DNA from: Prevotella sp.
Lineage (GTDB): Bacteria; Bacteroidota; Bacteroidia; Bacteroidales; Bacteroidaceae
Direction of reading: 5' to 3'
Assembly: GCA_017627765.1 (NCBI GenBank)
Contig: JAGAGD010000022.1
Span: forward strand, 1-52,209
Length of the DNA stretch: 52,209 bases
In this document: piece after piece, positions 1 to 52,209 of the stretch
Layout: every line of letters starts with the position of its first letter
Numbering within the stretch: position 1 is the first letter of the stretch
Made by a program: the position numbers and the translations under genes
Notes under the pieces: generated by a model
Database searches by the model: none
Told to the model about the DNA's origin: nothing
Seen by the model: the letters and a program-made list of their open reading frames with translations, nothing else

Positions 1-1
1 A

Positions 2-121
2 CACCGCAGTTTTGACAACTTCGCTACCAATCTAATTGCAGGACTCATTGCATACAACATGCTGCCGAAGAAACCTGCAATGAATATTGAAATAATTGAC
101 AAAAGCAGACTTATTGCATAA
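2..121 (+). mobile_element. IS982-family transposase, C-terminal end only
   Basis: The frame starting at base 2 is open to a TAA at 119-121 and encodes about 39 residues beginning HRSFDNFATNLIAGLIAY and containing LPKKPAMNIE. This matches my recollection of the C-terminal end of IS982-type DDE transposases of Bacteroidota (HRSF.NF..N.IAGLIAY.F.PKKP). The rest lies outside the window, so whether the gene is intact cannot be judged. The right end of the element should lie shortly after the stop, possibly near the CGAACTCACGTG at about 130-141, but no terminal repeat can be confirmed with one end missing. Confidence 0.75.
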
Positions 122-200
122 GTCTTATATCGAACTCACGTGTTATTAAATTGTGTCAGAATTCTATATATATATTTGTCTAACAAAGAAAAGATAATTC

Positions 201-992
201 TTACAAAATCCTTCCAAATATTTTCAGACTAAGAACTGGATAGACAACTATCTTTGAAAGTATCTTGTTGAAATCATCATCACCACCTTCAAAATTCATC
301 TTCGACAACTTAACGTCGTTTCCACTCTCAAAGTCTTTTGCATATACTCCAGGTTTGCCCCAAAACTGGACTCCTAAATCGAACATAACGCTGACTCGTT
401 TCTTTGGCACAGCACGACCGAAACCAACTCCAAGATATGGTTTGAAACTATTAACCTTGATAGAACCATCTACATATCCATCTATGCTACTCGGAATAAG
501 ATAGTCGCCAATCTCTACTCCTATCTTATCTAAATCGCCAGAGCTGACTGAAATAGGTGTAGTGTTTTTCAGCGTTACTACTTTAGATTTACCAATGTAA
601 GCACCAGCCGTAAAGCGGAAAGAGCTATGACAAGAAGGATAAATATCGAAAAGCAAATTGAAATCGCACATGTTGAGTTCTCCCTTCACCTCAACATCGC
701 CTAAATTTCTTCCATACTCTCCATAATAATCACTATATCCATAAGAATTTGCAATGCTTCGCACATCATAATCATTATTATAACTGAATTTAGGCATAAA
801 GCTAATACCTGTACGCACCTGAACATGATGACCTATAGGAATTGCAACATGCAGACCAACCAGCCCATCAATACCCGTAGACACTCCCGCAGACAAATGA
901 TTAAACATATTATCATCCTGCGCCTTAACTAATTGTACGCCAAAAAGAAAACTAAGCAGCAACACTGCCATTACTTTAGATTTAATCTTCAT
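201..992 (-). CDS. outer membrane beta-barrel protein (hypothetical)
   Basis: This 263-residue protein begins with a clear signal peptide (MKIKSKVMAVLLLSFLFG, cleavage likely after VKAQ near residue 25). The rest alternates short hydrophobic and polar stretches with many Gly and aromatic residues (LHVAIPIGHHVQVRTGISF, FRFTAGAYIG, KPYLGVGFGRA), as in small Bacteroidota outer-membrane beta-barrels. It ends in a strand closing on aliphatic/aromatic residues (VYPVLSLKIFGRIL). Function is unknown; a structural or porin-like role in the outer membrane is inferred. It is flanked by the transposase remnant and the rplQ terminator, so it is not part of the ribosomal operon. Confidence 0.7.
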   Translation of the reverse strand: MKIKSKVMAVLLLSFLFGVQLVKAQDDNMFNHLSAGVSTGIDGLVGLHVAIPIGHHVQVRTGISFMPKFSYNNDYDVRSIANSYGYSDYYGEYGRNLGDVEVKGELNMCDFNLLFDIYPSCHSSFRFTAGAYIGKSKVVTLKNTTPISVSSGDLDKIGVEIGDYLIPSSIDGYVDGSIKVNSFKPYLGVGFGRAVPKKRVSVMFDLGVQFWGKPGVYAKDFESGNDVKLSKMNFEGGDDDFNKILSKIVVYPVLSLKIFGRIL

Positions 993-1054
993 TACATGAA
1001 ACTAATTTAAAACTCTATTTTTAGGTGTATAACATAGGATAACAAACAAAATAA

Positions 1055-1088
1055 AAAACCGCTATTCCTTATCTGAAATAGCGGTTTT
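1055..1088 (-). terminator. terminator of the ribosomal protein cluster, after rplQ
   Basis: A 12-bp perfect inverted repeat (AAAACCGCTATT at 1055-1066, AATAGCGGTTTT at 1077-1088) with a 10-base loop. Read on the minus strand it is followed by a T-rich run, so it should end transcription coming from rplQ. The plus strand also has T's after the stem, so it may work both ways. Confidence 0.85.
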
Positions 1089-1133
1089 CTTATAGTAAAA
1101 AGTAAATAATTCTTTTTTAATATTCAGCCAATT

Positions 1134-1631
1134 TTATTCAGCTTTAGCCTCTTCAGCCTTTGTTTCTTCAGCTACAGGAGCCTCAGTTGCAGGTGTTTCT
1201 GCTGCAGCCTTAGAGTTTGAACGACGGCTACGGCGAGTCTTCTTAGCAGCAGTCTTTGTCTTTGCCATATTCTCATCGAAGTCAACGAGCTCGATGAAAG
1301 CCATTTCAGCAGCGTCACCCTGACGTGTACCAAGCTTAATAACGCGTGTATATCCACCTGGACGGTCACCAACTTTTTCTGCTACGGTGCTGAACAACTC
1401 TTTCAGAGCATGCTTGTCCTGAAGATAGCTGAACACTACGCGACGAGAATTGGTTGTGTCTTCCTTGCAACGTGTTATCAGTGGTTCTACATACTTCTTT
1501 AAGGCTTTAGCCTTTGCGAGGGTCGTAGTGATTCTTTTGTGCATAATCAGCGAGATTGCCATGTTAGCTAACATAGCGTGACGATGAGATGCAGTACGAC
1601 CCAGATGGTTGAATTTTTTATTATGTCTCAT
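1134..1631 (-). CDS. rplQ: 50S ribosomal protein L17
   Basis: L17 binds 23S rRNA near the exit-tunnel side of the large subunit. The start [20 protein letters not shown] is the conserved N-terminus, and the core ends near residue 120 with [10 protein letters not shown] tail of about 45 residues rich in Ala, Lys and Glu follows, making the protein (165 residues) longer than E. coli L17 (about 127). Such tails are common in Bacteroidota. It is the last gene of the alpha operon, 77 bp after rpoA, with a terminator downstream. Confidence 0.97.
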
Positions 1632-1708
1632 TTTTGTTTTCGTTTTATTGACAAAGTGCTATTGCATATTACAATATTTAGCTTCAACAGCTCAAATCGT
1701 AATTGCGA

Positions 1709-2701
1709 TTACTCTTTGTCTAATTTGTATTTTGTAATATCGGTTCCAAACGACAGATTCAGACTCTCGAGCAAATCATCAAGCTCAGAAAGCGATTTCT
1801 TACCAAAGTTGCGGAACTTAAGAAGGTCGGTCTTGTTGTATTGAACAAGGTCGCCGAGTGTCTCAACGTCAGCAGCCTTCAAACAGTTGAGGGCGCGAAC
1901 AGAAAGACTCATGTCAACTAGCTTAGTCTTCAACAACTGACGCATGTGAAGAACTTCCTCATCAAATTCTTGGTTGCCATCGATTTCTGGATTCTCAAGA
2001 GTAATCTTTTCATCGCTGAACAACATGAAATGATGGATAAGAATCTTAGCTGCTTCTTTAAGCGCATCTTTTGGGTGAATAGAACCGTCTGTAGCCACCT
2101 CTATAATGAGCTTCTCGTAGTCAGTTTTCTGCTCTACGCGATAAGGCTCAACAGAGTATTTGACATTACAGATAGGGGTGTAGACAGAATCGATTGGAAT
2201 AATGTTGACATCTGTGCAGAACTGACGGTTTTCATCGGCTACTACCCAACCGCGACCTTTATTTATTGTAAGATCAATCTGCATAGAAGCTTTGGCATCT
2301 AAATGACAAATCACCAAATCTGGGTTTAACACTTCAAATCCAGTTAGATACTTGTTGATATCACCTGCCTTGAATTCTGTAGAATTCTCAACGGTGATAC
2401 TAACTTTCTCGTTCTCGAATTCTTCTACTACTTGCTTGAAACGTACTTGCTTCAAGTTCAAGATAATGTTGGTTACATCTTCCTTTACGCCAGGGACTGA
2501 GGAGAATTCATGATCAACACCATTGATTTTAAGGGTGTTGATTGCGAAGCCCTCAAGAGACGAAAGGAGAATGCGGCGGAGTGAGTTACCAATGGTAACT
2601 CCGAAACCAGGCTCTAATGGACGAAACTCGAACTTACCGAATTTGTCAGAAGCCTCCAACATTACAACTTTGTCGGGTTTTTGAAATGCTAATATCGCCA
2701 T
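1709..2701 (-). CDS. rpoA: DNA-directed RNA polymerase subunit alpha
   Basis: The alpha subunit dimerises to start RNA polymerase assembly. Its C-terminal domain touches DNA and regulators. The 330 residues hold the N-terminal assembly domain ([20 protein letters not shown], then LLSSLEG) to about residue 230, a short acidic linker ([14 protein letters not shown]), and the C-terminal helix-hairpin-helix domain ([34 protein letters not shown]). Length and motifs are normal. It lies between rpsD (12-bp gap) and rplQ in the usual alpha-operon order. Confidence 0.98.
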
Positions 2702-2713
2702 TAATTTAATGAT

Positions 2714-3319
2714 TTATTTAGAGTACAACTCAACGATTAACTGCTCCTTAATGCTTTCAGGAATGTCGGCACGATCTGGCTTGTGCAAGAACTTACCGCT
2801 CTTTGTGTTTTCATCCCACTCGATCCAAGGATACTTACTATGATTGAAACCTGCTAATGCTGCTTCAATTACTTCTAATGATTTGGCCTTCTCACGAACA
2901 CCAACAATTTGTCCAGGCTTTACTTGAAATGAAGGAATGTTTACAACCTTACCATCTACAACAATGTGCTTGTGACTAACAAGCTGACGAGCAGCTGCAC
3001 GTGTTGGAGCAATCCCAAGACGGAACACAACATTGTCAAGACGGCTCTCAAGATTCTGCAAGAGCACCTCACCAGTAATACCTTCAGACTTAGAAGCCTT
3101 TTCAAACATATTACGGAACTGACGCTCTAACACACCATAAGTGTATTTAGCCTTTTGCTTCTCTGCCAACATGACAGCATACTCTGACATCTTGCGACGA
3201 CGATTGTTGCCATGCTGTCCAGGAGGGAAGTTTCTCCTAGACAAAACTTTGTCCGCGCCAAAAATTGGTTCACCAAAGCGACGGGCAATTTTAGATTTCG
3301 GTCCAATATATCTTGCCAT
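2714..3319 (-). CDS. rpsD: 30S ribosomal protein S4
   Basis: S4 is a primary binder of 16S rRNA that nucleates assembly of the 30S body. The start is placed at the ATG ending at 3319 ([20 protein letters not shown]). An in-frame ATG 33 bases upstream would add residues that S4 proteins do not have. The 201-residue product has the S4 RNA-binding domain near residues 90-150 ([19 protein letters not shown], then [14 protein letters not shown]) and the conserved C-terminal region ending ELYSK. It lacks the zinc-binding Cys cluster of some S4 forms. Confidence 0.97.
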
Positions 3320-3375
3320 AAAATAATGAAATTTGGGTGTGAAGGTTCTCACACCCTTTTAATAAAATATAAAAA

Positions 3376-3765
3376 TTAAACTCTACGACGTTTTGGAGGA
3401 CGGCAACCATTATGTGGTAATGGTGTTACGTCTATAATCTCAGTAACCTCGATTCCTGCTCCATGAATAGCACGAATAGCAGATTCGCGACCATTTCCTG
3501 GACCTTTTACATAGGCCTTAACTTTACGCAGACCTAAATCGTAAGCTACTTTTGCACAATCTTCGGCAGCCATCTGTGCAGCATAAGGGGTATTCTTTTT
3601 TGAGCCACGGAATCCCATCTTACCAGCTGAAGACCAAGAAATCACCTGACCTTCACTGTTTGCCAAAGATACGATAATATTGTTAAATGAACTATGGACA
3701 TGAAGCTGTCCGAGAGCGTCTACTTTAACGTTTCTCTTCTTTGAAGTGACTGTTTTCTTTGCCAT
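3376..3765 (-). CDS. rpsK: 30S ribosomal protein S11
   Basis: S11 sits on the 30S platform and helps form the mRNA exit site. The ATG ending at 3765 gives [20 protein letters not shown] and 129 residues, the usual size; a longer reading by 10 residues is unlikely. Conserved stretches include [46 protein letters not shown] and the C-terminal [18 protein letters not shown]. It lies between rpsM and rpsD. Confidence 0.97.
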
Positions 3766-3837
3766 TGTTTTAATGTGAAAATGTTTAACAACCAAATTAG
3801 GATAGACAAATAAATTATACTATCTTTCCTAATTATT

Positions 3838-4218
3838 TTACTTTGTGGCCTTCTTCTTATTAGCAACAGTCTTCTTCTTACCTTTACGGGTACGAGCATT
3901 ATTCTTGGTGCTCTGACCACGAACTGGAAGACCGTGACGATGACGAACTCCACGATAGCAACCAATATCCATCAGTCGCTTGATATTCAACTGGATCTCA
4001 GAACGGAGATCACCTTCTACTTTGAATTCAGCGCCGATAATTTCACGGATTTTGGCAGCTTGATCATCACTCCACTCGTTGACTTTCAAGTCGCGGCTGA
4101 CACCAGCCTTGTCCAATATCTTTGCTGAACTACTTCGACCAATACCATAGATATAGGTCAATGCGATTTCGCCACGCTTATTCTGGGGCAAATCTACTCC
4201 AACAATTCTTATTGCCAT
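3838..4218 (-). CDS. rpsM: 30S ribosomal protein S13
   Basis: S13 lies in the head of the 30S subunit and contacts P-site tRNA and the intersubunit bridge with L5. The 126 residues start [20 protein letters not shown] and contain the helix-two-turn-helix region and the conserved [20 protein letters not shown], then a Lys-rich tail that reaches the P site. It is the first gene after an internal promoter (4274-4308), so it heads the alpha-operon part of the cluster. Confidence 0.97.
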
Positions 4219-4273
4219 TGATAAAATTTAATTGATAAAATCAAAAATAATTTGTAATGAACTAAAAAGCATG

Positions 4274-4308
4274 CAAAGGTATTAAAAATATTCCATCTAG
4301 ATACCAAA
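4274..4308 (-). promoter_or_regulatory. internal Bacteroidota-type promoter before rpsM
   Basis: On the minus strand TACCTTTG (4274-4281) fits the Bacteroidota -7 element TAnnTTTG exactly. A TTTG lies upstream at 4305-4308, with a spacer of 23, slightly longer than the usual 19-21. The site is in the 106-bp gap between rpmJ and rpsM, the widest gap in this part of the cluster. It would let rpsM-rpsK-rpsD-rpoA-rplQ be made separately. Confidence 0.65.
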
Positions 4309-4324
4309 TTATGCTTATTTAACA

Positions 4325-4441
4325 TTAACCTTGACGCATTTTCATCTTAGGGTTCTTCTTATTGATAACAAATAAGCGACCTTTACGACGAACAATTTTG
4401 CACTCAGGTGTACGTTTTTTTAATGATGCTCTTGTCTTCAT
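4325..4441 (-). CDS. rpmJ: 50S ribosomal protein L36, form without zinc-binding cysteines
   Basis: A 38-residue protein starting [20 protein letters not shown] and ending [12 protein letters not shown], the L36 pattern, in its normal place between infA and rpsM. Typical L36 binds zinc through three Cys and one His. Here only one Cys (residue 14) is present and the His is replaced, so this is a zinc-independent form. The gene is too short for most ORF cut-offs. The start at 4441 is the only ATG that gives the conserved N-terminus. Confidence 0.95.
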
Positions 4442-4454
4442 AATATATAATTGT

Positions 4455-4673
4455 TTATTTATATCTGAACACAATTCTACCCTTAGTAAGGTCATAAGGA
4501 CTCATTTCAACCTTAACCTTATCGCCAGGCAGGATTTTAATGTAATGCATTCTCATCTTTCCAGAGATATGAGCTATTATCTGAACTCCATTCTCAAGTT
4601 CTACTCTGAACATCGCATTAGAAAGTGACTCGAGAATTGTACCATCTTGTTCGATTGCAGTCTGTTTTGCCAT
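4455..4673 (-). CDS. infA: translation initiation factor IF-1
   Basis: IF-1 is a single OB-fold protein that covers the ribosomal A site during initiation, with IF-2 and IF-3. The 72 residues match the family length. Conserved parts are [48 protein letters not shown] and [14 protein letters not shown]. It follows map after a single base and precedes rpmJ by 13 bp, so it is clearly part of the same transcript. Confidence 0.98.
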
Positions 4674-4674
4674 A

Positions 4675-5475
4675 TTAATCTGTTTTTCTCTCTAAAGTTT
4701 CTATATCCTCAAACGAAGACAATATTTCTGCTTCTCCATTGCGAATTGAAATAGTATGCTCGAAATGTGCTGCCCACTTTCCATCTTTTGTACGTATAGT
4801 CCATCTGTCAGGCATCATGTATATATTTCTATCCCCCATAGTAATCATAGGTTCAATTGCTATACACATACCAGCCTTAAGGGTCTTGCCGTTACCTCGT
4901 CTACCATAATTAGGTACTGGAGGGTCTTCATGCATTTTCTTGCCTATACCATGACCGGTAAGTTCGCGAACCACACCATATCCATTCAATTCGCAATAAT
5001 CTTGAACAGAAGCGCCAATATCACCAATATGATTTCCTGCTTTTGCTGCCTTTATACCTAAATATAGAGATTCTTTCGTAACCCGGAGAAAGTGTTTTAC
5101 CTCTTCAGAAACTTCACCCACACAAAATGTGTAACAAGAATCCCCATTATATCCATTCAGATAAGTTCCACAATCTATAGAGATTATATCACCTTCTTTC
5201 AGAATAGTTTTTTCGTCAGGTATACCGTGAACAACAACGTCATTCACAGATGTGCATATACTTGCGGGAAACGGCTCTCCATATGGATTAGGGAAATTCT
5301 TAAAGGTTGGTATTGCACCATTGTCTCTGATAAATTCCTCAGCTATTTTATCCAATTGGAGAGTCGATATTCCTGGACGTATATTCTTGGCTAACTCTGC
5401 AAGTGTTTTACCAACTAACTGGTTAGCCTTGCGCATTAAATCAATTTCATCTTCAGTCTTGAGAAAGATATTCAT
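4675..5475 (-). CDS. map: methionine aminopeptidase, type I
   Basis: This enzyme removes the starting Met from new proteins when the second residue is small. The 266 residues carry the metal-binding set of the family: the two Asp in [20 protein letters not shown], the His of [15 protein letters not shown], the Glu of CIAIEPM, and the Glu of FEHTISI. There is no N-terminal zinc-finger extension, so it is the bacterial type I form. It is placed between secY (16-bp gap) and infA, a common order. There is no adk gene between secY and map here. Confidence 0.97.
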
Positions 5476-5491
5476 CTTCAGCTAAAAGACT

Positions 5492-6829
5492 TTAGTAGGC
5501 AGAAGCTCCGTTATTGCGTGTACGACCAGAGTTGAGCAATCCATCGTAATGACGCATCATAAGGTGACTCTCAATCTGCTGTAATGTATCAATTACAACT
5601 CCGACAAGAATCAGCAATGAAGTGCCTCCAAAGAACTGTGCAAAACCCTGTTGAACATTTAGCAATCCAGCTAATGCTGGCATAATAGCAATAAATGCAA
5701 TAAACAGAGAACCTGGGAAGGTAAGACGAGACATAACAGTATCGATGTAATCAGCTGTTGGTTTACCTGGTTTAATACCTGGAATATAACCATTGTTTCT
5801 CTTCATGTCTTCCGCCATCTGTGTTGGATTCAGGGTAATTGCAGTATAGAAATATGTAAATGCAATAATCAATATCGCAAATATAACATTATACAACAAA
5901 CTTGTGTGATCCATTAATGAGCGGAAAATAGAACTGGTATTGTCTGTAGAATACTGAACAATAGCCAATGGAATAAACATTATTGCCTGAGCAAAGATAA
6001 TAGGCATCACATTTGCAGCAAACAACTTCAAAGGAATGTACTGGCGAGCACCTCCATATTGTTTATTTCCAACGACACGTTTAGCATACTGTACAGGTAC
6101 CTTTCTAACACCTTGTACTAATACAATAGCAGCGCAAATTACAGCGAAAAGTATAAGTATTTCAATAATAAACATAACAAGTCCACCACCAGAAATAGCA
6201 GTGAATCGTGATGTTACTTCTTGGATAAATGCCTGTGGAAGACGGGCAATAATACCAATCATAATTATCAAAGAAATACCATTACCAATACCCTTGTCTG
6301 TAATTCTCTCACCTAACCAGAGGATAAACATACTTCCAGCTGCAAGAATAACAATTGCAGGCCAAATAAATACAGACCAATCAATCCCTTGAGCTAAAGC
6401 ACCACCTGACTGAACACGGAGATTTATCAGATATGAAGGAGCCTGAAATAACAAAATACCAACAGTCAATATACGAGTATACCAACTGATTTTCTTTCGT
6501 CCACTTTCACCTTCACGCTGCATCTTCTGGAAGTAAGGTACTGCAACAGCAAGAAGCTGCATTACAATTGAGGCCGAGATATATGGCATGATTCCCAATG
6601 CAAATATAGATGCATTAGAAAATGCACCACCAGAGAACATGTCGAGAAGTGACATCAAGCCACCCTCTGTTTGTGAATGCAGATTTTCTAGACTTGATGG
6701 ATCAATTCCTGGAAGTACTACGAATGATCCAAAACGATAAATTGCAATAAACAGGATAGTGATGAGGATTCGCTGACGCAAATCCTCCACTTTCCAACAG
6801 TTCTTTAGTGTCTCAATAAACTTTTTCAT
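5492..6829 (-). CDS. secY: protein translocase subunit SecY
   Basis: SecY forms the membrane channel for Sec-dependent export, together with SecE and SecG. The 445 residues hold about ten hydrophobic segments. Family motifs include RILITILFIAIYRFGSFVVL at the start, the plug-side region LLDMFSGGAF, MPYISASIVMQLL, the cytoplasmic loop QYAKRVVGNKQYGG, and MKRNNGYIPGIKPGKPTADY. It sits between rplO (4-bp gap) and map in the spc operon. Confidence 0.98.
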   Translation of the reverse strand: MKKFIETLKNCWKVEDLRQRILITILFIAIYRFGSFVVLPGIDPSSLENLHSQTEGGLMSLLDMFSGGAFSNASIFALGIMPYISASIVMQLLAVAVPYFQKMQREGESGRKKISWYTRILTVGILLFQAPSYLINLRVQSGGALAQGIDWSVFIWPAIVILAAGSMFILWLGERITDKGIGNGISLIIMIGIIARLPQAFIQEVTSRFTAISGGGLVMFIIEILILFAVICAAIVLVQGVRKVPVQYAKRVVGNKQYGGARQYIPLKLFAANVMPIIFAQAIMFIPLAIVQYSTDNTSSIFRSLMDHTSLLYNVIFAILIIAFTYFYTAITLNPTQMAEDMKRNNGYIPGIKPGKPTADYIDTVMSRLTFPGSLFIAFIAIMPALAGLLNVQQGFAQFFGGTSLLILVGVVIDTLQQIESHLMMRHYDGLLNSGRTRNNGASAY

Positions 6830-6833
6830 TTAA

Positions 6834-7280
6834 TTAAATTTGAGTTGTGATACCACCAACTGCCTCTATAGCCTTTTTCGCTGTTTCAGAGAAGGCATGG
6901 GCTTCTACTTCGAGCTTGATAGTCAATTCTCCGTTACCCAAGATTTTCACTAGTTTCTTACCATTAGTAAGACCTGCATCTTTAAGTTCTGCAATTCCGA
7001 TTTTAGTAAGATTCTTACCTTCAGCAATTGCCTGGAGAGTAGAGAGGTTAACTGCAAAGTATTCTTTATGGTTTATATTCTTAAAACCAGCCTTTGGTAA
7101 GCGACGCTGCAATGGCATCTGACCACCTTCAAAACCAATTTTTCTCTTATAACCAGAACGAGATTTTGCACCTTTGTGACCACGTGTAGATGTACCGCCT
7201 AAGCCAGAACCTGGTCCACGTCCGATACGACGACGTGAGTGGGTAGAGCCTGCTGCTGGTTTCAAATTATGTAGTTTCAT
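6834..7280 (-). CDS. rplO: 50S ribosomal protein L15
   Basis: L15 binds 23S rRNA late in 50S assembly. The ATG ending at 7280 (MKLHNLKPAAGSTHSRRRIG) is the start. A TTG two codons upstream also gives an open frame but is not needed. The Gly/Arg-rich N-terminal part (GRGPGSGLGGTSTRGHKGAK, GGQMPLQRRLPKAGF) threads into rRNA, and the C-terminal half is the globular domain ending ITTQI. 148 residues, normal length. Confidence 0.97.
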   Translation of the reverse strand: MKLHNLKPAAGSTHSRRRIGRGPGSGLGGTSTRGHKGAKSRSGYKRKIGFEGGQMPLQRRLPKAGFKNINHKEYFAVNLSTLQAIAEGKNLTKIGIAELKDAGLTNGKKLVKILGNGELTIKLEVEAHAFSETAKKAIEAVGGITTQI

Positions 7281-7307
7281 TATCAATCGATTTAAAATTG
7301 TGAGTTA

Positions 7308-7484
7308 TTATTCTACTATGGTTACCAAATGATGAACCTTCTTAATCATTCCACGAAGACTTGGAGTATCCTCAACCTCTACAACTTGTGAAATTTTGTG
7401 CAAGCCTAAAGCCTGAAGGGTACGTTTCTGGTCAATAGGATAACCAATCTTACTCTTAATTTGCTTAATCTTTATTGTTGCCAT
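7308..7484 (-). CDS. rpmD: 50S ribosomal protein L30
   Basis: A 58-residue reading frame between rplO and rpsE starts MATIKIKQIKSKIGYPIDQK and continues with QALGLHKISQVVEVEDTPSL, then GMIKKVHHLVTIVE. This is the L30 pattern (IG....Q..TL.ALGL......V...D.P..RGMI..V.HLV). Length and position are as expected for the spc operon. It ends 27 bp before rplO. Confidence 0.97.
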   Translation of the reverse strand: MATIKIKQIKSKIGYPIDQKRTLQALGLHKISQVVEVEDTPSLRGMIKKVHHLVTIVE

Positions 7485-7495
7485 TGTTATTCTCC

Positions 7496-8008
7496 TTATC
7501 CTCTAAATACTTTTTCCATGCTGATACCACGGTCATGAGCAACTGTGTATGCATCACGCATTTCACTTAGTGCAAGTATAGTAGCCTTTACAAGATTATG
7601 CGGGTTAGAAGATCCCTTAGACTTAGCCAAGACATCAGTAACACCAGCACTCTCAAGAACAGCACGCATAGCACCACCAGCAACCATTCCAGTACCGGCA
7701 GCAGCAGGCTTAAGGAATACTTTAGCACCATCGAAACTCATCTCCATCTCATGTGGAATAGTACCTTTGATAACAGGTACTTTAACAAGATTCTTCTTTG
7801 CAGACTCAACACCTTTAGCAATAGCGGCTGTTACTTCGCCAGCTTTGCCGAGTCCCCAACCGATAACGCCATTACCATCTCCTACAACGACAATGGCTGC
7901 GAATGTAAATGTTCGACCACCTTTGGTTACCTTAGTTACACGATTAATTGCAACCAAGCGATCTTTTAATTCTACATCACTATTGATTTTAACTTTGTTC
8001 ATTGCCAT
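7496..8008 (-). CDS. rpsE: 30S ribosomal protein S5
   Basis: S5 helps form the mRNA entry channel and affects decoding accuracy. The 170 residues contain the double-stranded RNA-binding fold ([39 protein letters not shown]) and the C-terminal domain with [19 protein letters not shown] and [16 protein letters not shown]. Two starts are possible (MAMNKV or MNKV); the first is used. It lies 11 bp before rpmD. Confidence 0.97.
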
Positions 8009-8014
8009 AATCGT

Positions 8015-8359
8015 TTAAAATTTAAGTCCTCCTTTACGAGCGCCATCAGCAAGTTCCTTAACTCGTCCATGATACAAATAACCATTACGATCAAAAACGA
8101 CTGTTGTGATGCCTGCTGCTTGAGCTTTTTGTGCGATTAATTCTCCAACTTTTGCTGCCTGTTCTTTCTTTGGCATAGCTTCCATGCCAAGTGAAGAAGC
8201 AGAAGCAAGTGTTGTTCCTCTCAGGTCATCGATAACCTGAACATAAATCTGCTTGTTAGAACGGAAAACACTCATGCGAGGACGCTCTGCTGTTCCGTTT
8301 ACCTTCTTGCGAATTCTATATTTAATCTTAATTCGTCTTTCTACTTTCTTTGTTGTCAT
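8015..8359 (-). CDS. rplR: 50S ribosomal protein L18
   Basis: L18 binds 5S rRNA together with L5 and L25 and anchors it to the 50S subunit. The 114 residues show the conserved [31 protein letters not shown], and the C-terminal [20 protein letters not shown] followed by ARKGGLKF. Length and order (rplF-rplR-rpsE) are typical. Six bases separate it from rpsE. Confidence 0.97.
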
Positions 8360-8378
8360 AATACTAAATTTTTAAATA

Positions 8379-8945
8379 TTATTTAGCTGCAGCAGTCTTA
8401 CCAGACTTTCTGCGAATAACCTCGCCTTTGAACAAGATACCCTTACCCTTGTATGGCTCAGGCATACGGAAAGAACGAATCTTAGCACAAATGAGTCCAA
8501 GCAACTGCTTGTCGCATGACTCTAACATTAAGAGAGGGTTTTGGTTTCTTTCAGATTTTGTTTCAACTTTAACCTCTTTAGGAAGCTGAATGAAAATCGG
8601 GTGAGTATATCCGAGTGCAAATTCAATAAGATTTCCTTGATTAGAAACACGATATCCAACACCTACCAACTCAAGTGTCTGCTTAAAGCCTTCGCTTACG
8701 CCAATAACCATATTATTAACCAATGAACGATATAAGCCATGGAAAGCTTGCTTTTGCTTTACGTTGACAGGACTATTTTCATCTATTTCAAATGATACAT
8801 GTCCATCTTCAATCTTTACCTTTATTGAAGGATCAACTTTCTGTGAAAGTTCACCTTTAGGACCTTTAACATTAACAATACCATCTTTCAGAGTAACTGT
8901 AACACCAGCTGGTATACTAATTGGCAATTTACCTATTCTAGACAT
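8379..8945 (-). CDS. rplF: 50S ribosomal protein L6
   Basis: L6 lies near the factor-binding site of the 50S subunit. The ATG ending at 8945 gives MSRIGKLPISIPAGVTVTLK and 188 residues. A start 30 bases upstream would overlap the rpsH end and is rejected. Two repeated L6 domains are visible, with GVSEGFKQTLELVGVGYRVS and the family signature PEPYKGKGILFKGEVIRRK near the end. Confidence 0.97.
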   Translation of the reverse strand: MSRIGKLPISIPAGVTVTLKDGIVNVKGPKGELSQKVDPSIKVKIEDGHVSFEIDENSPVNVKQKQAFHGLYRSLVNNMVIGVSEGFKQTLELVGVGYRVSNQGNLIEFALGYTHPIFIQLPKEVKVETKSERNQNPLLMLESCDKQLLGLICAKIRSFRMPEPYKGKGILFKGEVIRRKSGKTAAAK

Positions 8946-8959
8946 ATTTAATCCTCCAA

Positions 8960-9355
8960 TTAATAAACGAAGCAAAGAACCTCGCCGCCAATCTTAAGTT
9001 CAGCAGCCTCTTTGTCTGTCATTACACCTTTGGATGTAGATAAAATTGCAATACCTAATCCGTTAATTACTCTCGGCATGTCCTTATATCCAGTATACTT
9101 GCGAAGACCTGGAGTAGAAACTCTTTTCAACACCTTAATGGCATTAGTCTTTGTAACTGGATCATATTTCAAAGCAACTTTAATAGTGCCTTGAGGACCA
9201 TCTTCAATGAACTTATAGTTCAGAATATAGCCCTTTTCGAAAAGGATTTTTGTGATTTCCTTTTTCAAATTTGAGGCAGGAACTTCAACGACACGGTGAT
9301 GTGCCATGATAGCATTTCTAAGCCTCGTCAGATAATCTGCTATTGGATCTGTCAT
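8960..9355 (-). CDS. rpsH: 30S ribosomal protein S8
   Basis: S8 binds helix 21 of 16S rRNA and, in E. coli, represses the spc operon. The 131 residues start MTDPIADYLTRLRNAIMAHH and end with the conserved GIAILSTSKGVMTDKEAAEL and GGEVLCFVY. Length is normal. It lies 61 bp after rpsN, one of the wider gaps in the cluster. That gap holds a short G/C palindrome (CGGGACTACCCCG) whose role is unknown. Confidence 0.97.
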   Translation of the reverse strand: MTDPIADYLTRLRNAIMAHHRVVEVPASNLKKEITKILFEKGYILNYKFIEDGPQGTIKVALKYDPVTKTNAIKVLKRVSTPGLRKYTGYKDMPRVINGLGIAILSTSKGVMTDKEAAELKIGGEVLCFVY

Positions 9356-9416
9356 TATAAATAAATGTTTAATTAATCGGGACTACCCCGACAATATTAA
9401 AAAAAATACTAGAGTC

Positions 9417-9719
9417 TTACCAACTTGCTTTCTTTACTCCTGGAATTAGACCAGCTGAAGCCATCTCTCTGAACTGAATACGAGAGAGACCGAACTGACG
9501 AATATATCCTTTAGGACGTCCTGTTACTTTACAACGATTGTGTAAACGGATAGGATTTGCGTTCTTTGGAATACTCTGCAGTTTTCTTGCCGCTTCATAA
9601 GCTTCTGCGGGATCCTCTGCTGTCGCAATAATTTTCTTTAAGTTTGCACGTTTTTCAGCATAACGAGCAACTAACTTTGCGCGCTTAACCTCGCGAGCTT
9701 TCATTGATTCTTTTGCCAT
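9417..9719 (-). CDS. rpsN: 30S ribosomal protein S14, long form without zinc
   Basis: S14 sits in the 30S head near S10 and S19. The 100-residue form starts [20 protein letters not shown] and ends with [20 protein letters not shown] and [11 protein letters not shown]. The four Cys of the short zinc-binding form are absent (only one Cys), so this is the longer zinc-independent type. It starts 5 bp after the end of rplE. Confidence 0.97.
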
Positions 9720-9724
9720 AGATA

Positions 9725-10279
9725 TTAATCGTTTTTAGCGTTTTTGAAAGGAAGACCAAATGCCTTGAGCAGTGCATAGCCTTCTTCATCAGTCTTAGCA
9801 GATGTAACAAAAGTAATGTTCATACCCTGTATACGATCTACTGAATCAATATTGATCTCTGGGAATATAATTTGTTCCTGGATACCAAGAGTATAATTAC
9901 CACGACCATCAAACTTGCTTTCAATACCTTTGAAGTCACGGATACGTGGAAGAGCAATTCTAACCAACTTCTCAAGGAATTCGTACATGCGCTCACGGCG
10001 AAGTGTTACCATAACACCGATAGGCATCTTTTTACGTAACTTAAAGTTGGCAACGTCCTTCTTTGAATATGTAGCAACAGCTTTCTGACCTGTGATAGAA
10101 GAGATTTCATTGATTGCCACATCAATAATTTTCTTATCTTGAGTAGCATCTCCTAAACCTTGATTAACGACAATCTTCTTCAGCACAGGAATCTGCATAG
10201 AAGAACTATAATTGAACTGCTGTTTTAAAGCAGGAGCGATAGTTTCAAGATATGTTTTCTTTAATTGTGCTGTATTCAT
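9725..10279 (-). CDS. rplE: 50S ribosomal protein L5
   Basis: L5 binds 5S rRNA and makes the bridge to S13 in the 30S head. The 184 residues contain [20 protein letters not shown], the signature [39 protein letters not shown] and the C-terminal [20 protein letters not shown]. The start codon overlaps the rplX stop by one base (TAATG), which suggests translational coupling. Confidence 0.97.
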
Positions 10280-10596
10280 TATTTAATCTCCTCTCCTGAT
10301 TTTTTAGCAATACGAATTACATTTTTTCCCTCATGCTTAATTGAGATCCGAGTAGGTTTTCCACTCTTTGGGTCAATCAAACTAAGATTAGAAATATGTA
10401 TAGGTGCTTCCATCTTAACAATGCCTCCTTGAGGATTCTTAGCTGAAGGTTTCTGGCTCTTAGAGACGAGCTTTACACCTTCAACAAGAGCCTTACGTTC
10501 AGCTACAAAAACCTTCAGCACCTTGCCAGTTTTTCCTTTATCTTCACCAGAAAGGACAATAACATTATCACCTTTCTTAATATGTAACTTATTCAT
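10279..10596 (-). CDS. rplX: 50S ribosomal protein L24
   Basis: L24 starts assembly of the 50S subunit and later lies near the tunnel exit. The 105 residues have the KOW motif at the start ([20 protein letters not shown]) and the conserved [19 protein letters not shown] followed by [10 protein letters not shown]. Its stop overlaps the rplE start by one base. Length is typical. Confidence 0.97.
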
Positions 10597-10621
10597 TAGC
10601 TTACTATTGTTTTCGTTATAA

Positions 10622-10987
10622 TTAGAGAACCTCTGGTGCTAAAGATACGACTTTCATATTTACTGCACGCAGTTCACGAGCAACAGGGCCGAAGATACGA
10701 CTACCACGCAACTCACCTGCGTTGTTCAGCAATACACAAGCATTGTCATCGAATCGGATGTAAGAACCATCAGCTCGACGAATTTCTTTCTTTGTGCGAA
10801 CAATTAAAGCCTTAGATACTGCACCCTTCTTCAAATCACTTGATGGGATAACATTCTTTACTGATACTACAATAACGTCTCCCACACTAGCATAACGGCG
10901 GCGTGTTCCACCAAGCACACGGATGCACAAAGCCTCACGAGCGCCGCTGTTATCGCATACAGTTAGTCTTGATTCTGCTTGTATCAT
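10622..10987 (-). CDS. rplN: 50S ribosomal protein L14
   Basis: L14 lies at the subunit interface and, with L19, forms a bridge to 16S rRNA. The 121 residues match the family: [40 protein letters not shown], and the C-terminal [20 protein letters not shown]. It starts two bases after the rpsQ end and heads the spc-type gene group, although no separate promoter is evident in the gap. Confidence 0.98.
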
Positions 10988-10989
10988 AA

Positions 10990-11247
10990 TTACTTAGCTT
11001 TTTCAATTATTTGAACTAATCTCCATCTCTTAGTTTTACTTAAGGGACGAGTCTCCATAATGAGCACTGTATCACCTACATTAGCTTCATTATTCTCATC
11101 GTGAACATGGTATTTCTTTGTCTTCTGAACAAATTTACCATATATTGGGTGCTTCTCTTTGAACTTAGCAGCAATAACAATGGTCTTATCCATTTTGTTG
11201 CTAGTTACGACACCCTGTCTTACTTTTCTTAAATTTCTTGTTTCCAT
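10990..11247 (-). CDS. rpsQ: 30S ribosomal protein S17
   Basis: S17 is an early 16S rRNA binder with an OB fold. The 85 residues start [20 protein letters not shown] and carry the conserved [20 protein letters not shown] and [20 protein letters not shown]. Length is normal. It is 2 bp upstream of rplN and 11 bp downstream of rpmC. Confidence 0.97.
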
Positions 11248-11258
11248 CTAAACCATTG

Positions 11259-11453
11259 TTATTTATTAAGTTCTCTCTGACGAAGTTCTGTCTTCATACG
11301 TGCAATATCACGACGAGTTGCCTTAATCTGTGATGGATTCTCTAAAGGAGTAATTGTGTGATTCAACTTCATCTGCTGAAGCTTAGCTGTTTCTCCTTCA
11401 ATTCTTTCAACCAAATCATTGGTCTCCAGTTTCTTTATTTCATTCATCTTCAT
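11259..11453 (-). CDS. rpmC: 50S ribosomal protein L29
   Basis: L29 is a small two-helix protein near the tunnel exit, close to the binding site for trigger factor and SRP. The 64 residues begin MKMNEIKKLETNDLVERIEG and end with IARMKTELRQRELNK, matching the family. A start two codons later (MNEI) is equally possible. The gap from rplP is 3 bp. Confidence 0.95.
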   Translation of the reverse strand: MKMNEIKKLETNDLVERIEGETAKLQQMKLNHTITPLENPSQIKATRRDIARMKTELRQRELNK

Positions 11454-11456
11454 GGC

Positions 11457-11885
11457 TTATGCATTTTTATCGTAATCACGTCTAACAACAAACTTTGTTT
11501 TAACAGGAAGCTTCTGAGCACCGAGACGAAGAGCCTCTTTTGCGACTTCAAAACTAACACCTTCTACTTCGAAAAGAATTCTACCAGGTGTTACAGGAGC
11601 TACCCATCCAGCAGGGTCACCTTTACCTTTACCCATACGCACATCAGCAGGCTTACGTGTAATTGGTTTATCTGGGAAAATACGAATCCACACCTGACCT
11701 TCACGATTCATGTAGCGATTAACTGCCACACGAGCTGCTTCAATCTGACGGCTATCAATCCATTTTGCTTCGAGTGTTTTGATACCAAACGAACCGAAAG
11801 CCAATTGTGTTCCTCTGTGGGCGTTTCCTTTGTTTCCGCGTCCATCTTGAGGTCTTCTATATTTTACTCTTTTTGGCTGTAACAT
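11457..11885 (-). CDS. rplP: 50S ribosomal protein L16
   Basis: L16 is needed for the shape of the A-site region and contacts tRNA. The 142 residues start [20 protein letters not shown] and carry the family signatures [20 protein letters not shown] and [20 protein letters not shown]. Length is normal. It lies 15 bp after rpsC and just before rpmC. Confidence 0.98.
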
Positions 11886-11900
11886 AATCGATTTTTACTT

Positions 11901-12629
11901 TTAGCGGTTATTGTTTCTTTTACGATTACCTCTGCCAGTACGTCCACCGTTACGGCCTCCATGATTTGGTTTTTCCTGAGCAAAGTTAGGAGTAAGGTCT
12001 CTTTCTCCGTAAACTTCACCGCGGCAAATCCAAACTTTAATACCTAATAATCCCACCTTAGTGAGAGCTTCTGCCTGACAATAATCGATGTCTGCACGGA
12101 AAGTATGCAGAGGAGTACGTCCTTCCTTATACATTTCCTTACGAGCCATTTCGGCACCGTTCAGACGACCAGTGATTTGAACCTTAATACCTTCTGCACC
12201 TGCACGCATTGTATTAGCAATAGCCATCTTGATAGCACGGCGATAAGCAATCTTACCTTCTACCTGGCGAGCGATGTTATTAGCAACAATGGTAGCATCT
12301 AATTCAGGTTTCTTAACTTCAAAGATATTAATTTGAATCTCTTTGTTATAGAGTTTCTTAAGTTCCTCTTTCAGTTTATCTACATCTTGTCCACCTTTAC
12401 CAATGACAATGCCTGGACGGGCTGTACAAATAGTTATGGTAACGAGTTTCAATGTACGTTCAATGACAATCTTAGAAACGCTAGCCTTAGCCAAACGCTC
12501 ATTAAGATACTTACGGATTTTCATATCCTCAACGAGGTTGTCACCGAAGTTCTTGCCACCAAACCAGCTTGAATCCCAAGGTCTGATATAACCAAGACGG
12601 TTACTAATTGGATTAACTTTCTGTCCCAT
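11901..12629 (-). CDS. rpsC: 30S ribosomal protein S3
   Basis: S3 forms part of the mRNA entry site and has helicase-like activity with S4 and S5. The 242 residues start [20 protein letters not shown] and contain a KH domain with [20 protein letters not shown]. The C-terminal domain holds [20 protein letters not shown] and [20 protein letters not shown]. The end is a short basic, Gly/Asn/Arg-rich tail ([20 protein letters not shown]), common in this phylum. Confidence 0.98.
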
Positions 12630-12637
12630 ACTACTTA

Positions 12638-13042
12638 TTATTTTTCGTCATTAGTTTTAGAATCAACAAACAAAGTAACATGGTTACTACGCTTACGTAT
12701 TCTGTAACCACGACCCTGTGGTGCTGGTCTCATTCTCTTCATCGTTACGCCTTCGTCAACGAAAACTCTAGAGATATAAAGTTCGCCGTCTTCAGCCTTG
12801 CGATCATTTTTAGCTTCCCAGTTTGCGATAGCCGAACGCAGAAGTTTTTCCACATCAGCAGCAGCCTGTTTCTTAGAGAATCTGAGGACACCAAGAGCAC
12901 GGTTCACCTCCATACCACGAACCATATCTACAACATAGCGCATTTTTCGTGGAGAAGATGGTACGCCTTTCAATTTAGCAAAATAAAGGCTTTTACGGGC
13001 TTCCTTTCTTTTTTCAGCCGAAATATGTTTTCTTGCTCCCAT
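12638..13042 (-). CDS. rplV: 50S ribosomal protein L22
   Basis: L22 lines the exit tunnel with a long loop; changes there can give macrolide resistance. The 134 residues start [20 protein letters not shown] and contain [40 protein letters not shown] and the C-terminal loop region [20 protein letters not shown]. Length is slightly above E. coli (110) because of N- and C-terminal extensions typical of Bacteroidota. Confidence 0.97.
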
Positions 13043-13082
13043 TATGTTTTATTTTTTATTTTCAATGGATGTATTAACCTGT

Positions 13083-13349
13083 TTATTTCTTGTTTCCGGC
13101 ATGACCACCAAACTTACGAGTTGGAGAGAATTCTCCGAGTTTGTGTCCAACCATGTTTTCTGTGATGTAAACAGGGATAAATTTATTTCCGTTATGCACT
13201 GCAACAGTATGTCCCACAAAATCGGGAGATATCATTGATGCTCTAGCCCATGTCTTAACAACAGTCTTCTTGCCACTTTCATTCATGGCGAGAATTTTCT
13301 TCTCAAGCGACACGTTGATATATGGACCTTTTTTTAATGAACGACTCAT
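13083..13349 (-). CDS. rpsS: 30S ribosomal protein S19
   Basis: S19 lies in the head of the 30S subunit next to S13 and S14. The 88 residues start [20 protein letters not shown] and contain the conserved [20 protein letters not shown], then [20 protein letters not shown] and the end [12 protein letters not shown]. Length and place (rplB-rpsS-rplV) are typical. Confidence 0.98.
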
Positions 13350-13369
13350 AATTTACTCTTGTTAACTGT

Positions 13370-14194
13370 TTATTTTTTAGCTCTTTCAATAATATACTTG
13401 TTAGAAAGCTTCTTAGGTGCGCGTGTCTTGAGACCCTTAGCGTACAAGCCTTTACGAGAGCGTGGATGTCCACCAGACTGACGTCCTTCACCACCACCCA
13501 TTGGGTGATCGTGTGGGTTCATAACAACACCACGGTTGTGAGGACGACGTCCGAGCCAGCGGCTACGACCAGCCTTACCTGACTGTTCGAGTGCGTGGTC
13601 AGAGTTACCAACACTACCTACAGTTGCTCTACAAGCACTAAGAATTTTACGAGTTTCTCCTGAGGGGAGTTTAATTACACAATAACTGCCTTCACGAGAA
13701 GTCAACTGAGCAAAGTTACCAGCCGAACGAACCAGCAAAGCTCCCTGTCCAGGACGCAATTCAATATTGTGAATTACAGTACCTACAGGAATGTTTGCTA
13801 ATGGAAGAGCATTACCGATTTCTGGAGCTGCCTCAGCGCCAGAAAGCAGAGTTGTGCCAACCTGAAGTCCATTAGGAGCAATAATGTAACGTTTTTCACC
13901 ATCAGCGTAGAAGAGCAGAGCGATACGAGCCGAGCGGTTTGGATCGTATTCGATTGTCTTTACCACTGCTGGAACACCATCTTTCTCACGTTTGAAGTCG
14001 ATAACACGATACTTTCTCTTGTGACCGCCACCTCTGTAGCGAACTGTCATCTTACCGGAGTTATTTCTACCACCAGTAGATCGCTTACCGCTAACGAGAG
14101 ACTTCTCTGGCACGGATGCAGTAATATCCTCGAACGTGCCAATAACTTTGTGTCTTTGACCCGGTGTTACCGGTTTTAATTTACGTACTGCCAT
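13370..14194 (-). CDS. rplB: 50S ribosomal protein L2
   Basis: L2 is needed for subunit joining and lies close to the peptidyl transferase centre. The 274 residues show [20 protein letters not shown], the SH3-like region with [20 protein letters not shown], and the family signature [20 protein letters not shown] with the conserved His of the C-terminal domain. Length is typical. Next to rplW (7-bp gap) and rpsS. Confidence 0.98.
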
Positions 14195-14201
14195 TTTTTA
14201 A

Positions 14202-14495
14202 TTAAATATTGCTATAAAAATCTATTGTTTCACCTTCTTTGAGAGTAACGATAGCTTTCTTGAATGCATTTTTCTGTCCCTTGATAAGTCCAGCTTTAGT
14301 GTAGCGTGAAGAACGCTTGCCTGAATAACGACAAGTATTGATATCCACTACCGTCACGTTGTACAGCTCTTCGACTTCCTTCTTAATCTGGAGTTTGTTC
14401 GCTTCTGGACGCACAATAAAGCCAAAACGATTTGGATACTTATCTGTAATCTTAGTCATCTTCTCTGTCACCAGAGGTTTTACTATAAATGCCAT
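14202..14495 (-). CDS. rplW: 50S ribosomal protein L23
   Basis: L23 lies at the tunnel exit and is the docking place for trigger factor and SRP. The 97 residues start MAFIVKPLVTEKMTKITDKY and contain NRFGFIVRPEANKLQIKKEV, EELYNVTVVDINTCRYSGK and the end TLKEGETIDFYSNI, all fitting the family. Gap to rplD is 15 bp. Confidence 0.97.
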   Translation of the reverse strand: MAFIVKPLVTEKMTKITDKYPNRFGFIVRPEANKLQIKKEVEELYNVTVVDINTCRYSGKRSSRYTKAGLIKGQKNAFKKAIVTLKEGETIDFYSNI

Positions 14496-14510
14496 AGTGA
14501 TATTATCTCC

Positions 14511-15143
14511 TTATTTATTGATTAAGACTTCGTCGATTTTAGGCAACGAATTTTCAGTTATGACTACAACATCAGCATTCAAAACTTTGTAAGAATTGAG
14601 TGATGATGCGAGCATAACTTCCACGCGCTGCAAGTTACGAGCCGACAAATATACATTTTTATTCTCATCTGACAAAAGGAAAAGCATCTTTTTTCCTTCA
14701 GCTTTAAGATTTTTAGTAATATTTACAAAATCTTTAGTCTTTGGTGCATCGAGATTGAAATCTTCTACAACCAAGATAGCATTTTCCTGTGCCTTATATG
14801 TAAGTGCAGACCTACGAGCTAAGTCCTTTACTTTTTTGTTGAGTTTGAAACGATAGTCACGAGGACGTGGACCGAACACGCGACCACCACCGCGCATCAG
14901 TGGAGAGTTGATATCACCATGACGTGCGCCACCACCACCTTTCTGACGGCCTAATTTACGAGTAGATCCAGCATGTTCGCTTCTTTCTTTAGCTTTAGCG
15001 GTTCCTTGACGTTGATTTGCAAGATATTGCTTCACATCCAAATAGAGAACATGATCGTTTGGCTCAATACCGAAGATGGCATCATTCAGGACAACTTTTC
15101 TACCAGTTTCCTGACCATTTATATTTAATACACTAACTTCCAT
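14511..15143 (-). CDS. rplD: 50S ribosomal protein L4
   Basis: L4 binds 23S rRNA and reaches into the exit tunnel; in E. coli it also represses the S10 operon. The ATG ending at 15143 ([20 protein letters not shown]) gives 210 residues. A start 33 bases upstream would lie inside rplC. The loop with [20 protein letters not shown] and the region [20 protein letters not shown] are conserved. The start overlaps the rplC stop by one base (TAATG), implying coupled translation. Confidence 0.97.
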
Positions 15144-15757
15144 TATTTCATTATTAATACGGTTGAACCCTTGCATCCAGCTACTGAACCTTTTATAAGG
15201 AGAAGGTTATGTTCTGGAATTACTTTTAAAACTTTCAGATTCTGAGTAGTTACTCTTTCGCTTCCCATGTGTCCACCCATGCGCATGCCTTTGAACACCT
15301 TAGCAGGGTAAGAACATGCACCGATAGAACCCGGCTTGCGAGCACGGTCATCCTGTCCGTGAGTGCTTTGACCAACACCACCGAATCCGTGACGCTTCAT
15401 AACGCCTTGGAATCCCTTACCTTTAGAAGTACCAACAACGTCAACGAACTGTGCATCGTTGAAGATGTCTACTGTAATTGTGTCTCCGAGGTTATATTCC
15501 TCGTCAAACTTGAACTCGGCCAAGTGCTTTTTTGGCGTTGTGCCAGCCTTCTTGAAGGTTCCCATCATAGGCTTAGTTGTATTCTTTTCTTTAGCCTCAC
15601 CGAAACCTAACTGAAGAGCTTTGTAACCATCTTTTTCAATTGTCTTAACTTGGGTTACAACACAAGGACCAGCTTCGATAACAGTGCACGGTACGTTTTT
15701 ACCGTCGGCACTGAAAACGGATGTCATTCCGATTTTTCTTCCAATTAATCCTGGCAT
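15143..15757 (-). CDS. rplC: 50S ribosomal protein L3
   Basis: L3 is an early assembly protein close to the peptidyl transferase centre. The ATG ending at 15757 ([20 protein letters not shown]) gives 204 residues. The open frame runs 84 bases further upstream, but those residues are not L3-like. The signature [20 protein letters not shown] is present, then [20 protein letters not shown]. It is the first gene of its transcript here: rpsJ, normally just upstream, is almost 1 kb away, and a strong promoter lies about 185 bases before the start. Confidence 0.97.
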
Positions 15758-15942
15758 TTCAGTAATTAAATTAATAATAAATTGTATGAATATTTTCTTT
15801 CTTTTTAAGTGATATACCACGAAGAACTTACAAAAACACACTTAAAAAGAATCATCCTTATTACTTCTTATTTGAAGACTAAGTTGCTCTTTATCAGCGT
15901 ATTGTTAGCCTGCAAGCCAGCGCAATACCCACTTTAGCGCGG

Positions 15943-15974
15943 CAAAGGTACAAATATTTTCCTTTCCCACCAAA
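15943..15974 (-). promoter_or_regulatory. promoter of the rplC-rplQ cluster
   Basis: On the minus strand TACCTTTG (15943-15950) and TTTG (15971-15974) are separated by 20 bases, an exact fit to the Bacteroidota sigma factor pattern TTTG-N19-21-TAnnTTTG. Transcription should start near 15935, leaving a leader of about 180 bases before rplC (15757). In E. coli the S10 leader is where L4 acts; a similar role here is only a guess. Confidence 0.85.
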
Positions 15975-16253
15975 TATTTTTTCAAATTTTTATTACGATG
16001 GAGCTTTTGCGGCACTGCAAAAAGCGCAGCACTAATGACAGAATGAGAACTTAAAAGAGTATTTGAGTTTCGCCCAGTTTAAAAATCAGCTTTCAGAAGA
16101 AAACAAAGTGCTACAAGCACAGACATGCGACTTGCGTCCATAGCACTATTCGCTTATTACAAGCTATTTTTCAAGAAATCGTGCGGTATGTATATGTTTT
16201 TAGTGCAATGTGAGATATAAAGATTTTACATTGCTATTTCATAAACAGTTTTA
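15975..16253. other. non-coding stretch between the rplC promoter and a small ORF
   Basis: Together with the rplC leader and promoter this leaves about 500 bp without a convincing gene (15758-16253). Stop codons are frequent in all frames. The only structure I see is a short partly palindromic segment near 16012-16035 (TTTTGCGGCACTGCAAAAAG). No tRNA or recognised RNA motif was seen. Confidence 0.4.
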
Positions 16254-16556
16254 CTACGCATTGTCATTATGCTTTCCCGAGCCGTCCTTTTTCTTCTTGG
16301 AGAGTCTTGACCCGAGCAAAAGAAACAGCCTTCCTAACTGTTTACCGAAAAAAGCAAGCAAAACATAATTGACATATAGTTCAAAATCAACCTCCTGCTG
16401 GTTATCAGAAAATATGCTCAATACCCAAGTGATAGGATATATCAACAACGCAGCGACAAGAATTGAATTTACACCATCAATAAGTAGATTCCTCATGAAT
16501 GAACATGATGTTTTTATTTCCATAGCCTGAATACTATTTTTCCAATACAAATACAT
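16254..16556 (-). CDS. small membrane protein of unknown function
   Basis: A 100-residue frame with in-frame ATGs at residues 1, 12 and 21. The product has a hydrophobic stretch at about residues 27-48 (LIDGVNSILVAALLIYPITW), a weaker second one at about 64-81 (LYVNYVLLAFFGKQLGRLF), and a Lys-rich hydrophilic end (SKKKKDGSGKHNDNA). This would suit a two-pass inner-membrane protein with a cytoplasmic tail. I do not recognise a family. It lies between rpsJ and rplC, where Bacteroidota normally have no gene, and downstream of the rpsJ terminator, so it would need its own promoter. Confidence 0.45.
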   Translation of the reverse strand: MYLYWKNSIQAMEIKTSCSFMRNLLIDGVNSILVAALLIYPITWVLSIFSDNQQEVDFELYVNYVLLAFFGKQLGRLFLLLGSRLSKKKKDGSGKHNDNA

Positions 16557-16656
16557 CTACAAACTTCAAAATCTGGTTTCAACAAAAAAAACATACCATG
16601 TTTTGCATCTATTCTTGCGGAGGGATTATATATACAATGTATTAGCAATTGGCAAA

Positions 16657-16687
16657 AAAGCCGAGAGGTTATACCACTCTCGGCTTT
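16657..16687 (-). terminator. terminator after rpsJ (end of the str operon)
   Basis: Eleven-bp arms AAAGCCGAGAG (16657-16667) and CTCTCGGCTTT (16677-16687) with a nine-base loop. On the minus strand the stem is followed by a run of T's, the layout of an intrinsic terminator for transcription coming from rpsJ. It means rpsJ is not cotranscribed with rplC. Confidence 0.88.
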
Positions 16688-16722
16688 CTCAATTATTGTT
16701 TCCGGCTTACTGCCACTAAATC

Positions 16723-17028
16723 CTATACCTTAATTTCAACTTCTACACCGCTTGGAAGTTCGAGCTTCATCAATGCGTCTACGGTCTTAGCTGTTGAGCT
16801 GTAGATATCAATCAAACGCTTGAAGTTAGAAAGTTGGAACTGTTCACGTGCTTTCTTGTTAACGAAAGTACTACGGTTTACAGTGATGATGCGCTTGTGT
16901 GTTGGGAGTGGAATAGGACCACTAACGATAGCACCAGTAGCTTTCACTGCTTTAACGATTTTCTCTGCTGACTTGTCAACCAATTTGTGGTCGTAAGACT
17001 TCAGCTTAATTCTGATTTTCTGACTCAT
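16723..17028 (-). CDS. rpsJ: 30S ribosomal protein S10
   Basis: S10 lies in the 30S head and also works in transcription antitermination as NusE. The ATG ending at 17028 gives [20 protein letters not shown] and 101 residues; a start 51 bases upstream is rejected. Conserved parts are [38 protein letters not shown] and [11 protein letters not shown]. It follows fusA by 95 bp and is closed by a terminator. Confidence 0.97.
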
Positions 17029-17123
17029 TTGTTTTATTACTTTATTTATTAAATTATTATTGGAAGAAGATAGATGCAATTAAAGAGTCATTTGCTCAAT
17101 TACATCCCCTTCTTTTATTTTTA

Positions 17124-19238
17124 TTATACTAAGTCTGCTCTACCCTTAACTTCTTCAAGAACAGTCTTTGCTATTGTGCTTGACAATGGAGAGTGATGAT
17201 CATATTCCATTGAGCTTGTAGCACGACCTGAAGTAATTGTACGAAGAGCTGTCACGTAACCGAACATTTCCGACAGTGGTACCATAGCCTTAACGATACG
17301 AGCACCGCTACGAGCCTCTTCCATACCCTCTACCTGTCCTCTACGCTTGTTCAAGTCACCGATAACATCACCCATGTTCTCTTCTGGAGTAACGACCTCA
17401 ACCTTCATGATTGGTTCCATCAGAACTGGACCTGCCTTAACACAAGCATTCTTGTAAGCGTTGTGTGCTGCTAATTCGAATGACAACTGGTCAGAGTCAA
17501 CTGGGTGGAATGAACCATCAACAAGTGTAACCTTCATACCAGTCATTGGGTAGCCACCAAGGATACCATTCTTCATTGAATCCAGGAAACCTTTCTGAAC
17601 TGCAGGAATAAATTCCTTAGGAACGTTACCACCCTTAACTTCGTTAACAAACTGCAAGTCGCCTTCTTTGTAGTCAGGATCTTTAGGACCGATATTAACA
17701 ATGATATCAGCGAACTTACCACGACCACCTGACTGTTTCTTGTAAACCTCACGAAGATTAACCTCCTTAGTGATAGCCTCCTTGTAGTTAACCTGTGGTT
17801 TACCCTGATTACATTCTACTTTGAACTCTCTCTTCAGACGGTCGATGATGATATCGAGGTGAAGCTCACCCATACCAGAGATGATAGTCTGACCGCTTTG
17901 CTCATCAGTACGAACTGTAAATGTTGGGTCTTCCTCAGCCAGTTTAGCCAAACCATTGTCAAGTTTAGCAATATCTGCCTGGCTCTTTGGTTCAACTGCA
18001 ATAGAAATAACAGTGTCAGGGAATGTCATTGACTCAAGAACGATTGGGTGCTCTTCAGAGCAAAGAGTATCACCTGTACGGATATCCTTGAAACCTACAC
18101 CAGCACCGATATCACCTGCGTCGATTGACTCCATAGGAATTTCCTTGTTAGAGTTCATCTGGAACAGGCGGCTGATACGCTCTTTCTTACCAGAACGTGG
18201 GTTATATACATAGCTACCTGCCTCTACCTTACCAGAGTAAACGCGGAAGAATACCAGACGTCCCATATATGGGTCGGTAGCAATCTTGAATGCCAATGCT
18301 GAAGTTGGAGCATCGAGTGAAGGCTGACGGTCTTCCTCTTCTTCTGTCTCAGGGTTTGTACCCTTGATAGCCTCAGTATCGAGTGGAGAAGGAAGGAAGG
18401 CACAAGTATAGTCGAGCAGAGGCTGAACACCTTTGTTCTTATAAGAAGAGCCGCAGAGCATTGGAGTGATTTCCATTGCTACAGTTCCCTTACGTAATGC
18501 TTCGATAATCTCTTCTTCGCTGATTTCCTCACCTTCAAGATATTTCTCCATCAGGTTGTCATCATAGCTTGAAGCACAGTCGAGCATCTTCTCGCGCCAT
18601 TCGTTAGCCTCATCAACCAAGTCAGCAGGAATTTCTTCCACGTCATACTCAGCGCCCATAGTCTCATCGTGCCAAAGGATAGCCTTCATCTTAATAAGGT
18701 CAACAACACCCTTGAAGTTTTCCTCTGCACCGATAGGAATCTGAATAGGGCAAGGATTTGCACCAAGAATGTCCTTCATCTGCTGAACAGTCTCGAAGAA
18801 GTCAGCACCAGAGCGGTCCATCTTGTTTACATATCCTATACGAGGTACATTATACTTATCAGCCTGACGCCATACTGTTTCAGACTGTGGCTGAACACCG
18901 TCAGCAGCAGAATATGTAGCGATAGCTCCGTCAAGTACACGCAGTGAACGCTCTACCTCAGCGGTGAAGTCAACGTGTCCCGGAGTATCAATCAAGTTAA
19001 TCTTAAATGTTTTGTTATCCCATGTCCAGTTACAAGTAGTAGCAGCAGATGTAATAGTGATACCACGCTCCTGCTCTTGTGCCATCCAGTCCATAGTTGC
19101 CGCGCCATCATGCACCTCACCAATTTTGTGAGTCTTTCCTGTATAGAAAAGGATACGCTCAGACGTTGTTGTCTTACCAGCGTCAATATGCGCCATGATA
19201 CCGATATTGCGCGTCAAATGTAAATCTTGCTTTGCCAT
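17124..19238 (-). CDS. fusA: elongation factor G
   Basis: EF-G is the GTPase that moves tRNA and mRNA after each peptide bond. The 704 residues have the GTP-binding domain with the P-loop AHIDAGKT at residues 16-23, [18 protein letters not shown] and [10 protein letters not shown]. Domains II-V follow ([40 protein letters not shown], the domain IV part with [20 protein letters not shown], and the end [20 protein letters not shown]). Length is the standard of translocation-type EF-G. It stands in the str operon between rpsG and rpsJ. Confidence 0.98.
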
Positions 19239-19287
19239 GTTTTTGTTAGAATACTTTTTTACTTAATTAGCTTTCAACATTAGAGAA

Positions 19288-19764
19288 TTAGAATCTGAAG
19301 TGTGCAAAAGCACGGTTAGCCTCAGCCATACGGTGCATATCTTCCTTACGCTTGAATGCACCACCCTGATTGTTGTAAGCATCCATTATTTCGGCAGCAA
19401 GTTTCTCAGACATGCTCTTTCCACCACGCTTGCGAGCAAAGGCAATCATGTTTTTCATTGAAACACTTTCTTTGCGGTCTGGGCGGATTTCTGTTGGTAC
19501 TTGGAAAGTAGCACCTCCGATACGGCGGCTCTTAACCTCAACTTGAGGAGTGATGTTGTCGAGTGCCTGTTTCCAGATTTCGAGAGCTGGCTTTTCTTCC
19601 TTAGCCATCTTCTCACCAACGATTTCTAATGAACCATAGAAAATCTTATAAGACAAAGACTTCTTTCCATCAAACATCAGGTGGTTCACAAACTTTGTAA
19701 CTTTCTTGTCATTGAAAACGGGATCTGGGAGGATCACACGCTTCTTTGGTTTTGCTTTTCTCAT
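19288..19764 (-). CDS. rpsG: 30S ribosomal protein S7
   Basis: S7 starts assembly of the 30S head and contacts E-site tRNA. The 158 residues begin [20 protein letters not shown] and contain [40 protein letters not shown] and the C-terminal [20 protein letters not shown]. Length is normal. The gap to rpsL is 194 bp, wide for this operon; no clear promoter or hairpin was found in it. Confidence 0.97.
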
Positions 19765-19958
19765 TTCTTTGTTTTGAAATTAATTCTGCATGGGGCTGTC
19801 TATCTTTCGTTCTTCAACGTCCACACTCGGACATTTACTCAACCTGTTTCAACAATTCTCCAGCAAAACTGATAAATAAAAAAACTTGTTTAATCTTTGA
19901 TAAGGTCTGGCACCCATTGCCTTCTCCGGTTATAAGTACCTGACATTAACTTCGGCTA

Positions 19959-20339
<381 letters not shown>

Positions 20340-20421
20340 AATTTTACTTTTTTAATTTATATATTTTGTTTATTTGTTATCACACAGATATAGTATGGCC
20401 ACAATAAGCCATTTCGGGCTG

Positions 20422-20429
20422 CAAAATTA
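20422..20429 (-). promoter_or_regulatory. promoter -7 element of the str operon
   Basis: TAATTTTG on the minus strand fits TAnnTTTG. Transcription would start about 75 bases before rpsL (20339). The -33 part is weak: no TTTG at the expected distance, only a TTAG-like sequence. Confidence 0.6.
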
Positions 20430-20809
20430 CAAACAATTATCTAAATCACCTAATTTAATAATAAATAAAGTTTTTGAGATAGCTCATTTTTCACATAATA
20501 TAACGTCAGTTAACATAAATTATAACGCATTCGGTCTCACATTAAGTCAAAAAGTAAGAAACGACCTTATAAATCAGTTGCAAATTATAGTAGTTTTTCT
20601 GTATTTTAAGCATCAACTTTAAAGCTAACGCTAACTTTTAATTGCCTGTAGCGATAACTTTAATCTTTATTCCTTAATCTTTAATCTATCACAACAATGC
20701 CATATACCCTGTAGTGACTCGTTTACTTATTAACCAATAAGCATCATAATCTCATAGCCATATATTATATATATTATATAATGTACGCGTATATGAGGGA
20801 AACAAAAGC
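20430..20809. other. intergenic region between rpsL and the DUF3467 gene
   Basis: About 380 bp without a gene. It holds one copy of a 41-bp dispersed repeat (20660-20700), an AT-only palindromic stretch near 20760-20780 (TATATTATATATATTATATA) and the promoter of the str operon at its left end. No other structure was seen. Confidence 0.5.
20660..20700 (+). repeat. 41-bp dispersed repeat, copy 1
   Basis: The segment starting TTAATCTTTATTCCTTAATC and ending CTATCACAACAATGC matches 30348-30388 at 37 of 41 bases in the same orientation. Both copies lie in intergenic DNA. Part of the motif also occurs in the hairpin before era (32401-32484). Confidence 0.75.
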
Positions 20810-20839
20810 ATACTCCCTAGCATTTGAGCCAGGGAGTAT
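20810..20839 (-). terminator. terminator after the DUF3467 gene
   Basis: Arms ATACTCCCT (20810-20818) and AGGGAGTAT (20831-20839) enclose a 12-base loop whose ends can pair further. On the minus strand the stem is followed by GCTTTTGTTT. It lies 12 bases after the stop of the DUF3467 gene and separates it from rpsL. Confidence 0.8.
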
Positions 20840-20850
20840 TGAGAATATTT

Positions 20851-21177
20851 TTAAGCTTCGCCTTTGCCGCCCATTCCGAAAGGAGCAATGGTGCGTGGCT
20901 GCTGATTTGGAATCTGAATCTTTCCGAACTGGTTTTCGTAGCGAACAATATTATCTTGAAGAGCCTGAACAAGACGTTTTGCATGTTCTGGAGCAAGCAT
21001 CACGCGACTACGAACCGTTGCCTTAGGAACGCCAGGCAGAAGAGTTGCAAAGTCAACTACAAATTCAGAAGAAGAATGAGAAATAATAGCGAAGTTAGAA
21101 TATACGCCAGCAGCAACAGTCTGAGGAAGATCTATCTGCAACTGTTGTCCTTGTTTGTTTTGATTGTTATTGTCCAT
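20851..21177 (-). CDS. DUF3467 family protein
   Basis: A 108-residue soluble protein with the DUF3467 core: LQIDLPQTVAAGVYSNFAII, SHSSSEFVVDFATLLPGVPK and RVMLAPEHAKRLVQALQDNI, then a flexible Gln/Pro/Gly-rich end. The biochemical role of the family is not known to me. In Bacteroidota this gene typically stands between rpoC and rpsL, which suggests a link with transcription or translation. Here rpsL is next to it, but the upstream neighbour is pta, not rpoC. A terminator follows. Confidence 0.85.
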   Translation of the reverse strand: MDNNNQNKQGQQLQIDLPQTVAAGVYSNFAIISHSSSEFVVDFATLLPGVPKATVRSRVMLAPEHAKRLVQALQDNIVRYENQFGKIQIPNQQPRTIAPFGMGGKGEA

Positions 21178-21302
21178 GATTTCTTTTTATTATTAAATTG
21201 TTATTATAAAAGGATTATAGGCTGAGCCAACACAAATAAAAAGAGCAAAAAGAATGCCAAAGTGTATTTTTCATTCTGTCAGCAACCTATTGCTATCCTT
21301 TT

Positions 21303-22313
21303 CTACATCTTTGCGTCTATTGCCTGACATGCTGTTATCGCTACCAGATAGTAGATGTCGTCTATTGAGCAACCGCGCGAAAGGTCGTTTACTGGTCGTG
21401 CAATGCCTTGCAGGATTGGACCTACAGCAACGGCACCACCCAGTCGCTCTACAAGTTTATAAGAGATGTTGCCTACTTCAAGATTAGGATAAACAAGTAC
21501 GTTAGCATTGCCTGCTATGCCACTTCCTGGTGCTTTCTTTGCTCCGATAGTTGGGACAAGGGCAGCATCTGCCTGGAGCTCTCCGTCAATTTTCAATGTT
21601 GGTTCCATCTGTTTTGCCAGTTGTGTAGCTTCAACAACTTTGTCTACCACTTCGTGTTTTGCAGAGCCTTTTGTTGAGAAACTTAGCATTGCAACGCGAG
21701 GATCTTTGAAACCAGCCACAGCCCTTGCCGTATGTGCAGTGCTGACTGCAATCTGCGCCAGCTGGTTTGCATCAGGCACAGGCGTAACAGCCACATCGCC
21801 AACAACAAGTATTCCGTTTTCGCCAAATTCTGGTTTGTCGGTAATAAGCAGCATTGCCCCACTCACACAGGTTATCCCAGGTGCGGTCTTTATAATCTGC
21901 AATGCAGGACGCAGCGTGTCGCCTGTTGTTGACAATGCACCAGAGACCTGACCGTCAGCATCGCCAGTCTTAATAATCATACAACCAAGATATAGCGGGT
22001 TGCGAACCAAGCGTCGTGCTTCTTCTATCGTCATTCCTTTTTTCTTTCTAAGTTCAGCCAACAGTTGAGCATATTCCTCACTTTTATCGCAATGTTCAGG
22101 GTCAATCAGAGTTGCTTTTCCAATGTTGGTCAATCCTTTTTCTTCTGCCAGAGCGTTCACTTTCTGCGGATTACCAATCAGTATGATATCGGCAATACCG
22201 TCAGCCAGCACTCTGTCGGCAGCAATGAGCGTGCGTTCTTCCTCTGCTTCAGGCAGTACGATGCGTTGTTTGTTGCTTTTAGCCCGTTCAATAATTTTCT
22301 TTATCAATTCCAT
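21303..22313 (-). CDS. pta: phosphate acetyltransferase
   Basis: Pta interconverts acetyl-CoA and acetyl phosphate, the step before acetate kinase in acetate formation. At 336 residues it is the short form, with only the catalytic PTA_PTB domain. Visible family stretches are RIVLPEAEEERTLIAADRVL, CMIIKTGDADGQVSGALSTT, AMLSFSTKGSAKHEVVDKVV and GNANVLVYPNLEVGNISYKL. An ackA gene, often adjacent, is not in this window. A promoter lies 114 bases upstream; the DUF3467 gene follows after 125 bp and may be read through. Confidence 0.96.
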   Translation of the reverse strand: MELIKKIIERAKSNKQRIVLPEAEEERTLIAADRVLADGIADIILIGNPQKVNALAEEKGLTNIGKATLIDPEHCDKSEEYAQLLAELRKKKGMTIEEARRLVRNPLYLGCMIIKTGDADGQVSGALSTTGDTLRPALQIIKTAPGITCVSGAMLLITDKPEFGENGILVVGDVAVTPVPDANQLAQIAVSTAHTARAVAGFKDPRVAMLSFSTKGSAKHEVVDKVVEATQLAKQMEPTLKIDGELQADAALVPTIGAKKAPGSGIAGNANVLVYPNLEVGNISYKLVERLGGAVAVGPILQGIARPVNDLSRGCSIDDIYYLVAITACQAIDAKM

Positions 22314-22426
22314 AGTAGTGTGTATTATGTTAGTTTATTTGTAAACAAGTTGACAAGTTTGTAAGTAGACAAGCTGAAGTTAAAGTTCTTATAACTCAAC
22401 ACTCATAACTAATAACTCTATCTATG

Positions 22427-22434
22427 CAAAGGTA
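22427..22434 (-). promoter_or_regulatory. promoter -7 element of pta
   Basis: TACCTTTG on the minus strand is a perfect TAnnTTTG, about 110 bases before the pta start. The upstream region is T/C-rich with TTTC rather than TTTG at the -33 place. Confidence 0.65.
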
Positions 22435-22521
22435 AGTATTTTTAGGAAGAAAGGAGAAAAGGAAAGATAAAAAATAATTAAAAAACGGAAAGATAAAATA
22501 CAACAAACATATCAGAATGTA

Positions 22522-22551
22522 TTGTTTATGAAAGAAAACTTCGTACATTTG
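22522..22551 (+). promoter_or_regulatory. promoter of pnuC (decides its start codon)
   Basis: TTG at 22522-22524 and TACATTTG at 22544-22551 are 19 bases apart, a good Bacteroidota promoter. Transcription would start near 22558. This lies inside the longest open frame, so the upstream start codons of that frame cannot be used and the ATG at 22582 is the likely start. Confidence 0.75.
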
Positions 22552-22581
22552 CAGCGTTTATTTTTTAAGACAAGAATCAGA

Positions 22582-23136
22582 ATGGATATCATCAACATAA
22601 TAGCAATGGTCTCTAACGTCATTGGCGTTTATTTGGCAGCACGCAACAACCGATATACTTGGGTATTAAACTTCATTGCAAGCGCTGCACTCGCTGCCAT
22701 GTTCTTCTTCGACCATCTATACATGAGTTTTTCATTTAATGCCTATTGCGGAATAATGAGCATAATAGGAGTAATGACCTGGAAGAAGCGGGCAAAGCAG
22801 AACGACGATACCATCGTAATGGGCAGGTCGCCAATTCCTCACGTCGCATTTTTCTTGTTGGCTATTCTCATAATCACATTCAATACAGAGATTTCAAACC
22901 ATCCTTACGTTGACAGCATCTGCACTGCCCTCTCCATCGTTGCTACATATCTGCTTGTAAAGAAAGACGCATGGACTTGGTTTTATTGGATTGCAGGAGA
23001 TATCATTTATATATTCTTGGGAATAAATACTTCCGACTGGAAATACTACTGTGTCTATGGCACAGTGATGTTGCTCGATTTCTACGGTGCTTACCGCTAC
23101 ATGAAACTGCTGAGGCAGAAAACGGCAACACCCTGA
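22582..23136 (+). CDS. pnuC: PnuC-family nicotinamide riboside transporter
   Basis: PnuC proteins carry nicotinamide riboside (some relatives other vitamin precursors) across the inner membrane by facilitated diffusion. The 184 residues are almost wholly membrane-embedded, with about seven hydrophobic segments. Family features are NVIGVYLAARNNRYTWVLNF near the start and KKDAWTWFYWIAGDIIYIFL with its Trp-rich substrate region, then DFYGAYRYMKL near the end. The start at 22582 is set by the promoter just upstream. No thiamine riboswitch or thiamine gene is nearby, so NAD precursor uptake is the more likely role. A strong terminator follows. Confidence 0.85.
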   Translation: MDIINIIAMVSNVIGVYLAARNNRYTWVLNFIASAALAAMFFFDHLYMSFSFNAYCGIMSIIGVMTWKKRAKQNDDTIVMGRSPIPHVAFFLLAILIITFNTEISNHPYVDSICTALSIVATYLLVKKDAWTWFYWIAGDIIYIFLGINTSDWKYYCVYGTVMLLDFYGAYRYMKLLRQKTATP

Positions 23137-23221
23137 ACGGAAACAACATGCACAAACCATTAACGACAAAACAAGCAGATAAACACGTGCAAACATGCTC
23201 TGATGTTAAGATTTTTTGAGC

Positions 23222-23268
23222 AATATGAAACAATCTTTAATAAAGTTGCGATTGTTTCATATTTTTTT
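23222..23268 (+). terminator. terminator after pnuC
   Basis: Perfect 14-bp arms AATATGAAACAATC (23222-23235) and GATTGTTTCATATT (23250-23263), followed by a run of T's on the plus strand. It closes pnuC and isolates the PurF-like gene. Confidence 0.9.
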
Positions 23269-23270
23269 TG

Positions 23271-23278
23271 TAATTTCG
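23271..23278 (+). promoter_or_regulatory. possible promoter -7 element of the PurF-like gene
   Basis: TAATTTCG differs by one base from TAnnTTTG and lies 66 bases before the start of the gene. No TTTG is found at the best distance upstream, where the terminator stem lies. Weak support. Confidence 0.4.
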
Positions 23279-23343
23279 CACATTGATTTTTCAGTTCTTC
23301 TTCATGTTGAAGAACATAGAACAACACTATTATTTTCAAGAGA

Positions 23344-24768
23344 ATGGGCGGTTTTTTTGGTACTATCTCAGTTAAGAGTTGCGTGAACGACTTGTTCTAC
23401 GGCACCGACTACAATTCACATTTAGGCACTAAGCGTGCAGGTATGGTAACATTCGACAGGGAACGTGGTTTCTGTCGCTCTATCCACAGCTTGGAACGTG
23501 ACTATTTCCGTTCTAAGTTCGAAGACGAGCTCGACAGTTTCTACGGTTGTCAGGGACTGGGAGTCATCAGCGACACCGACCCGCAACCGATAATAGTCAA
23601 TTCCCACTTAGGCAGATATGCTGTTGTTACGGTTGCTAAAATCAACAACATACGCGAGATTGCCAATGAACTTCTGGCTGAACGTATGCACTTCAGCGAA
23701 ATGTCTGCCAACAACATCAACCAGACCGAAGTGGTGGCTCTGCTCATCAATATGGGCAAGACCTTTGTTGAAGGCATCAACCTTGTCTACAAGAAGATAG
23801 AAGGTTCATGCTCTATGCTCGTACTTACAGAAGACGGCATCATTGCTGCACGCGACTACATGGGACGAACTCCTATCGTTATAGGACAAAAAGACGGAGC
23901 CTACGCAGCCAGCAGCGAGACGACAAGCTTCCCAAACTTAGACTATAAGACCGTGCGAGATGTAGGTCCAGGCGAGATTATCCGTCTGCGTGCCAACGGC
24001 ATGGAGGTGCTGCAAGAGGCACGAAAGGAAAAGCAGATATGTTCTTTCCTCTGGGTCTATTATGGCTTCCCTACAAGCGACTACGAGGGAATAAATGCCG
24101 AAGCCGTCAGAGAAGAGAACGGCAGACAGATGGGTATTGAAGACAATACCGTTGCAGACTTGGTTTGCGGTATACCAGACTCTGGAGTTGGAATGGCTAT
24201 AGGCTATGCCGAAGGACACAAGATACCATATAAGCGTGCCGTACTGAAGTATACTCCTACATGGCCTCGCAGCTTCACTCCTGGCAATCAGATTCGCCGA
24301 GACTTGGTTGCAAAGATGAAACTCATTCCTAACGGAGCAATTCTTAAAGACCAGCGAGTTGTCTTCTGCGACGACTCTATCGTGCGCGGTACTCAGCTTC
24401 GCGACAATGTCAAGACTTTCTTCGACTATGGAGCAAAAGAAATCCATGCCCGCATATCGTGTCCGCCTCTTGTCTACAGTTGTCCTTTCATCGGTTTCAC
24501 CGCCTCAAAGAGTGACTTGGAACTGATAACACGCAGAGTAATTCGCGACTTCGAAGGCGACGACAAGAAAGACTTGGAGAAATATGCAACTACTGATTCG
24601 CCTCAATATAAGCGCATGGTTGAGGAGATTGGTCGCCGACTCGGACTTACTTCGCTGCGCTTCAACAAGATTGAGACTCTCATATCTTCTATCGGACTGC
24701 CAAAAGAGCAGGTATGTACTTACTGCTTCGACGGAAAAGGATGTGCTAACTGCAAGAAGAAAGGCTAA
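23344..24768 (+). CDS. purF: PurF-like amidophosphoribosyltransferase lacking the N-terminal Cys
   Basis: PurF makes phosphoribosylamine from PRPP and glutamine, the first step of purine synthesis. The 474 residues have an N-terminal Ntn-type domain and a C-terminal phosphoribosyltransferase domain with the PRPP motif VVFCDDSIVRGTQ (339-351). Cys233, Cys380, Cys458 and Cys461 stand where B. subtilis PurF holds its [4Fe-4S] cluster (236, 382, 437, 440), and CANC follows at 467-470. The start reads MGGFFGTIS: the catalytic Cys2 of glutamine-using enzymes is Gly here, and no other start is available. The enzyme may use ammonia or have another task. I recall close relatives with the same start in Bacteroidota. 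Confidence 0.85.
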   Translation: MGGFFGTISVKSCVNDLFYGTDYNSHLGTKRAGMVTFDRERGFCRSIHSLERDYFRSKFEDELDSFYGCQGLGVISDTDPQPIIVNSHLGRYAVVTVAKINNIREIANELLAERMHFSEMSANNINQTEVVALLINMGKTFVEGINLVYKKIEGSCSMLVLTEDGIIAARDYMGRTPIVIGQKDGAYAASSETTSFPNLDYKTVRDVGPGEIIRLRANGMEVLQEARKEKQICSFLWVYYGFPTSDYEGINAEAVREENGRQMGIEDNTVADLVCGIPDSGVGMAIGYAEGHKIPYKRAVLKYTPTWPRSFTPGNQIRRDLVAKMKLIPNGAILKDQRVVFCDDSIVRGTQLRDNVKTFFDYGAKEIHARISCPPLVYSCPFIGFTASKSDLELITRRVIRDFEGDDKKDLEKYATTDSPQYKRMVEEIGRRLGLTSLRFNKIETLISSIGLPKEQVCTYCFDGKGCANCKKKG

Positions 24769-24880
24769 TCTCAGTTTTTAATTAAAGAGAGTTTCAACGA
24801 CAGCAGGAACTGCAACTTATTTAGTTGATTATTTAGACAAAAGAAAACTGCACATACTTTTGATATTATGTATAAAAGCA

Positions 24881-24910
24881 AAAAGAGCAAGATTCGTCTT
24901 GCTCTTTTTT
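24881..24910. terminator. two-way terminator with a TTCG loop
   Basis: Arms AAAAGAGCAAGA (24881-24892) and TCTTGCTCTTTT (24897-24908) with the loop TTCG, A-rich on the left and T-rich on the right. It can stop the PurF-like gene from the left and the membrane protein gene (24957-25652) from the right. Confidence 0.9.
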
Positions 24911-24956
24911 ATGCCTATTTGTATATTATTGTTTTTCCTGTTTCCTTTATTTGTAA

Positions 24957-25652
24957 CTACCTTATTTCGTTTATATCTCCATTGTCTTCACCAACAACAA
25001 GCAGTATGATGATTATTATCAGTGGACTTGCCAATATACTTAGAAGAACCCAAAGTGCAACATTACGGTTACGTTTCTTTGCCATCACTGCAACAAGGAC
25101 ATACAGTCCAACCATGATGCCTACGATAATCAAACATATAAATAAACCTATAGCGGCTGCTCCTAACGCAATTCCTGTATTTTCTTTATCAACTTCATAG
25201 TCATCTATATATGAATCTAATCCACTCATCAGGTCGTTGTCCTCTGACCTAACTTCACTAAGGTCAGAATTATAATCCTTCAGTTCAAACTTCACTTTGA
25301 ACGCAGGTGAGCCTGAAGGCATATTCTCCGACTTATAATAGTGATAATGACGATCGTGCTCATAAGCAGGAATATCAACCTTCTTCGTCATGCCTGGAGC
25401 AATGGTTACATTCCTTACAAATTCCTCATAGTCAAGCGGATTTCCTGACATGTCAAGATAGGTTATCTGGAACGTAACATTCCTTATTTCGCTTTGCGTG
25501 TTGTTTTTCAGAGCAAGTGTTCCATTACTATCCAGCCACGACTGTTCATAAGAAACCATCGTAACTGCATTTAAACTGTCTTTGCTGATAGCATAAACTG
25601 GCGACAAAGTAAATAAGCCTATGAGTAAGGCAAAAAAATATTTTAGTTTCAT
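24957..25652 (-). CDS. exported membrane protein of unknown function
   Basis: The 231 residues begin with a signal peptide (MKLKYFFALLIGLFTLSPVY). A periplasmic domain of about 130 residues follows, with the look of a FxLYD-type beta sandwich (SNGTLALKNNTQSEIRNVTF, QITYLDMSGNPLDYEEFV). Two or three membrane segments come after about residue 158 (GAAAIGLFICLIIVGIMVGL; LWVLLSILASPLIIIIILLV), with a short acidic tail. No catalytic motif is visible. It ends next to a two-way terminator and starts 38 bp after the HD phosphohydrolase gene, so the two may be cotranscribed. Confidence 0.7.
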   Translation of the reverse strand: MKLKYFFALLIGLFTLSPVYAISKDSLNAVTMVSYEQSWLDSNGTLALKNNTQSEIRNVTFQITYLDMSGNPLDYEEFVRNVTIAPGMTKKVDIPAYEHDRHYHYYKSENMPSGSPAFKVKFELKDYNSDLSEVRSEDNDLMSGLDSYIDDYEVDKENTGIALGAAAIGLFICLIIVGIMVGLYVLVAVMAKKRNRNVALWVLLSILASPLIIIIILLVVGEDNGDINEIR

Positions 25653-25690
25653 AATATTAAAGATAAGTTTATGTTTTTATTTTTCCGTTT

Positions 25691-27754
25691 TCAGTCTTCC
25701 GAATCTTTCTTGAGAAGTGTAGGGTAGCTGATGCGGGTGTGGTAGATGGTTTTCAGTCGGTCTATCATCACCAGCTTGGCTATCGCGATGTCACGGAAGG
25801 TTATAGGGCAGTTGACGAATGCACCTGCGCTGACCTGACCGTCAACAATGCGGTTTACCAGTTCGCTAATAGTCTGCTCGGTATATTCATTCAGAGAACG
25901 AGAGGCAGCCTCAACGGCATCAGCCATCATCAGTATGGCTTGTTCGCGCGTGAACGGATTTGGTCCAGGATAACTGAATATCTGTTCGCTTACGTCTTCG
26001 TCGGGATGCTCATTCTTATACTTAATGTAGAAATATTTAGCCGTGCCCGTACCGTGATGAGTGCGAATAAAGTCGCTTATCACTTCTGGAAGATTATATT
26101 TCTCTGCAAGTTTCAGTCCGTCAGCCACATGACTTACTATAATCTGTGCACTGTCTTTCTCCGACAAGGCATCGTGTGGATTTACGCTTGCCTGATTCTC
26201 GGTAAAGAATACGGGATTGTTCATCTTTCCTATGTCGTGATAGAGTGCACCTGTACGCACAAGCAGTCCCTTTGCCCCGATTTTGTTGGCAATGGCAGAA
26301 GCCAGATTGCTTACCATGATAGAGTGCTGGAATGTTCCAGGAGCCACTTCCGAGAGTTGTCGAAGCAGGTCCTTGTTGGTGTCAGATAACTCAAATAGGG
26401 TTACGCTCGAAACAAATCCGAATGTCTTTTCTATGAGATACATGAGCGGATAAGCCAGCAAGAGCAGTATGCCGTTCACGATAAAGTGCATGTATATGCG
26501 GTCATTCGGCAGCAGCGTTGAGTCTTGCATCAGTTGCAGGGCATAGTACATCATTGCCGAAGTCAGAGTGACGAACAATGCAGTCTTGAACAACTGCGAC
26601 CGTTTCGACAGTTCGCGCAGTGAATAGATGGCTACAAGTCCTGCCACTAATTGCACAAAGATGAACTCATACTGATATTTCACAGCAACGGCACAAAGCA
26701 ATACCGAAGTGGTATGGGCAACGAATGCCGTACGGGAGTCCATGAACACACGCACAAAGATTGGCACCATAGCCAGCGGCAAGATGTAGACACTCAGTAT
26801 CATGTGCTTCATCATGAACGAGACCAGTATAGGGAATATTGCTATGAGGGCATATACCATCAGTATGCTGCGCGGTTTCTCGAAATAGTCTACGCGGAAA
26901 AGGAACAGGTAGACAGTGAACAGCACTATCAGAAGCGACACTATGAACGTTTGTGCTAAGAGAGTCATTGCCGTCTGCGAAGTGCCGCTATTGCGTTTCC
27001 GCTCTTCTTTTTCGAGCGAGTTAAGCTCGCGGTAGGTACGTTCCGTAACCACCTCTCCCCTGTCAATGATTTTTTGTCCGCTAAGCACCATGCCGTCTGA
27101 CGTAGGCAGGTTGTTCAGCAGTTCTTCTTTCTCTGCCTCACTGCGCTGCTCGTCATATATAAGGTTAGGACGAAGAAACTCGTTAAGATTCAGCTTCTGC
27201 AATGTCACACGCTCAACAGACATTCTCTCGTCTAAAAACAACTGCTCATAGGCTGTCATCGTAGACCTTACCTCGCGTATATTCACGCTCGTAGCTTCTT
27301 TTCCGCTTACTATGCGAAGCATAAAGGTAGAGTCCTCTGCCATCTTTGAGTATTCGAGAGTCTCCACTATGCCCTCTTGATAGAGTTGCTGAAGTCGGTA
27401 GATTATGTAAGGTTTGAGCGACTGCAAGTTAGCGGGTGCTTTCTCGTCGAATGACTTTATGAAAGCCGTAATAGCCTTGTCCTTAACCGTCTGGTCATAG
27501 ATATAATAAGGTTGGAAATGACTTATCAGACTGTCGCGCTGCCTCTGAATAGCCTCATCAGAGCGATAGACAGGGAAATCGAACTGTGCTATCAGCGTGC
27601 TATACATCCAGGGTTTGCCTATATCATACTTGCGCTGCGGTCCGTCGTTGTGAGGAAGCAGCAAGACTATGACAGCAACAGTAATGACAACGAGCACCAC
27701 TCGTGTCATTATCCGCTTGAAATAATCAGACTCTTTAGTATTATAGATATTCAT
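25691..27754 (-). CDS. 7TM HD-domain phosphohydrolase (PgpH/YqfF-like)
   Basis: Proteins of this layout (PgpH of Listeria) break down the signal nucleotide c-di-AMP. The 687 residues have one N-terminal membrane segment (VVLVVITVAVIVLLLPHNDG), then an extracytoplasmic 7TMR-HDED region to about residue 255. A block of seven membrane helices to about 450 and a cytoplasmic HD domain follow. The HD domain shows FQHSIMVSNLASAIA, HDIGKM (His506-Asp507), RTHHGT and MADAVEAASRSL, the metal-binding set. Substrate is inferred from family. It has its own promoter at 27844. Confidence 0.9.
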   Translation of the reverse strand: MNIYNTKESDYFKRIMTRVVLVVITVAVIVLLLPHNDGPQRKYDIGKPWMYSTLIAQFDFPVYRSDEAIQRQRDSLISHFQPYYIYDQTVKDKAITAFIKSFDEKAPANLQSLKPYIIYRLQQLYQEGIVETLEYSKMAEDSTFMLRIVSGKEATSVNIREVRSTMTAYEQLFLDERMSVERVTLQKLNLNEFLRPNLIYDEQRSEAEKEELLNNLPTSDGMVLSGQKIIDRGEVVTERTYRELNSLEKEERKRNSGTSQTAMTLLAQTFIVSLLIVLFTVYLFLFRVDYFEKPRSILMVYALIAIFPILVSFMMKHMILSVYILPLAMVPIFVRVFMDSRTAFVAHTTSVLLCAVAVKYQYEFIFVQLVAGLVAIYSLRELSKRSQLFKTALFVTLTSAMMYYALQLMQDSTLLPNDRIYMHFIVNGILLLLAYPLMYLIEKTFGFVSSVTLFELSDTNKDLLRQLSEVAPGTFQHSIMVSNLASAIANKIGAKGLLVRTGALYHDIGKMNNPVFFTENQASVNPHDALSEKDSAQIIVSHVADGLKLAEKYNLPEVISDFIRTHHGTGTAKYFYIKYKNEHPDEDVSEQIFSYPGPNPFTREQAILMMADAVEAASRSLNEYTEQTISELVNRIVDGQVSAGAFVNCPITFRDIAIAKLVMIDRLKTIYHTRISYPTLLKKDSED

Positions 27755-27843
27755 AAATCTTTGCTTTTATGCCGTCTGCTCTGCAACGCTGCCAATAGCT
27801 ATTATAACTTGCCAGCAAGTTAATACGGCATGATTATATTTTG

Positions 27844-27876
27844 CAAAGATAAGAAAAAAAGACAAAAAATGACAAA
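27844..27876 (-). promoter_or_regulatory. promoter of the HD phosphohydrolase gene
   Basis: On the minus strand TATCTTTG (27844-27851) with TTTG upstream (27873-27876), 21 bases apart, fits the Bacteroidota promoter. It lies about 90 bases before the start of the gene. Confidence 0.75.
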
Positions 27877-27923
27877 ATTGTAGTAACTTTATCAATAAAA
27901 GCTGAGACTTTTAGTCATTACAG

Positions 27924-28310
27924 CTAACTTCTTATGCCTTCTTCTACAGCTTTTTCAAATTCTTCTTTAGTGCAAGACTTTCGCATTATCCAGTAAGATG
28001 TAGTACTACTAGCACCAGTACCATTATAACTACTGCCAGAAGTGGTAGCACCGTTTACATATAATTCCCATCCCAAAGAATATAGATACATAAGGGCAGC
28101 AGCAGGGGTATTAAACTTAATCTTATTCCCTTCGCTATCCTTCAGTTTCTCTATAGTCTTACCATCATCCAGATCTACCTTAAAACCTTCATTCTTTAGG
28201 CTTCCAGAAAAGGTAACTATATTATAAATGTAATACTGCTTTTCCGTTGTCTGTGCAGATGCAAACAAAGGAAGGCATACCAACGCCAGTAATATAAGTG
28301 CTTTTTTCAT
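27924..28310 (-). CDS. small exported protein of unknown function
   Basis: 128 residues with a typical signal peptide (MKKALILLALVCLPLFASAQ, cleaved after SAQ). The mature part has a short beta-rich start (YYIYNIVTFSGSLKNEGFKV), a segment AAALMYLYSLGWELYVNG, a Ser/Thr/Gly-rich stretch, and the end SYWIMRKSCTKEEFEKAVEE. I recall similar unnamed proteins in Bacteroides and Prevotella with the 'GWELYVNG...SYWI.RK.CTKEEF' pattern, but no function. It heads a patch of small exported proteins and gene remnants. Confidence 0.65.
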   Translation of the reverse strand: MKKALILLALVCLPLFASAQTTEKQYYIYNIVTFSGSLKNEGFKVDLDDGKTIEKLKDSEGNKIKFNTPAAALMYLYSLGWELYVNGATTSGSSYNGTGASSTTSYWIMRKSCTKEEFEKAVEEGIRS

Positions 28311-28321
28311 ATCTATTTCTT

Positions 28322-28620
28322 TTAATCTAATTCTGGTAATGTTATATGTATTGTGTACTTAATCCTATTTACTTCCTCATTCTTACTTGTACCTTCAGAT
28401 AAAACACCAGCTTTGGCAAATGAAGCAAAAGACAAGCCACTGCCAGCCTTTAGTTTATCACTTTGGGTAACAGTAACAGCTAAATCAAAATCTACCCTCA
28501 TAAAGTGCCTAGTGGTATTGGTTTCTTTTTCTATAGTACCCCATACCCTTCACCTACCACCATCTTAGTAGGTATATAAGCACCTTTATATTTTAGTGCT
28601 TCATTGTTTTTTGTGATTCC
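28322..28620 (-). pseudogene. frameshifted gene remnant, possibly trypco2-like
   Basis: Reading the minus strand, 28620 to about 28550 encodes GITKNNEALKYKGAYIPTKM and then VVGEGYG before running into a TAG. After a shift of one base, the next frame gives IEKETNTTRHFMRVDFDLAV and continues to KYTIHITLPELD and a TAA at 28322. The two pieces join naturally, so this looks like one gene with a frameshift and no start codon (a stop lies just before the first piece). The pattern 'DFDLAVTVT...RIKYTIHITLP' recalls the small trypco2 domain found near trypsin-like proteases, a loose resemblance only. Confidence 0.5.
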
Positions 28621-28670
28621 TTATACTATTTATAATAAGGATTCTTTGATGAAGCCTTTTATACCATAGG

Positions 28671-29069
28671 CTAATAGATTCCTTCTTTTTCTCTTATCTT
28701 ACCTATGAAATCTCCAGTTAATGAAGATTTTCGAATCAGTATTCTGTCGAAATTCTGTTTACCTACTTGTACTTGACCATCTGAAAACACATAAAGAAAT
28801 ACATTCTTCAATGTTTTCTTCCAAATCTTTTTACCATTAGCATCCGTAATCGTAACCTTAACTTTATACTTGTCTGTTATAATGTAATCAGGTGACGTGG
28901 ATTTCATGGTTACGACTACATTATCATATATTTGCCCTTCTATATCCATTATAGCTACCTTTCGCAACACTTCTGTATCAGTAAGGGGTTTAGCAGATTC
29001 TGGTTCTTGAGCAAAACCAGATATGGATAAAGATAGTATTAAAAATAAAATAGTAACAAAGTGTTTCAT
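28671..29069 (-). CDS. small exported protein of unknown function
   Basis: 132 residues with a signal peptide (MKHFVTILFLILSLSISGFA, cleaved after FAQ). The mature part is beta-rich (VAIMDIEGQIYDNVVVTMKS, KYKVKVTITDANGKKIWKKT, FLYVFSDGQVQVGKQ). I see no family motif. Very AT-rich codon use. Same direction as its neighbours, and it begins 18 bases after a gene remnant, within a decaying accessory patch. Confidence 0.6.
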   Translation of the reverse strand: MKHFVTILFLILSLSISGFAQEPESAKPLTDTEVLRKVAIMDIEGQIYDNVVVTMKSTSPDYIITDKYKVKVTITDANGKKIWKKTLKNVFLYVFSDGQVQVGKQNFDRILIRKSSLTGDFIGKIREKEGIY

Positions 29070-29086
29070 ATCTGTATTATTTTATT

Positions 29087-29190
29087 GGTTTATTCTTTTC
29101 TTTGGCATAGTCTAGGGTAAACTTAGTACCCCTTCTAGTACCATTCCAGAAAGCTAGTATACAATAACATTCATCTACTTTATTAATTTG
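29087..29190 (-). pseudogene. C-terminal remnant of a SLOG/DUF2493-like gene
   Basis: An open frame of about 34 residues without a start reads QINKVDECYCILAFWNGTRR, then GTKFTLDYAKEKNKPIK and a TAA at 29087-29089. This is the usual end of YspA/DUF2493-type SLOG proteins ('..AFWDG.S.GTK.TIDYAKK..KPVK'), which bind nucleotide-like ligands. A stop lies just upstream in frame and the Rossmann N-terminal part is missing, so the gene is dead. A possible promoter remains at 29307-29314. Confidence 0.6.
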
Positions 29191-29306
29191 TTAATTGTGG
29201 AAAAAGTAATAGCATACTTTTTTTATATTGAAAGAGCTTGTATTTACATTAATGCTGGGACCAATTTAAATCTCAATTTTCTTCCATTTGTATTAACTTT
29301 ATTGCG

Positions 29307-29314
29307 CAAATATA
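29307..29314 (-). promoter_or_regulatory. possible promoter of the decayed patch
   Basis: TATATTTG on the minus strand fits TAnnTTTG and points at the SLOG remnant and the small exported proteins downstream. The -33 part is not convincing. Confidence 0.45.
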
Positions 29315-29943
29315 CAAATTTAAGTCCGAACTTCTAACTTTTTTTACATGATATTTATTGAAGTTGCAAAAAATGAGGATTTTTCATTCGTTTTGCAAGC
29401 CAAACATGGCTTTAATGCGTATGAATGACATAATTGAACATCCCTTCTGAGTCGCCTTAAATAAACATTTATAACAAAATAACAAGCACTATCCAAATGA
29501 CAAAATCGGGAAAATGCTGTTGCTTTGCTTTTAGCGAAACTTGGTGGCATTTCGGCATAGCTCAAGCAAGTTTGGCTCTACTCTCGGTTTACACAAGCTT
29601 TTCTTTTTATTTTTTGCTATCTCTTGCTTGCAATTTGAAGTTTTGAAAGTTTTGTCCCCTTTGCCGTTTTGATATGTTTGGAATAACTGATTATCAACGA
29701 CCTACAAATTCTTTTCATTACTTATCTAAATAAATTAAACTCTGAAAGTAATTTTATTTAATAGGAAAAGTATGTGTCATTCATACTAAAGAATCAAAGT
29801 ATAATATCTTACAATCTGAAAGGAGTTTTTCGTTTTATGTCTTTGTTGAGAGGAAAACTTGTAATTTTTAGAGCCGAGTTGGGTAAAAAATTGATTAACT
29901 AACCCCGCAAATAAATTAAAAATTTACGACCGAGAAAAACAAA
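29315..29943. other. long non-coding stretch
   Basis: About 630 bp with no convincing gene on either strand. A frame of 73 codons on the minus strand (29344-29565) has odd composition (many Cys, Arg and Ser) and no start signal. Its translated pieces such as LRRDVQLCHSYALKPCLACK recall frames found in Prevotella intergenic repeats, which I cannot check here. The rest is AT-rich with no clear structure. Confidence 0.4.
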
Positions 29944-30269
29944 GTTGCAAAATATGCGAGTATTTGGCGCTTTCTCGCTGTTTTTAGTAAATCATTCAAT
30001 ATCAAGACACTATACGTTTCGTCGTAAAACTCATAAGTGTTAAAAAAATCAAAGGGCATCTTTCGCAGTGTGAAAGGGCACCTTTGGCACTGCAATATGC
30101 CACATATCGCACTGCGATATGCCACGTTTCGCATCGCGAAAGGACACCTTTCACTTTTTCATTCCTTATGTTCGTTCACATAGTTTAAGCCGATTGATTA
30201 ACAATTAAACGCTTTTTAGCATTTCACCTCGTGCCAAGCGGAAAATCCTTCTCTAGAATTAAAATTCCG
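29944..30269 (-). repeat. dispersed palindrome-rich repeat of about 320 bp, copy A
   Basis: Read on the minus strand, this segment matches 46609-46925 (plus strand) block by block in the same order: AATTCTAGA, TTGGCACG, GAAATGC, TTGTTAATCAATCGGCTTAA, GTGAAAGGTGTCCTTTCGCG, AACGTGGCATAT, TGCGATATGTGGCATAT, GCAGTGCCAAAGGTGC, CACTGCGAAAG, TTATGAGTT, and at the end AAATAC.(T/C)GCATATTT. The middle is a chain of short palindromes such as CATATCGCAGTGCGATATG. No protein frame is shared, so it is best seen as a non-coding repeat or small mobile unit. Confidence 0.8.
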
Positions 30270-30347
30270 TTTGTCAAGATTTTTTACTTTTTTCGTCAAT
30301 TTTTTGGGCTGATTTTGAAACTTACAGTTTGTTACGAGTTAAATACA

Positions 30348-30388
30348 TTAATCTTTATTCTTTAATCCTTAATCTGTCACAACTATGC
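30348..30388 (+). repeat. 41-bp dispersed repeat, copy 2
   Basis: TTAATCTTTATTCTTTAATC through CTGTCACAACTATGC, four mismatches from copy 1 at 20660-20700, same orientation. It lies 107 bases before the -7 element of the yceD promoter. Confidence 0.75.
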
Positions 30389-30494
30389 ACTATAAAACTA
30401 CCAAACCCTTCCCCTTTATCTGCTTTTCATGTGAAAATAACATGCTAAAATGAAAAAAAAGATGCTCAGAAGGCATATTTTGAAATAAAAGTTG

Positions 30495-30502
30495 TAACTT
30501 TG
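30495..30502 (+). promoter_or_regulatory. promoter -7 element of the yceD-rpmF-fabH operon
   Basis: TAACTTTG fits TAnnTTTG and lies about 100 bases before yceD. The -33 part is weak. A leader of about 90 bases would result. Confidence 0.65.
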
Positions 30503-30600
30503 CAGCCCAAAGCGGAGGGCTCGATGTGAACAAACAGGCAAAAGTACGCAATGAACAATGCCTTCACAACAAAAGCAAAGCCGCACAAACGACGATATAA

Positions 30601-31170
30601 ATGTCTATTTTAGAAACACTTAGAGTAGACCTGAAAAGTCTTGACGAAGGCTCGACAAAAATGAGATTCGACCTTTCCGACGATTACTTCAACGCAATAG
30701 AAGAGGAAGAAGTAAGCGGCGGTGAGGTGTTTGTAGATGTTAATTTCCGACGAACACAAGACCTTTTCACTGTCGATTTCCACTCTGAAGGCACCGTAAA
30801 GGTTACTTGCGACCGATGTCTTGACGAGATGGAGCAAGAAATAGAAGCCGACAACAGGCTCATAATTAAACTAGGAGATATGCCTGCGGCTGCAAGTCGC
30901 AGCGAAACTCAATATTCAGACGACGGCGAAACGATGACCGTAGACAAAAACTCTGGCATCGCAGACCTGTCTTGGTTCATCTACGAATCAATAGCACTGT
31001 CGATTCCTGTCAAGCATGTGCATGCACCTGGAAAATGCAATGCCGCGATGATTGAAACATTGGAAAGCCACAAAAACGGCAATCAATCGGCTGCCCGAAG
31101 CAGTGAGGATGAAGACGAGACTATCGACCCAAGATGGAACGCACTGAAAAACATTAAGTTTGAAAACTAA
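30601..31170 (+). CDS. yceD: YceD family protein (DUF177)
   Basis: YceD proteins are tied to 23S rRNA processing and are nearly always encoded just before rpmF. The 189 residues show the family core: FTVDFHSEGTVKVTCDRCLD with CxxC at residues 70-73, the acidic middle, and SGIADLSWFIYESIALSIPV, then HVHAPGKCN. The end DPRWNALKNIKFEN is also typical ('DPRW..L..L'). It leads the operon yceD-rpmF-fabH; rpmF starts 38 bp downstream. Confidence 0.9.
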   Translation: MSILETLRVDLKSLDEGSTKMRFDLSDDYFNAIEEEEVSGGEVFVDVNFRRTQDLFTVDFHSEGTVKVTCDRCLDEMEQEIEADNRLIIKLGDMPAAASRSETQYSDDGETMTVDKNSGIADLSWFIYESIALSIPVKHVHAPGKCNAAMIETLESHKNGNQSAARSSEDEDETIDPRWNALKNIKFEN

Positions 31171-31208
31171 AAAAACAAGAAATTAAAACCATTTAAATTA
31201 AAAAAATT

Positions 31209-31394
31209 ATGGCACATCCTAAAAGAAGACAATCAAAAACACGTACCCGCAAAAGAAGAACTCACGATAAGGCAGTACTTCCCACACTGGCAGTATGCCC
31301 TAACTGCGGTGCTTACTATGTTTATCACACTGTTTGCCCAACATGTGGTTACTACAGAGGTAAAGTGGCTATCGTAAAGGAAACCGTTGAATAA
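31209..31394 (+). CDS. rpmF: 50S ribosomal protein L32
   Basis: A 61-residue protein starting MAHPKRRQSKTRTRKRRTHD, with the zinc-binding Cys pairs at 30/33 and 43/46 (CPNCG and CPTCG). Unlike L36 and S14 in this window, this protein keeps its zinc site. Its stop overlaps the fabH start (TAATG at 31392-31396), so translation is coupled. Confidence 0.97.
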   Translation: MAHPKRRQSKTRTRKRRTHDKAVLPTLAVCPNCGAYYVYHTVCPTCGYYRGKVAIVKETVE

Positions 31395-32386
31395 TGAGTA
31401 AACTCAGAGCAGTAATCACTGGTGTTGGCGGCTACCTGCCCGACTATGTTCTCGGCAACGAGGAACTCTCGCGCATGGTCGACACCAACGACGAGTGGAT
31501 TACGACGCGTGTCGGCATTAAAGAAAGACGCATCCTGGCCGAAGACGGACTGGGTACATCCTATGTCGCACGCAAAGCTGCAAAGCAACTGCTGAAAAAG
31601 ACAGGAGCAGAGCCAGACTCAATCGACGCGCTGATAGTGGCAACAACCACAGGCGACTATCGCTTTCCGTCAACAGCATCGATTGTGGCAGGCAAACTGG
31701 GGCTGAAAAATGCCTTCGCCTACGACATATCAGCAGCTTGCTGTGGCTTCTTATACACATTAGACAGCGTGGCTTGCATGATAGAGGCAGGCCGCTACAA
31801 GCGTGCCATTGTCATCGGAGCTGAGAAGATGTCGTCGATGGTCGACTATAAAGACCGCGCTACATGTCCTCTCTTCGGCGACGGAGCCGCAGCAGTGATG
31901 GTAGAGGCTACAGAAGAAGAGGGCGTAGGATATATAGACTCCTACCTCCGCACAGACGGTCTCGGACTGCCTTTCCTCCACATGAAAGCAGGAGGCTCGG
32001 TTTGCCCTTCGTCTCACTTCACCGTAAACCATCGTCTGCACTACATCTATCAGGAAGGCCGTACAGTCTATCGCTATGCTGTTTCAAACATGAGCGAGGA
32101 TTGCGAGATAATAGCCGCGCGTAACGGTTTGACAAAAGAAAACATAGCCTTCATCATACCCCATCAGGCTAATCTGCGTATCATCGAAGCCGTAGCAAAA
32201 CGCTTGGGCGTAAGCCAGGAGCAAGTGATTGTCAACATCGAGCATGTCGGCAACACAAGCGCAGCTTCAATACCACTGGCTATATGGGAAAATGAGCATA
32301 AGTTTAAGAAAGGCGACAACATCATCCTCACAGCTTTCGGAGCAGGTTTCGTTCACGGAGCATCGTTCCTGAAGTGGGGATATTAA
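31394..32386 (+). CDS. fabH: 3-oxoacyl-ACP synthase III
   Basis: FabH starts fatty acid synthesis by joining acetyl-CoA (or a branched acyl-CoA) to malonyl-ACP. The 330 residues carry the triad: Cys116 in ISAACCGFLYTL, the His in FIIPHQANLRII and the Asn in HVGNTSAASIPLA. It also has the usual start ITGVGGYLPDYVLGNEEL and DTNDEWITTRVGIKERRIL. It follows rpmF with an overlapping stop/start, the classic rpmF-fabH arrangement. Confidence 0.97.
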   Translation: MSKLRAVITGVGGYLPDYVLGNEELSRMVDTNDEWITTRVGIKERRILAEDGLGTSYVARKAAKQLLKKTGAEPDSIDALIVATTTGDYRFPSTASIVAGKLGLKNAFAYDISAACCGFLYTLDSVACMIEAGRYKRAIVIGAEKMSSMVDYKDRATCPLFGDGAAAVMVEATEEEGVGYIDSYLRTDGLGLPFLHMKAGGSVCPSSHFTVNHRLHYIYQEGRTVYRYAVSNMSEDCEIIAARNGLTKENIAFIIPHQANLRIIEAVAKRLGVSQEQVIVNIEHVGNTSAASIPLAIWENEHKFKKGDNIILTAFGAGFVHGASFLKWGY

Positions 32387-32400
32387 GTAAAGAAATAAGA

Positions 32401-32484
32401 AAAGGGATTAAGGAGCAAAGATTAAGGGCGATGAAAGCAATCAACGGTTATTCTTCATCCTTAGTCTTTACGCCTTAATCCCTT
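32401..32484. repeat. long imperfect hairpin made of two inverted repeat units
   Basis: The arms 32401-32426 and 32459-32484 are near-perfect reverse complements (AAGGGATTAAGG...AAAGATTAAGG against CCTTAGTCTTT...CCTTAATCCCTT). Each arm is also related to the 41-bp repeat (TTAATCTTTATTCCTTAATC). It lies between fabH and era. There is no T-run after it, so it is not an ordinary terminator; it may shape or process the fabH-era transcript. Confidence 0.7.
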
Positions 32485-32512
32485 ATCAATAATACCTAAA
32501 ACAAATAGAAAA

Positions 32513-33394
32513 ATGCATAAGGCAGGATTTGTAAACATCGTCGGAAACCCTAACGTAGGAAAGTCAACTCTCATGAACCAGCTCGTGGGCGAGAGAATAT
32601 CTATTGCCACATTCAAGGCTCAGACCACGCGCCACCGCATCATGGGAATTGTAAACACCGACGAGATGCAAATTGTTTTCAGCGACACTCCTGGAGTATT
32701 AAAACCTAACTACAAACTGCAAGAGTCGATGCTTGCATTCTCTGAATCCGCTCTTGTAGACGCCGACGTGTTGCTGTATGTCACCGACGTGATTGAGAAT
32801 CCAGAGAAGAATAAGGAGTTTCTGGAGAAAGTGAGGAAAATAAGCATCCCTGTTTTGCTGCTCATCAACAAGATTGACAAAAGCAATGAGAAGCAACTCA
32901 GCGAAATTGTAGAGAAATGGCACTCACTATTGCCCAAGGCAGAAATACTCCCAATATCTGCTCTGAACAAGTTCGGCACAGACATGCTGCTGAAACGCAT
33001 TAAGGAACTGCTGCCCGACTCGCCTCCGTTCTTCGGCAAAGACCAGTGGACCGACAAGCCTGCAAGATTCTTTGTCAGCGAAATTCTGCGCGAGAAAATA
33101 CTGCTCTACTACGACAAGGAAATACCCTACTCGGTCGAGGTGAGAGTAGAGAGCTTTGAAGAGAAAGAGAAAAGCATACACATACGTGCCATCATATATG
33201 TGGAACGCAACTCTCAGAAAGGAATCATCATAGGACATCAGGGAATAGCCCTGAAGCGCGTATCAACGGAAGCGAGAAAATCGCTTGAGCGCTTCTTCGG
33301 AAAATCAATCTATCTGGAAACCTACGTAAAAGTAGACAAAGACTGGCGACAGTCTGAAAAGGAACTGAGTTCTTTCGGATACAATCCAGAATAA
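32513..33394 (+). CDS. era: GTPase Era
   Basis: Era is a GTPase that binds the 3' end of 16S rRNA and is needed for 30S maturation. The 293 residues hold the G domain with the P-loop GNPNVGKS (11-18), the switch region with DTPGV and the NKID motif. A C-terminal KH domain follows (FVSEILREKILLYYDKEIPY, then GIIIGHQGIALKRVSTEARK). Length is normal. It lies 52 bp before der, another ribosome-assembly GTPase. Confidence 0.97.
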   Translation: MHKAGFVNIVGNPNVGKSTLMNQLVGERISIATFKAQTTRHRIMGIVNTDEMQIVFSDTPGVLKPNYKLQESMLAFSESALVDADVLLYVTDVIENPEKNKEFLEKVRKISIPVLLLINKIDKSNEKQLSEIVEKWHSLLPKAEILPISALNKFGTDMLLKRIKELLPDSPPFFGKDQWTDKPARFFVSEILREKILLYYDKEIPYSVEVRVESFEEKEKSIHIRAIIYVERNSQKGIIIGHQGIALKRVSTEARKSLERFFGKSIYLETYVKVDKDWRQSEKELSSFGYNPE

Positions 33395-33446
33395 GACTAA
33401 ACATAACCACCCCTAATTTTATTTTTCATTAAAACACGATACAGAA

Positions 33447-34760
33447 ATGGCAAATTTAGTAGCGATAGTAGGACGTCCTAATGTGGGCAAGTCTACACTT
33501 TTCAACCGTCTTACAAAGACACGCCACGCTATTGTCAGCGAGGAAGCCGGCACGACACGCGACCGTCAATACGGCAAGTGCGACTGGTGCGGCAACGAGT
33601 TTTCCGTTGTTGACACAGGCGGATGGGTGGTCAACTCAGACGACATCTTCGAAGAAGAAATCAGAAAACAAGTGATGGTGGCTACAGAAGAAGCCGACCT
33701 GATATTGTTCCTGGTTGACGTCACAACTGGACTAACCGACCTTGACGAGGATGTTGCTACCATTCTGCGCCGCACAAAACTGCCTGTCGTGCTTGTTGCT
33801 AACAAGACCGACAACAATCAGCAACGCTACGACTCTTACGAGTTCTACAAGCTCGGACTGGGCGACCCTATATGCATCAGCTCGGCTACAGGTAGCGGAA
33901 CTGGCGACTTGCTCGACATTGTAGTAGAGAAACTGCCTAAGAAAACCAACGAAGAAGCAGAAGAAGGCATACCTCGCTTTGCCGTGGTGGGAAGACCTAA
34001 TGCTGGAAAGTCGAGCCTTGTCAATGCTTTCATCGGCGAAGACCGCAATATAGTTACCGACATTGCTGGCACTACACGCGACAGTATATATACACGCTAC
34101 GATAAGTTCGGTTTCGACTTCTATCTTGTAGACACAGCGGGCATAAGAAGAAAGAACAAGGTTAGCGAAAATCTTGAGTTCTACAGCGTGATGAGAAGCA
34201 TCAGGGCAATAGAGAACTCAGACGTGTGCGTGCTCATGATTGATGCAACTCGCGGCATTGAAGCACAGGACATGAACATCTTCCAGCTGATACAGAAAAA
34301 CAGGAAGAGTCTGGTGGTTGTTGTAAACAAATGGGACTTGGTGGAGAACAAAGACCAGATTGTAATAAAGACTTTCGAGAATGCCATTCGCGAGCGCATG
34401 GCTCCATTCACCGACTTCCCTATCATCTTTGCATCTGCACTGACTAAGCAACGCATATTCAAGGTGCTTGAAACGGCTAAGGAAGTATATCTGAACCGCA
34501 AGCGCCGCATCGGCACAACGAAGCTGAACGAAGTGATGCTGCCGCTTATTGAAGCATTCCCGCCACCATCAACCAAAGGAAAGTATATCAAGATAAAATA
34601 TTGTGCGCAACTCCCAGACACGCAGATTCCTTCTTTCGTGTTCTATGCCAACTTGCCACAGTATGTAAAGGAACCTTACAAGCGCTTCTTGGAAAACAAA
34701 ATCAGAAGCAACTGGGATTTGCACGGATGTCCGATAAACATATTTGTACGTCAGAAGTAA
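33447..34760 (+). CDS. der: GTPase Der (EngA)
   Basis: Der acts in 50S subunit maturation and is the only bacterial GTPase family with two G domains in one chain. The 437 residues contain GRPNVGKS (9-16) and a second P-loop GRPNAGKS near residue 183, the two DTGG/DTAG switch motifs and two NK.D motifs (NKTD, NKWD). The C-terminal KH-like domain holds [20 protein letters not shown]. Length and order match the family. Confidence 0.97.
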
Positions 34761-34776
34761 TAAAACTCACTCAGCG

Positions 34777-35160
34777 TTGAAAAAACTAATTTACATATTG
34801 CTTATCGGTATTGTTGCAGCATGCAGTGGCAGCAACGAAGACACTCGTGCAGCAGAGGCGGCAAAGGCCTACTATGACAGCCTGTTTGCAGGAAGAGCCG
34901 ACATATTCATATCTGGACACTTCGACTCAGACAGCATGCCTCAGAAATACTTGAATGAAAGAATAGACAATGCCAAGATGTTTGTAGAACAGCAGAAAGA
35001 GGAACATCGCGGCATCATCTCGGTTCGCATATCGCGTTCAGAACTGAACGATTCGCTCCATACCGCCAATGTCTTCCTCATCTTCTGCTATGGCGACAGC
35101 ACCAACGAGGAAGTCGTAGTACCAATGGTTGAGCGAAACGGCGAGTGGAGAATGAAATAA
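34777..35160 (+). CDS. small lipoprotein, DUF4878-like, TTG start
   Basis: The frame has no ATG at a sensible place. The TTG at 34777 gives MKKLIYILLIGIVAACSGSN, a clean lipoprotein signal with the acylated Cys at residue 16. The open frame also runs back into der, but those residues would spoil the signal. The 127-residue product has a helix AAEAAKAYYDSLFAGRADIF and two beta stretches, ending VVVPMVERNGEWRMK. This recalls NTF2-like lipoproteins of the DUF4878 kind. It begins 16 bp after der. Confidence 0.7.
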   Translation: MKKLIYILLIGIVAACSGSNEDTRAAEAAKAYYDSLFAGRADIFISGHFDSDSMPQKYLNERIDNAKMFVEQQKEEHRGIISVRISRSELNDSLHTANVFLIFCYGDSTNEEVVVPMVERNGEWRMK

Positions 35161-35225
35161 AAAAGCGAGCAAATTACCTTTTTTCGTTTGCCAAACACCT
35201 TTGGTAAATAGACAACATGCAAAAA

Positions 35226-35266
35226 AGAGCGTGCCATAAGTCTTATTATTACTTATGGCACGCTCT
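35226..35266 (-). terminator. terminator after the BACON-like lipoprotein gene
   Basis: A perfect 16-bp stem, AGAGCGTGCCATAAGT (35226-35241) with its complement (35251-35266) and a 9-base loop. On the minus strand it is followed by TTTTTT, so it ends transcription from the protease/lipoprotein pair. Confidence 0.9.
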
Positions 35267-35307
35267 CTATCATTTCGACTTTCGTAACATTACAAATTGG
35301 GATACCC

Positions 35308-35718
35308 CTATTTCACTCCATCCTGCACTACAAGTATTTCATCATAAGAGTCTATACCCACCATATATATTTTCAACTTCCTCTTATTGTTGGTCGTATT
35401 AGGCTGAGCTGTAACAGTCAGTGTATCTCCTTTAACAAGGCCTATCGCTTTAGGAAGGGAAACTTTCAACCAGTCATACTCTACAACCTCGTAACCGTCT
35501 ATCTCCTTATTGTAGTCTAATGTATTATTATCTGTGTCTGTAATTTCATAATGATAAAACGAGGATCTTCCTATAAAAACCTGTTCACCACCCTCGCTGT
35601 TAAAATAAATTGCCTTAGGAAATCCGCTGTCTATATGTTCCACACAACCGCCATATAAAGCAAAAATACAAAATACTGCAACTATGGCCAATGATATTTT
35701 ATGAATTGTTACCATCAT
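35308..35718 (-). CDS. lipoprotein with a BACON-like domain
   Basis: 136 residues. The signal ends in ALYGGC, so Cys25 should be lipidated. The mature part is one Ig-like domain with the BACON layout: DWLKVSLPKAIG, then DTLTVTAQPNTTNNKRKLKI and DEILVVQDG. It starts 23 bp after the C10 protease gene and shares its terminator, so the two are a unit. In Bacteroides fragilis, C10 proteases are encoded beside small inhibitor lipoproteins; a partner or inhibitor role here is only inferred. Confidence 0.7.
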   Translation of the reverse strand: MMVTIHKISLAIVAVFCIFALYGGCVEHIDSGFPKAIYFNSEGGEQVFIGRSSFYHYEITDTDNNTLDYNKEIDGYEVVEYDWLKVSLPKAIGLVKGDTLTVTAQPNTTNNKRKLKIYMVGIDSYDEILVVQDGVK

Positions 35719-35741
35719 TTTCTTCAGTTTTAATTGTTTTA

Positions 35742-37307
35742 TTATATATTTATATCGTATGTTATAACCTTGAGTAAGTTATTATAATTAGTTGATCCTC
35801 CATATGGTGTTCCCGGATCATGTTCCACATTAGAGTCATTTAGTTTGAAAACTCCTGACACGTAATACCCATTACATCTTCCTTTCCATCCAAAATCGCA
35901 ATGAACCATTTTTACGGTCTCAGTCCTATTTGTAGTATTGATAATAGTGGAGCCGAAATAAATATTTGTTGTAACAGTACGTTCCTTTACTTTATATCCA
36001 TCTATATTCCAACAATGACTCTTAAATATATTGATGCCTGGGACAGAATAAATTATTACTGGTTTCCCATTATCAAGCATATTTGTGACCCTGTCAAACT
36101 TATAGCTATAGCTATGGGCATTTGTGAAACCTATATGCCTCATGTACGACGTTGCTTTATGTGGGAATGTAAAAGTTCCGTTATAAAAATACCAGCTGTC
36201 ACAACTACTTCCTACACTTCTTAGAAGATGTGCCGCAGAATTCTTGCCTATGTCAGTTTCAACGCTTTTCTTTAATTCTTTCCAGTCTACCTTATATCCA
36301 TTATACACGAAATTCTTAGGATGCTCAAAATATGTCATAATTTTTGATATCGCCAAAGGGAAACAACCTGCAGGAGCTCTTCTTTTATGTCCAACTAAAA
36401 CATATTTCCTTCTTTTGGGACACAAATCATTGAATGGTGAATTCTGCCTCCATTCTTTAAACTGAGTAAACATTGGCGATACACTTTTTTTGATTTCCCA
36501 TGCCGATACAATATATTTTTTTGTATATGGATTTCCAGTTCCATCGTTCGGGTCATTTTGGAATTCTTCTTGTTCAGTAAACCCTTTTATCTTGTTCATT
36601 GCGTAAGAAACGCACATAGCACTGGTTAAAGCTTCTGGTTCTAAGTTAGACGTCTGATCTTGGGGTATAAGGTTTCCATTTTCATCCTCCTCACCCTCAT
36701 TATCAAAACTATAAAATCCAACCAGAGTGTCTTTTTCCTTGTCGTCATACAAAGTTACAGTGTTTGGGTTCAGAAAGAGTTCATCACCTGTCTCTGGCAT
36801 AGTGAAGAAACCAGGACCTGTTTTTGGATACTCATCTAAAATAATTCTTTCTGAATTCAATAGCTCTAATGCAGAGTAAACGGTAGAGTCAGACAAAGAT
36901 CCTGCGTCGGTTATTGCAATAACATTCTCACCGATTCTCTTATCCGCCGCAAGAATCGCGTAGCCCTGATCATTATCAAAGTTTGCGATATAAACAAGGT
37001 TTTCATCGTCATTACTATTCTCTTGAGAACTGAGGAACATCTTTCCATTATTAATGAGAGATGCTTTATTGCCATTTAATTTAATTGGAATAAGAGATTT
37101 TACCACACGTTTGCTAACTACTCTTGCCGAGGAGTTTGACGATGGTTCATTGATAAACTCATAAAGATAATTTAGTGCACTGTCAACAGGTATACTGTAT
37201 GAATTTTTAGGGAAACTTCCTTCTTGGTCAATATTTGTCAAAACATCATCATCATGACATGACACAATCAATAAGGAAAGTGCAATTGTAAAAAGGATTT
37301 TCTTCAT
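35742..37307 (-). CDS. C10 family (streptopain-like) cysteine protease, lipoprotein
   Basis: The 521 residues start with a lipoprotein signal (LLIVSC, Cys17). Residues 60-135 resemble the C10 propeptide (NLVYIANFDNDQGYAILAAD). The catalytic domain has Cys315 in PAGCFPLAISKIMTYF, His431 in KSHCWNIDGYKV and the region VHCDFGWKGRCNGYY. The usual GCVATA...Q is changed to GCFPLAIS, so it is a divergent member, but Cys and His are kept. A BACON-like lipoprotein gene follows in the same direction. It lies between der and mlaFE and looks lineage-specific. Confidence 0.85.
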   Translation of the reverse strand: MKKILFTIALSLLIVSCHDDDVLTNIDQEGSFPKNSYSIPVDSALNYLYEFINEPSSNSSARVVSKRVVKSLIPIKLNGNKASLINNGKMFLSSQENSNDDENLVYIANFDNDQGYAILAADKRIGENVIAITDAGSLSDSTVYSALELLNSERIILDEYPKTGPGFFTMPETGDELFLNPNTVTLYDDKEKDTLVGFYSFDNEGEEDENGNLIPQDQTSNLEPEALTSAMCVSYAMNKIKGFTEQEEFQNDPNDGTGNPYTKKYIVSAWEIKKSVSPMFTQFKEWRQNSPFNDLCPKRRKYVLVGHKRRAPAGCFPLAISKIMTYFEHPKNFVYNGYKVDWKELKKSVETDIGKNSAAHLLRSVGSSCDSWYFYNGTFTFPHKATSYMRHIGFTNAHSYSYKFDRVTNMLDNGKPVIIYSVPGINIFKSHCWNIDGYKVKERTVTTNIYFGSTIINTTNRTETVKMVHCDFGWKGRCNGYYVSGVFKLNDSNVEHDPGTPYGGSTNYNNLLKVITYDINI

Positions 37308-37462
37308 AATTAAAATTATTTTTGTGAATAATTGAAATGTTTATAAATTTGAAAGTTAATTTTTTTATCCTAATACATAAAAGGTATATATAAATCTTCA
37401 TTTCATAGAAAAAGAGCAGCTTAATGTAATGCACAAAAAGGTTACAGCTCAATATTCGACTG

Positions 37463-37470
37463 CAAATATA
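37463..37470 (-). promoter_or_regulatory. possible promoter -7 element of the C10 protease gene
   Basis: TATATTTG on the minus strand fits TAnnTTTG, about 155 bases before the start of the protease gene. No clear TTTG upstream. Confidence 0.45.
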
Positions 37471-37572
37471 TATCTTATTTCATAGAATCATTATATTGTT
37501 TGAGAAAAGTTATGCCACAAGCAAATATTTAACATTAAGAAAGCGAAAAAAAAGTATGTGATAAAAGGATTA

Positions 37573-38367
37573 TTAAGCACCATTTTTTTTGTGTTTAAAA
37601 TCTATTCCGTTTTCAATCACCACGTTTCTCATGTCTTTCAGCAAGTCGCTGGCAAATACAAAGTCGGTGAGATGGTCGTTGCCCGACTGCATTACCTGGT
37701 CGCTCTTGCCGTGCCAGTCAATCTTGCCCTTATAAATAAAGATGATGCTTTCGCCTATTCCCATCACCGAGTTCATGTCGTGGGTGTTGATGATGGTGGT
37801 CATTCCAAACTCTTTTGTAATGCCCGAGAGCAGGTCGTCGATAACAAGCGATGTCTTAGGGTCGAGACCTGAGTTTGGTTCGTCGCAGAAAAGATATTGT
37901 GGGTTGAGCACTATGGCTCTCGCTATCGCCACTCGCTTCTGCATTCCCCCCGACAATTCGCCAGGGTATTTGGCTCCAGCGTCGCTCAGGTTCACACGGT
38001 CGAGACACTCTTGCGCCCTGTGTATACGTTCGCGAAGGTTCATGTTTGAGAACATGTCGAGTGGAAACATCACGTTTTCGAGCACTGTCATGGAGTCGAA
38101 GAGTGCCGCCCCCTGGAATATCATGCCCATCTCACGACGCATCTTCACCTGTTCCTGCTTTGTCATTTTCACAAAGTCGCGTCCGTCGTAGAGCACTTCG
38201 CCGCTTGTAGGGCTAAGCAGACCAACGAGATTTTTCATCAGAACAGTCTTTCCCGAACCGCTTTGACCTATTATCAGATTAGTCTTTCCGTCTTCAAATG
38301 TTGCATTGATATCATGCAGCACTTCTTTATCTTCAAACGATTTATATAGACTTTTTACCTCAATCAT
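37573..38367 (-). CDS. mlaF: ABC transporter ATP-binding protein MlaF
   Basis: MlaF powers the MlaFE complex, which moves phospholipids between the inner and outer membrane to keep lipid asymmetry. The 264 residues have Walker A GQSGSGKT (34-41), the signature LSGGMQKRVAIARA, Walker B LFCDEPNSGLDP and the H-loop NTHDMNS. It follows mlaE by 36 bp. The third usual partner, an MCE-domain protein (MlaD), is not found next to it or elsewhere in the window. Confidence 0.92.
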   Translation of the reverse strand: MIEVKSLYKSFEDKEVLHDINATFEDGKTNLIIGQSGSGKTVLMKNLVGLLSPTSGEVLYDGRDFVKMTKQEQVKMRREMGMIFQGAALFDSMTVLENVMFPLDMFSNMNLRERIHRAQECLDRVNLSDAGAKYPGELSGGMQKRVAIARAIVLNPQYLFCDEPNSGLDPKTSLVIDDLLSGITKEFGMTTIINTHDMNSVMGIGESIIFIYKGKIDWHGKSDQVMQSGNDHLTDFVFASDLLKDMRNVVIENGIDFKHKKNGA

Positions 38368-38403
38368 TTTTTTGTAGTTGTGGAGTTATAGAGTTTAAAT
38401 CCT

Positions 38404-39150
38404 TTACGACAACAACTGCGTCAGGAATACATCGGAAAAAAGAATCAGTACAGAAGAACTTACAACAGCATTAGTTGAAGCCTTACCAACCTCTACAGAT
38501 CCGCCTTCTACAGAGTATCCAAAATATGACGACACGCTGGCAATGATGAAAGCAAAGAAAATACTCTTTATTATCGACATCCACATAAACCACGCATTGA
38601 AGTCGTGCTGAAGTCCAAGTGTAAGGTCGTTAGGAGGAAGCACATGACCAATATAGGCAGTAGCATAGGCACCAACAATACCCATAGCCGAAGAGAATAT
38701 AACGAGAAATGGCATTATCGTTATAAGACCCATTATCTTTGGAAGAATAAGATAGCTTGCAGAGTTAACACCCATTATCTCAAGTGCATCAATCTGCTGG
38801 GTTACGCGCATTGTTCCAAGTTCTGAAGCAATGTTCGAGCCTACCTTGCCTGCAAGGATTAGACACATTATAGACGAAGAAAATTCGAGAAGCATAATCT
38901 CACGAGTAGTATATCCACTGACCCATCGCGGCATCCACGGACTCTGTATGTTCAGTTTCATCTGAATGCAGATAACGGCTCCAATGAAAAACGAGATGAG
39001 CAGCACAATACCGATAGAGTCTACTCCGAGTTGAGACATCTCCTTTACATATTTCTTCATGAACATGCGCATTCTCTCAGGTCGCGAGAATGACCTTCCC
39101 ATAAGCATGAGGTATCTTCCGAAGGCTACAAGAAAATTGATTATAAGCAT
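38404..39150 (-). CDS. mlaE: MlaE-type phospholipid transport permease
   Basis: MlaE is the membrane subunit of the MlaFE lipid transporter. The 248 residues hold five or six hydrophobic segments and the family region LAGKVGSNIASELGTMRVTQ followed by QIDALEIMGVNSASYLILPK, the coupling helix that touches MlaF. The end VVSSSVLILFSDVFLTQLL is also typical. It is the first gene of the pair and has its own promoter. Confidence 0.92.
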   Translation of the reverse strand: MLIINFLVAFGRYLMLMGRSFSRPERMRMFMKKYVKEMSQLGVDSIGIVLLISFFIGAVICIQMKLNIQSPWMPRWVSGYTTREIMLLEFSSSIMCLILAGKVGSNIASELGTMRVTQQIDALEIMGVNSASYLILPKIMGLITIMPFLVIFSSAMGIVGAYATAYIGHVLPPNDLTLGLQHDFNAWFMWMSIIKSIFFAFIIASVSSYFGYSVEGGSVEVGKASTNAVVSSSVLILFSDVFLTQLLS

Positions 39151-39175
39151 TCCGTTTAGTTATGAATATTGTCTG

Positions 39176-39183
39176 CAAAGTTA
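39176..39183 (-). promoter_or_regulatory. promoter -7 element of mlaE-mlaF
   Basis: TAACTTTG on the minus strand fits TAnnTTTG, 26 bases before mlaE. The -33 region has no clear TTTG. Confidence 0.55.
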
Positions 39184-39301
39184 ATACTTTCTTTTATTTA
39201 TTCCATCCTTAAAAGCATGTTTTTATATATTTTTCATCCATAATAATGAGTTATCTAACATTCAATGCGACATATCAGACAGCATTAGCCGAAAAAGAAA
39301 A

Positions 39302-39332
39302 AGGCGAGATACCCACTAACGAGCACTCGCCT
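39302..39332 (-). terminator. terminator after fba
   Basis: Arms AGGCGAG (39302-39308) and CTCGCCT (39326-39332) with a 17-base loop. On the minus strand the stem is followed by TTTTTCTTTTT. It lies 66 bases after the fba stop. Confidence 0.8.
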
Positions 39333-39397
39333 CTCACCAATTCAATTATTATGACTTAACGAATCATATTCTATTTATGTTTTATGTTTCCAGACAG

Positions 39398-40402
39398 TTA
39401 ATGAGCCAGCTTGTTGTCGCTGCCAAGCACGTTCTTGATTTTGTGCTTATACAGTTCTGTCATCAAGTCTCTTGCTGGTCCGCAATACTTACGTGGGTCG
39501 AACTCACCTGGCTTCTCAGCAAGCACCTTGCGCACTGCCGCAGTGAAAGCAAGACGAGAGTCAGAGTCGATATTGATTTTGCAGACAGCACTCTTAGAAG
39601 CCTTGCGCAGCTGGTCTTCAGGAATACCTACAGCGTCTGGCAACTTACCGCCATACTGGTTGATGATGTCAACATATTCCTGTGGAACAGAAGAAGAGCC
39701 ATGAAGCACGATTGGGAATCCTGGCAGTTTCTCCATTATGGCATCAAGCACGTCGAAAGCCAATGGAGGAGGAATGAGCTTGCCTGTCTTTGGGTCGCGT
39801 GTGCACTGCTCTGGCTTGAACTTATATGCACCATGACTTGTACCGATAGAGATAGCAAGTGAGTCTACGCCAGTCTTTGTTACGAAGTCGATAACTTCTT
39901 CTGGCTTTGTATAGTGGCTTTCCTCTGCCTGAACGTCGTCTTCAACACCAGCAAGCACGCCAAGCTCGCCTTCTACAGTTACATCAAACTGATGAGCATA
40001 CTCAACGACACGCTTTGTAAGTGCAACGTTCTCATCGTAAGGAAGTGAAGAACCATCAATCATTACTGAAGAGAAACCATAGTCTACACAACTCTTGCAA
40101 ATCTCGAAAGTGTCACCGTGGTCAAGGTGAAGCACTATTTCAGGATGTTCGCAGCCCAACTCCTTAGCATACTCTACAGCACCTTGCGCCATGTAGCGAA
40201 GAAGTGTAGCATTAGCATAGTTGCGTGCGCCCTTAGAAACTTGAAGGATAACAGGCGACTTTGTCTCAGCCGAAGCCTTGATGATAGCCTGCAACTGCTC
40301 CATATTATTAAAATTGAACGCTGGAATAGCGTAACCTCCGTCAATAGCTCGCTTAAACATCTCGCGCGTATTGACGAGACCAAGTTCTTTGTAATCTACC
40401 AT
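39398..40402 (-). CDS. fba: fructose-bisphosphate aldolase, class II
   Basis: This zinc enzyme splits fructose 1,6-bisphosphate into two triose phosphates in glycolysis and runs the reverse in gluconeogenesis. The 334 residues have the catalytic Asp94 and zinc His95 in LHLDHGDTFE, the VEGELG loop, IGTSHGAYKF with another zinc His, and the phosphate-binding VLHGSSSVP. Length fits the 320-340 residue type common in Bacteroidota. It is a single-gene unit with its own promoter and terminator. Confidence 0.96.
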   Translation of the reverse strand: MVDYKELGLVNTREMFKRAIDGGYAIPAFNFNNMEQLQAIIKASAETKSPVILQVSKGARNYANATLLRYMAQGAVEYAKELGCEHPEIVLHLDHGDTFEICKSCVDYGFSSVMIDGSSLPYDENVALTKRVVEYAHQFDVTVEGELGVLAGVEDDVQAEESHYTKPEEVIDFVTKTGVDSLAISIGTSHGAYKFKPEQCTRDPKTGKLIPPPLAFDVLDAIMEKLPGFPIVLHGSSSVPQEYVDIINQYGGKLPDAVGIPEDQLRKASKSAVCKINIDSDSRLAFTAAVRKVLAEKPGEFDPRKYCGPARDLMTELYKHKIKNVLGSDNKLAH

Positions 40403-40457
40403 AACTATAATGTTTATATGTAAATTGAATGTTTTAAAATTCCTAGTATTATCTTTG

Positions 40458-40489
40458 CAAAAGTAAGATAATAATTTGAATAAGACAAA
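40458..40489 (-). promoter_or_regulatory. promoter of fba
   Basis: On the minus strand TACTTTTG (40458-40465) and TTTG (40486-40489) are 20 bases apart, an exact Bacteroidota promoter about 55 bases before fba. Confidence 0.82.
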
Positions 40490-40549
40490 AAGCAGACTTG
40501 TTTTTTTTATAAAAATTGTAAAAACAACAGTTTTTCCATTTTATAGTGT

Positions 40550-40557
40550 TAATTTTG
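40550..40557 (+). promoter_or_regulatory. promoter -7 element of the secreted C10 protease gene
   Basis: TAATTTTG fits TAnnTTTG and would give a leader of about 75 bases before 40639. The -33 region is T-rich (CAGTTTTTCC) without an exact TTTG. Confidence 0.6.
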
Positions 40558-40638
40558 CACGCTTTTAATATATAAGTGTATATTCCACATTATAATACTA
40601 AAGAAAATAAGATAAACAAGTAATAAATATACATTAAG

Positions 40639-43600
40639 ATGAAGAAAACTACTATTATGTTTGTGCTCTGCCTGATAGCAACTTCTATATGGGCAGCGCC
40701 ACGCAGTCAGCAACAGGCTCTGACTGAGGCTAAGGCATTCCTATCAAAAAAGGGTATAGCCAAAGTAGAAAAAATAAGCATGTCATTTCGTGCGCCAAGA
40801 AAGCAGAAAGCAAGCAATGCTGCAAGCTACTATGTTTTCAATATGGAAGATAACAAAGGCTTCGTTATAGTATCGGGCGACGACAGGATTTCTCCTATTC
40901 TCGGCTATGCTGACAGCGGAAAGTTTGACACCGAAAACATGCCAGAACACATTAAGGCATGGATGGACTCATACACCGACCAACTGCAGATGATAGAGGA
41001 AGGCAAAGCGATGCCACGCTCTCAAAAAACAATGAAGGCAATGAGTATGACAAAACACAACATTGCCCCACTGCTTACCTGCAACTGGAGCCAAGATGAG
41101 CCTTATAGCAATCAGTGTCCTACATATAGCAGACAATCATGCGTTACAGGTTGCGTGGCAACAGCAATGGCTCAGGTGTTATACCATCACCGTGCAAACA
41201 GCGTAAAAGCAACATTGAAAGAAATTCCTGGATATACAACCAGTACCAGACGTTTATCTTTAAAGAGTATTCCAGCCAACTCTCCAATAGACTGGGACAA
41301 CATGGTTGACAATTATACAGGAAATGAAACATCTGCACAAAACAATGCCGTTGCAAGTCTGATGAAATATTGCGGATATTCTGTACAGATGGACTATAAC
41401 TTAGCAAGCAGTGGAGGTTCTGGTGCTATGTCTGAGTTAATACCTGAAGCACTTGTGAACTATTTTGGATACGACAAAGAGACACGTCAGGAAAATCGCT
41501 TAGACTACTCAGCCGACGAATGGGATGACCTTATTTATTGCGAGCTCAGAGACAATCGCCCTGTAATATACGGAGGTGCAGCAGCTGGTGGCGGTCACCA
41601 GTTTGTTATCGACGGCTACGATGTTGACGGACTGTTCCACGTAAACTGGGGATGGGCAGGAAGCTGCAATGGCTATTTCCTGATTTCAGTACTCAATCCT
41701 GACAACAACAGTGGCATTGGTGCTGCTTCTACTTCTGACGGATATTCCATTTCGCAAAGTGCCATTATTGGTGCTCAACCTACAGAAACACCAACAGAGT
41801 ATGAATACCTGAAAAATCTGAATGGTGGTCTTAATTACATTGACGGAAACAATGTATATTACCATTTTTACAACTATAATAATACTACGCTCAACTTAAT
41901 TGTACTACTCATTGCAAAGAATGAGCAGACTGGAGATGAATACGCCATTGCGGGTGTTAACGTAGGTGAACTTGCTTTCTTGTATGGATCAAATAACTAT
42001 CCTTTTGAAATAAAACAAGAAAACCTGACTAAAAGCAACATGCCTGCTGGCATATACTCACTCAAAATTGCAAGCATGCCTAACGATGAAGATTACTACT
42101 ACGACATGAAGCTTGACGTTCTCGACGAAGCTATGCTTGACTATAACGGCAGCAGTTTCGCTCTTTCTATCCGCTATGCAGGAGAAAATCTTGAAACTAC
42201 AGGTCTGACTACAGGAACTATTACAACATCCTCAAGCAGCATGTATAGATCATACAATGTACCTGTAAATATAGATATAAAAAACAACGGCGATAAAGAC
42301 TACTGCGGTCCTATCTATATTTTTGCAAGCACATCTTCTTCAATGGGAGATGCTCTCACTACAACAGATATAGTTGTTAAAAAGCAATCAGCTACTTCTG
42401 CAACATTGACAATTAATGAAAATTCTACTGGCACATACCACGTCTGGATTTCAACTGATGCTTACGGCGGAAATATAATTGGTACATATACCATAAATGT
42501 CAAGCCATCTTCACCTGCCACATCAACCCTCACTTGCAATAACATTAAGGTAAATAACATATATTCAGGCAAAAATGTTTATGGCAATGTTTTGAATGGC
42601 TATTTCACTGTTACAAACACTAAGAGCCAGACTTTCAAAGGAACATTGACTGCAAAATTATTCTATAGCAATTCATATAACGAAACAAGCATAGACGCAA
42701 ACAACATGGTAGTTACAATAAACAGCAATGGCACAGCACAAATTCCATTCTCATTTAAGAACCTTGAATACGGATACAATTATACCTTGCGTTTATATGA
42801 TTCTGAAAACGGAAACGTTGTGCTGGCTGAAGAACCTAATTACAGATGTAATAAAGGAATAGTTGTATTTACAGACAACTCCATTCTCGGATATGCCCCA
42901 ACAACAAGCTTTACAGTTCCTGAGAATGCTTTGGCTGTTGACATGAGTGCAACGACAACTGTCAATACTGTAACTCCAAACAGCAACCCTAACACACTCT
43001 ACTACTTGAGCAACTCTGGCAGCGTGCCTGCTGGAATCAACTCAAACGTAATCAGAAACAACAAGGCTGAAAACATCACACTCAGCGACAATTATGCAAT
43101 GTATGTTCCAACCACCTTCACTGCCGAAAACATAAGTTACAGCCGAAAGATGGAACACTCAACCAACGGCACTGGCGGATGGGAAACTATCGTTCTGCCT
43201 TTCGATGTTGACAAGGTTGTGGTTGCCGAAAGCAATAAGCAGATAGACTGGTTCCACAGCAGAACCGACTCTGACAAAGACTTCTGGGTTAAGTCGTATA
43301 CACAGCAGTCTGACGACGGAACAGTCTACTTCGACTATGCAACTCAGATGGACGCCTATATACCTTATATTATAGCAGTTCCTGGCAACCGATGGGGCGA
43401 GGAGTGGAATCTGCAAGGCAAGACTCTCAACTTCATTGGCGAAGACGCAGTCGTTAATGCTGACACAAGAGCAATAACAACAGCCGACATCTTCGGATTT
43501 GAAGGCATATTCCAGAGCAACAGTCTCAACAACATCTACAATCTTAACGATGCAGGTACCAACTTCGGTCTTACTGCCGACGCAACAGTTCCTGCTTTCC

Positions 43601-43827
43601 GTGCCTACTTCTTCAGCCGACAAGAAGGCAACGGTCCTGCATTTCTGCGCATAGCACAGCAGGGCGACAAGCCAACAGACGACACTACTGGACTAACATT
43701 CCAGATGGCTAAGACGGACAATTCTAGTGTCATTTACGATTTGCAAGGCCGCAGACTTAATATGACATTCGGCAACCTGCCAAAGGGCATATACATCGTT
43801 AACGGAAAGAAGATAGTAAAGAATTAA
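40639..43827 (+). CDS. large secreted C10 family (streptopain-like) cysteine protease
   Basis: 1062 residues with a signal peptide (MKKTTIMFVLCLIATSIWAA). The propeptide region (about 25-120) contains YYVFNMEDNKGFVIVSGDDR. The catalytic domain has Cys172 in CVTGCVATAMAQVLYHHR and His320 in GGGHQFVIDGYDVDG, then FHVNWGWAGSCNGYF. About 650 residues of beta-sandwich-like sequence follow, of unknown role. The end reads VIYDLQGRRL...LPKGIYIVNGKKIVKN, a cell-surface sorting-type tail (type IX secretion is plausible). A 56-residue peptide is encoded 43 bp downstream. Confidence 0.9.
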   Translation: MKKTTIMFVLCLIATSIWAAPRSQQQALTEAKAFLSKKGIAKVEKISMSFRAPRKQKASNAASYYVFNMEDNKGFVIVSGDDRISPILGYADSGKFDTENMPEHIKAWMDSYTDQLQMIEEGKAMPRSQKTMKAMSMTKHNIAPLLTCNWSQDEPYSNQCPTYSRQSCVTGCVATAMAQVLYHHRANSVKATLKEIPGYTTSTRRLSLKSIPANSPIDWDNMVDNYTGNETSAQNNAVASLMKYCGYSVQMDYNLASSGGSGAMSELIPEALVNYFGYDKETRQENRLDYSADEWDDLIYCELRDNRPVIYGGAAAGGGHQFVIDGYDVDGLFHVNWGWAGSCNGYFLISVLNPDNNSGIGAASTSDGYSISQSAIIGAQPTETPTEYEYLKNLNGGLNYIDGNNVYYHFYNYNNTTLNLIVLLIAKNEQTGDEYAIAGVNVGELAFLYGSNNYPFEIKQENLTKSNMPAGIYSLKIASMPNDEDYYYDMKLDVLDEAMLDYNGSSFALSIRYAGENLETTGLTTGTITTSSSSMYRSYNVPVNIDIKNNGDKDYCGPIYIFASTSSSMGDALTTTDIVVKKQSATSATLTINENSTGTYHVWISTDAYGGNIIGTYTINVKPSSPATSTLTCNNIKVNNIYSGKNVYGNVLNGYFTVTNTKSQTFKGTLTAKLFYSNSYNETSIDANNMVVTINSNGTAQIPFSFKNLEYGYNYTLRLYDSENGNVVLAEEPNYRCNKGIVVFTDNSILGYAPTTSFTVPENALAVDMSATTTVNTVTPNSNPNTLYYLSNSGSVPAGINSNVIRNNKAENITLSDNYAMYVPTTFTAENISYSRKMEHSTNGTGGWETIVLPFDVDKVVVAESNKQIDWFHSRTDSDKDFWVKSYTQQSDDGTVYFDYATQMDAYIPYIIAVPGNRWGEEWNLQGKTLNFIGEDAVVNADTRAITTADIFGFEGIFQSNSLNNIYNLNDAGTNFGLTADATVPAFRAYFFSRQEGNGPAFLRIAQQGDKPTDDTTGLTFQMAKTDNSSVIYDLQGRRLNMTFGNLPKGIYIVNGKKIVKN

Positions 43828-43870
43828 CCCTGTAGTTTCATAAAACAGATAATAAATTAAAAAGCATAAA

Positions 43871-44041
43871 ATGAAAACCTATATAAAACCAGCAATTAAA
43901 GTTGTAGATGCAGAAATAGTTTGTCTCGGTCCAGGAGCTAGTGATGCTGGCGACCCGACAGTAGGCGCAAAATCATTCTTTATGGAAATTGACGAAGAAG
44001 ACGAGCCAACATCATCAGACAAATCAGTCTGGGATGACTAA
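43871..44041 (+). CDS. 56-residue acidic peptide, copy 1
   Basis: A 56-codon gene between the C10 protease and a terminator, starting MKTYIKPAIKVVDAEIVCLG, with VGAKSFFMEIDEEDEP in the middle and ending SVWDD. It has no signal peptide or membrane segment. It matches the layout of the peptide at 48283-48453: same length, K at residue 2, AK near residues 32-34, Phe then an acidic run, and W-x-D at 54-56. Both sit just downstream of a large secreted protein with the same C-terminal tail. I recall unnamed Bacteroidota peptides of this kind, but no function; a precursor peptide or export helper is possible. Confidence 0.75.
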   Translation: MKTYIKPAIKVVDAEIVCLGPGASDAGDPTVGAKSFFMEIDEEDEPTSSDKSVWDD

Positions 44042-44051
44042 ATAAGATTAT

Positions 44052-44090
44052 TAAACGCTCAACATAATAAATTCTTATGTTGAGCGTTTA
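44052..44090 (+). terminator. terminator after the acidic peptide gene
   Basis: A perfect 16-bp stem, TAAACGCTCAACATAA (44052-44067) against TTATGTTGAGCGTTTA (44075-44090), 10 bases after the peptide stop. T's after the stem are few (TATTTATAG). It supports the peptide being the last gene of the protease transcript. Confidence 0.8.
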
Positions 44091-44187
44091 TATTTATAGT
44101 GCATTCTATCATCATCAACTTTAATATATATAGAAGATCACAAGAACTTAAGAGCCCGTAAACTCTAAAAAAAACCCACCACCGTCA

Positions 44188-45615
44188 ATGTCATTCACGT
44201 CAATAGCATTCCTTCTGTTTCTGCCTATAGTCTTCGCTGCATATTGGCTGACCAGAAACAGGCTGCAAGTGCAGAATCTTGTCTTGCTATTGGCAAGTTA
44301 TGTTTTCTATGGATGGTGGGACTGGCGCTTTCTCATTCTCATCATCATTACATCGGTCAGCAGCTTTTCAAGCGGACTGCTTATTGAGCGTTTTGAAGGA
44401 GACAGGCGCAAAAGAAGAAAAGTAGTTGCAGCCAACATAATTCTGAATCTTGGCATTTTGGCTGTATTCAAATACTACAACTTCTTTGTTGACACACTCT
44501 GCGAGTTGCTGTCGCCGCTTGGCATAACTCTCGACACCCCCACGCTTAGCCTTATTCTGCCCGTCGGAATAAGTTTCTATACATTCCAGTCACTCTCCTA
44601 CACCATTGATGTTTACCGCAAAAAACTGGATGCCACTAACAATATTGTGGCTTTCTGCGCATTCATCAGTTTCTTTCCCCAACTCGTTGCAGGACCCATT
44701 GAGCGTGCAACAAACCTTCTTCCGCAGATGCTCCGCCAAAGGATTTTCCGATACGACAAGGCGGTTGACGGACTGCGGCAGATGCTATGGGGATTTTTCA
44801 AGAAAATGGTTGTAGCAGACAACTGCGCACTGGCGGTAGACACCATCTGGGGCGACATCTACTCGATGAACGCAACGACAATGATTGCAGGTGCGCTGCT
44901 TTTCACTTTCCAGATTTATTGCGACTTCTCAGGCTATAGCGACATTGCCATAGGAACGGCACGCCTGTTTGGCATCAACCTGATGCAGAACTTCCGAATG
45001 CCTTATTTCTCGCGAAACGTTTCTGAATTCTGGCGACGTTGGCACATCTCGCTCATGACATGGTTTCGCGACTATGTATATATTCCGCTCGGAGGCAGCC
45101 GAAACGGCAGGTGGACAACCATACGCAACACGCTGATTGTGTTCACGCTGAGCGGACTGTGGCACGGAGCCAACTGGACATACGTCTGCTGGGGACTCTA
45201 TCATGCCGTTCTCTTCGTTCCGCTACTTTTCTTTGCCAACAGCAGGAAATTTGCCGACGAGCCTAAGATTTGCCTGCACGACCTGTGGCGCATATTGCTC
45301 ACCTTCAGCCTTGTAGTTGTAGGATGGATAATATTCCGCGCACCATCTATGACCGATGCGATAGCCTACGTAAGCCACACCATGAGCAGCTTCCACGACA
45401 TTGCCACATTGCAGCACGGCAAACTGCCCCTTCTCTATTGCCTGATTATCGTAGCAGCAGAGTGGATTCAGCGCAGAAAGGCTCATGCACTTTGCCTCGA
45501 CAGTGGTTTTGCCGCAAGAAGCGCTACTGTGCGCTGGGCTGTCTACCTGCTTGTTGCAATGTCAATAATAGTTCTTCGCGGCGACAGCCAGACTTTCATT
45601 TATTTTCAATTCTAA
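44188..45615 (+). CDS. MBOAT family O-acyltransferase (AlgI/PatA-like)
   Basis: Membrane-bound O-acyltransferases of this branch pass acetyl groups from the cytoplasm to the outer face for polysaccharide or peptidoglycan O-acetylation. The 475 residues are mostly hydrophobic helices. Motifs include SFYTFQSLSYTIDVYR, QLVAGPIERA, CDFSGYSDIAIGTARLFGI, FWRRWHISLMTWFRDYVYIP and the catalytic His region TLSGLWHGANWTYVCWGLYH. The partner gene starts 9 bp downstream. The substrate is unknown. Confidence 0.9.
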   Translation: MSFTSIAFLLFLPIVFAAYWLTRNRLQVQNLVLLLASYVFYGWWDWRFLILIIITSVSSFSSGLLIERFEGDRRKRRKVVAANIILNLGILAVFKYYNFFVDTLCELLSPLGITLDTPTLSLILPVGISFYTFQSLSYTIDVYRKKLDATNNIVAFCAFISFFPQLVAGPIERATNLLPQMLRQRIFRYDKAVDGLRQMLWGFFKKMVVADNCALAVDTIWGDIYSMNATTMIAGALLFTFQIYCDFSGYSDIAIGTARLFGINLMQNFRMPYFSRNVSEFWRRWHISLMTWFRDYVYIPLGGSRNGRWTTIRNTLIVFTLSGLWHGANWTYVCWGLYHAVLFVPLLFFANSRKFADEPKICLHDLWRILLTFSLVVVGWIIFRAPSMTDAIAYVSHTMSSFHDIATLQHGKLPLLYCLIIVAAEWIQRRKAHALCLDSGFAARSATVRWAVYLLVAMSIIVLRGDSQTFIYFQF

Positions 45616-45624
45616 AAGCCTATT

Positions 45625-46533
45625 ATGAAACATTTTCTGCTTCGCTCCGCTATTTTCCTGCTGTTCCTGCTCGTCTGTGCGGCTGCCTTAGAATTGTTTG
45701 TGAGGTCGCTGCCAAACTCCTATAAACTGAAAAACGAGTGGATGGAGAATAATTCCAACTCGGTTGAGTGCATTGTCTTGGGCAACTCTCATGCGCTATT
45801 CAGTTTCCGCCCCGACAGCATGGGCAATAACATCTTCAATCTCGCAAATGTCTCACAGACTCTCGACTACGACTGCGAACTGCTGAAACACTATGCGACC
45901 CGATGCAGGAATCTGAAGAGCGTTATTCTGACGGTTGACAACTCTAACCTGTTTGATGCCTCGCTCGACGAGATGGGACCACACCGCGCCGCTTTCTACA
46001 AAATATATATGGGCATCGACCGCCACTCGGTTTTCTCGCGCTATGGACTCGAACTGATGAACGCTGCAACCGTTCAGGCAAAACTGCAAAAACATTTCTC
46101 TGGAAACGACCTTGAGGTGGATTCGCTCGGCTGGGGATTTACCTATAAAGACAACTTGCGCGACAGCGAGAATCTCAGCATTGAGCAGGTAAAGTCAAGA
46201 ATTGAAGGACACACCTGCACCAACTGGAGCAATGCCATGAGCAACCAGAAGAGTGTTATGGCTATTGCACGCTACTGCAAGGAAAACGGAATACGGCTGG
46301 TGCTGATAGAGACTCCAACGAGCAGGGCTTACAACAGGCTTATCCCTAAGCGACAACTCGACTTCATAAGTCAGACACTCAGTCTTTGCCAAGAAAAATA
46401 TGGTGCAATAACACTCGACCTGCACGACGACGAAAGATTTGGCGACAACGACTTTTTCGATGCCGACCACATCACCGACCTTGCAGCAACACGACTGAGC
46501 AGGATTGCTGCCAGTGTGCTGGCAGACAAATAG
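45625..46533 (+). CDS. SGNH-type hydrolase/acyltransferase partner of the MBOAT protein
   Basis: 302 residues with an N-terminal membrane anchor (FLLFLLVCAAALELFVRSLP) and a periplasmic domain. CIVLGNSHALFSF gives the nucleophile Ser55 (GNSH in place of GDS), and FDADHITDLAA gives the Asp279-x-x-His282 pair, the triad of the SGNH/AlgJ-PatB type. In such pairs the MBOAT protein brings acetyl groups across and the SGNH protein transfers them to the sugar. The 9-bp gap to the MBOAT gene supports a two-gene unit. The glycan target is not evident. Confidence 0.75.
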   Translation: MKHFLLRSAIFLLFLLVCAAALELFVRSLPNSYKLKNEWMENNSNSVECIVLGNSHALFSFRPDSMGNNIFNLANVSQTLDYDCELLKHYATRCRNLKSVILTVDNSNLFDASLDEMGPHRAAFYKIYMGIDRHSVFSRYGLELMNAATVQAKLQKHFSGNDLEVDSLGWGFTYKDNLRDSENLSIEQVKSRIEGHTCTNWSNAMSNQKSVMAIARYCKENGIRLVLIETPTSRAYNRLIPKRQLDFISQTLSLCQEKYGAITLDLHDDERFGDNDFFDADHITDLAATRLSRIAASVLADK

Positions 46534-46608
46534 CAGCGCAAACAAACATCGTGCCATAAATTTTATTTTTATGTATTTTTAGCATGTTGGGGGTGCAATT
46601 TTTGTCAA

Positions 46609-46925
46609 CTAAAATTCTAATTCTAGAAAAGTTTGGCACGGCTGAAATGCAAAAAAGCATTTAGTTGTTAATCAATCGGCTTAAACTTTGTGAAAGGACA
46701 TGATGAGCAAAATTGTGAAAGGTGTCCTTTCGCGATGTCAAACGTGGCATATGACCATGCGATATGTGGCATATCGCAGTGCCAAAGGTGCTCTTTCGCA
46801 CTGCGAAAGGACACCTTTCACTTTTTCAGAGGTTATGAGTTGTAAGAGCAAAACTTGCAAGTCGCTGTCCAGCAAGTATTTACACAAAATTCAGCCAAAC
46901 CGCTAAATACTTGCATATTTACAGA
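46609..46925 (+). repeat. dispersed palindrome-rich repeat of about 320 bp, copy B
   Basis: Matches the reverse complement of 29944-30269 along its length. Here the inner inverted repeat is perfect over 19 bp: GTGAAAGGTGTCCTTTCGC (46715-46733) and its complement (46803-46821), enclosing smaller palindromes (GCGATATGTGGCATATCGC). A second stem near the end pairs GCAAGTATTTA (46872-46882) with TAAATACTTGC (46904-46914). It fills most of the gap between the SGNH gene and the broken His-rich gene (46534-47128), where no gene is seen. Confidence 0.8.
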
Positions 46926-47128
46926 AAAAATTTTCCAAGTCCAGAAAAACGCGAGTATTTTGACATTCCCTTTAAGCAAAAACAAACTCTATTAACATTT
47001 TTTATCCGCCTTTCTTTCATTATCTTCATTCCAACACACCAGTCTATGAAAACCATGATATAAAATTAGGAAAACAATCTGATTATTTCAGAAAATATGT
47101 ATCTTTACACACACTAACAAACAAAACG

Positions 47129-47611
47129 ATGAAGAAAACGGTATCAATATTTTTCATAATACTTGCCAATATACTTATATTGGCTCATGCTGTGATACCG
47201 CATCATCATCACAACAAAATGTTTGTGGCAATAGTCAATGTGCTTGACGACGAAGCACAAGACCTTTTCAACCACGAACATTGACATTCACATCATCACG
47301 ACGGCAACACATATCATCACAACAGCGGCTCACATCACCATGACACCAATAAAGAAGAGTGTCTGATGAACGAAGCTGAGGTTGCTGCCGCTCTGAAAAT
47401 ACAGACCGACGACGGAGATGGATGGTTTTCCAACCTATTGTCAGCAACAGACAATGGCGGAACATTTCCACTTGCCATTACTGGTCTTTCTGAACTAACG
47501 CTTACACCACTTTTCAGAGAAGTGAGTGTCAGGCAACTGCCATATGTTGCCTGCGGGCATACGCATTTCGTAGCCCGCGCCAAAGGTCTCCGTGCCCCTC
47601 CTGCTTGCTGA
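47129..47611 (+). pseudogene. His-rich DUF6769-like exported protein, broken by an in-frame TGA
   Basis: From the ATG at 47129 the frame encodes a signal peptide (MKKTVSIFFIILANILILAH), AVIPHHHHNK and more. It hits TGA at 47282, but goes on in the same frame with HSHHHDGNTYHHNSGSHHHD and runs to the stop at 47609-47611, ending GLRAPPAC. Start and end both match a family of small His-rich, likely metal-binding proteins of Bacteroidota ('..HHHH..' and '..LRAPP.C'). So this is one gene of 160 codons with a nonsense change at codon 52. A sequencing error is the other possibility. Confidence 0.7.
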
Positions 47612-47690
47612 TTTTTTTATCATGTAGAAACGTCGCATACAGCCTCATCACAATAGGCAGGTATGCCAATTATTTACTCTCGCAAGCATA

Positions 47691-48155
47691 TTGCTATCGC
47701 TAGACACAGCAAATGAAAATAGTTTGATGTTTGAAGATGCCCTATCTTTTTCACGCGGTTCACTATTCGTTCTTGGTGCAACTATATGTTGGGGATTTGA
47801 AAACAACTGCACACGCCAGATTGCAAACCGAGACCCCATGGAGATTGTAACAATAAAGGAATTCGGATCTGGTTTAGGAGCGTTGGCAATTGCTTTTGCT
47901 ATTGGCGAACAACTACCAGACATAAAAAACATCTTCATCATAGTTATGCTTGGATATATTGCCTACGGATTGAGCATCTATAGCTACACTTATGCACAAC
48001 GCACTATAGGTGCAGCAAGGACTAGTACATACTATGCACTTGCGCCTTTCATCGGTGCACTTCTATCTATCATCTTGCTTAGAGAACCTGTTACTATGAC
48101 TTTTGTTGCAGCATCAGTCATAATGGCAATAGGTTGCTGGATTGCGACAAAATAG
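47691..48155 (+). pseudogene. C-terminal half of an EamA/DMT family transporter
   Basis: The frame encodes one EamA repeat with five membrane segments: GSLFVLGATICWGFENNCTR, EFGSGLGALAIAFAIGEQL, NIFIIVMLGYIAYGLSIYSY, RTSTYYALAPFIGALLSIIL and FVAASVIMAIGCWIATK. Full DMT transporters have two such repeats in about 290 residues; only the second is present. In-frame sequence upstream (about 47670 on) may be the last bit of the linker before a stop at 47625. There is no good start codon, so it is most likely a truncated gene. Confidence 0.75.
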
Positions 48156-48180
48156 AACGTACTTTAGACATAAAAAAATA

Positions 48181-48207
48181 GAGGCTCTGATTTATGGTCA
48201 GAGCCTC
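48181..48207 (-). terminator. terminator between the transporter remnant and the second peptide gene
   Basis: Arms GAGGCTCTGA (48181-48190) and TCAGAGCCTC (48198-48207) with a 7-base loop. On the minus strand it is followed by TATTTTTTTA, so it ends transcription from the acidic peptide gene at 48283. Confidence 0.85.
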
Positions 48208-48282
48208 CTTCTACTTAAATTCATCCCACTCTAAATAAGTGTGGTTACATTCTTCATAAAGACACCATTACAGGTGTTTTCC

Positions 48283-48453
48283 TTAATCGCCCCAATGAGG
48301 AAATATTTCGTAATCTTTTTCCTCGTCTTCCTCTTCTTCATCAAAGACAGTCTGCTTTGCATCTACCCATTCACAGCTATGTGATGCAAGATAGCGCATA
48401 GGTGTCTCTATATTGATTCTTTCGGTCTGAGGGGCTAAATATATCTTCTTCAT
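48283..48453 (-). CDS. 56-residue acidic peptide, copy 2
   Basis: A 56-codon gene 18 bp after the end of the 1186-residue secreted protein, with a clear GGGAGGA eight bases before its ATG, rare in this phylum. It starts MKKIYLAPQTERINIETPMR, carries VDAKQTVFDEEEEDEEKDYE and ends FPHWGD. It has no signal peptide. The layout matches copy 1 at 43871-44041 although overall identity is low. It is followed by a terminator, so the large gene and the peptide form one transcript. Confidence 0.75.
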   Translation of the reverse strand: MKKIYLAPQTERINIETPMRYLASHSCEWVDAKQTVFDEEEEDEEKDYEIFPHWGD

Positions 48454-48471
48454 AACTCGAATCCTCCCTTT

Positions 48472-51400
48472 TTACTTCACAATAAGTTTCGTTCCATTTA
48501 CTATATATATTCCTGCTGGAAGTGTAACTGAGAGAGTATCGCCTGCACCGATGCTGATTCTATTTACAAGTACACCGTTCAGGTTTCTTATATCTACTTC
48601 CTGCGAAATTGATGATGCCATTGTCAGCATACCAGTTTCTGTACTGATCACCAAGTCTGGTACTTCGTCAGCATTCACAATGCCTGTAGGGTCTGTTTCG
48701 CCTTCGCCATCACCGAAGATAACTCCAAAGGCTGGAAGCAAACCAACTAAAGGACCATTTCCTTTATAATATGTGCGGAAAGGAGTCAGCTTAGCATACT
48801 CACGCCATGAGTCAAGTTCATCTGAACATACGAAACGGTCGCGAGAGTAATAATAATAGTGGTGGCCTATATGGAGTTTCTTTCCTGCGTATGAGCCATA
48901 GGCTGTAAATCTAAAGTTCTTTCCATTAAATGTGCCAAAAGACTCACCACCTTTGAAAGAATACTTTTCAGTATTGTCCATGCCTGTTGTTGCCTTGATT
49001 AGTGAACCTGATTGTGTTGCAACAAAGATTATTTTATCATCTCCGCTATTATAACTCTCTTTTTTTACCCTTATTAAATAAGGTGTGTTAGCCTCTGTCT
49101 TTGTTACATTTGTGACAGATGGGAATAATACATACGAAAGATTCTCTTCTCCATCTACTGGGGTAGATGAAAGACATTCTTCTGATTTCATCTGATGCAC
49201 AGAGAATGGAATTGTACCGTCTTTGTTAACATGGTTACCATTTCCATCAAGACTAATCTCGAATGGCAGAATAATTGAAGCCCTTGCTACCTTTCCATTC
49301 TTGTCTATTGTAACATTACGAGTATAAGTACAAGTATTAGCCGCATCTATCTGAATGTCATAAGGTGCATAGAATGGTTTCTGGTCTTGCAATACGAAGT
49401 TTGCAGCACCATGGAACAATCCGCCTTCTGTCTTGTAAGCATAGTTGTCATAATGTGTTGTTGAAGCGTGTGGCAAATAAACGAGCGAATTTACTCCCAA
49501 CTCGTTGCGGATCGCATCTATACCTCCATTAGCAACATCTTTTTCTTCGACAACTGAAAGCAAGTTGCTTCCGTCCACATATAGAATTTGTGAAGCATTG
49601 TTTATTCCTTCTGCGTGATCAGATACAGCTTTGTCTATAAGATTAAGAATCTGATTAACTGTAAGATAACCATATTCGCCTGATTCTCCGCCCGATTCTG
49701 TTGTCTTAAGCTTTATACCATACTGGGCATCTGTGCATTGTTGACCATCAGAACCTATGAATAATGTTTCACCTGTATCATAAACCTTAACTAATTCATA
49801 TACTGGAGAATAACTCTTTTTATGCAATTCAATTATCATTTCATAGAATGCATAGCTACGATGCTCTGTTGCGGTAGCAGGAGAAATATTGTAGCGTGTT
49901 TCATCGCAAGTGAAAAGATAGTTAGTTGTGAAGTCACCATCGTCCATTTTTACTTCGTGGAAATTATTCTCGTCATATTTTGTAAGATTAAATGGATATT
50001 CTATAAGATAACCGCTGCTACTACTCAACTGGCTTGCATTGTTAAATATGAATTTTTCAGTTCCAGCCTTAGTTGTTATAACCTTATTCTCATATCCAAA
50101 ATCAGGGTCGTATGTAGTTGAATAAAGGTCTTTGTTATTATTCCAATAATCTGACATTACAAAACTATAGCGCGAATGGAGTTCTGGATTGTTATTGGCA
50201 TTCCAATATGTATTGTCACCATAAGAACTGTATAAGCGCTCAAAGGTAAATTTACAAGGTGCGCTGAAGTCTTCTGGAACATAATATACAAATTTACCGC
50301 CTCGAACAGAGAAATCACTTGCAGTAAACTGCTGAGATAAGCGTCTGCCATTACCTTCTGACTCCTGGCACACAATTGAAAGATTGTCGATGTATGGATC
50401 AAGATATTGCAAAGTCAATGTTCCCATAATTAGTCCAATTCCCTCTACTCCAATCTTTACAGCATCATTGTTCAATCCATTTATCTCAATAGAACCTTCT
50501 GAATTTGAATTATTAACTGTAATTATTTGTGGATTCTCACCACTCTTGTCGTAAACTTTAAACACAAAATCACCTGTATTTATAGGAGTGGTCCCAAAAT
50601 CATTATAAACTGCTGTTGTATGAGAATTATTATTTGTTACAGCACCATATCTAGAAGAATTAAAACGATCACGAACACGTATATAATAAGATGAATCTGT
50701 TTTACGGCGCACATACTCACCATTAAGTTCAAACGTATACTTACGATCAGTAGGTTTTGCTGGTTGGGTACTTATTCTACCATCATCTCCATAAACCAAA
50801 TAATTTCCATTACTTGATATGTACCCTTCTTCATCTATTTCCCAAGTCACTGGGGTAGTCGTATATTTTCCAGAAGTATTTAGATAATAATCATCAAATA
50901 AATTTCTAAACTTTATTTGTATCTTACGATTTGTCGATAATTGCTTGGTATAGTCAAACTTTGCAGAAACTATACGATAACCTATAGGAACTTTTGTTTT
51001 TTCAGTATTAGGCAATTCGATATATGTAGGTGTTTCAATATAGTAAATCTGTTCTCTATCTGTACGACCTAACTTAAAATAGCTTCCAACTGAAGAAATT
51101 GTTCCAGACTTATAATCTACAACCTTGCCACTACGTCCATCATAATTGGTTCCATCAACAACAGACTCTTTTTCAAATAACACTAAATTTCCTGGCAAAT
51201 CTTTAATATTGCTTGAATAATAACTAAACCTAGTAACACCTTGATAATTATTAGGTCCAATTTCTCCATAATCCACATAACTTGTAGGGAATGGAATATC
51301 TACAGCACTTACAGGCGTTCCAATTGCTGTCGCTGGCGTTATAGGACTATAATCAGTTTCTGCTGTAAAGTATAACTGAACACTATGAAGGGTAATTATT

Positions 51401-52032
51401 GCACGCTTATCACTTGGACCTTCCATTTTAAAATACAATATATTACCCATGTCAGACTCTGAATAACTACTACGGGCAATTTTCTTCCTCGCACTAATGC
51501 TAGTATTGTAAGAGACAGTTGCATTATTAGTTCCTACAAAATTAAAAGAAGAATTAGTTTCACCAAAAGTAGTTTCGCCATCTATTGAGAAATTTTCAGT
51601 TCCAAACCTATTTTTATCTTTTGAGAAAACTATCTCGTATCCAGTAAATCTATATCCACTTGGCAAACTTATTGTAATATAATTAACATTTGCACCTTCA
51701 ACCTGTCCTTTACCAATCAATATAACATCTTCATCTTCTAAGGGCAAAAGGTTATTAGCAGGATTCGCCAACAAACCATTATCAGTCAAATCTTTGTTAT
51801 CCGAAACTGTCATGGTAAGGTTTAATTGCTCATGTCTCCATGTCGCATAACCACCAAATTTAAAGAATGTATCGATAACTCCTCCATCCTTTATTGCAGC
51901 AATTGTTGCACCTGTCGAAGGACGAATAGTAACACTTTGTGCTTTAACTTCAACCGTTGAGAAGAAAAGCAAGGCAATAAGCACAATAAGAGCACTCATA
52001 GTCCATCGGGAATATTTTTTTAAATTCTTCAT
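48472..52032 (-). CDS. large secreted surface protein of unknown function
   Basis: 1186 residues with a signal peptide (SALIVLIALLFFSTVEVKAQ, cleaved near residue 32). The body is rich in Asn, Ser, Thr and Tyr with many short beta-like stretches, as in surface proteins of Prevotella; I recognise no enzyme motif. The end (ISTETGMLTMASSISQEVDI, then LPAGIYIVNGTKLIVK) matches the tail of the secreted C10 protease at 40639-43827 and should direct surface sorting. It is followed after 18 bp by the second 56-residue acidic peptide. The promoter was not found in the 177 bases left before the window edge. Confidence 0.75.
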   Translation of the reverse strand: MKNLKKYSRWTMSALIVLIALLFFSTVEVKAQSVTIRPSTGATIAAIKDGGVIDTFFKFGGYATWRHEQLNLTMTVSDNKDLTDNGLLANPANNLLPLEDEDVILIGKGQVEGANVNYITISLPSGYRFTGYEIVFSKDKNRFGTENFSIDGETTFGETNSSFNFVGTNNATVSYNTSISARKKIARSSYSESDMGNILYFKMEGPSDKRAIITLHSVQLYFTAETDYSPITPATAIGTPVSAVDIPFPTSYVDYGEIGPNNYQGVTRFSYYSSNIKDLPGNLVLFEKESVVDGTNYDGRSGKVVDYKSGTISSVGSYFKLGRTDREQIYYIETPTYIELPNTEKTKVPIGYRIVSAKFDYTKQLSTNRKIQIKFRNLFDDYYLNTSGKYTTTPVTWEIDEEGYISSNGNYLVYGDDGRISTQPAKPTDRKYTFELNGEYVRRKTDSSYYIRVRDRFNSSRYGAVTNNNSHTTAVYNDFGTTPINTGDFVFKVYDKSGENPQIITVNNSNSEGSIEINGLNNDAVKIGVEGIGLIMGTLTLQYLDPYIDNLSIVCQESEGNGRRLSQQFTASDFSVRGGKFVYYVPEDFSAPCKFTFERLYSSYGDNTYWNANNNPELHSRYSFVMSDYWNNNKDLYSTTYDPDFGYENKVITTKAGTEKFIFNNASQLSSSSGYLIEYPFNLTKYDENNFHEVKMDDGDFTTNYLFTCDETRYNISPATATEHRSYAFYEMIIELHKKSYSPVYELVKVYDTGETLFIGSDGQQCTDAQYGIKLKTTESGGESGEYGYLTVNQILNLIDKAVSDHAEGINNASQILYVDGSNLLSVVEEKDVANGGIDAIRNELGVNSLVYLPHASTTHYDNYAYKTEGGLFHGAANFVLQDQKPFYAPYDIQIDAANTCTYTRNVTIDKNGKVARASIILPFEISLDGNGNHVNKDGTIPFSVHQMKSEECLSSTPVDGEENLSYVLFPSVTNVTKTEANTPYLIRVKKESYNSGDDKIIFVATQSGSLIKATTGMDNTEKYSFKGGESFGTFNGKNFRFTAYGSYAGKKLHIGHHYYYYSRDRFVCSDELDSWREYAKLTPFRTYYKGNGPLVGLLPAFGVIFGDGEGETDPTGIVNADEVPDLVISTETGMLTMASSISQEVDIRNLNGVLVNRISIGAGDTLSVTLPAGIYIVNGTKLIVK

Positions 52033-52112
52033 ATTTATAATTTACTTTAAGTTAATATTAATTGTATAAACCTTAATTCCGCAACACTTTGATTTAACTT
52101 TATTTATAAGTT

Positions 52113-52137
52113 CCTGAGCAACAAAAAGTTGCTCAGG
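52113..52137. other. strong hairpin upstream of the large secreted protein gene
   Basis: CCTGAGCAAC (52113-52122), loop AAAAA, GTTGCTCAGG (52128-52137). It is followed by ATTTTG on the plus strand, so it could end a gene coming from the left, but no plus-strand gene is there. On the minus strand it lies 81 bases before the start of the 1186-residue protein and could be part of its leader or the terminator of an upstream gene beyond the window. Confidence 0.6.
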
Positions 52138-52209
52138 ATTTTGCCATGTCAGATTTTTCACTTATCTTAGTGTTGCAAATCAAAACAAGCGTAAATCGTA
52201 ACAAGACAT

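What the first reader, a model, noticed from the sequence alone, without database searches (positions are those of the whole stretch)
43871..48453. Two unlinked 56-residue acidic peptides with one layout, each just downstream of a large surface protein
The genes at 43871-44041 (plus) and 48283-48453 (minus) both encode exactly 56 residues. Shared points: MK at the start, AK near residues 32-34, a Phe followed by a run of Asp/Glu, and W-x-D as the last three residues. Each follows a large secreted protein (gap 43 and 18 bp) and is closed by its own terminator. The third candidate locus, a C10 protease that is a lipoprotein without the sorting tail (35742-37307), has no such peptide. This suggests the peptide goes with tail-bearing proteins. 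It could be a modified precursor peptide, an export helper that stays in the cytoplasm, or a small regulator. I recall similar unnamed peptides in Bacteroidota, but no described role.
Basis: partly seen in the sequence, partly recalled or inferred. Interest (0 to 1): 0.8.

Follow-up and report, generated by a model that had tools for sequence, protein, structure and literature searches.

The report
Phosphopeptide precursors paired with secreted proteins
Two tiny genes in a Prevotella-like bacterium look like raw material for a kinase-modified peptide, each beside a secreted surface protein, which would tie a newly recognised peptide-modifying system to how these bacteria build their surface.

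Summary
Both 56-residue genes are real and belong to one large unnamed family. Their equal length is chance. The shared signature is Y-x-x-P near the start, a serine about 20 residues on, then an acidic, usually Trp-bearing tail.

Most sampled members sit right behind a gene ending in the GIYIVNGKK tail (44 of 57, against 7 of 128 other ORFs nearby). But only 10 of 51 tail genes examined in this genome have one, so the tail is not what determines the peptide.

Across genomes the peptide follows an operon: HPr-kinase-like protein, signal-peptidase-like protease, PqqD/RRE. In 60 same-genus genomes the kinase reaches 290 bits in 50 of 52 with peptides and 0 of 8 without; on a tree that is three joint losses. 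In two distant genomes a YxxP peptide lies within such a cluster.

The parts match the LPP RiPPs described in Bacillota in 2026 (PMC13381572), whose RRE binds YxxP and whose kinase phosphorylates Ser3. Best reading: LPP-like precursors, scattered in trans and paired with surface proteins. The operon was not found in the window's own 88%-complete genome; modification and function are inferred.

The parts
43871..44041 (+). YxxP peptide gene 1 (56 aa), proposed LPP-like precursor; Tyr4 and Pro7 at 43880-43891
   Evidence: translation; held-out profile score 29.5 bits
43940..43942 (+). Ser24 of peptide 1, proposed phosphorylation site (position 21 from the Tyr)
   Evidence: alignment by motif; site inferred from LPP Ser3 (PMC13381572)
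44052..44090 (+). terminator-like hairpin behind peptide 1
40639..43827 (+). C10 protease with I69 prodomain and C-terminal tail, gene upstream of peptide 1
   Evidence: Pfam; tail match at 43726-43821
48283..48453 (-). YxxP peptide gene 2 (56 aa), proposed LPP-like precursor; Tyr5 and Pro8 at 48441-48430
   Evidence: translation; held-out profile score 25.5 bits
48382..48384 (-). Ser24 of peptide 2, proposed phosphorylation site (position 20 from the Tyr)
   Evidence: alignment by motif; site inferred from LPP Ser3
48180..48208 (-). terminator-like hairpin, 75 bp behind peptide 2
48472..52032 (-). 1186-aa secreted protein with tail, gene upstream of peptide 2
   Evidence: translation; tail match at 48475-48600; no Pfam family above cut-off
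35742..37307 (-). C10-type lipoprotein without tail and without peptide (contrast)
   Evidence: Pfam, window scan

Best explanation
The two peptides are precursors of an LPP-like RiPP system (linear polyphosphorylated peptides). A stand-alone PqqD/RRE protein binds the Y-x-x-P leader, an HPr-kinase-like enzyme phosphorylates the conserved Ser about 20 residues on, and a signal-peptidase-like Ser-His protease removes the leader, leaving an acidic core that an ABC exporter may secrete. Unlike LPP in Bacillota, the precursor genes are scattered (up to about 20 per genome), most of those sampled right behind a gene for a tail-bearing secreted protein, and one operon serves them in trans. Shown here: the family, its linkage to tail genes, its co-occurrence with the operon, a YxxP peptide inside the cluster in two genomes, and RRE and protease residues that match the characterised system. 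Inferred: binding, phosphorylation, cleavage, export, service in trans, and any joint role with the neighbouring surface protein.
For: Same-genus set, 60 genomes, none of which gave rows to the kinase profile: kinase at least 290 bits in 50 of 52 with peptides and 0 of 8 without; with any hit at E<=1e-5, 50 of 52 and 2 of 8. On a SprA tree of 56 of these 60, peptides are missing in three separate clades and the kinase goes with them, none going the other way. Family set, 80 of 101 genomes: 46 of 53 with and 3 of 27 without peptides reach 290 bits; among SprA-positive genomes 42 of 44 and 3 of 10, among SprA-negative 4 of 8 and 0 of 17; once the kinase is given, SprA adds nothing. Cis clusters: L361 peptide-kinase-protease-PqqD-NTP_transf_5 on one strand; L238 PqqD, NTP_transf_5, kinase, capsule export genes, peptide, protease, ABC transporter. 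PqqD profile's best solved structures are lasso RREs TfuB1, PbaB1 and TbiB1. The Asn and Asp that hold Pro and Tyr in LppB are kept in 60 of 60 PqqD proteins, and the protease's Ser, His and Asp and the kinase's Walker A motif in 60 of 60 loci. Leader spacing: Ser at 20-21 in most peptides here, at 19 in the LPP consensus YxxPxVLxHQxIxFETxxS.
Against: Neither PqqD nor the kinase was found in the window's own genome (88% complete), nor in G244, which has 5 peptides. G212, G231 and G233 have the kinase and no detected peptide, as do G148 and G156 at 264 and 251 bits in the order set. In the family set G254 and G277 (no kinase hit) and G205, G220, G241 (243-260 bits) each have one peptide. The 290-bit line was drawn after the family set was seen. 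The genus result rests on three loss events, sign test p 0.25. Fifteen of the 80 family genomes gave rows to the kinase profile. Only 2 of 20 operon regions read contain a peptide by profile. No NTP transferase gene was noted beside the trio in most of the genus-type regions. The Ser offset differs by 1-2 from LPP and the window's P0001 has G-P-G-A-S instead of the usual M-I-A-x-S. No biochemical data.
Confidence: 0.74

Rival explanations
1. A cytoplasmic chaperone or export helper for type IX cargo: the peptide binds its upstream protein or the secretion machinery and is not processed.
For: 44 of 57 sampled peptides follow a tail gene with a median gap of 32 bp in those 44; peptide core and cargo similarity go together.
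Against: 10 of 51 tail genes examined in the own genome have a peptide. G010 has no SprA hit but has peptide matches. Several members neighbour lipoprotein-like genes. Given the kinase, SprA adds nothing. The YxxP motif has no obvious use in this reading.
Confidence: 0.1
2. Precursors of another RRE-dependent product (for example a lasso-type or other modified peptide) in which the kinase is a side activity or modifies something else.
For: PqqD matches lasso RREs best, and the YxxPx[I/L/V] start fits lasso leaders as described in PMC13381572.
Against: No cyclase or B2 protease gene was noticed beside the trio in the 20 regions read, though I ran no dedicated search for them. A signal-peptidase-like protease with an HprK-like kinase is the LPP set.
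Confidence: 0.1
3. A small regulator or 3'-end RNA/stability element that is translated by the way.
For: Short genes in operon-like position, often followed by hairpins (shown for the window pair only).
Against: Conservation lies in the protein motif, and co-occurrence is with peptide-maturation genes.
Confidence: 0.04
4. Chance likeness of two unrelated small ORFs.
For: No Pfam or NCBIfam family at cut-off; the two share about 20% identity in the alignment.
Against: Held-out scores of 29.5 and 25.5 bits against at most 6.6 for shuffles; profile matches in 52 of 60 same-genus genomes and 74 of 101 family genomes, both profiles containing the pair.
Confidence: 0.02

Closest known systems
Linear polyphosphorylated peptides (LPP), Bacillota (PMC13381572, sections 6-8 and 10-12 read)
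   Same: HprK-like kinase, discrete RRE, signal-peptidase-like protease, in some loci NTP transferase and ABC exporter; precursors with conserved YxxP N-terminus, a Ser about 19-21 residues on and variable C-terminus; in L238 also beside capsule genes.
   Different: Bacteroidota; in the genus-type genomes precursors are many, mostly outside the operon and mostly beside tail-bearing secreted proteins; acidic, Trp-bearing cores; no modification shown.
Lasso peptides, paeninodin type (with HprK-like kinase)
   Same: RRE of the TfuB1/PbaB1/TbiB1 type and Y/W-x-x-P leader.
   Different: No macrolactam cyclase or B2 protease was noticed in the regions read (not searched for as such).
HprK-related kinase A system (NCBIfam TIGR04352 / TIGR04353)
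   Same: An HprK-like kinase with a PqqD protein.
   Different: Operon proteins of L289 score 20.2 and 18.4 bits against cut-offs of 200 and 35.
Type IX secretion cargo with C-terminal sorting tail
   Same: The upstream genes end in a tail of this look; SprA is in 59 of 60 same-genus genomes.
   Different: The peptides themselves show no tail and, by eye, no signal peptide; the two window tail proteins match no Pfam or NCBIfam sorting model at E<=1.

Membership tests
LPP RiPP family | HprK-like kinase, discrete RRE and signal-peptidase-like protease encoded together | tested here: met
   all three in 60 of 60 best kinase loci and in 18 of 20 PqqD regions read
LPP RiPP family | that machinery present in the window's own genome | tested here: not met
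   no PqqD and no kinase in G000, 88% complete; five nearest genomes on the tree have the kinase
LPP RiPP family | precursor with YxxPx[hydrophobic] leader and conserved Ser about 19 after it | tested here: met
   Ser at 20-21 in most rather than 19
LPP RiPP family | precursor gene inside the cluster | tested here: inconclusive
   met in L361 and L238, not in 18 of 20 operon regions read
LPP RiPP family | RRE residues Asn33 and Asp70 of LppB | tested here: met
   60 of 60; positions matched by my count through PbaB1 Gly42/Gln79
LPP RiPP family | NTP transferase and MsbA-like exporter in the cluster | tested here: inconclusive
   NTP_transf_5 in L361 and L238, ABC transporter in L279 and L238; not seen in many other regions
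LPP RiPP family | polyphosphorylated Ser and leader cleavage | not testable with these tools
   needs mass spectrometry
Lasso peptides | macrolactam cyclase and B2 protease | not tested
   none noticed in the 20 regions; no search made
Type IX cargo (the upstream proteins) | match to a published sorting-domain model; machinery present | tested here: inconclusive
   no model match at E<=1; SprA present in G000

The most novel reading that the evidence does not exclude
Bacteroidota run a trans-acting phospho-RiPP system in which one kinase-protease-RRE operon matures many dispersed precursors, each dedicated to the surface protein encoded beside it, so that a modified peptide is a normal, cargo-specific partner (anchor, activator, protector or spacer) of tail-bearing secreted proteins and of neighbouring surface lipoproteins.
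Probability: 0.3. Interest if true: 0.92.

Novelty: new variant of a known kind. Interest (0 to 1): 0.8.

Why it matters
A family of small unannotated genes, found in 74 of 101 sampled genomes of this bacterial family and up to about 20 per genome, would get a biochemical identity, and an orphan kinase-protease-RRE operon would get its substrates. It would take LPP beyond Bacillota, show a RiPP system whose precursors are scattered and paired with secreted proteins, and offer a direct test: mass steps of +80 Da on one serine.

Tried and rejected
Equal length as a sign of kinship: rejected. Type IX machinery as the determinant: rejected, because SprA is in 59 of 60 same-genus genomes including all 8 without peptides and adds nothing once the kinase is given. 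PqqD by the Pfam model alone: too broad, 72 of 80 genomes. Cargo type as the link: diverse (LRR_5 in 5, CHB_HEX_C_1 and Fn3_assoc in 4, Big_2 in 3, GH95 in 1 of 52 upstream proteins scanned, most without a listed family). Named relatives through the C10 protease: 7 loci, all assemblies labelled Prevotella, Prevotellaceae, Bacteroidaceae, Bacteroidales or Clostridiales; not used further. Eight loci gave no YxxP ORF and were not used in counts. Chance matches of the motif filter (L094; L440) were not counted as peptides. In one search the place C28:17319 was addressed wrongly by my script and is left out, so 51 of 52 tail places count; five of 50 loci had been skipped by a too strict pattern and were examined. 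Three of the 60 sampled places had no upstream ORF because of a contig end and were dropped. The 60 places were consecutive in rank in the capped list, own-genome rows skipped, not a random sample. The kinase order test covered 80 of 119 genomes: 4 of 5 with a peptide hit and 11 of 75 others have a kinase match at E<=1e-5. The tree leaves out G010, G017, G018 and G060 (no or fragmentary SprA) and adds four outgroup genomes. Structure prediction was not used: its stated rule names other sources than genome-fetch loci. Literature: nine searches, of which one search returned nothing and several listed only part of the papers found; no listed paper reported LPP, a PqqD/HprK operon or these peptides in Bacteroidota or beside type IX cargo. 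PMC10352776 and PMC12710340 were seen as passages only.
Full report
OBSERVATION. The ORFs at 43871-44041 (+) and 48283-48453 (-) are present and encode 56 residues each. The gaps to the upstream genes are 43 and 18 bp. The upstream genes are a C10 protease with an I69 prodomain and a 1186-aa protein without a Pfam family above its cut-off. Both end in the tail, and no other ORF of at least 100 codons in the window does. Terminator-like hairpins lie at 44052-44090 and, 75 bp behind the second gene, at 48180-48208. Neither peptide reaches a Pfam or NCBIfam cut-off. The points of the observation hold; the equal length is chance.

A FAMILY. Each peptide, searched over 60 genomes (own plus 59 relatives), gave weak hits. 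Many of these are short ORFs with M-K-x-x-Y-x-x-P and an acidic C-terminus right behind a tail-bearing gene. A profile of 19 of them matches in 52 of 60 same-genus genomes, up to 22 times per genome (E<=0.1). A profile of 33 matches in 74 of 101 genomes of the family, 16 of 22 genera, but in only 6 of 119 genomes sampled across the order, own included (E<=0.01). With both window peptides left out, a profile of 149 relatives gives them 29.5 and 25.5 bits; the best of 500 shuffles each is 6.6 and 6.5. The relatives were partly found with these two as seeds.

ANATOMY. Over 142 non-redundant members, picked by the motif and counted from the Tyr: position 6 mostly I/T/M/L/V, then alternating hydrophobic and acidic residues, then [M/I/L]-[I/L]-[A/C]-x-Ser, with Ser at 20 in 65% and at 21 in 28% of peptides, against 0-15% elsewhere. 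After it comes a variable acidic part (27% D/E, 7% K/R); 124 of 142 have a Trp in the last 15 residues. In the window peptides the marks are Y4/P7/Ser24 and Y5/P8/Ser24.

LINK TO TAIL GENES. I took 60 places consecutive in rank from the capped family listing. For 57 an upstream ORF of at least 90 aa was available; 44 carry the tail at E<1e-3, against 7 of 128 other ORFs in the same regions. By eye several of the other 13 end in other tail-like sequences (L187, L199, L222, L224, L230). Some members instead lie just upstream of lipoprotein-like genes (L190, L204, L231, L238, L250, L252). In the other direction, the tail profile finds 52 places at E<1e-4 in the own genome; of 51 examined, 10 have a peptide behind them. 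Of the 10 own-genome peptides found by profile at E<=0.01, 9 follow a tail gene and one (C69) does not. Similar cargo goes with similar peptide core (Mantel r 0.46, p 0.0005, 47 gene pairs, paralogues included), so peptide and cargo tend to be inherited together.

A PARTNER OPERON. Y-x-x-P is the leader motif of lasso-type RREs (recalled, then read), so I looked for PqqD proteins: 72 of 80 family genomes have one, but not the own genome. Of 20 such regions read, 18 hold a trio: a ~295-aa HPr-kinase-like protein, a ~160-aa S24/S26-like protease and an 89-aa PqqD, in some with an ABC transporter. Two of the 20 also hold a YxxP peptide by profile. A kinase profile from 15 of these regions was then run on three sets.

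CO-OCCURRENCE. Same genus, 60 genomes, none with rows in the profile: at least 290 bits in 50 of 52 with peptides and 0 of 8 without; counting any hit at E<=1e-5, 50 of 52 and 2 of 8. The exceptions are G000, the window's genome, 88% complete, and G032, with one weak peptide match. SprA is in 59 of the 60, all 8 peptide-free ones included, and missing in G010, which has peptides and kinase. A SprA tree shows three peptide-free clades inside the genus. On independent pairs the kinase went with the peptide in 2.9 of 3 and never the other way: only three events, sign test p 0.25. Family, 80 of 101 genomes, 15 of which gave profile rows: 46 of 53 with peptides and 3 of 27 without reach 290 bits; within SprA-positive genomes 42 of 44 and 3 of 10; once the kinase is given, SprA has no effect. 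The 290-bit line was drawn after seeing this set. Order, 80 of 119 genomes: 4 of 5 with peptide hits and 11 of 75 others have a match; G126 (10 peptides) has the top score, 294 bits, G054 206, G178 129, G154 59, G134 none, while G148 and G156 reach 264 and 251 without detected peptides. G134's peptide hit lies in a 338-aa frame and is probably false.

CIS CLUSTERS. In L361 (genome G054, another family of the order) a YxxP peptide (profile E 2.6e-4) is followed on the same strand, 38 bp on, by kinase, protease, PqqD and an NTP_transf_5 protein. In L238 (G205, another genus, no SprA hit) PqqD, NTP_transf_5 and kinase stand among glycosyltransferase and capsule export genes, followed by a YxxP peptide, a lipoprotein-like gene, an OmpA-domain gene, the protease and an ABC transporter.

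RESIDUES. The PqqD profile's three best solved structures are lasso RREs: TfuB1 (6jx3), PbaB1 (9x90) and TbiB1 (5v1u). By my count on the printed alignment the profile's Asn35 falls on PbaB1 Gly42 and Asp73 on Gln79, the places where LppB has Asn33 and Asp70, which fix the Pro kink and the Tyr. Both are kept in 60 of 60 PqqD proteins; the protease's Ser, His and Asp and the kinase's Walker A motif are kept in 60 of 60 loci. These 60 are the best-scoring loci of two searches.

MECHANISM. By analogy with LPP (sections 6-8 and 10-12 of PMC13381572): the RRE binds YxxP, the kinase phosphorylates the conserved Ser (Ser3 of the LPP core), the protease cuts two residues before it, and the core may be exported. 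For the Bacteroidota peptides each of these steps is inferred. What the product does beside a secreted protein is open.

WHAT TO CALL IT. The peptides would work like LPP precursors. I do not file the window's pair as proven members, because the machinery was not found in their own genome. The five nearest genomes on the tree (G019, G084, G009, G074, G066) have the kinase, so an assembly gap or a recent loss are both possible. The type IX name of the tail is by resemblance: no published model matched the two window proteins, though SprA is present.

NOVELTY. The authors call LPP restricted to Bacillota. My nine literature searches listed no paper on Bacteroidota LPP or on RiPP precursors paired with type IX cargo; preprints and most subscription journals are not held, and long listings were cut. 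I rate it a new variant of a known kind.

Noticed in passing
G010 (same-genus genome); kinase at G010:C1:71235-72110: This genome has no SprA hit yet has peptide matches and the kinase. The neighbours of its peptides were not seen and could show what the peptide does without type IX secretion.
   Followed up: no
40639-43827 and 48472-52032, and 52 tail places of the own genome: Dozens of proteins end in this tail, yet the two window examples match no Pfam or NCBIfam sorting-domain model at E<=1: published models seem to miss this form.
   Followed up: partly
L238:2057-13942: In a genome without SprA hit the PqqD, NTP transferase, kinase, peptide, protease and ABC transporter lie within one capsule-type locus together with a large lipoprotein-like gene and an OmpA-domain gene.
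   Followed up: partly
L288:2054-6542: Two tail-bearing genes follow directly behind the kinase-protease-PqqD operon.
   Followed up: no
window 47129-47611: A short His-rich ORF (51 aa) ends at a stop inside a longer His-rich stretch, and another ORF begins downstream; it looks like an interrupted gene.
   Followed up: no
window 46690-46840: Intergenic stretch with repeated and palindromic copies of a motif like GGTGTCCTTTCGC / GTGGCATATCG.
   Followed up: no
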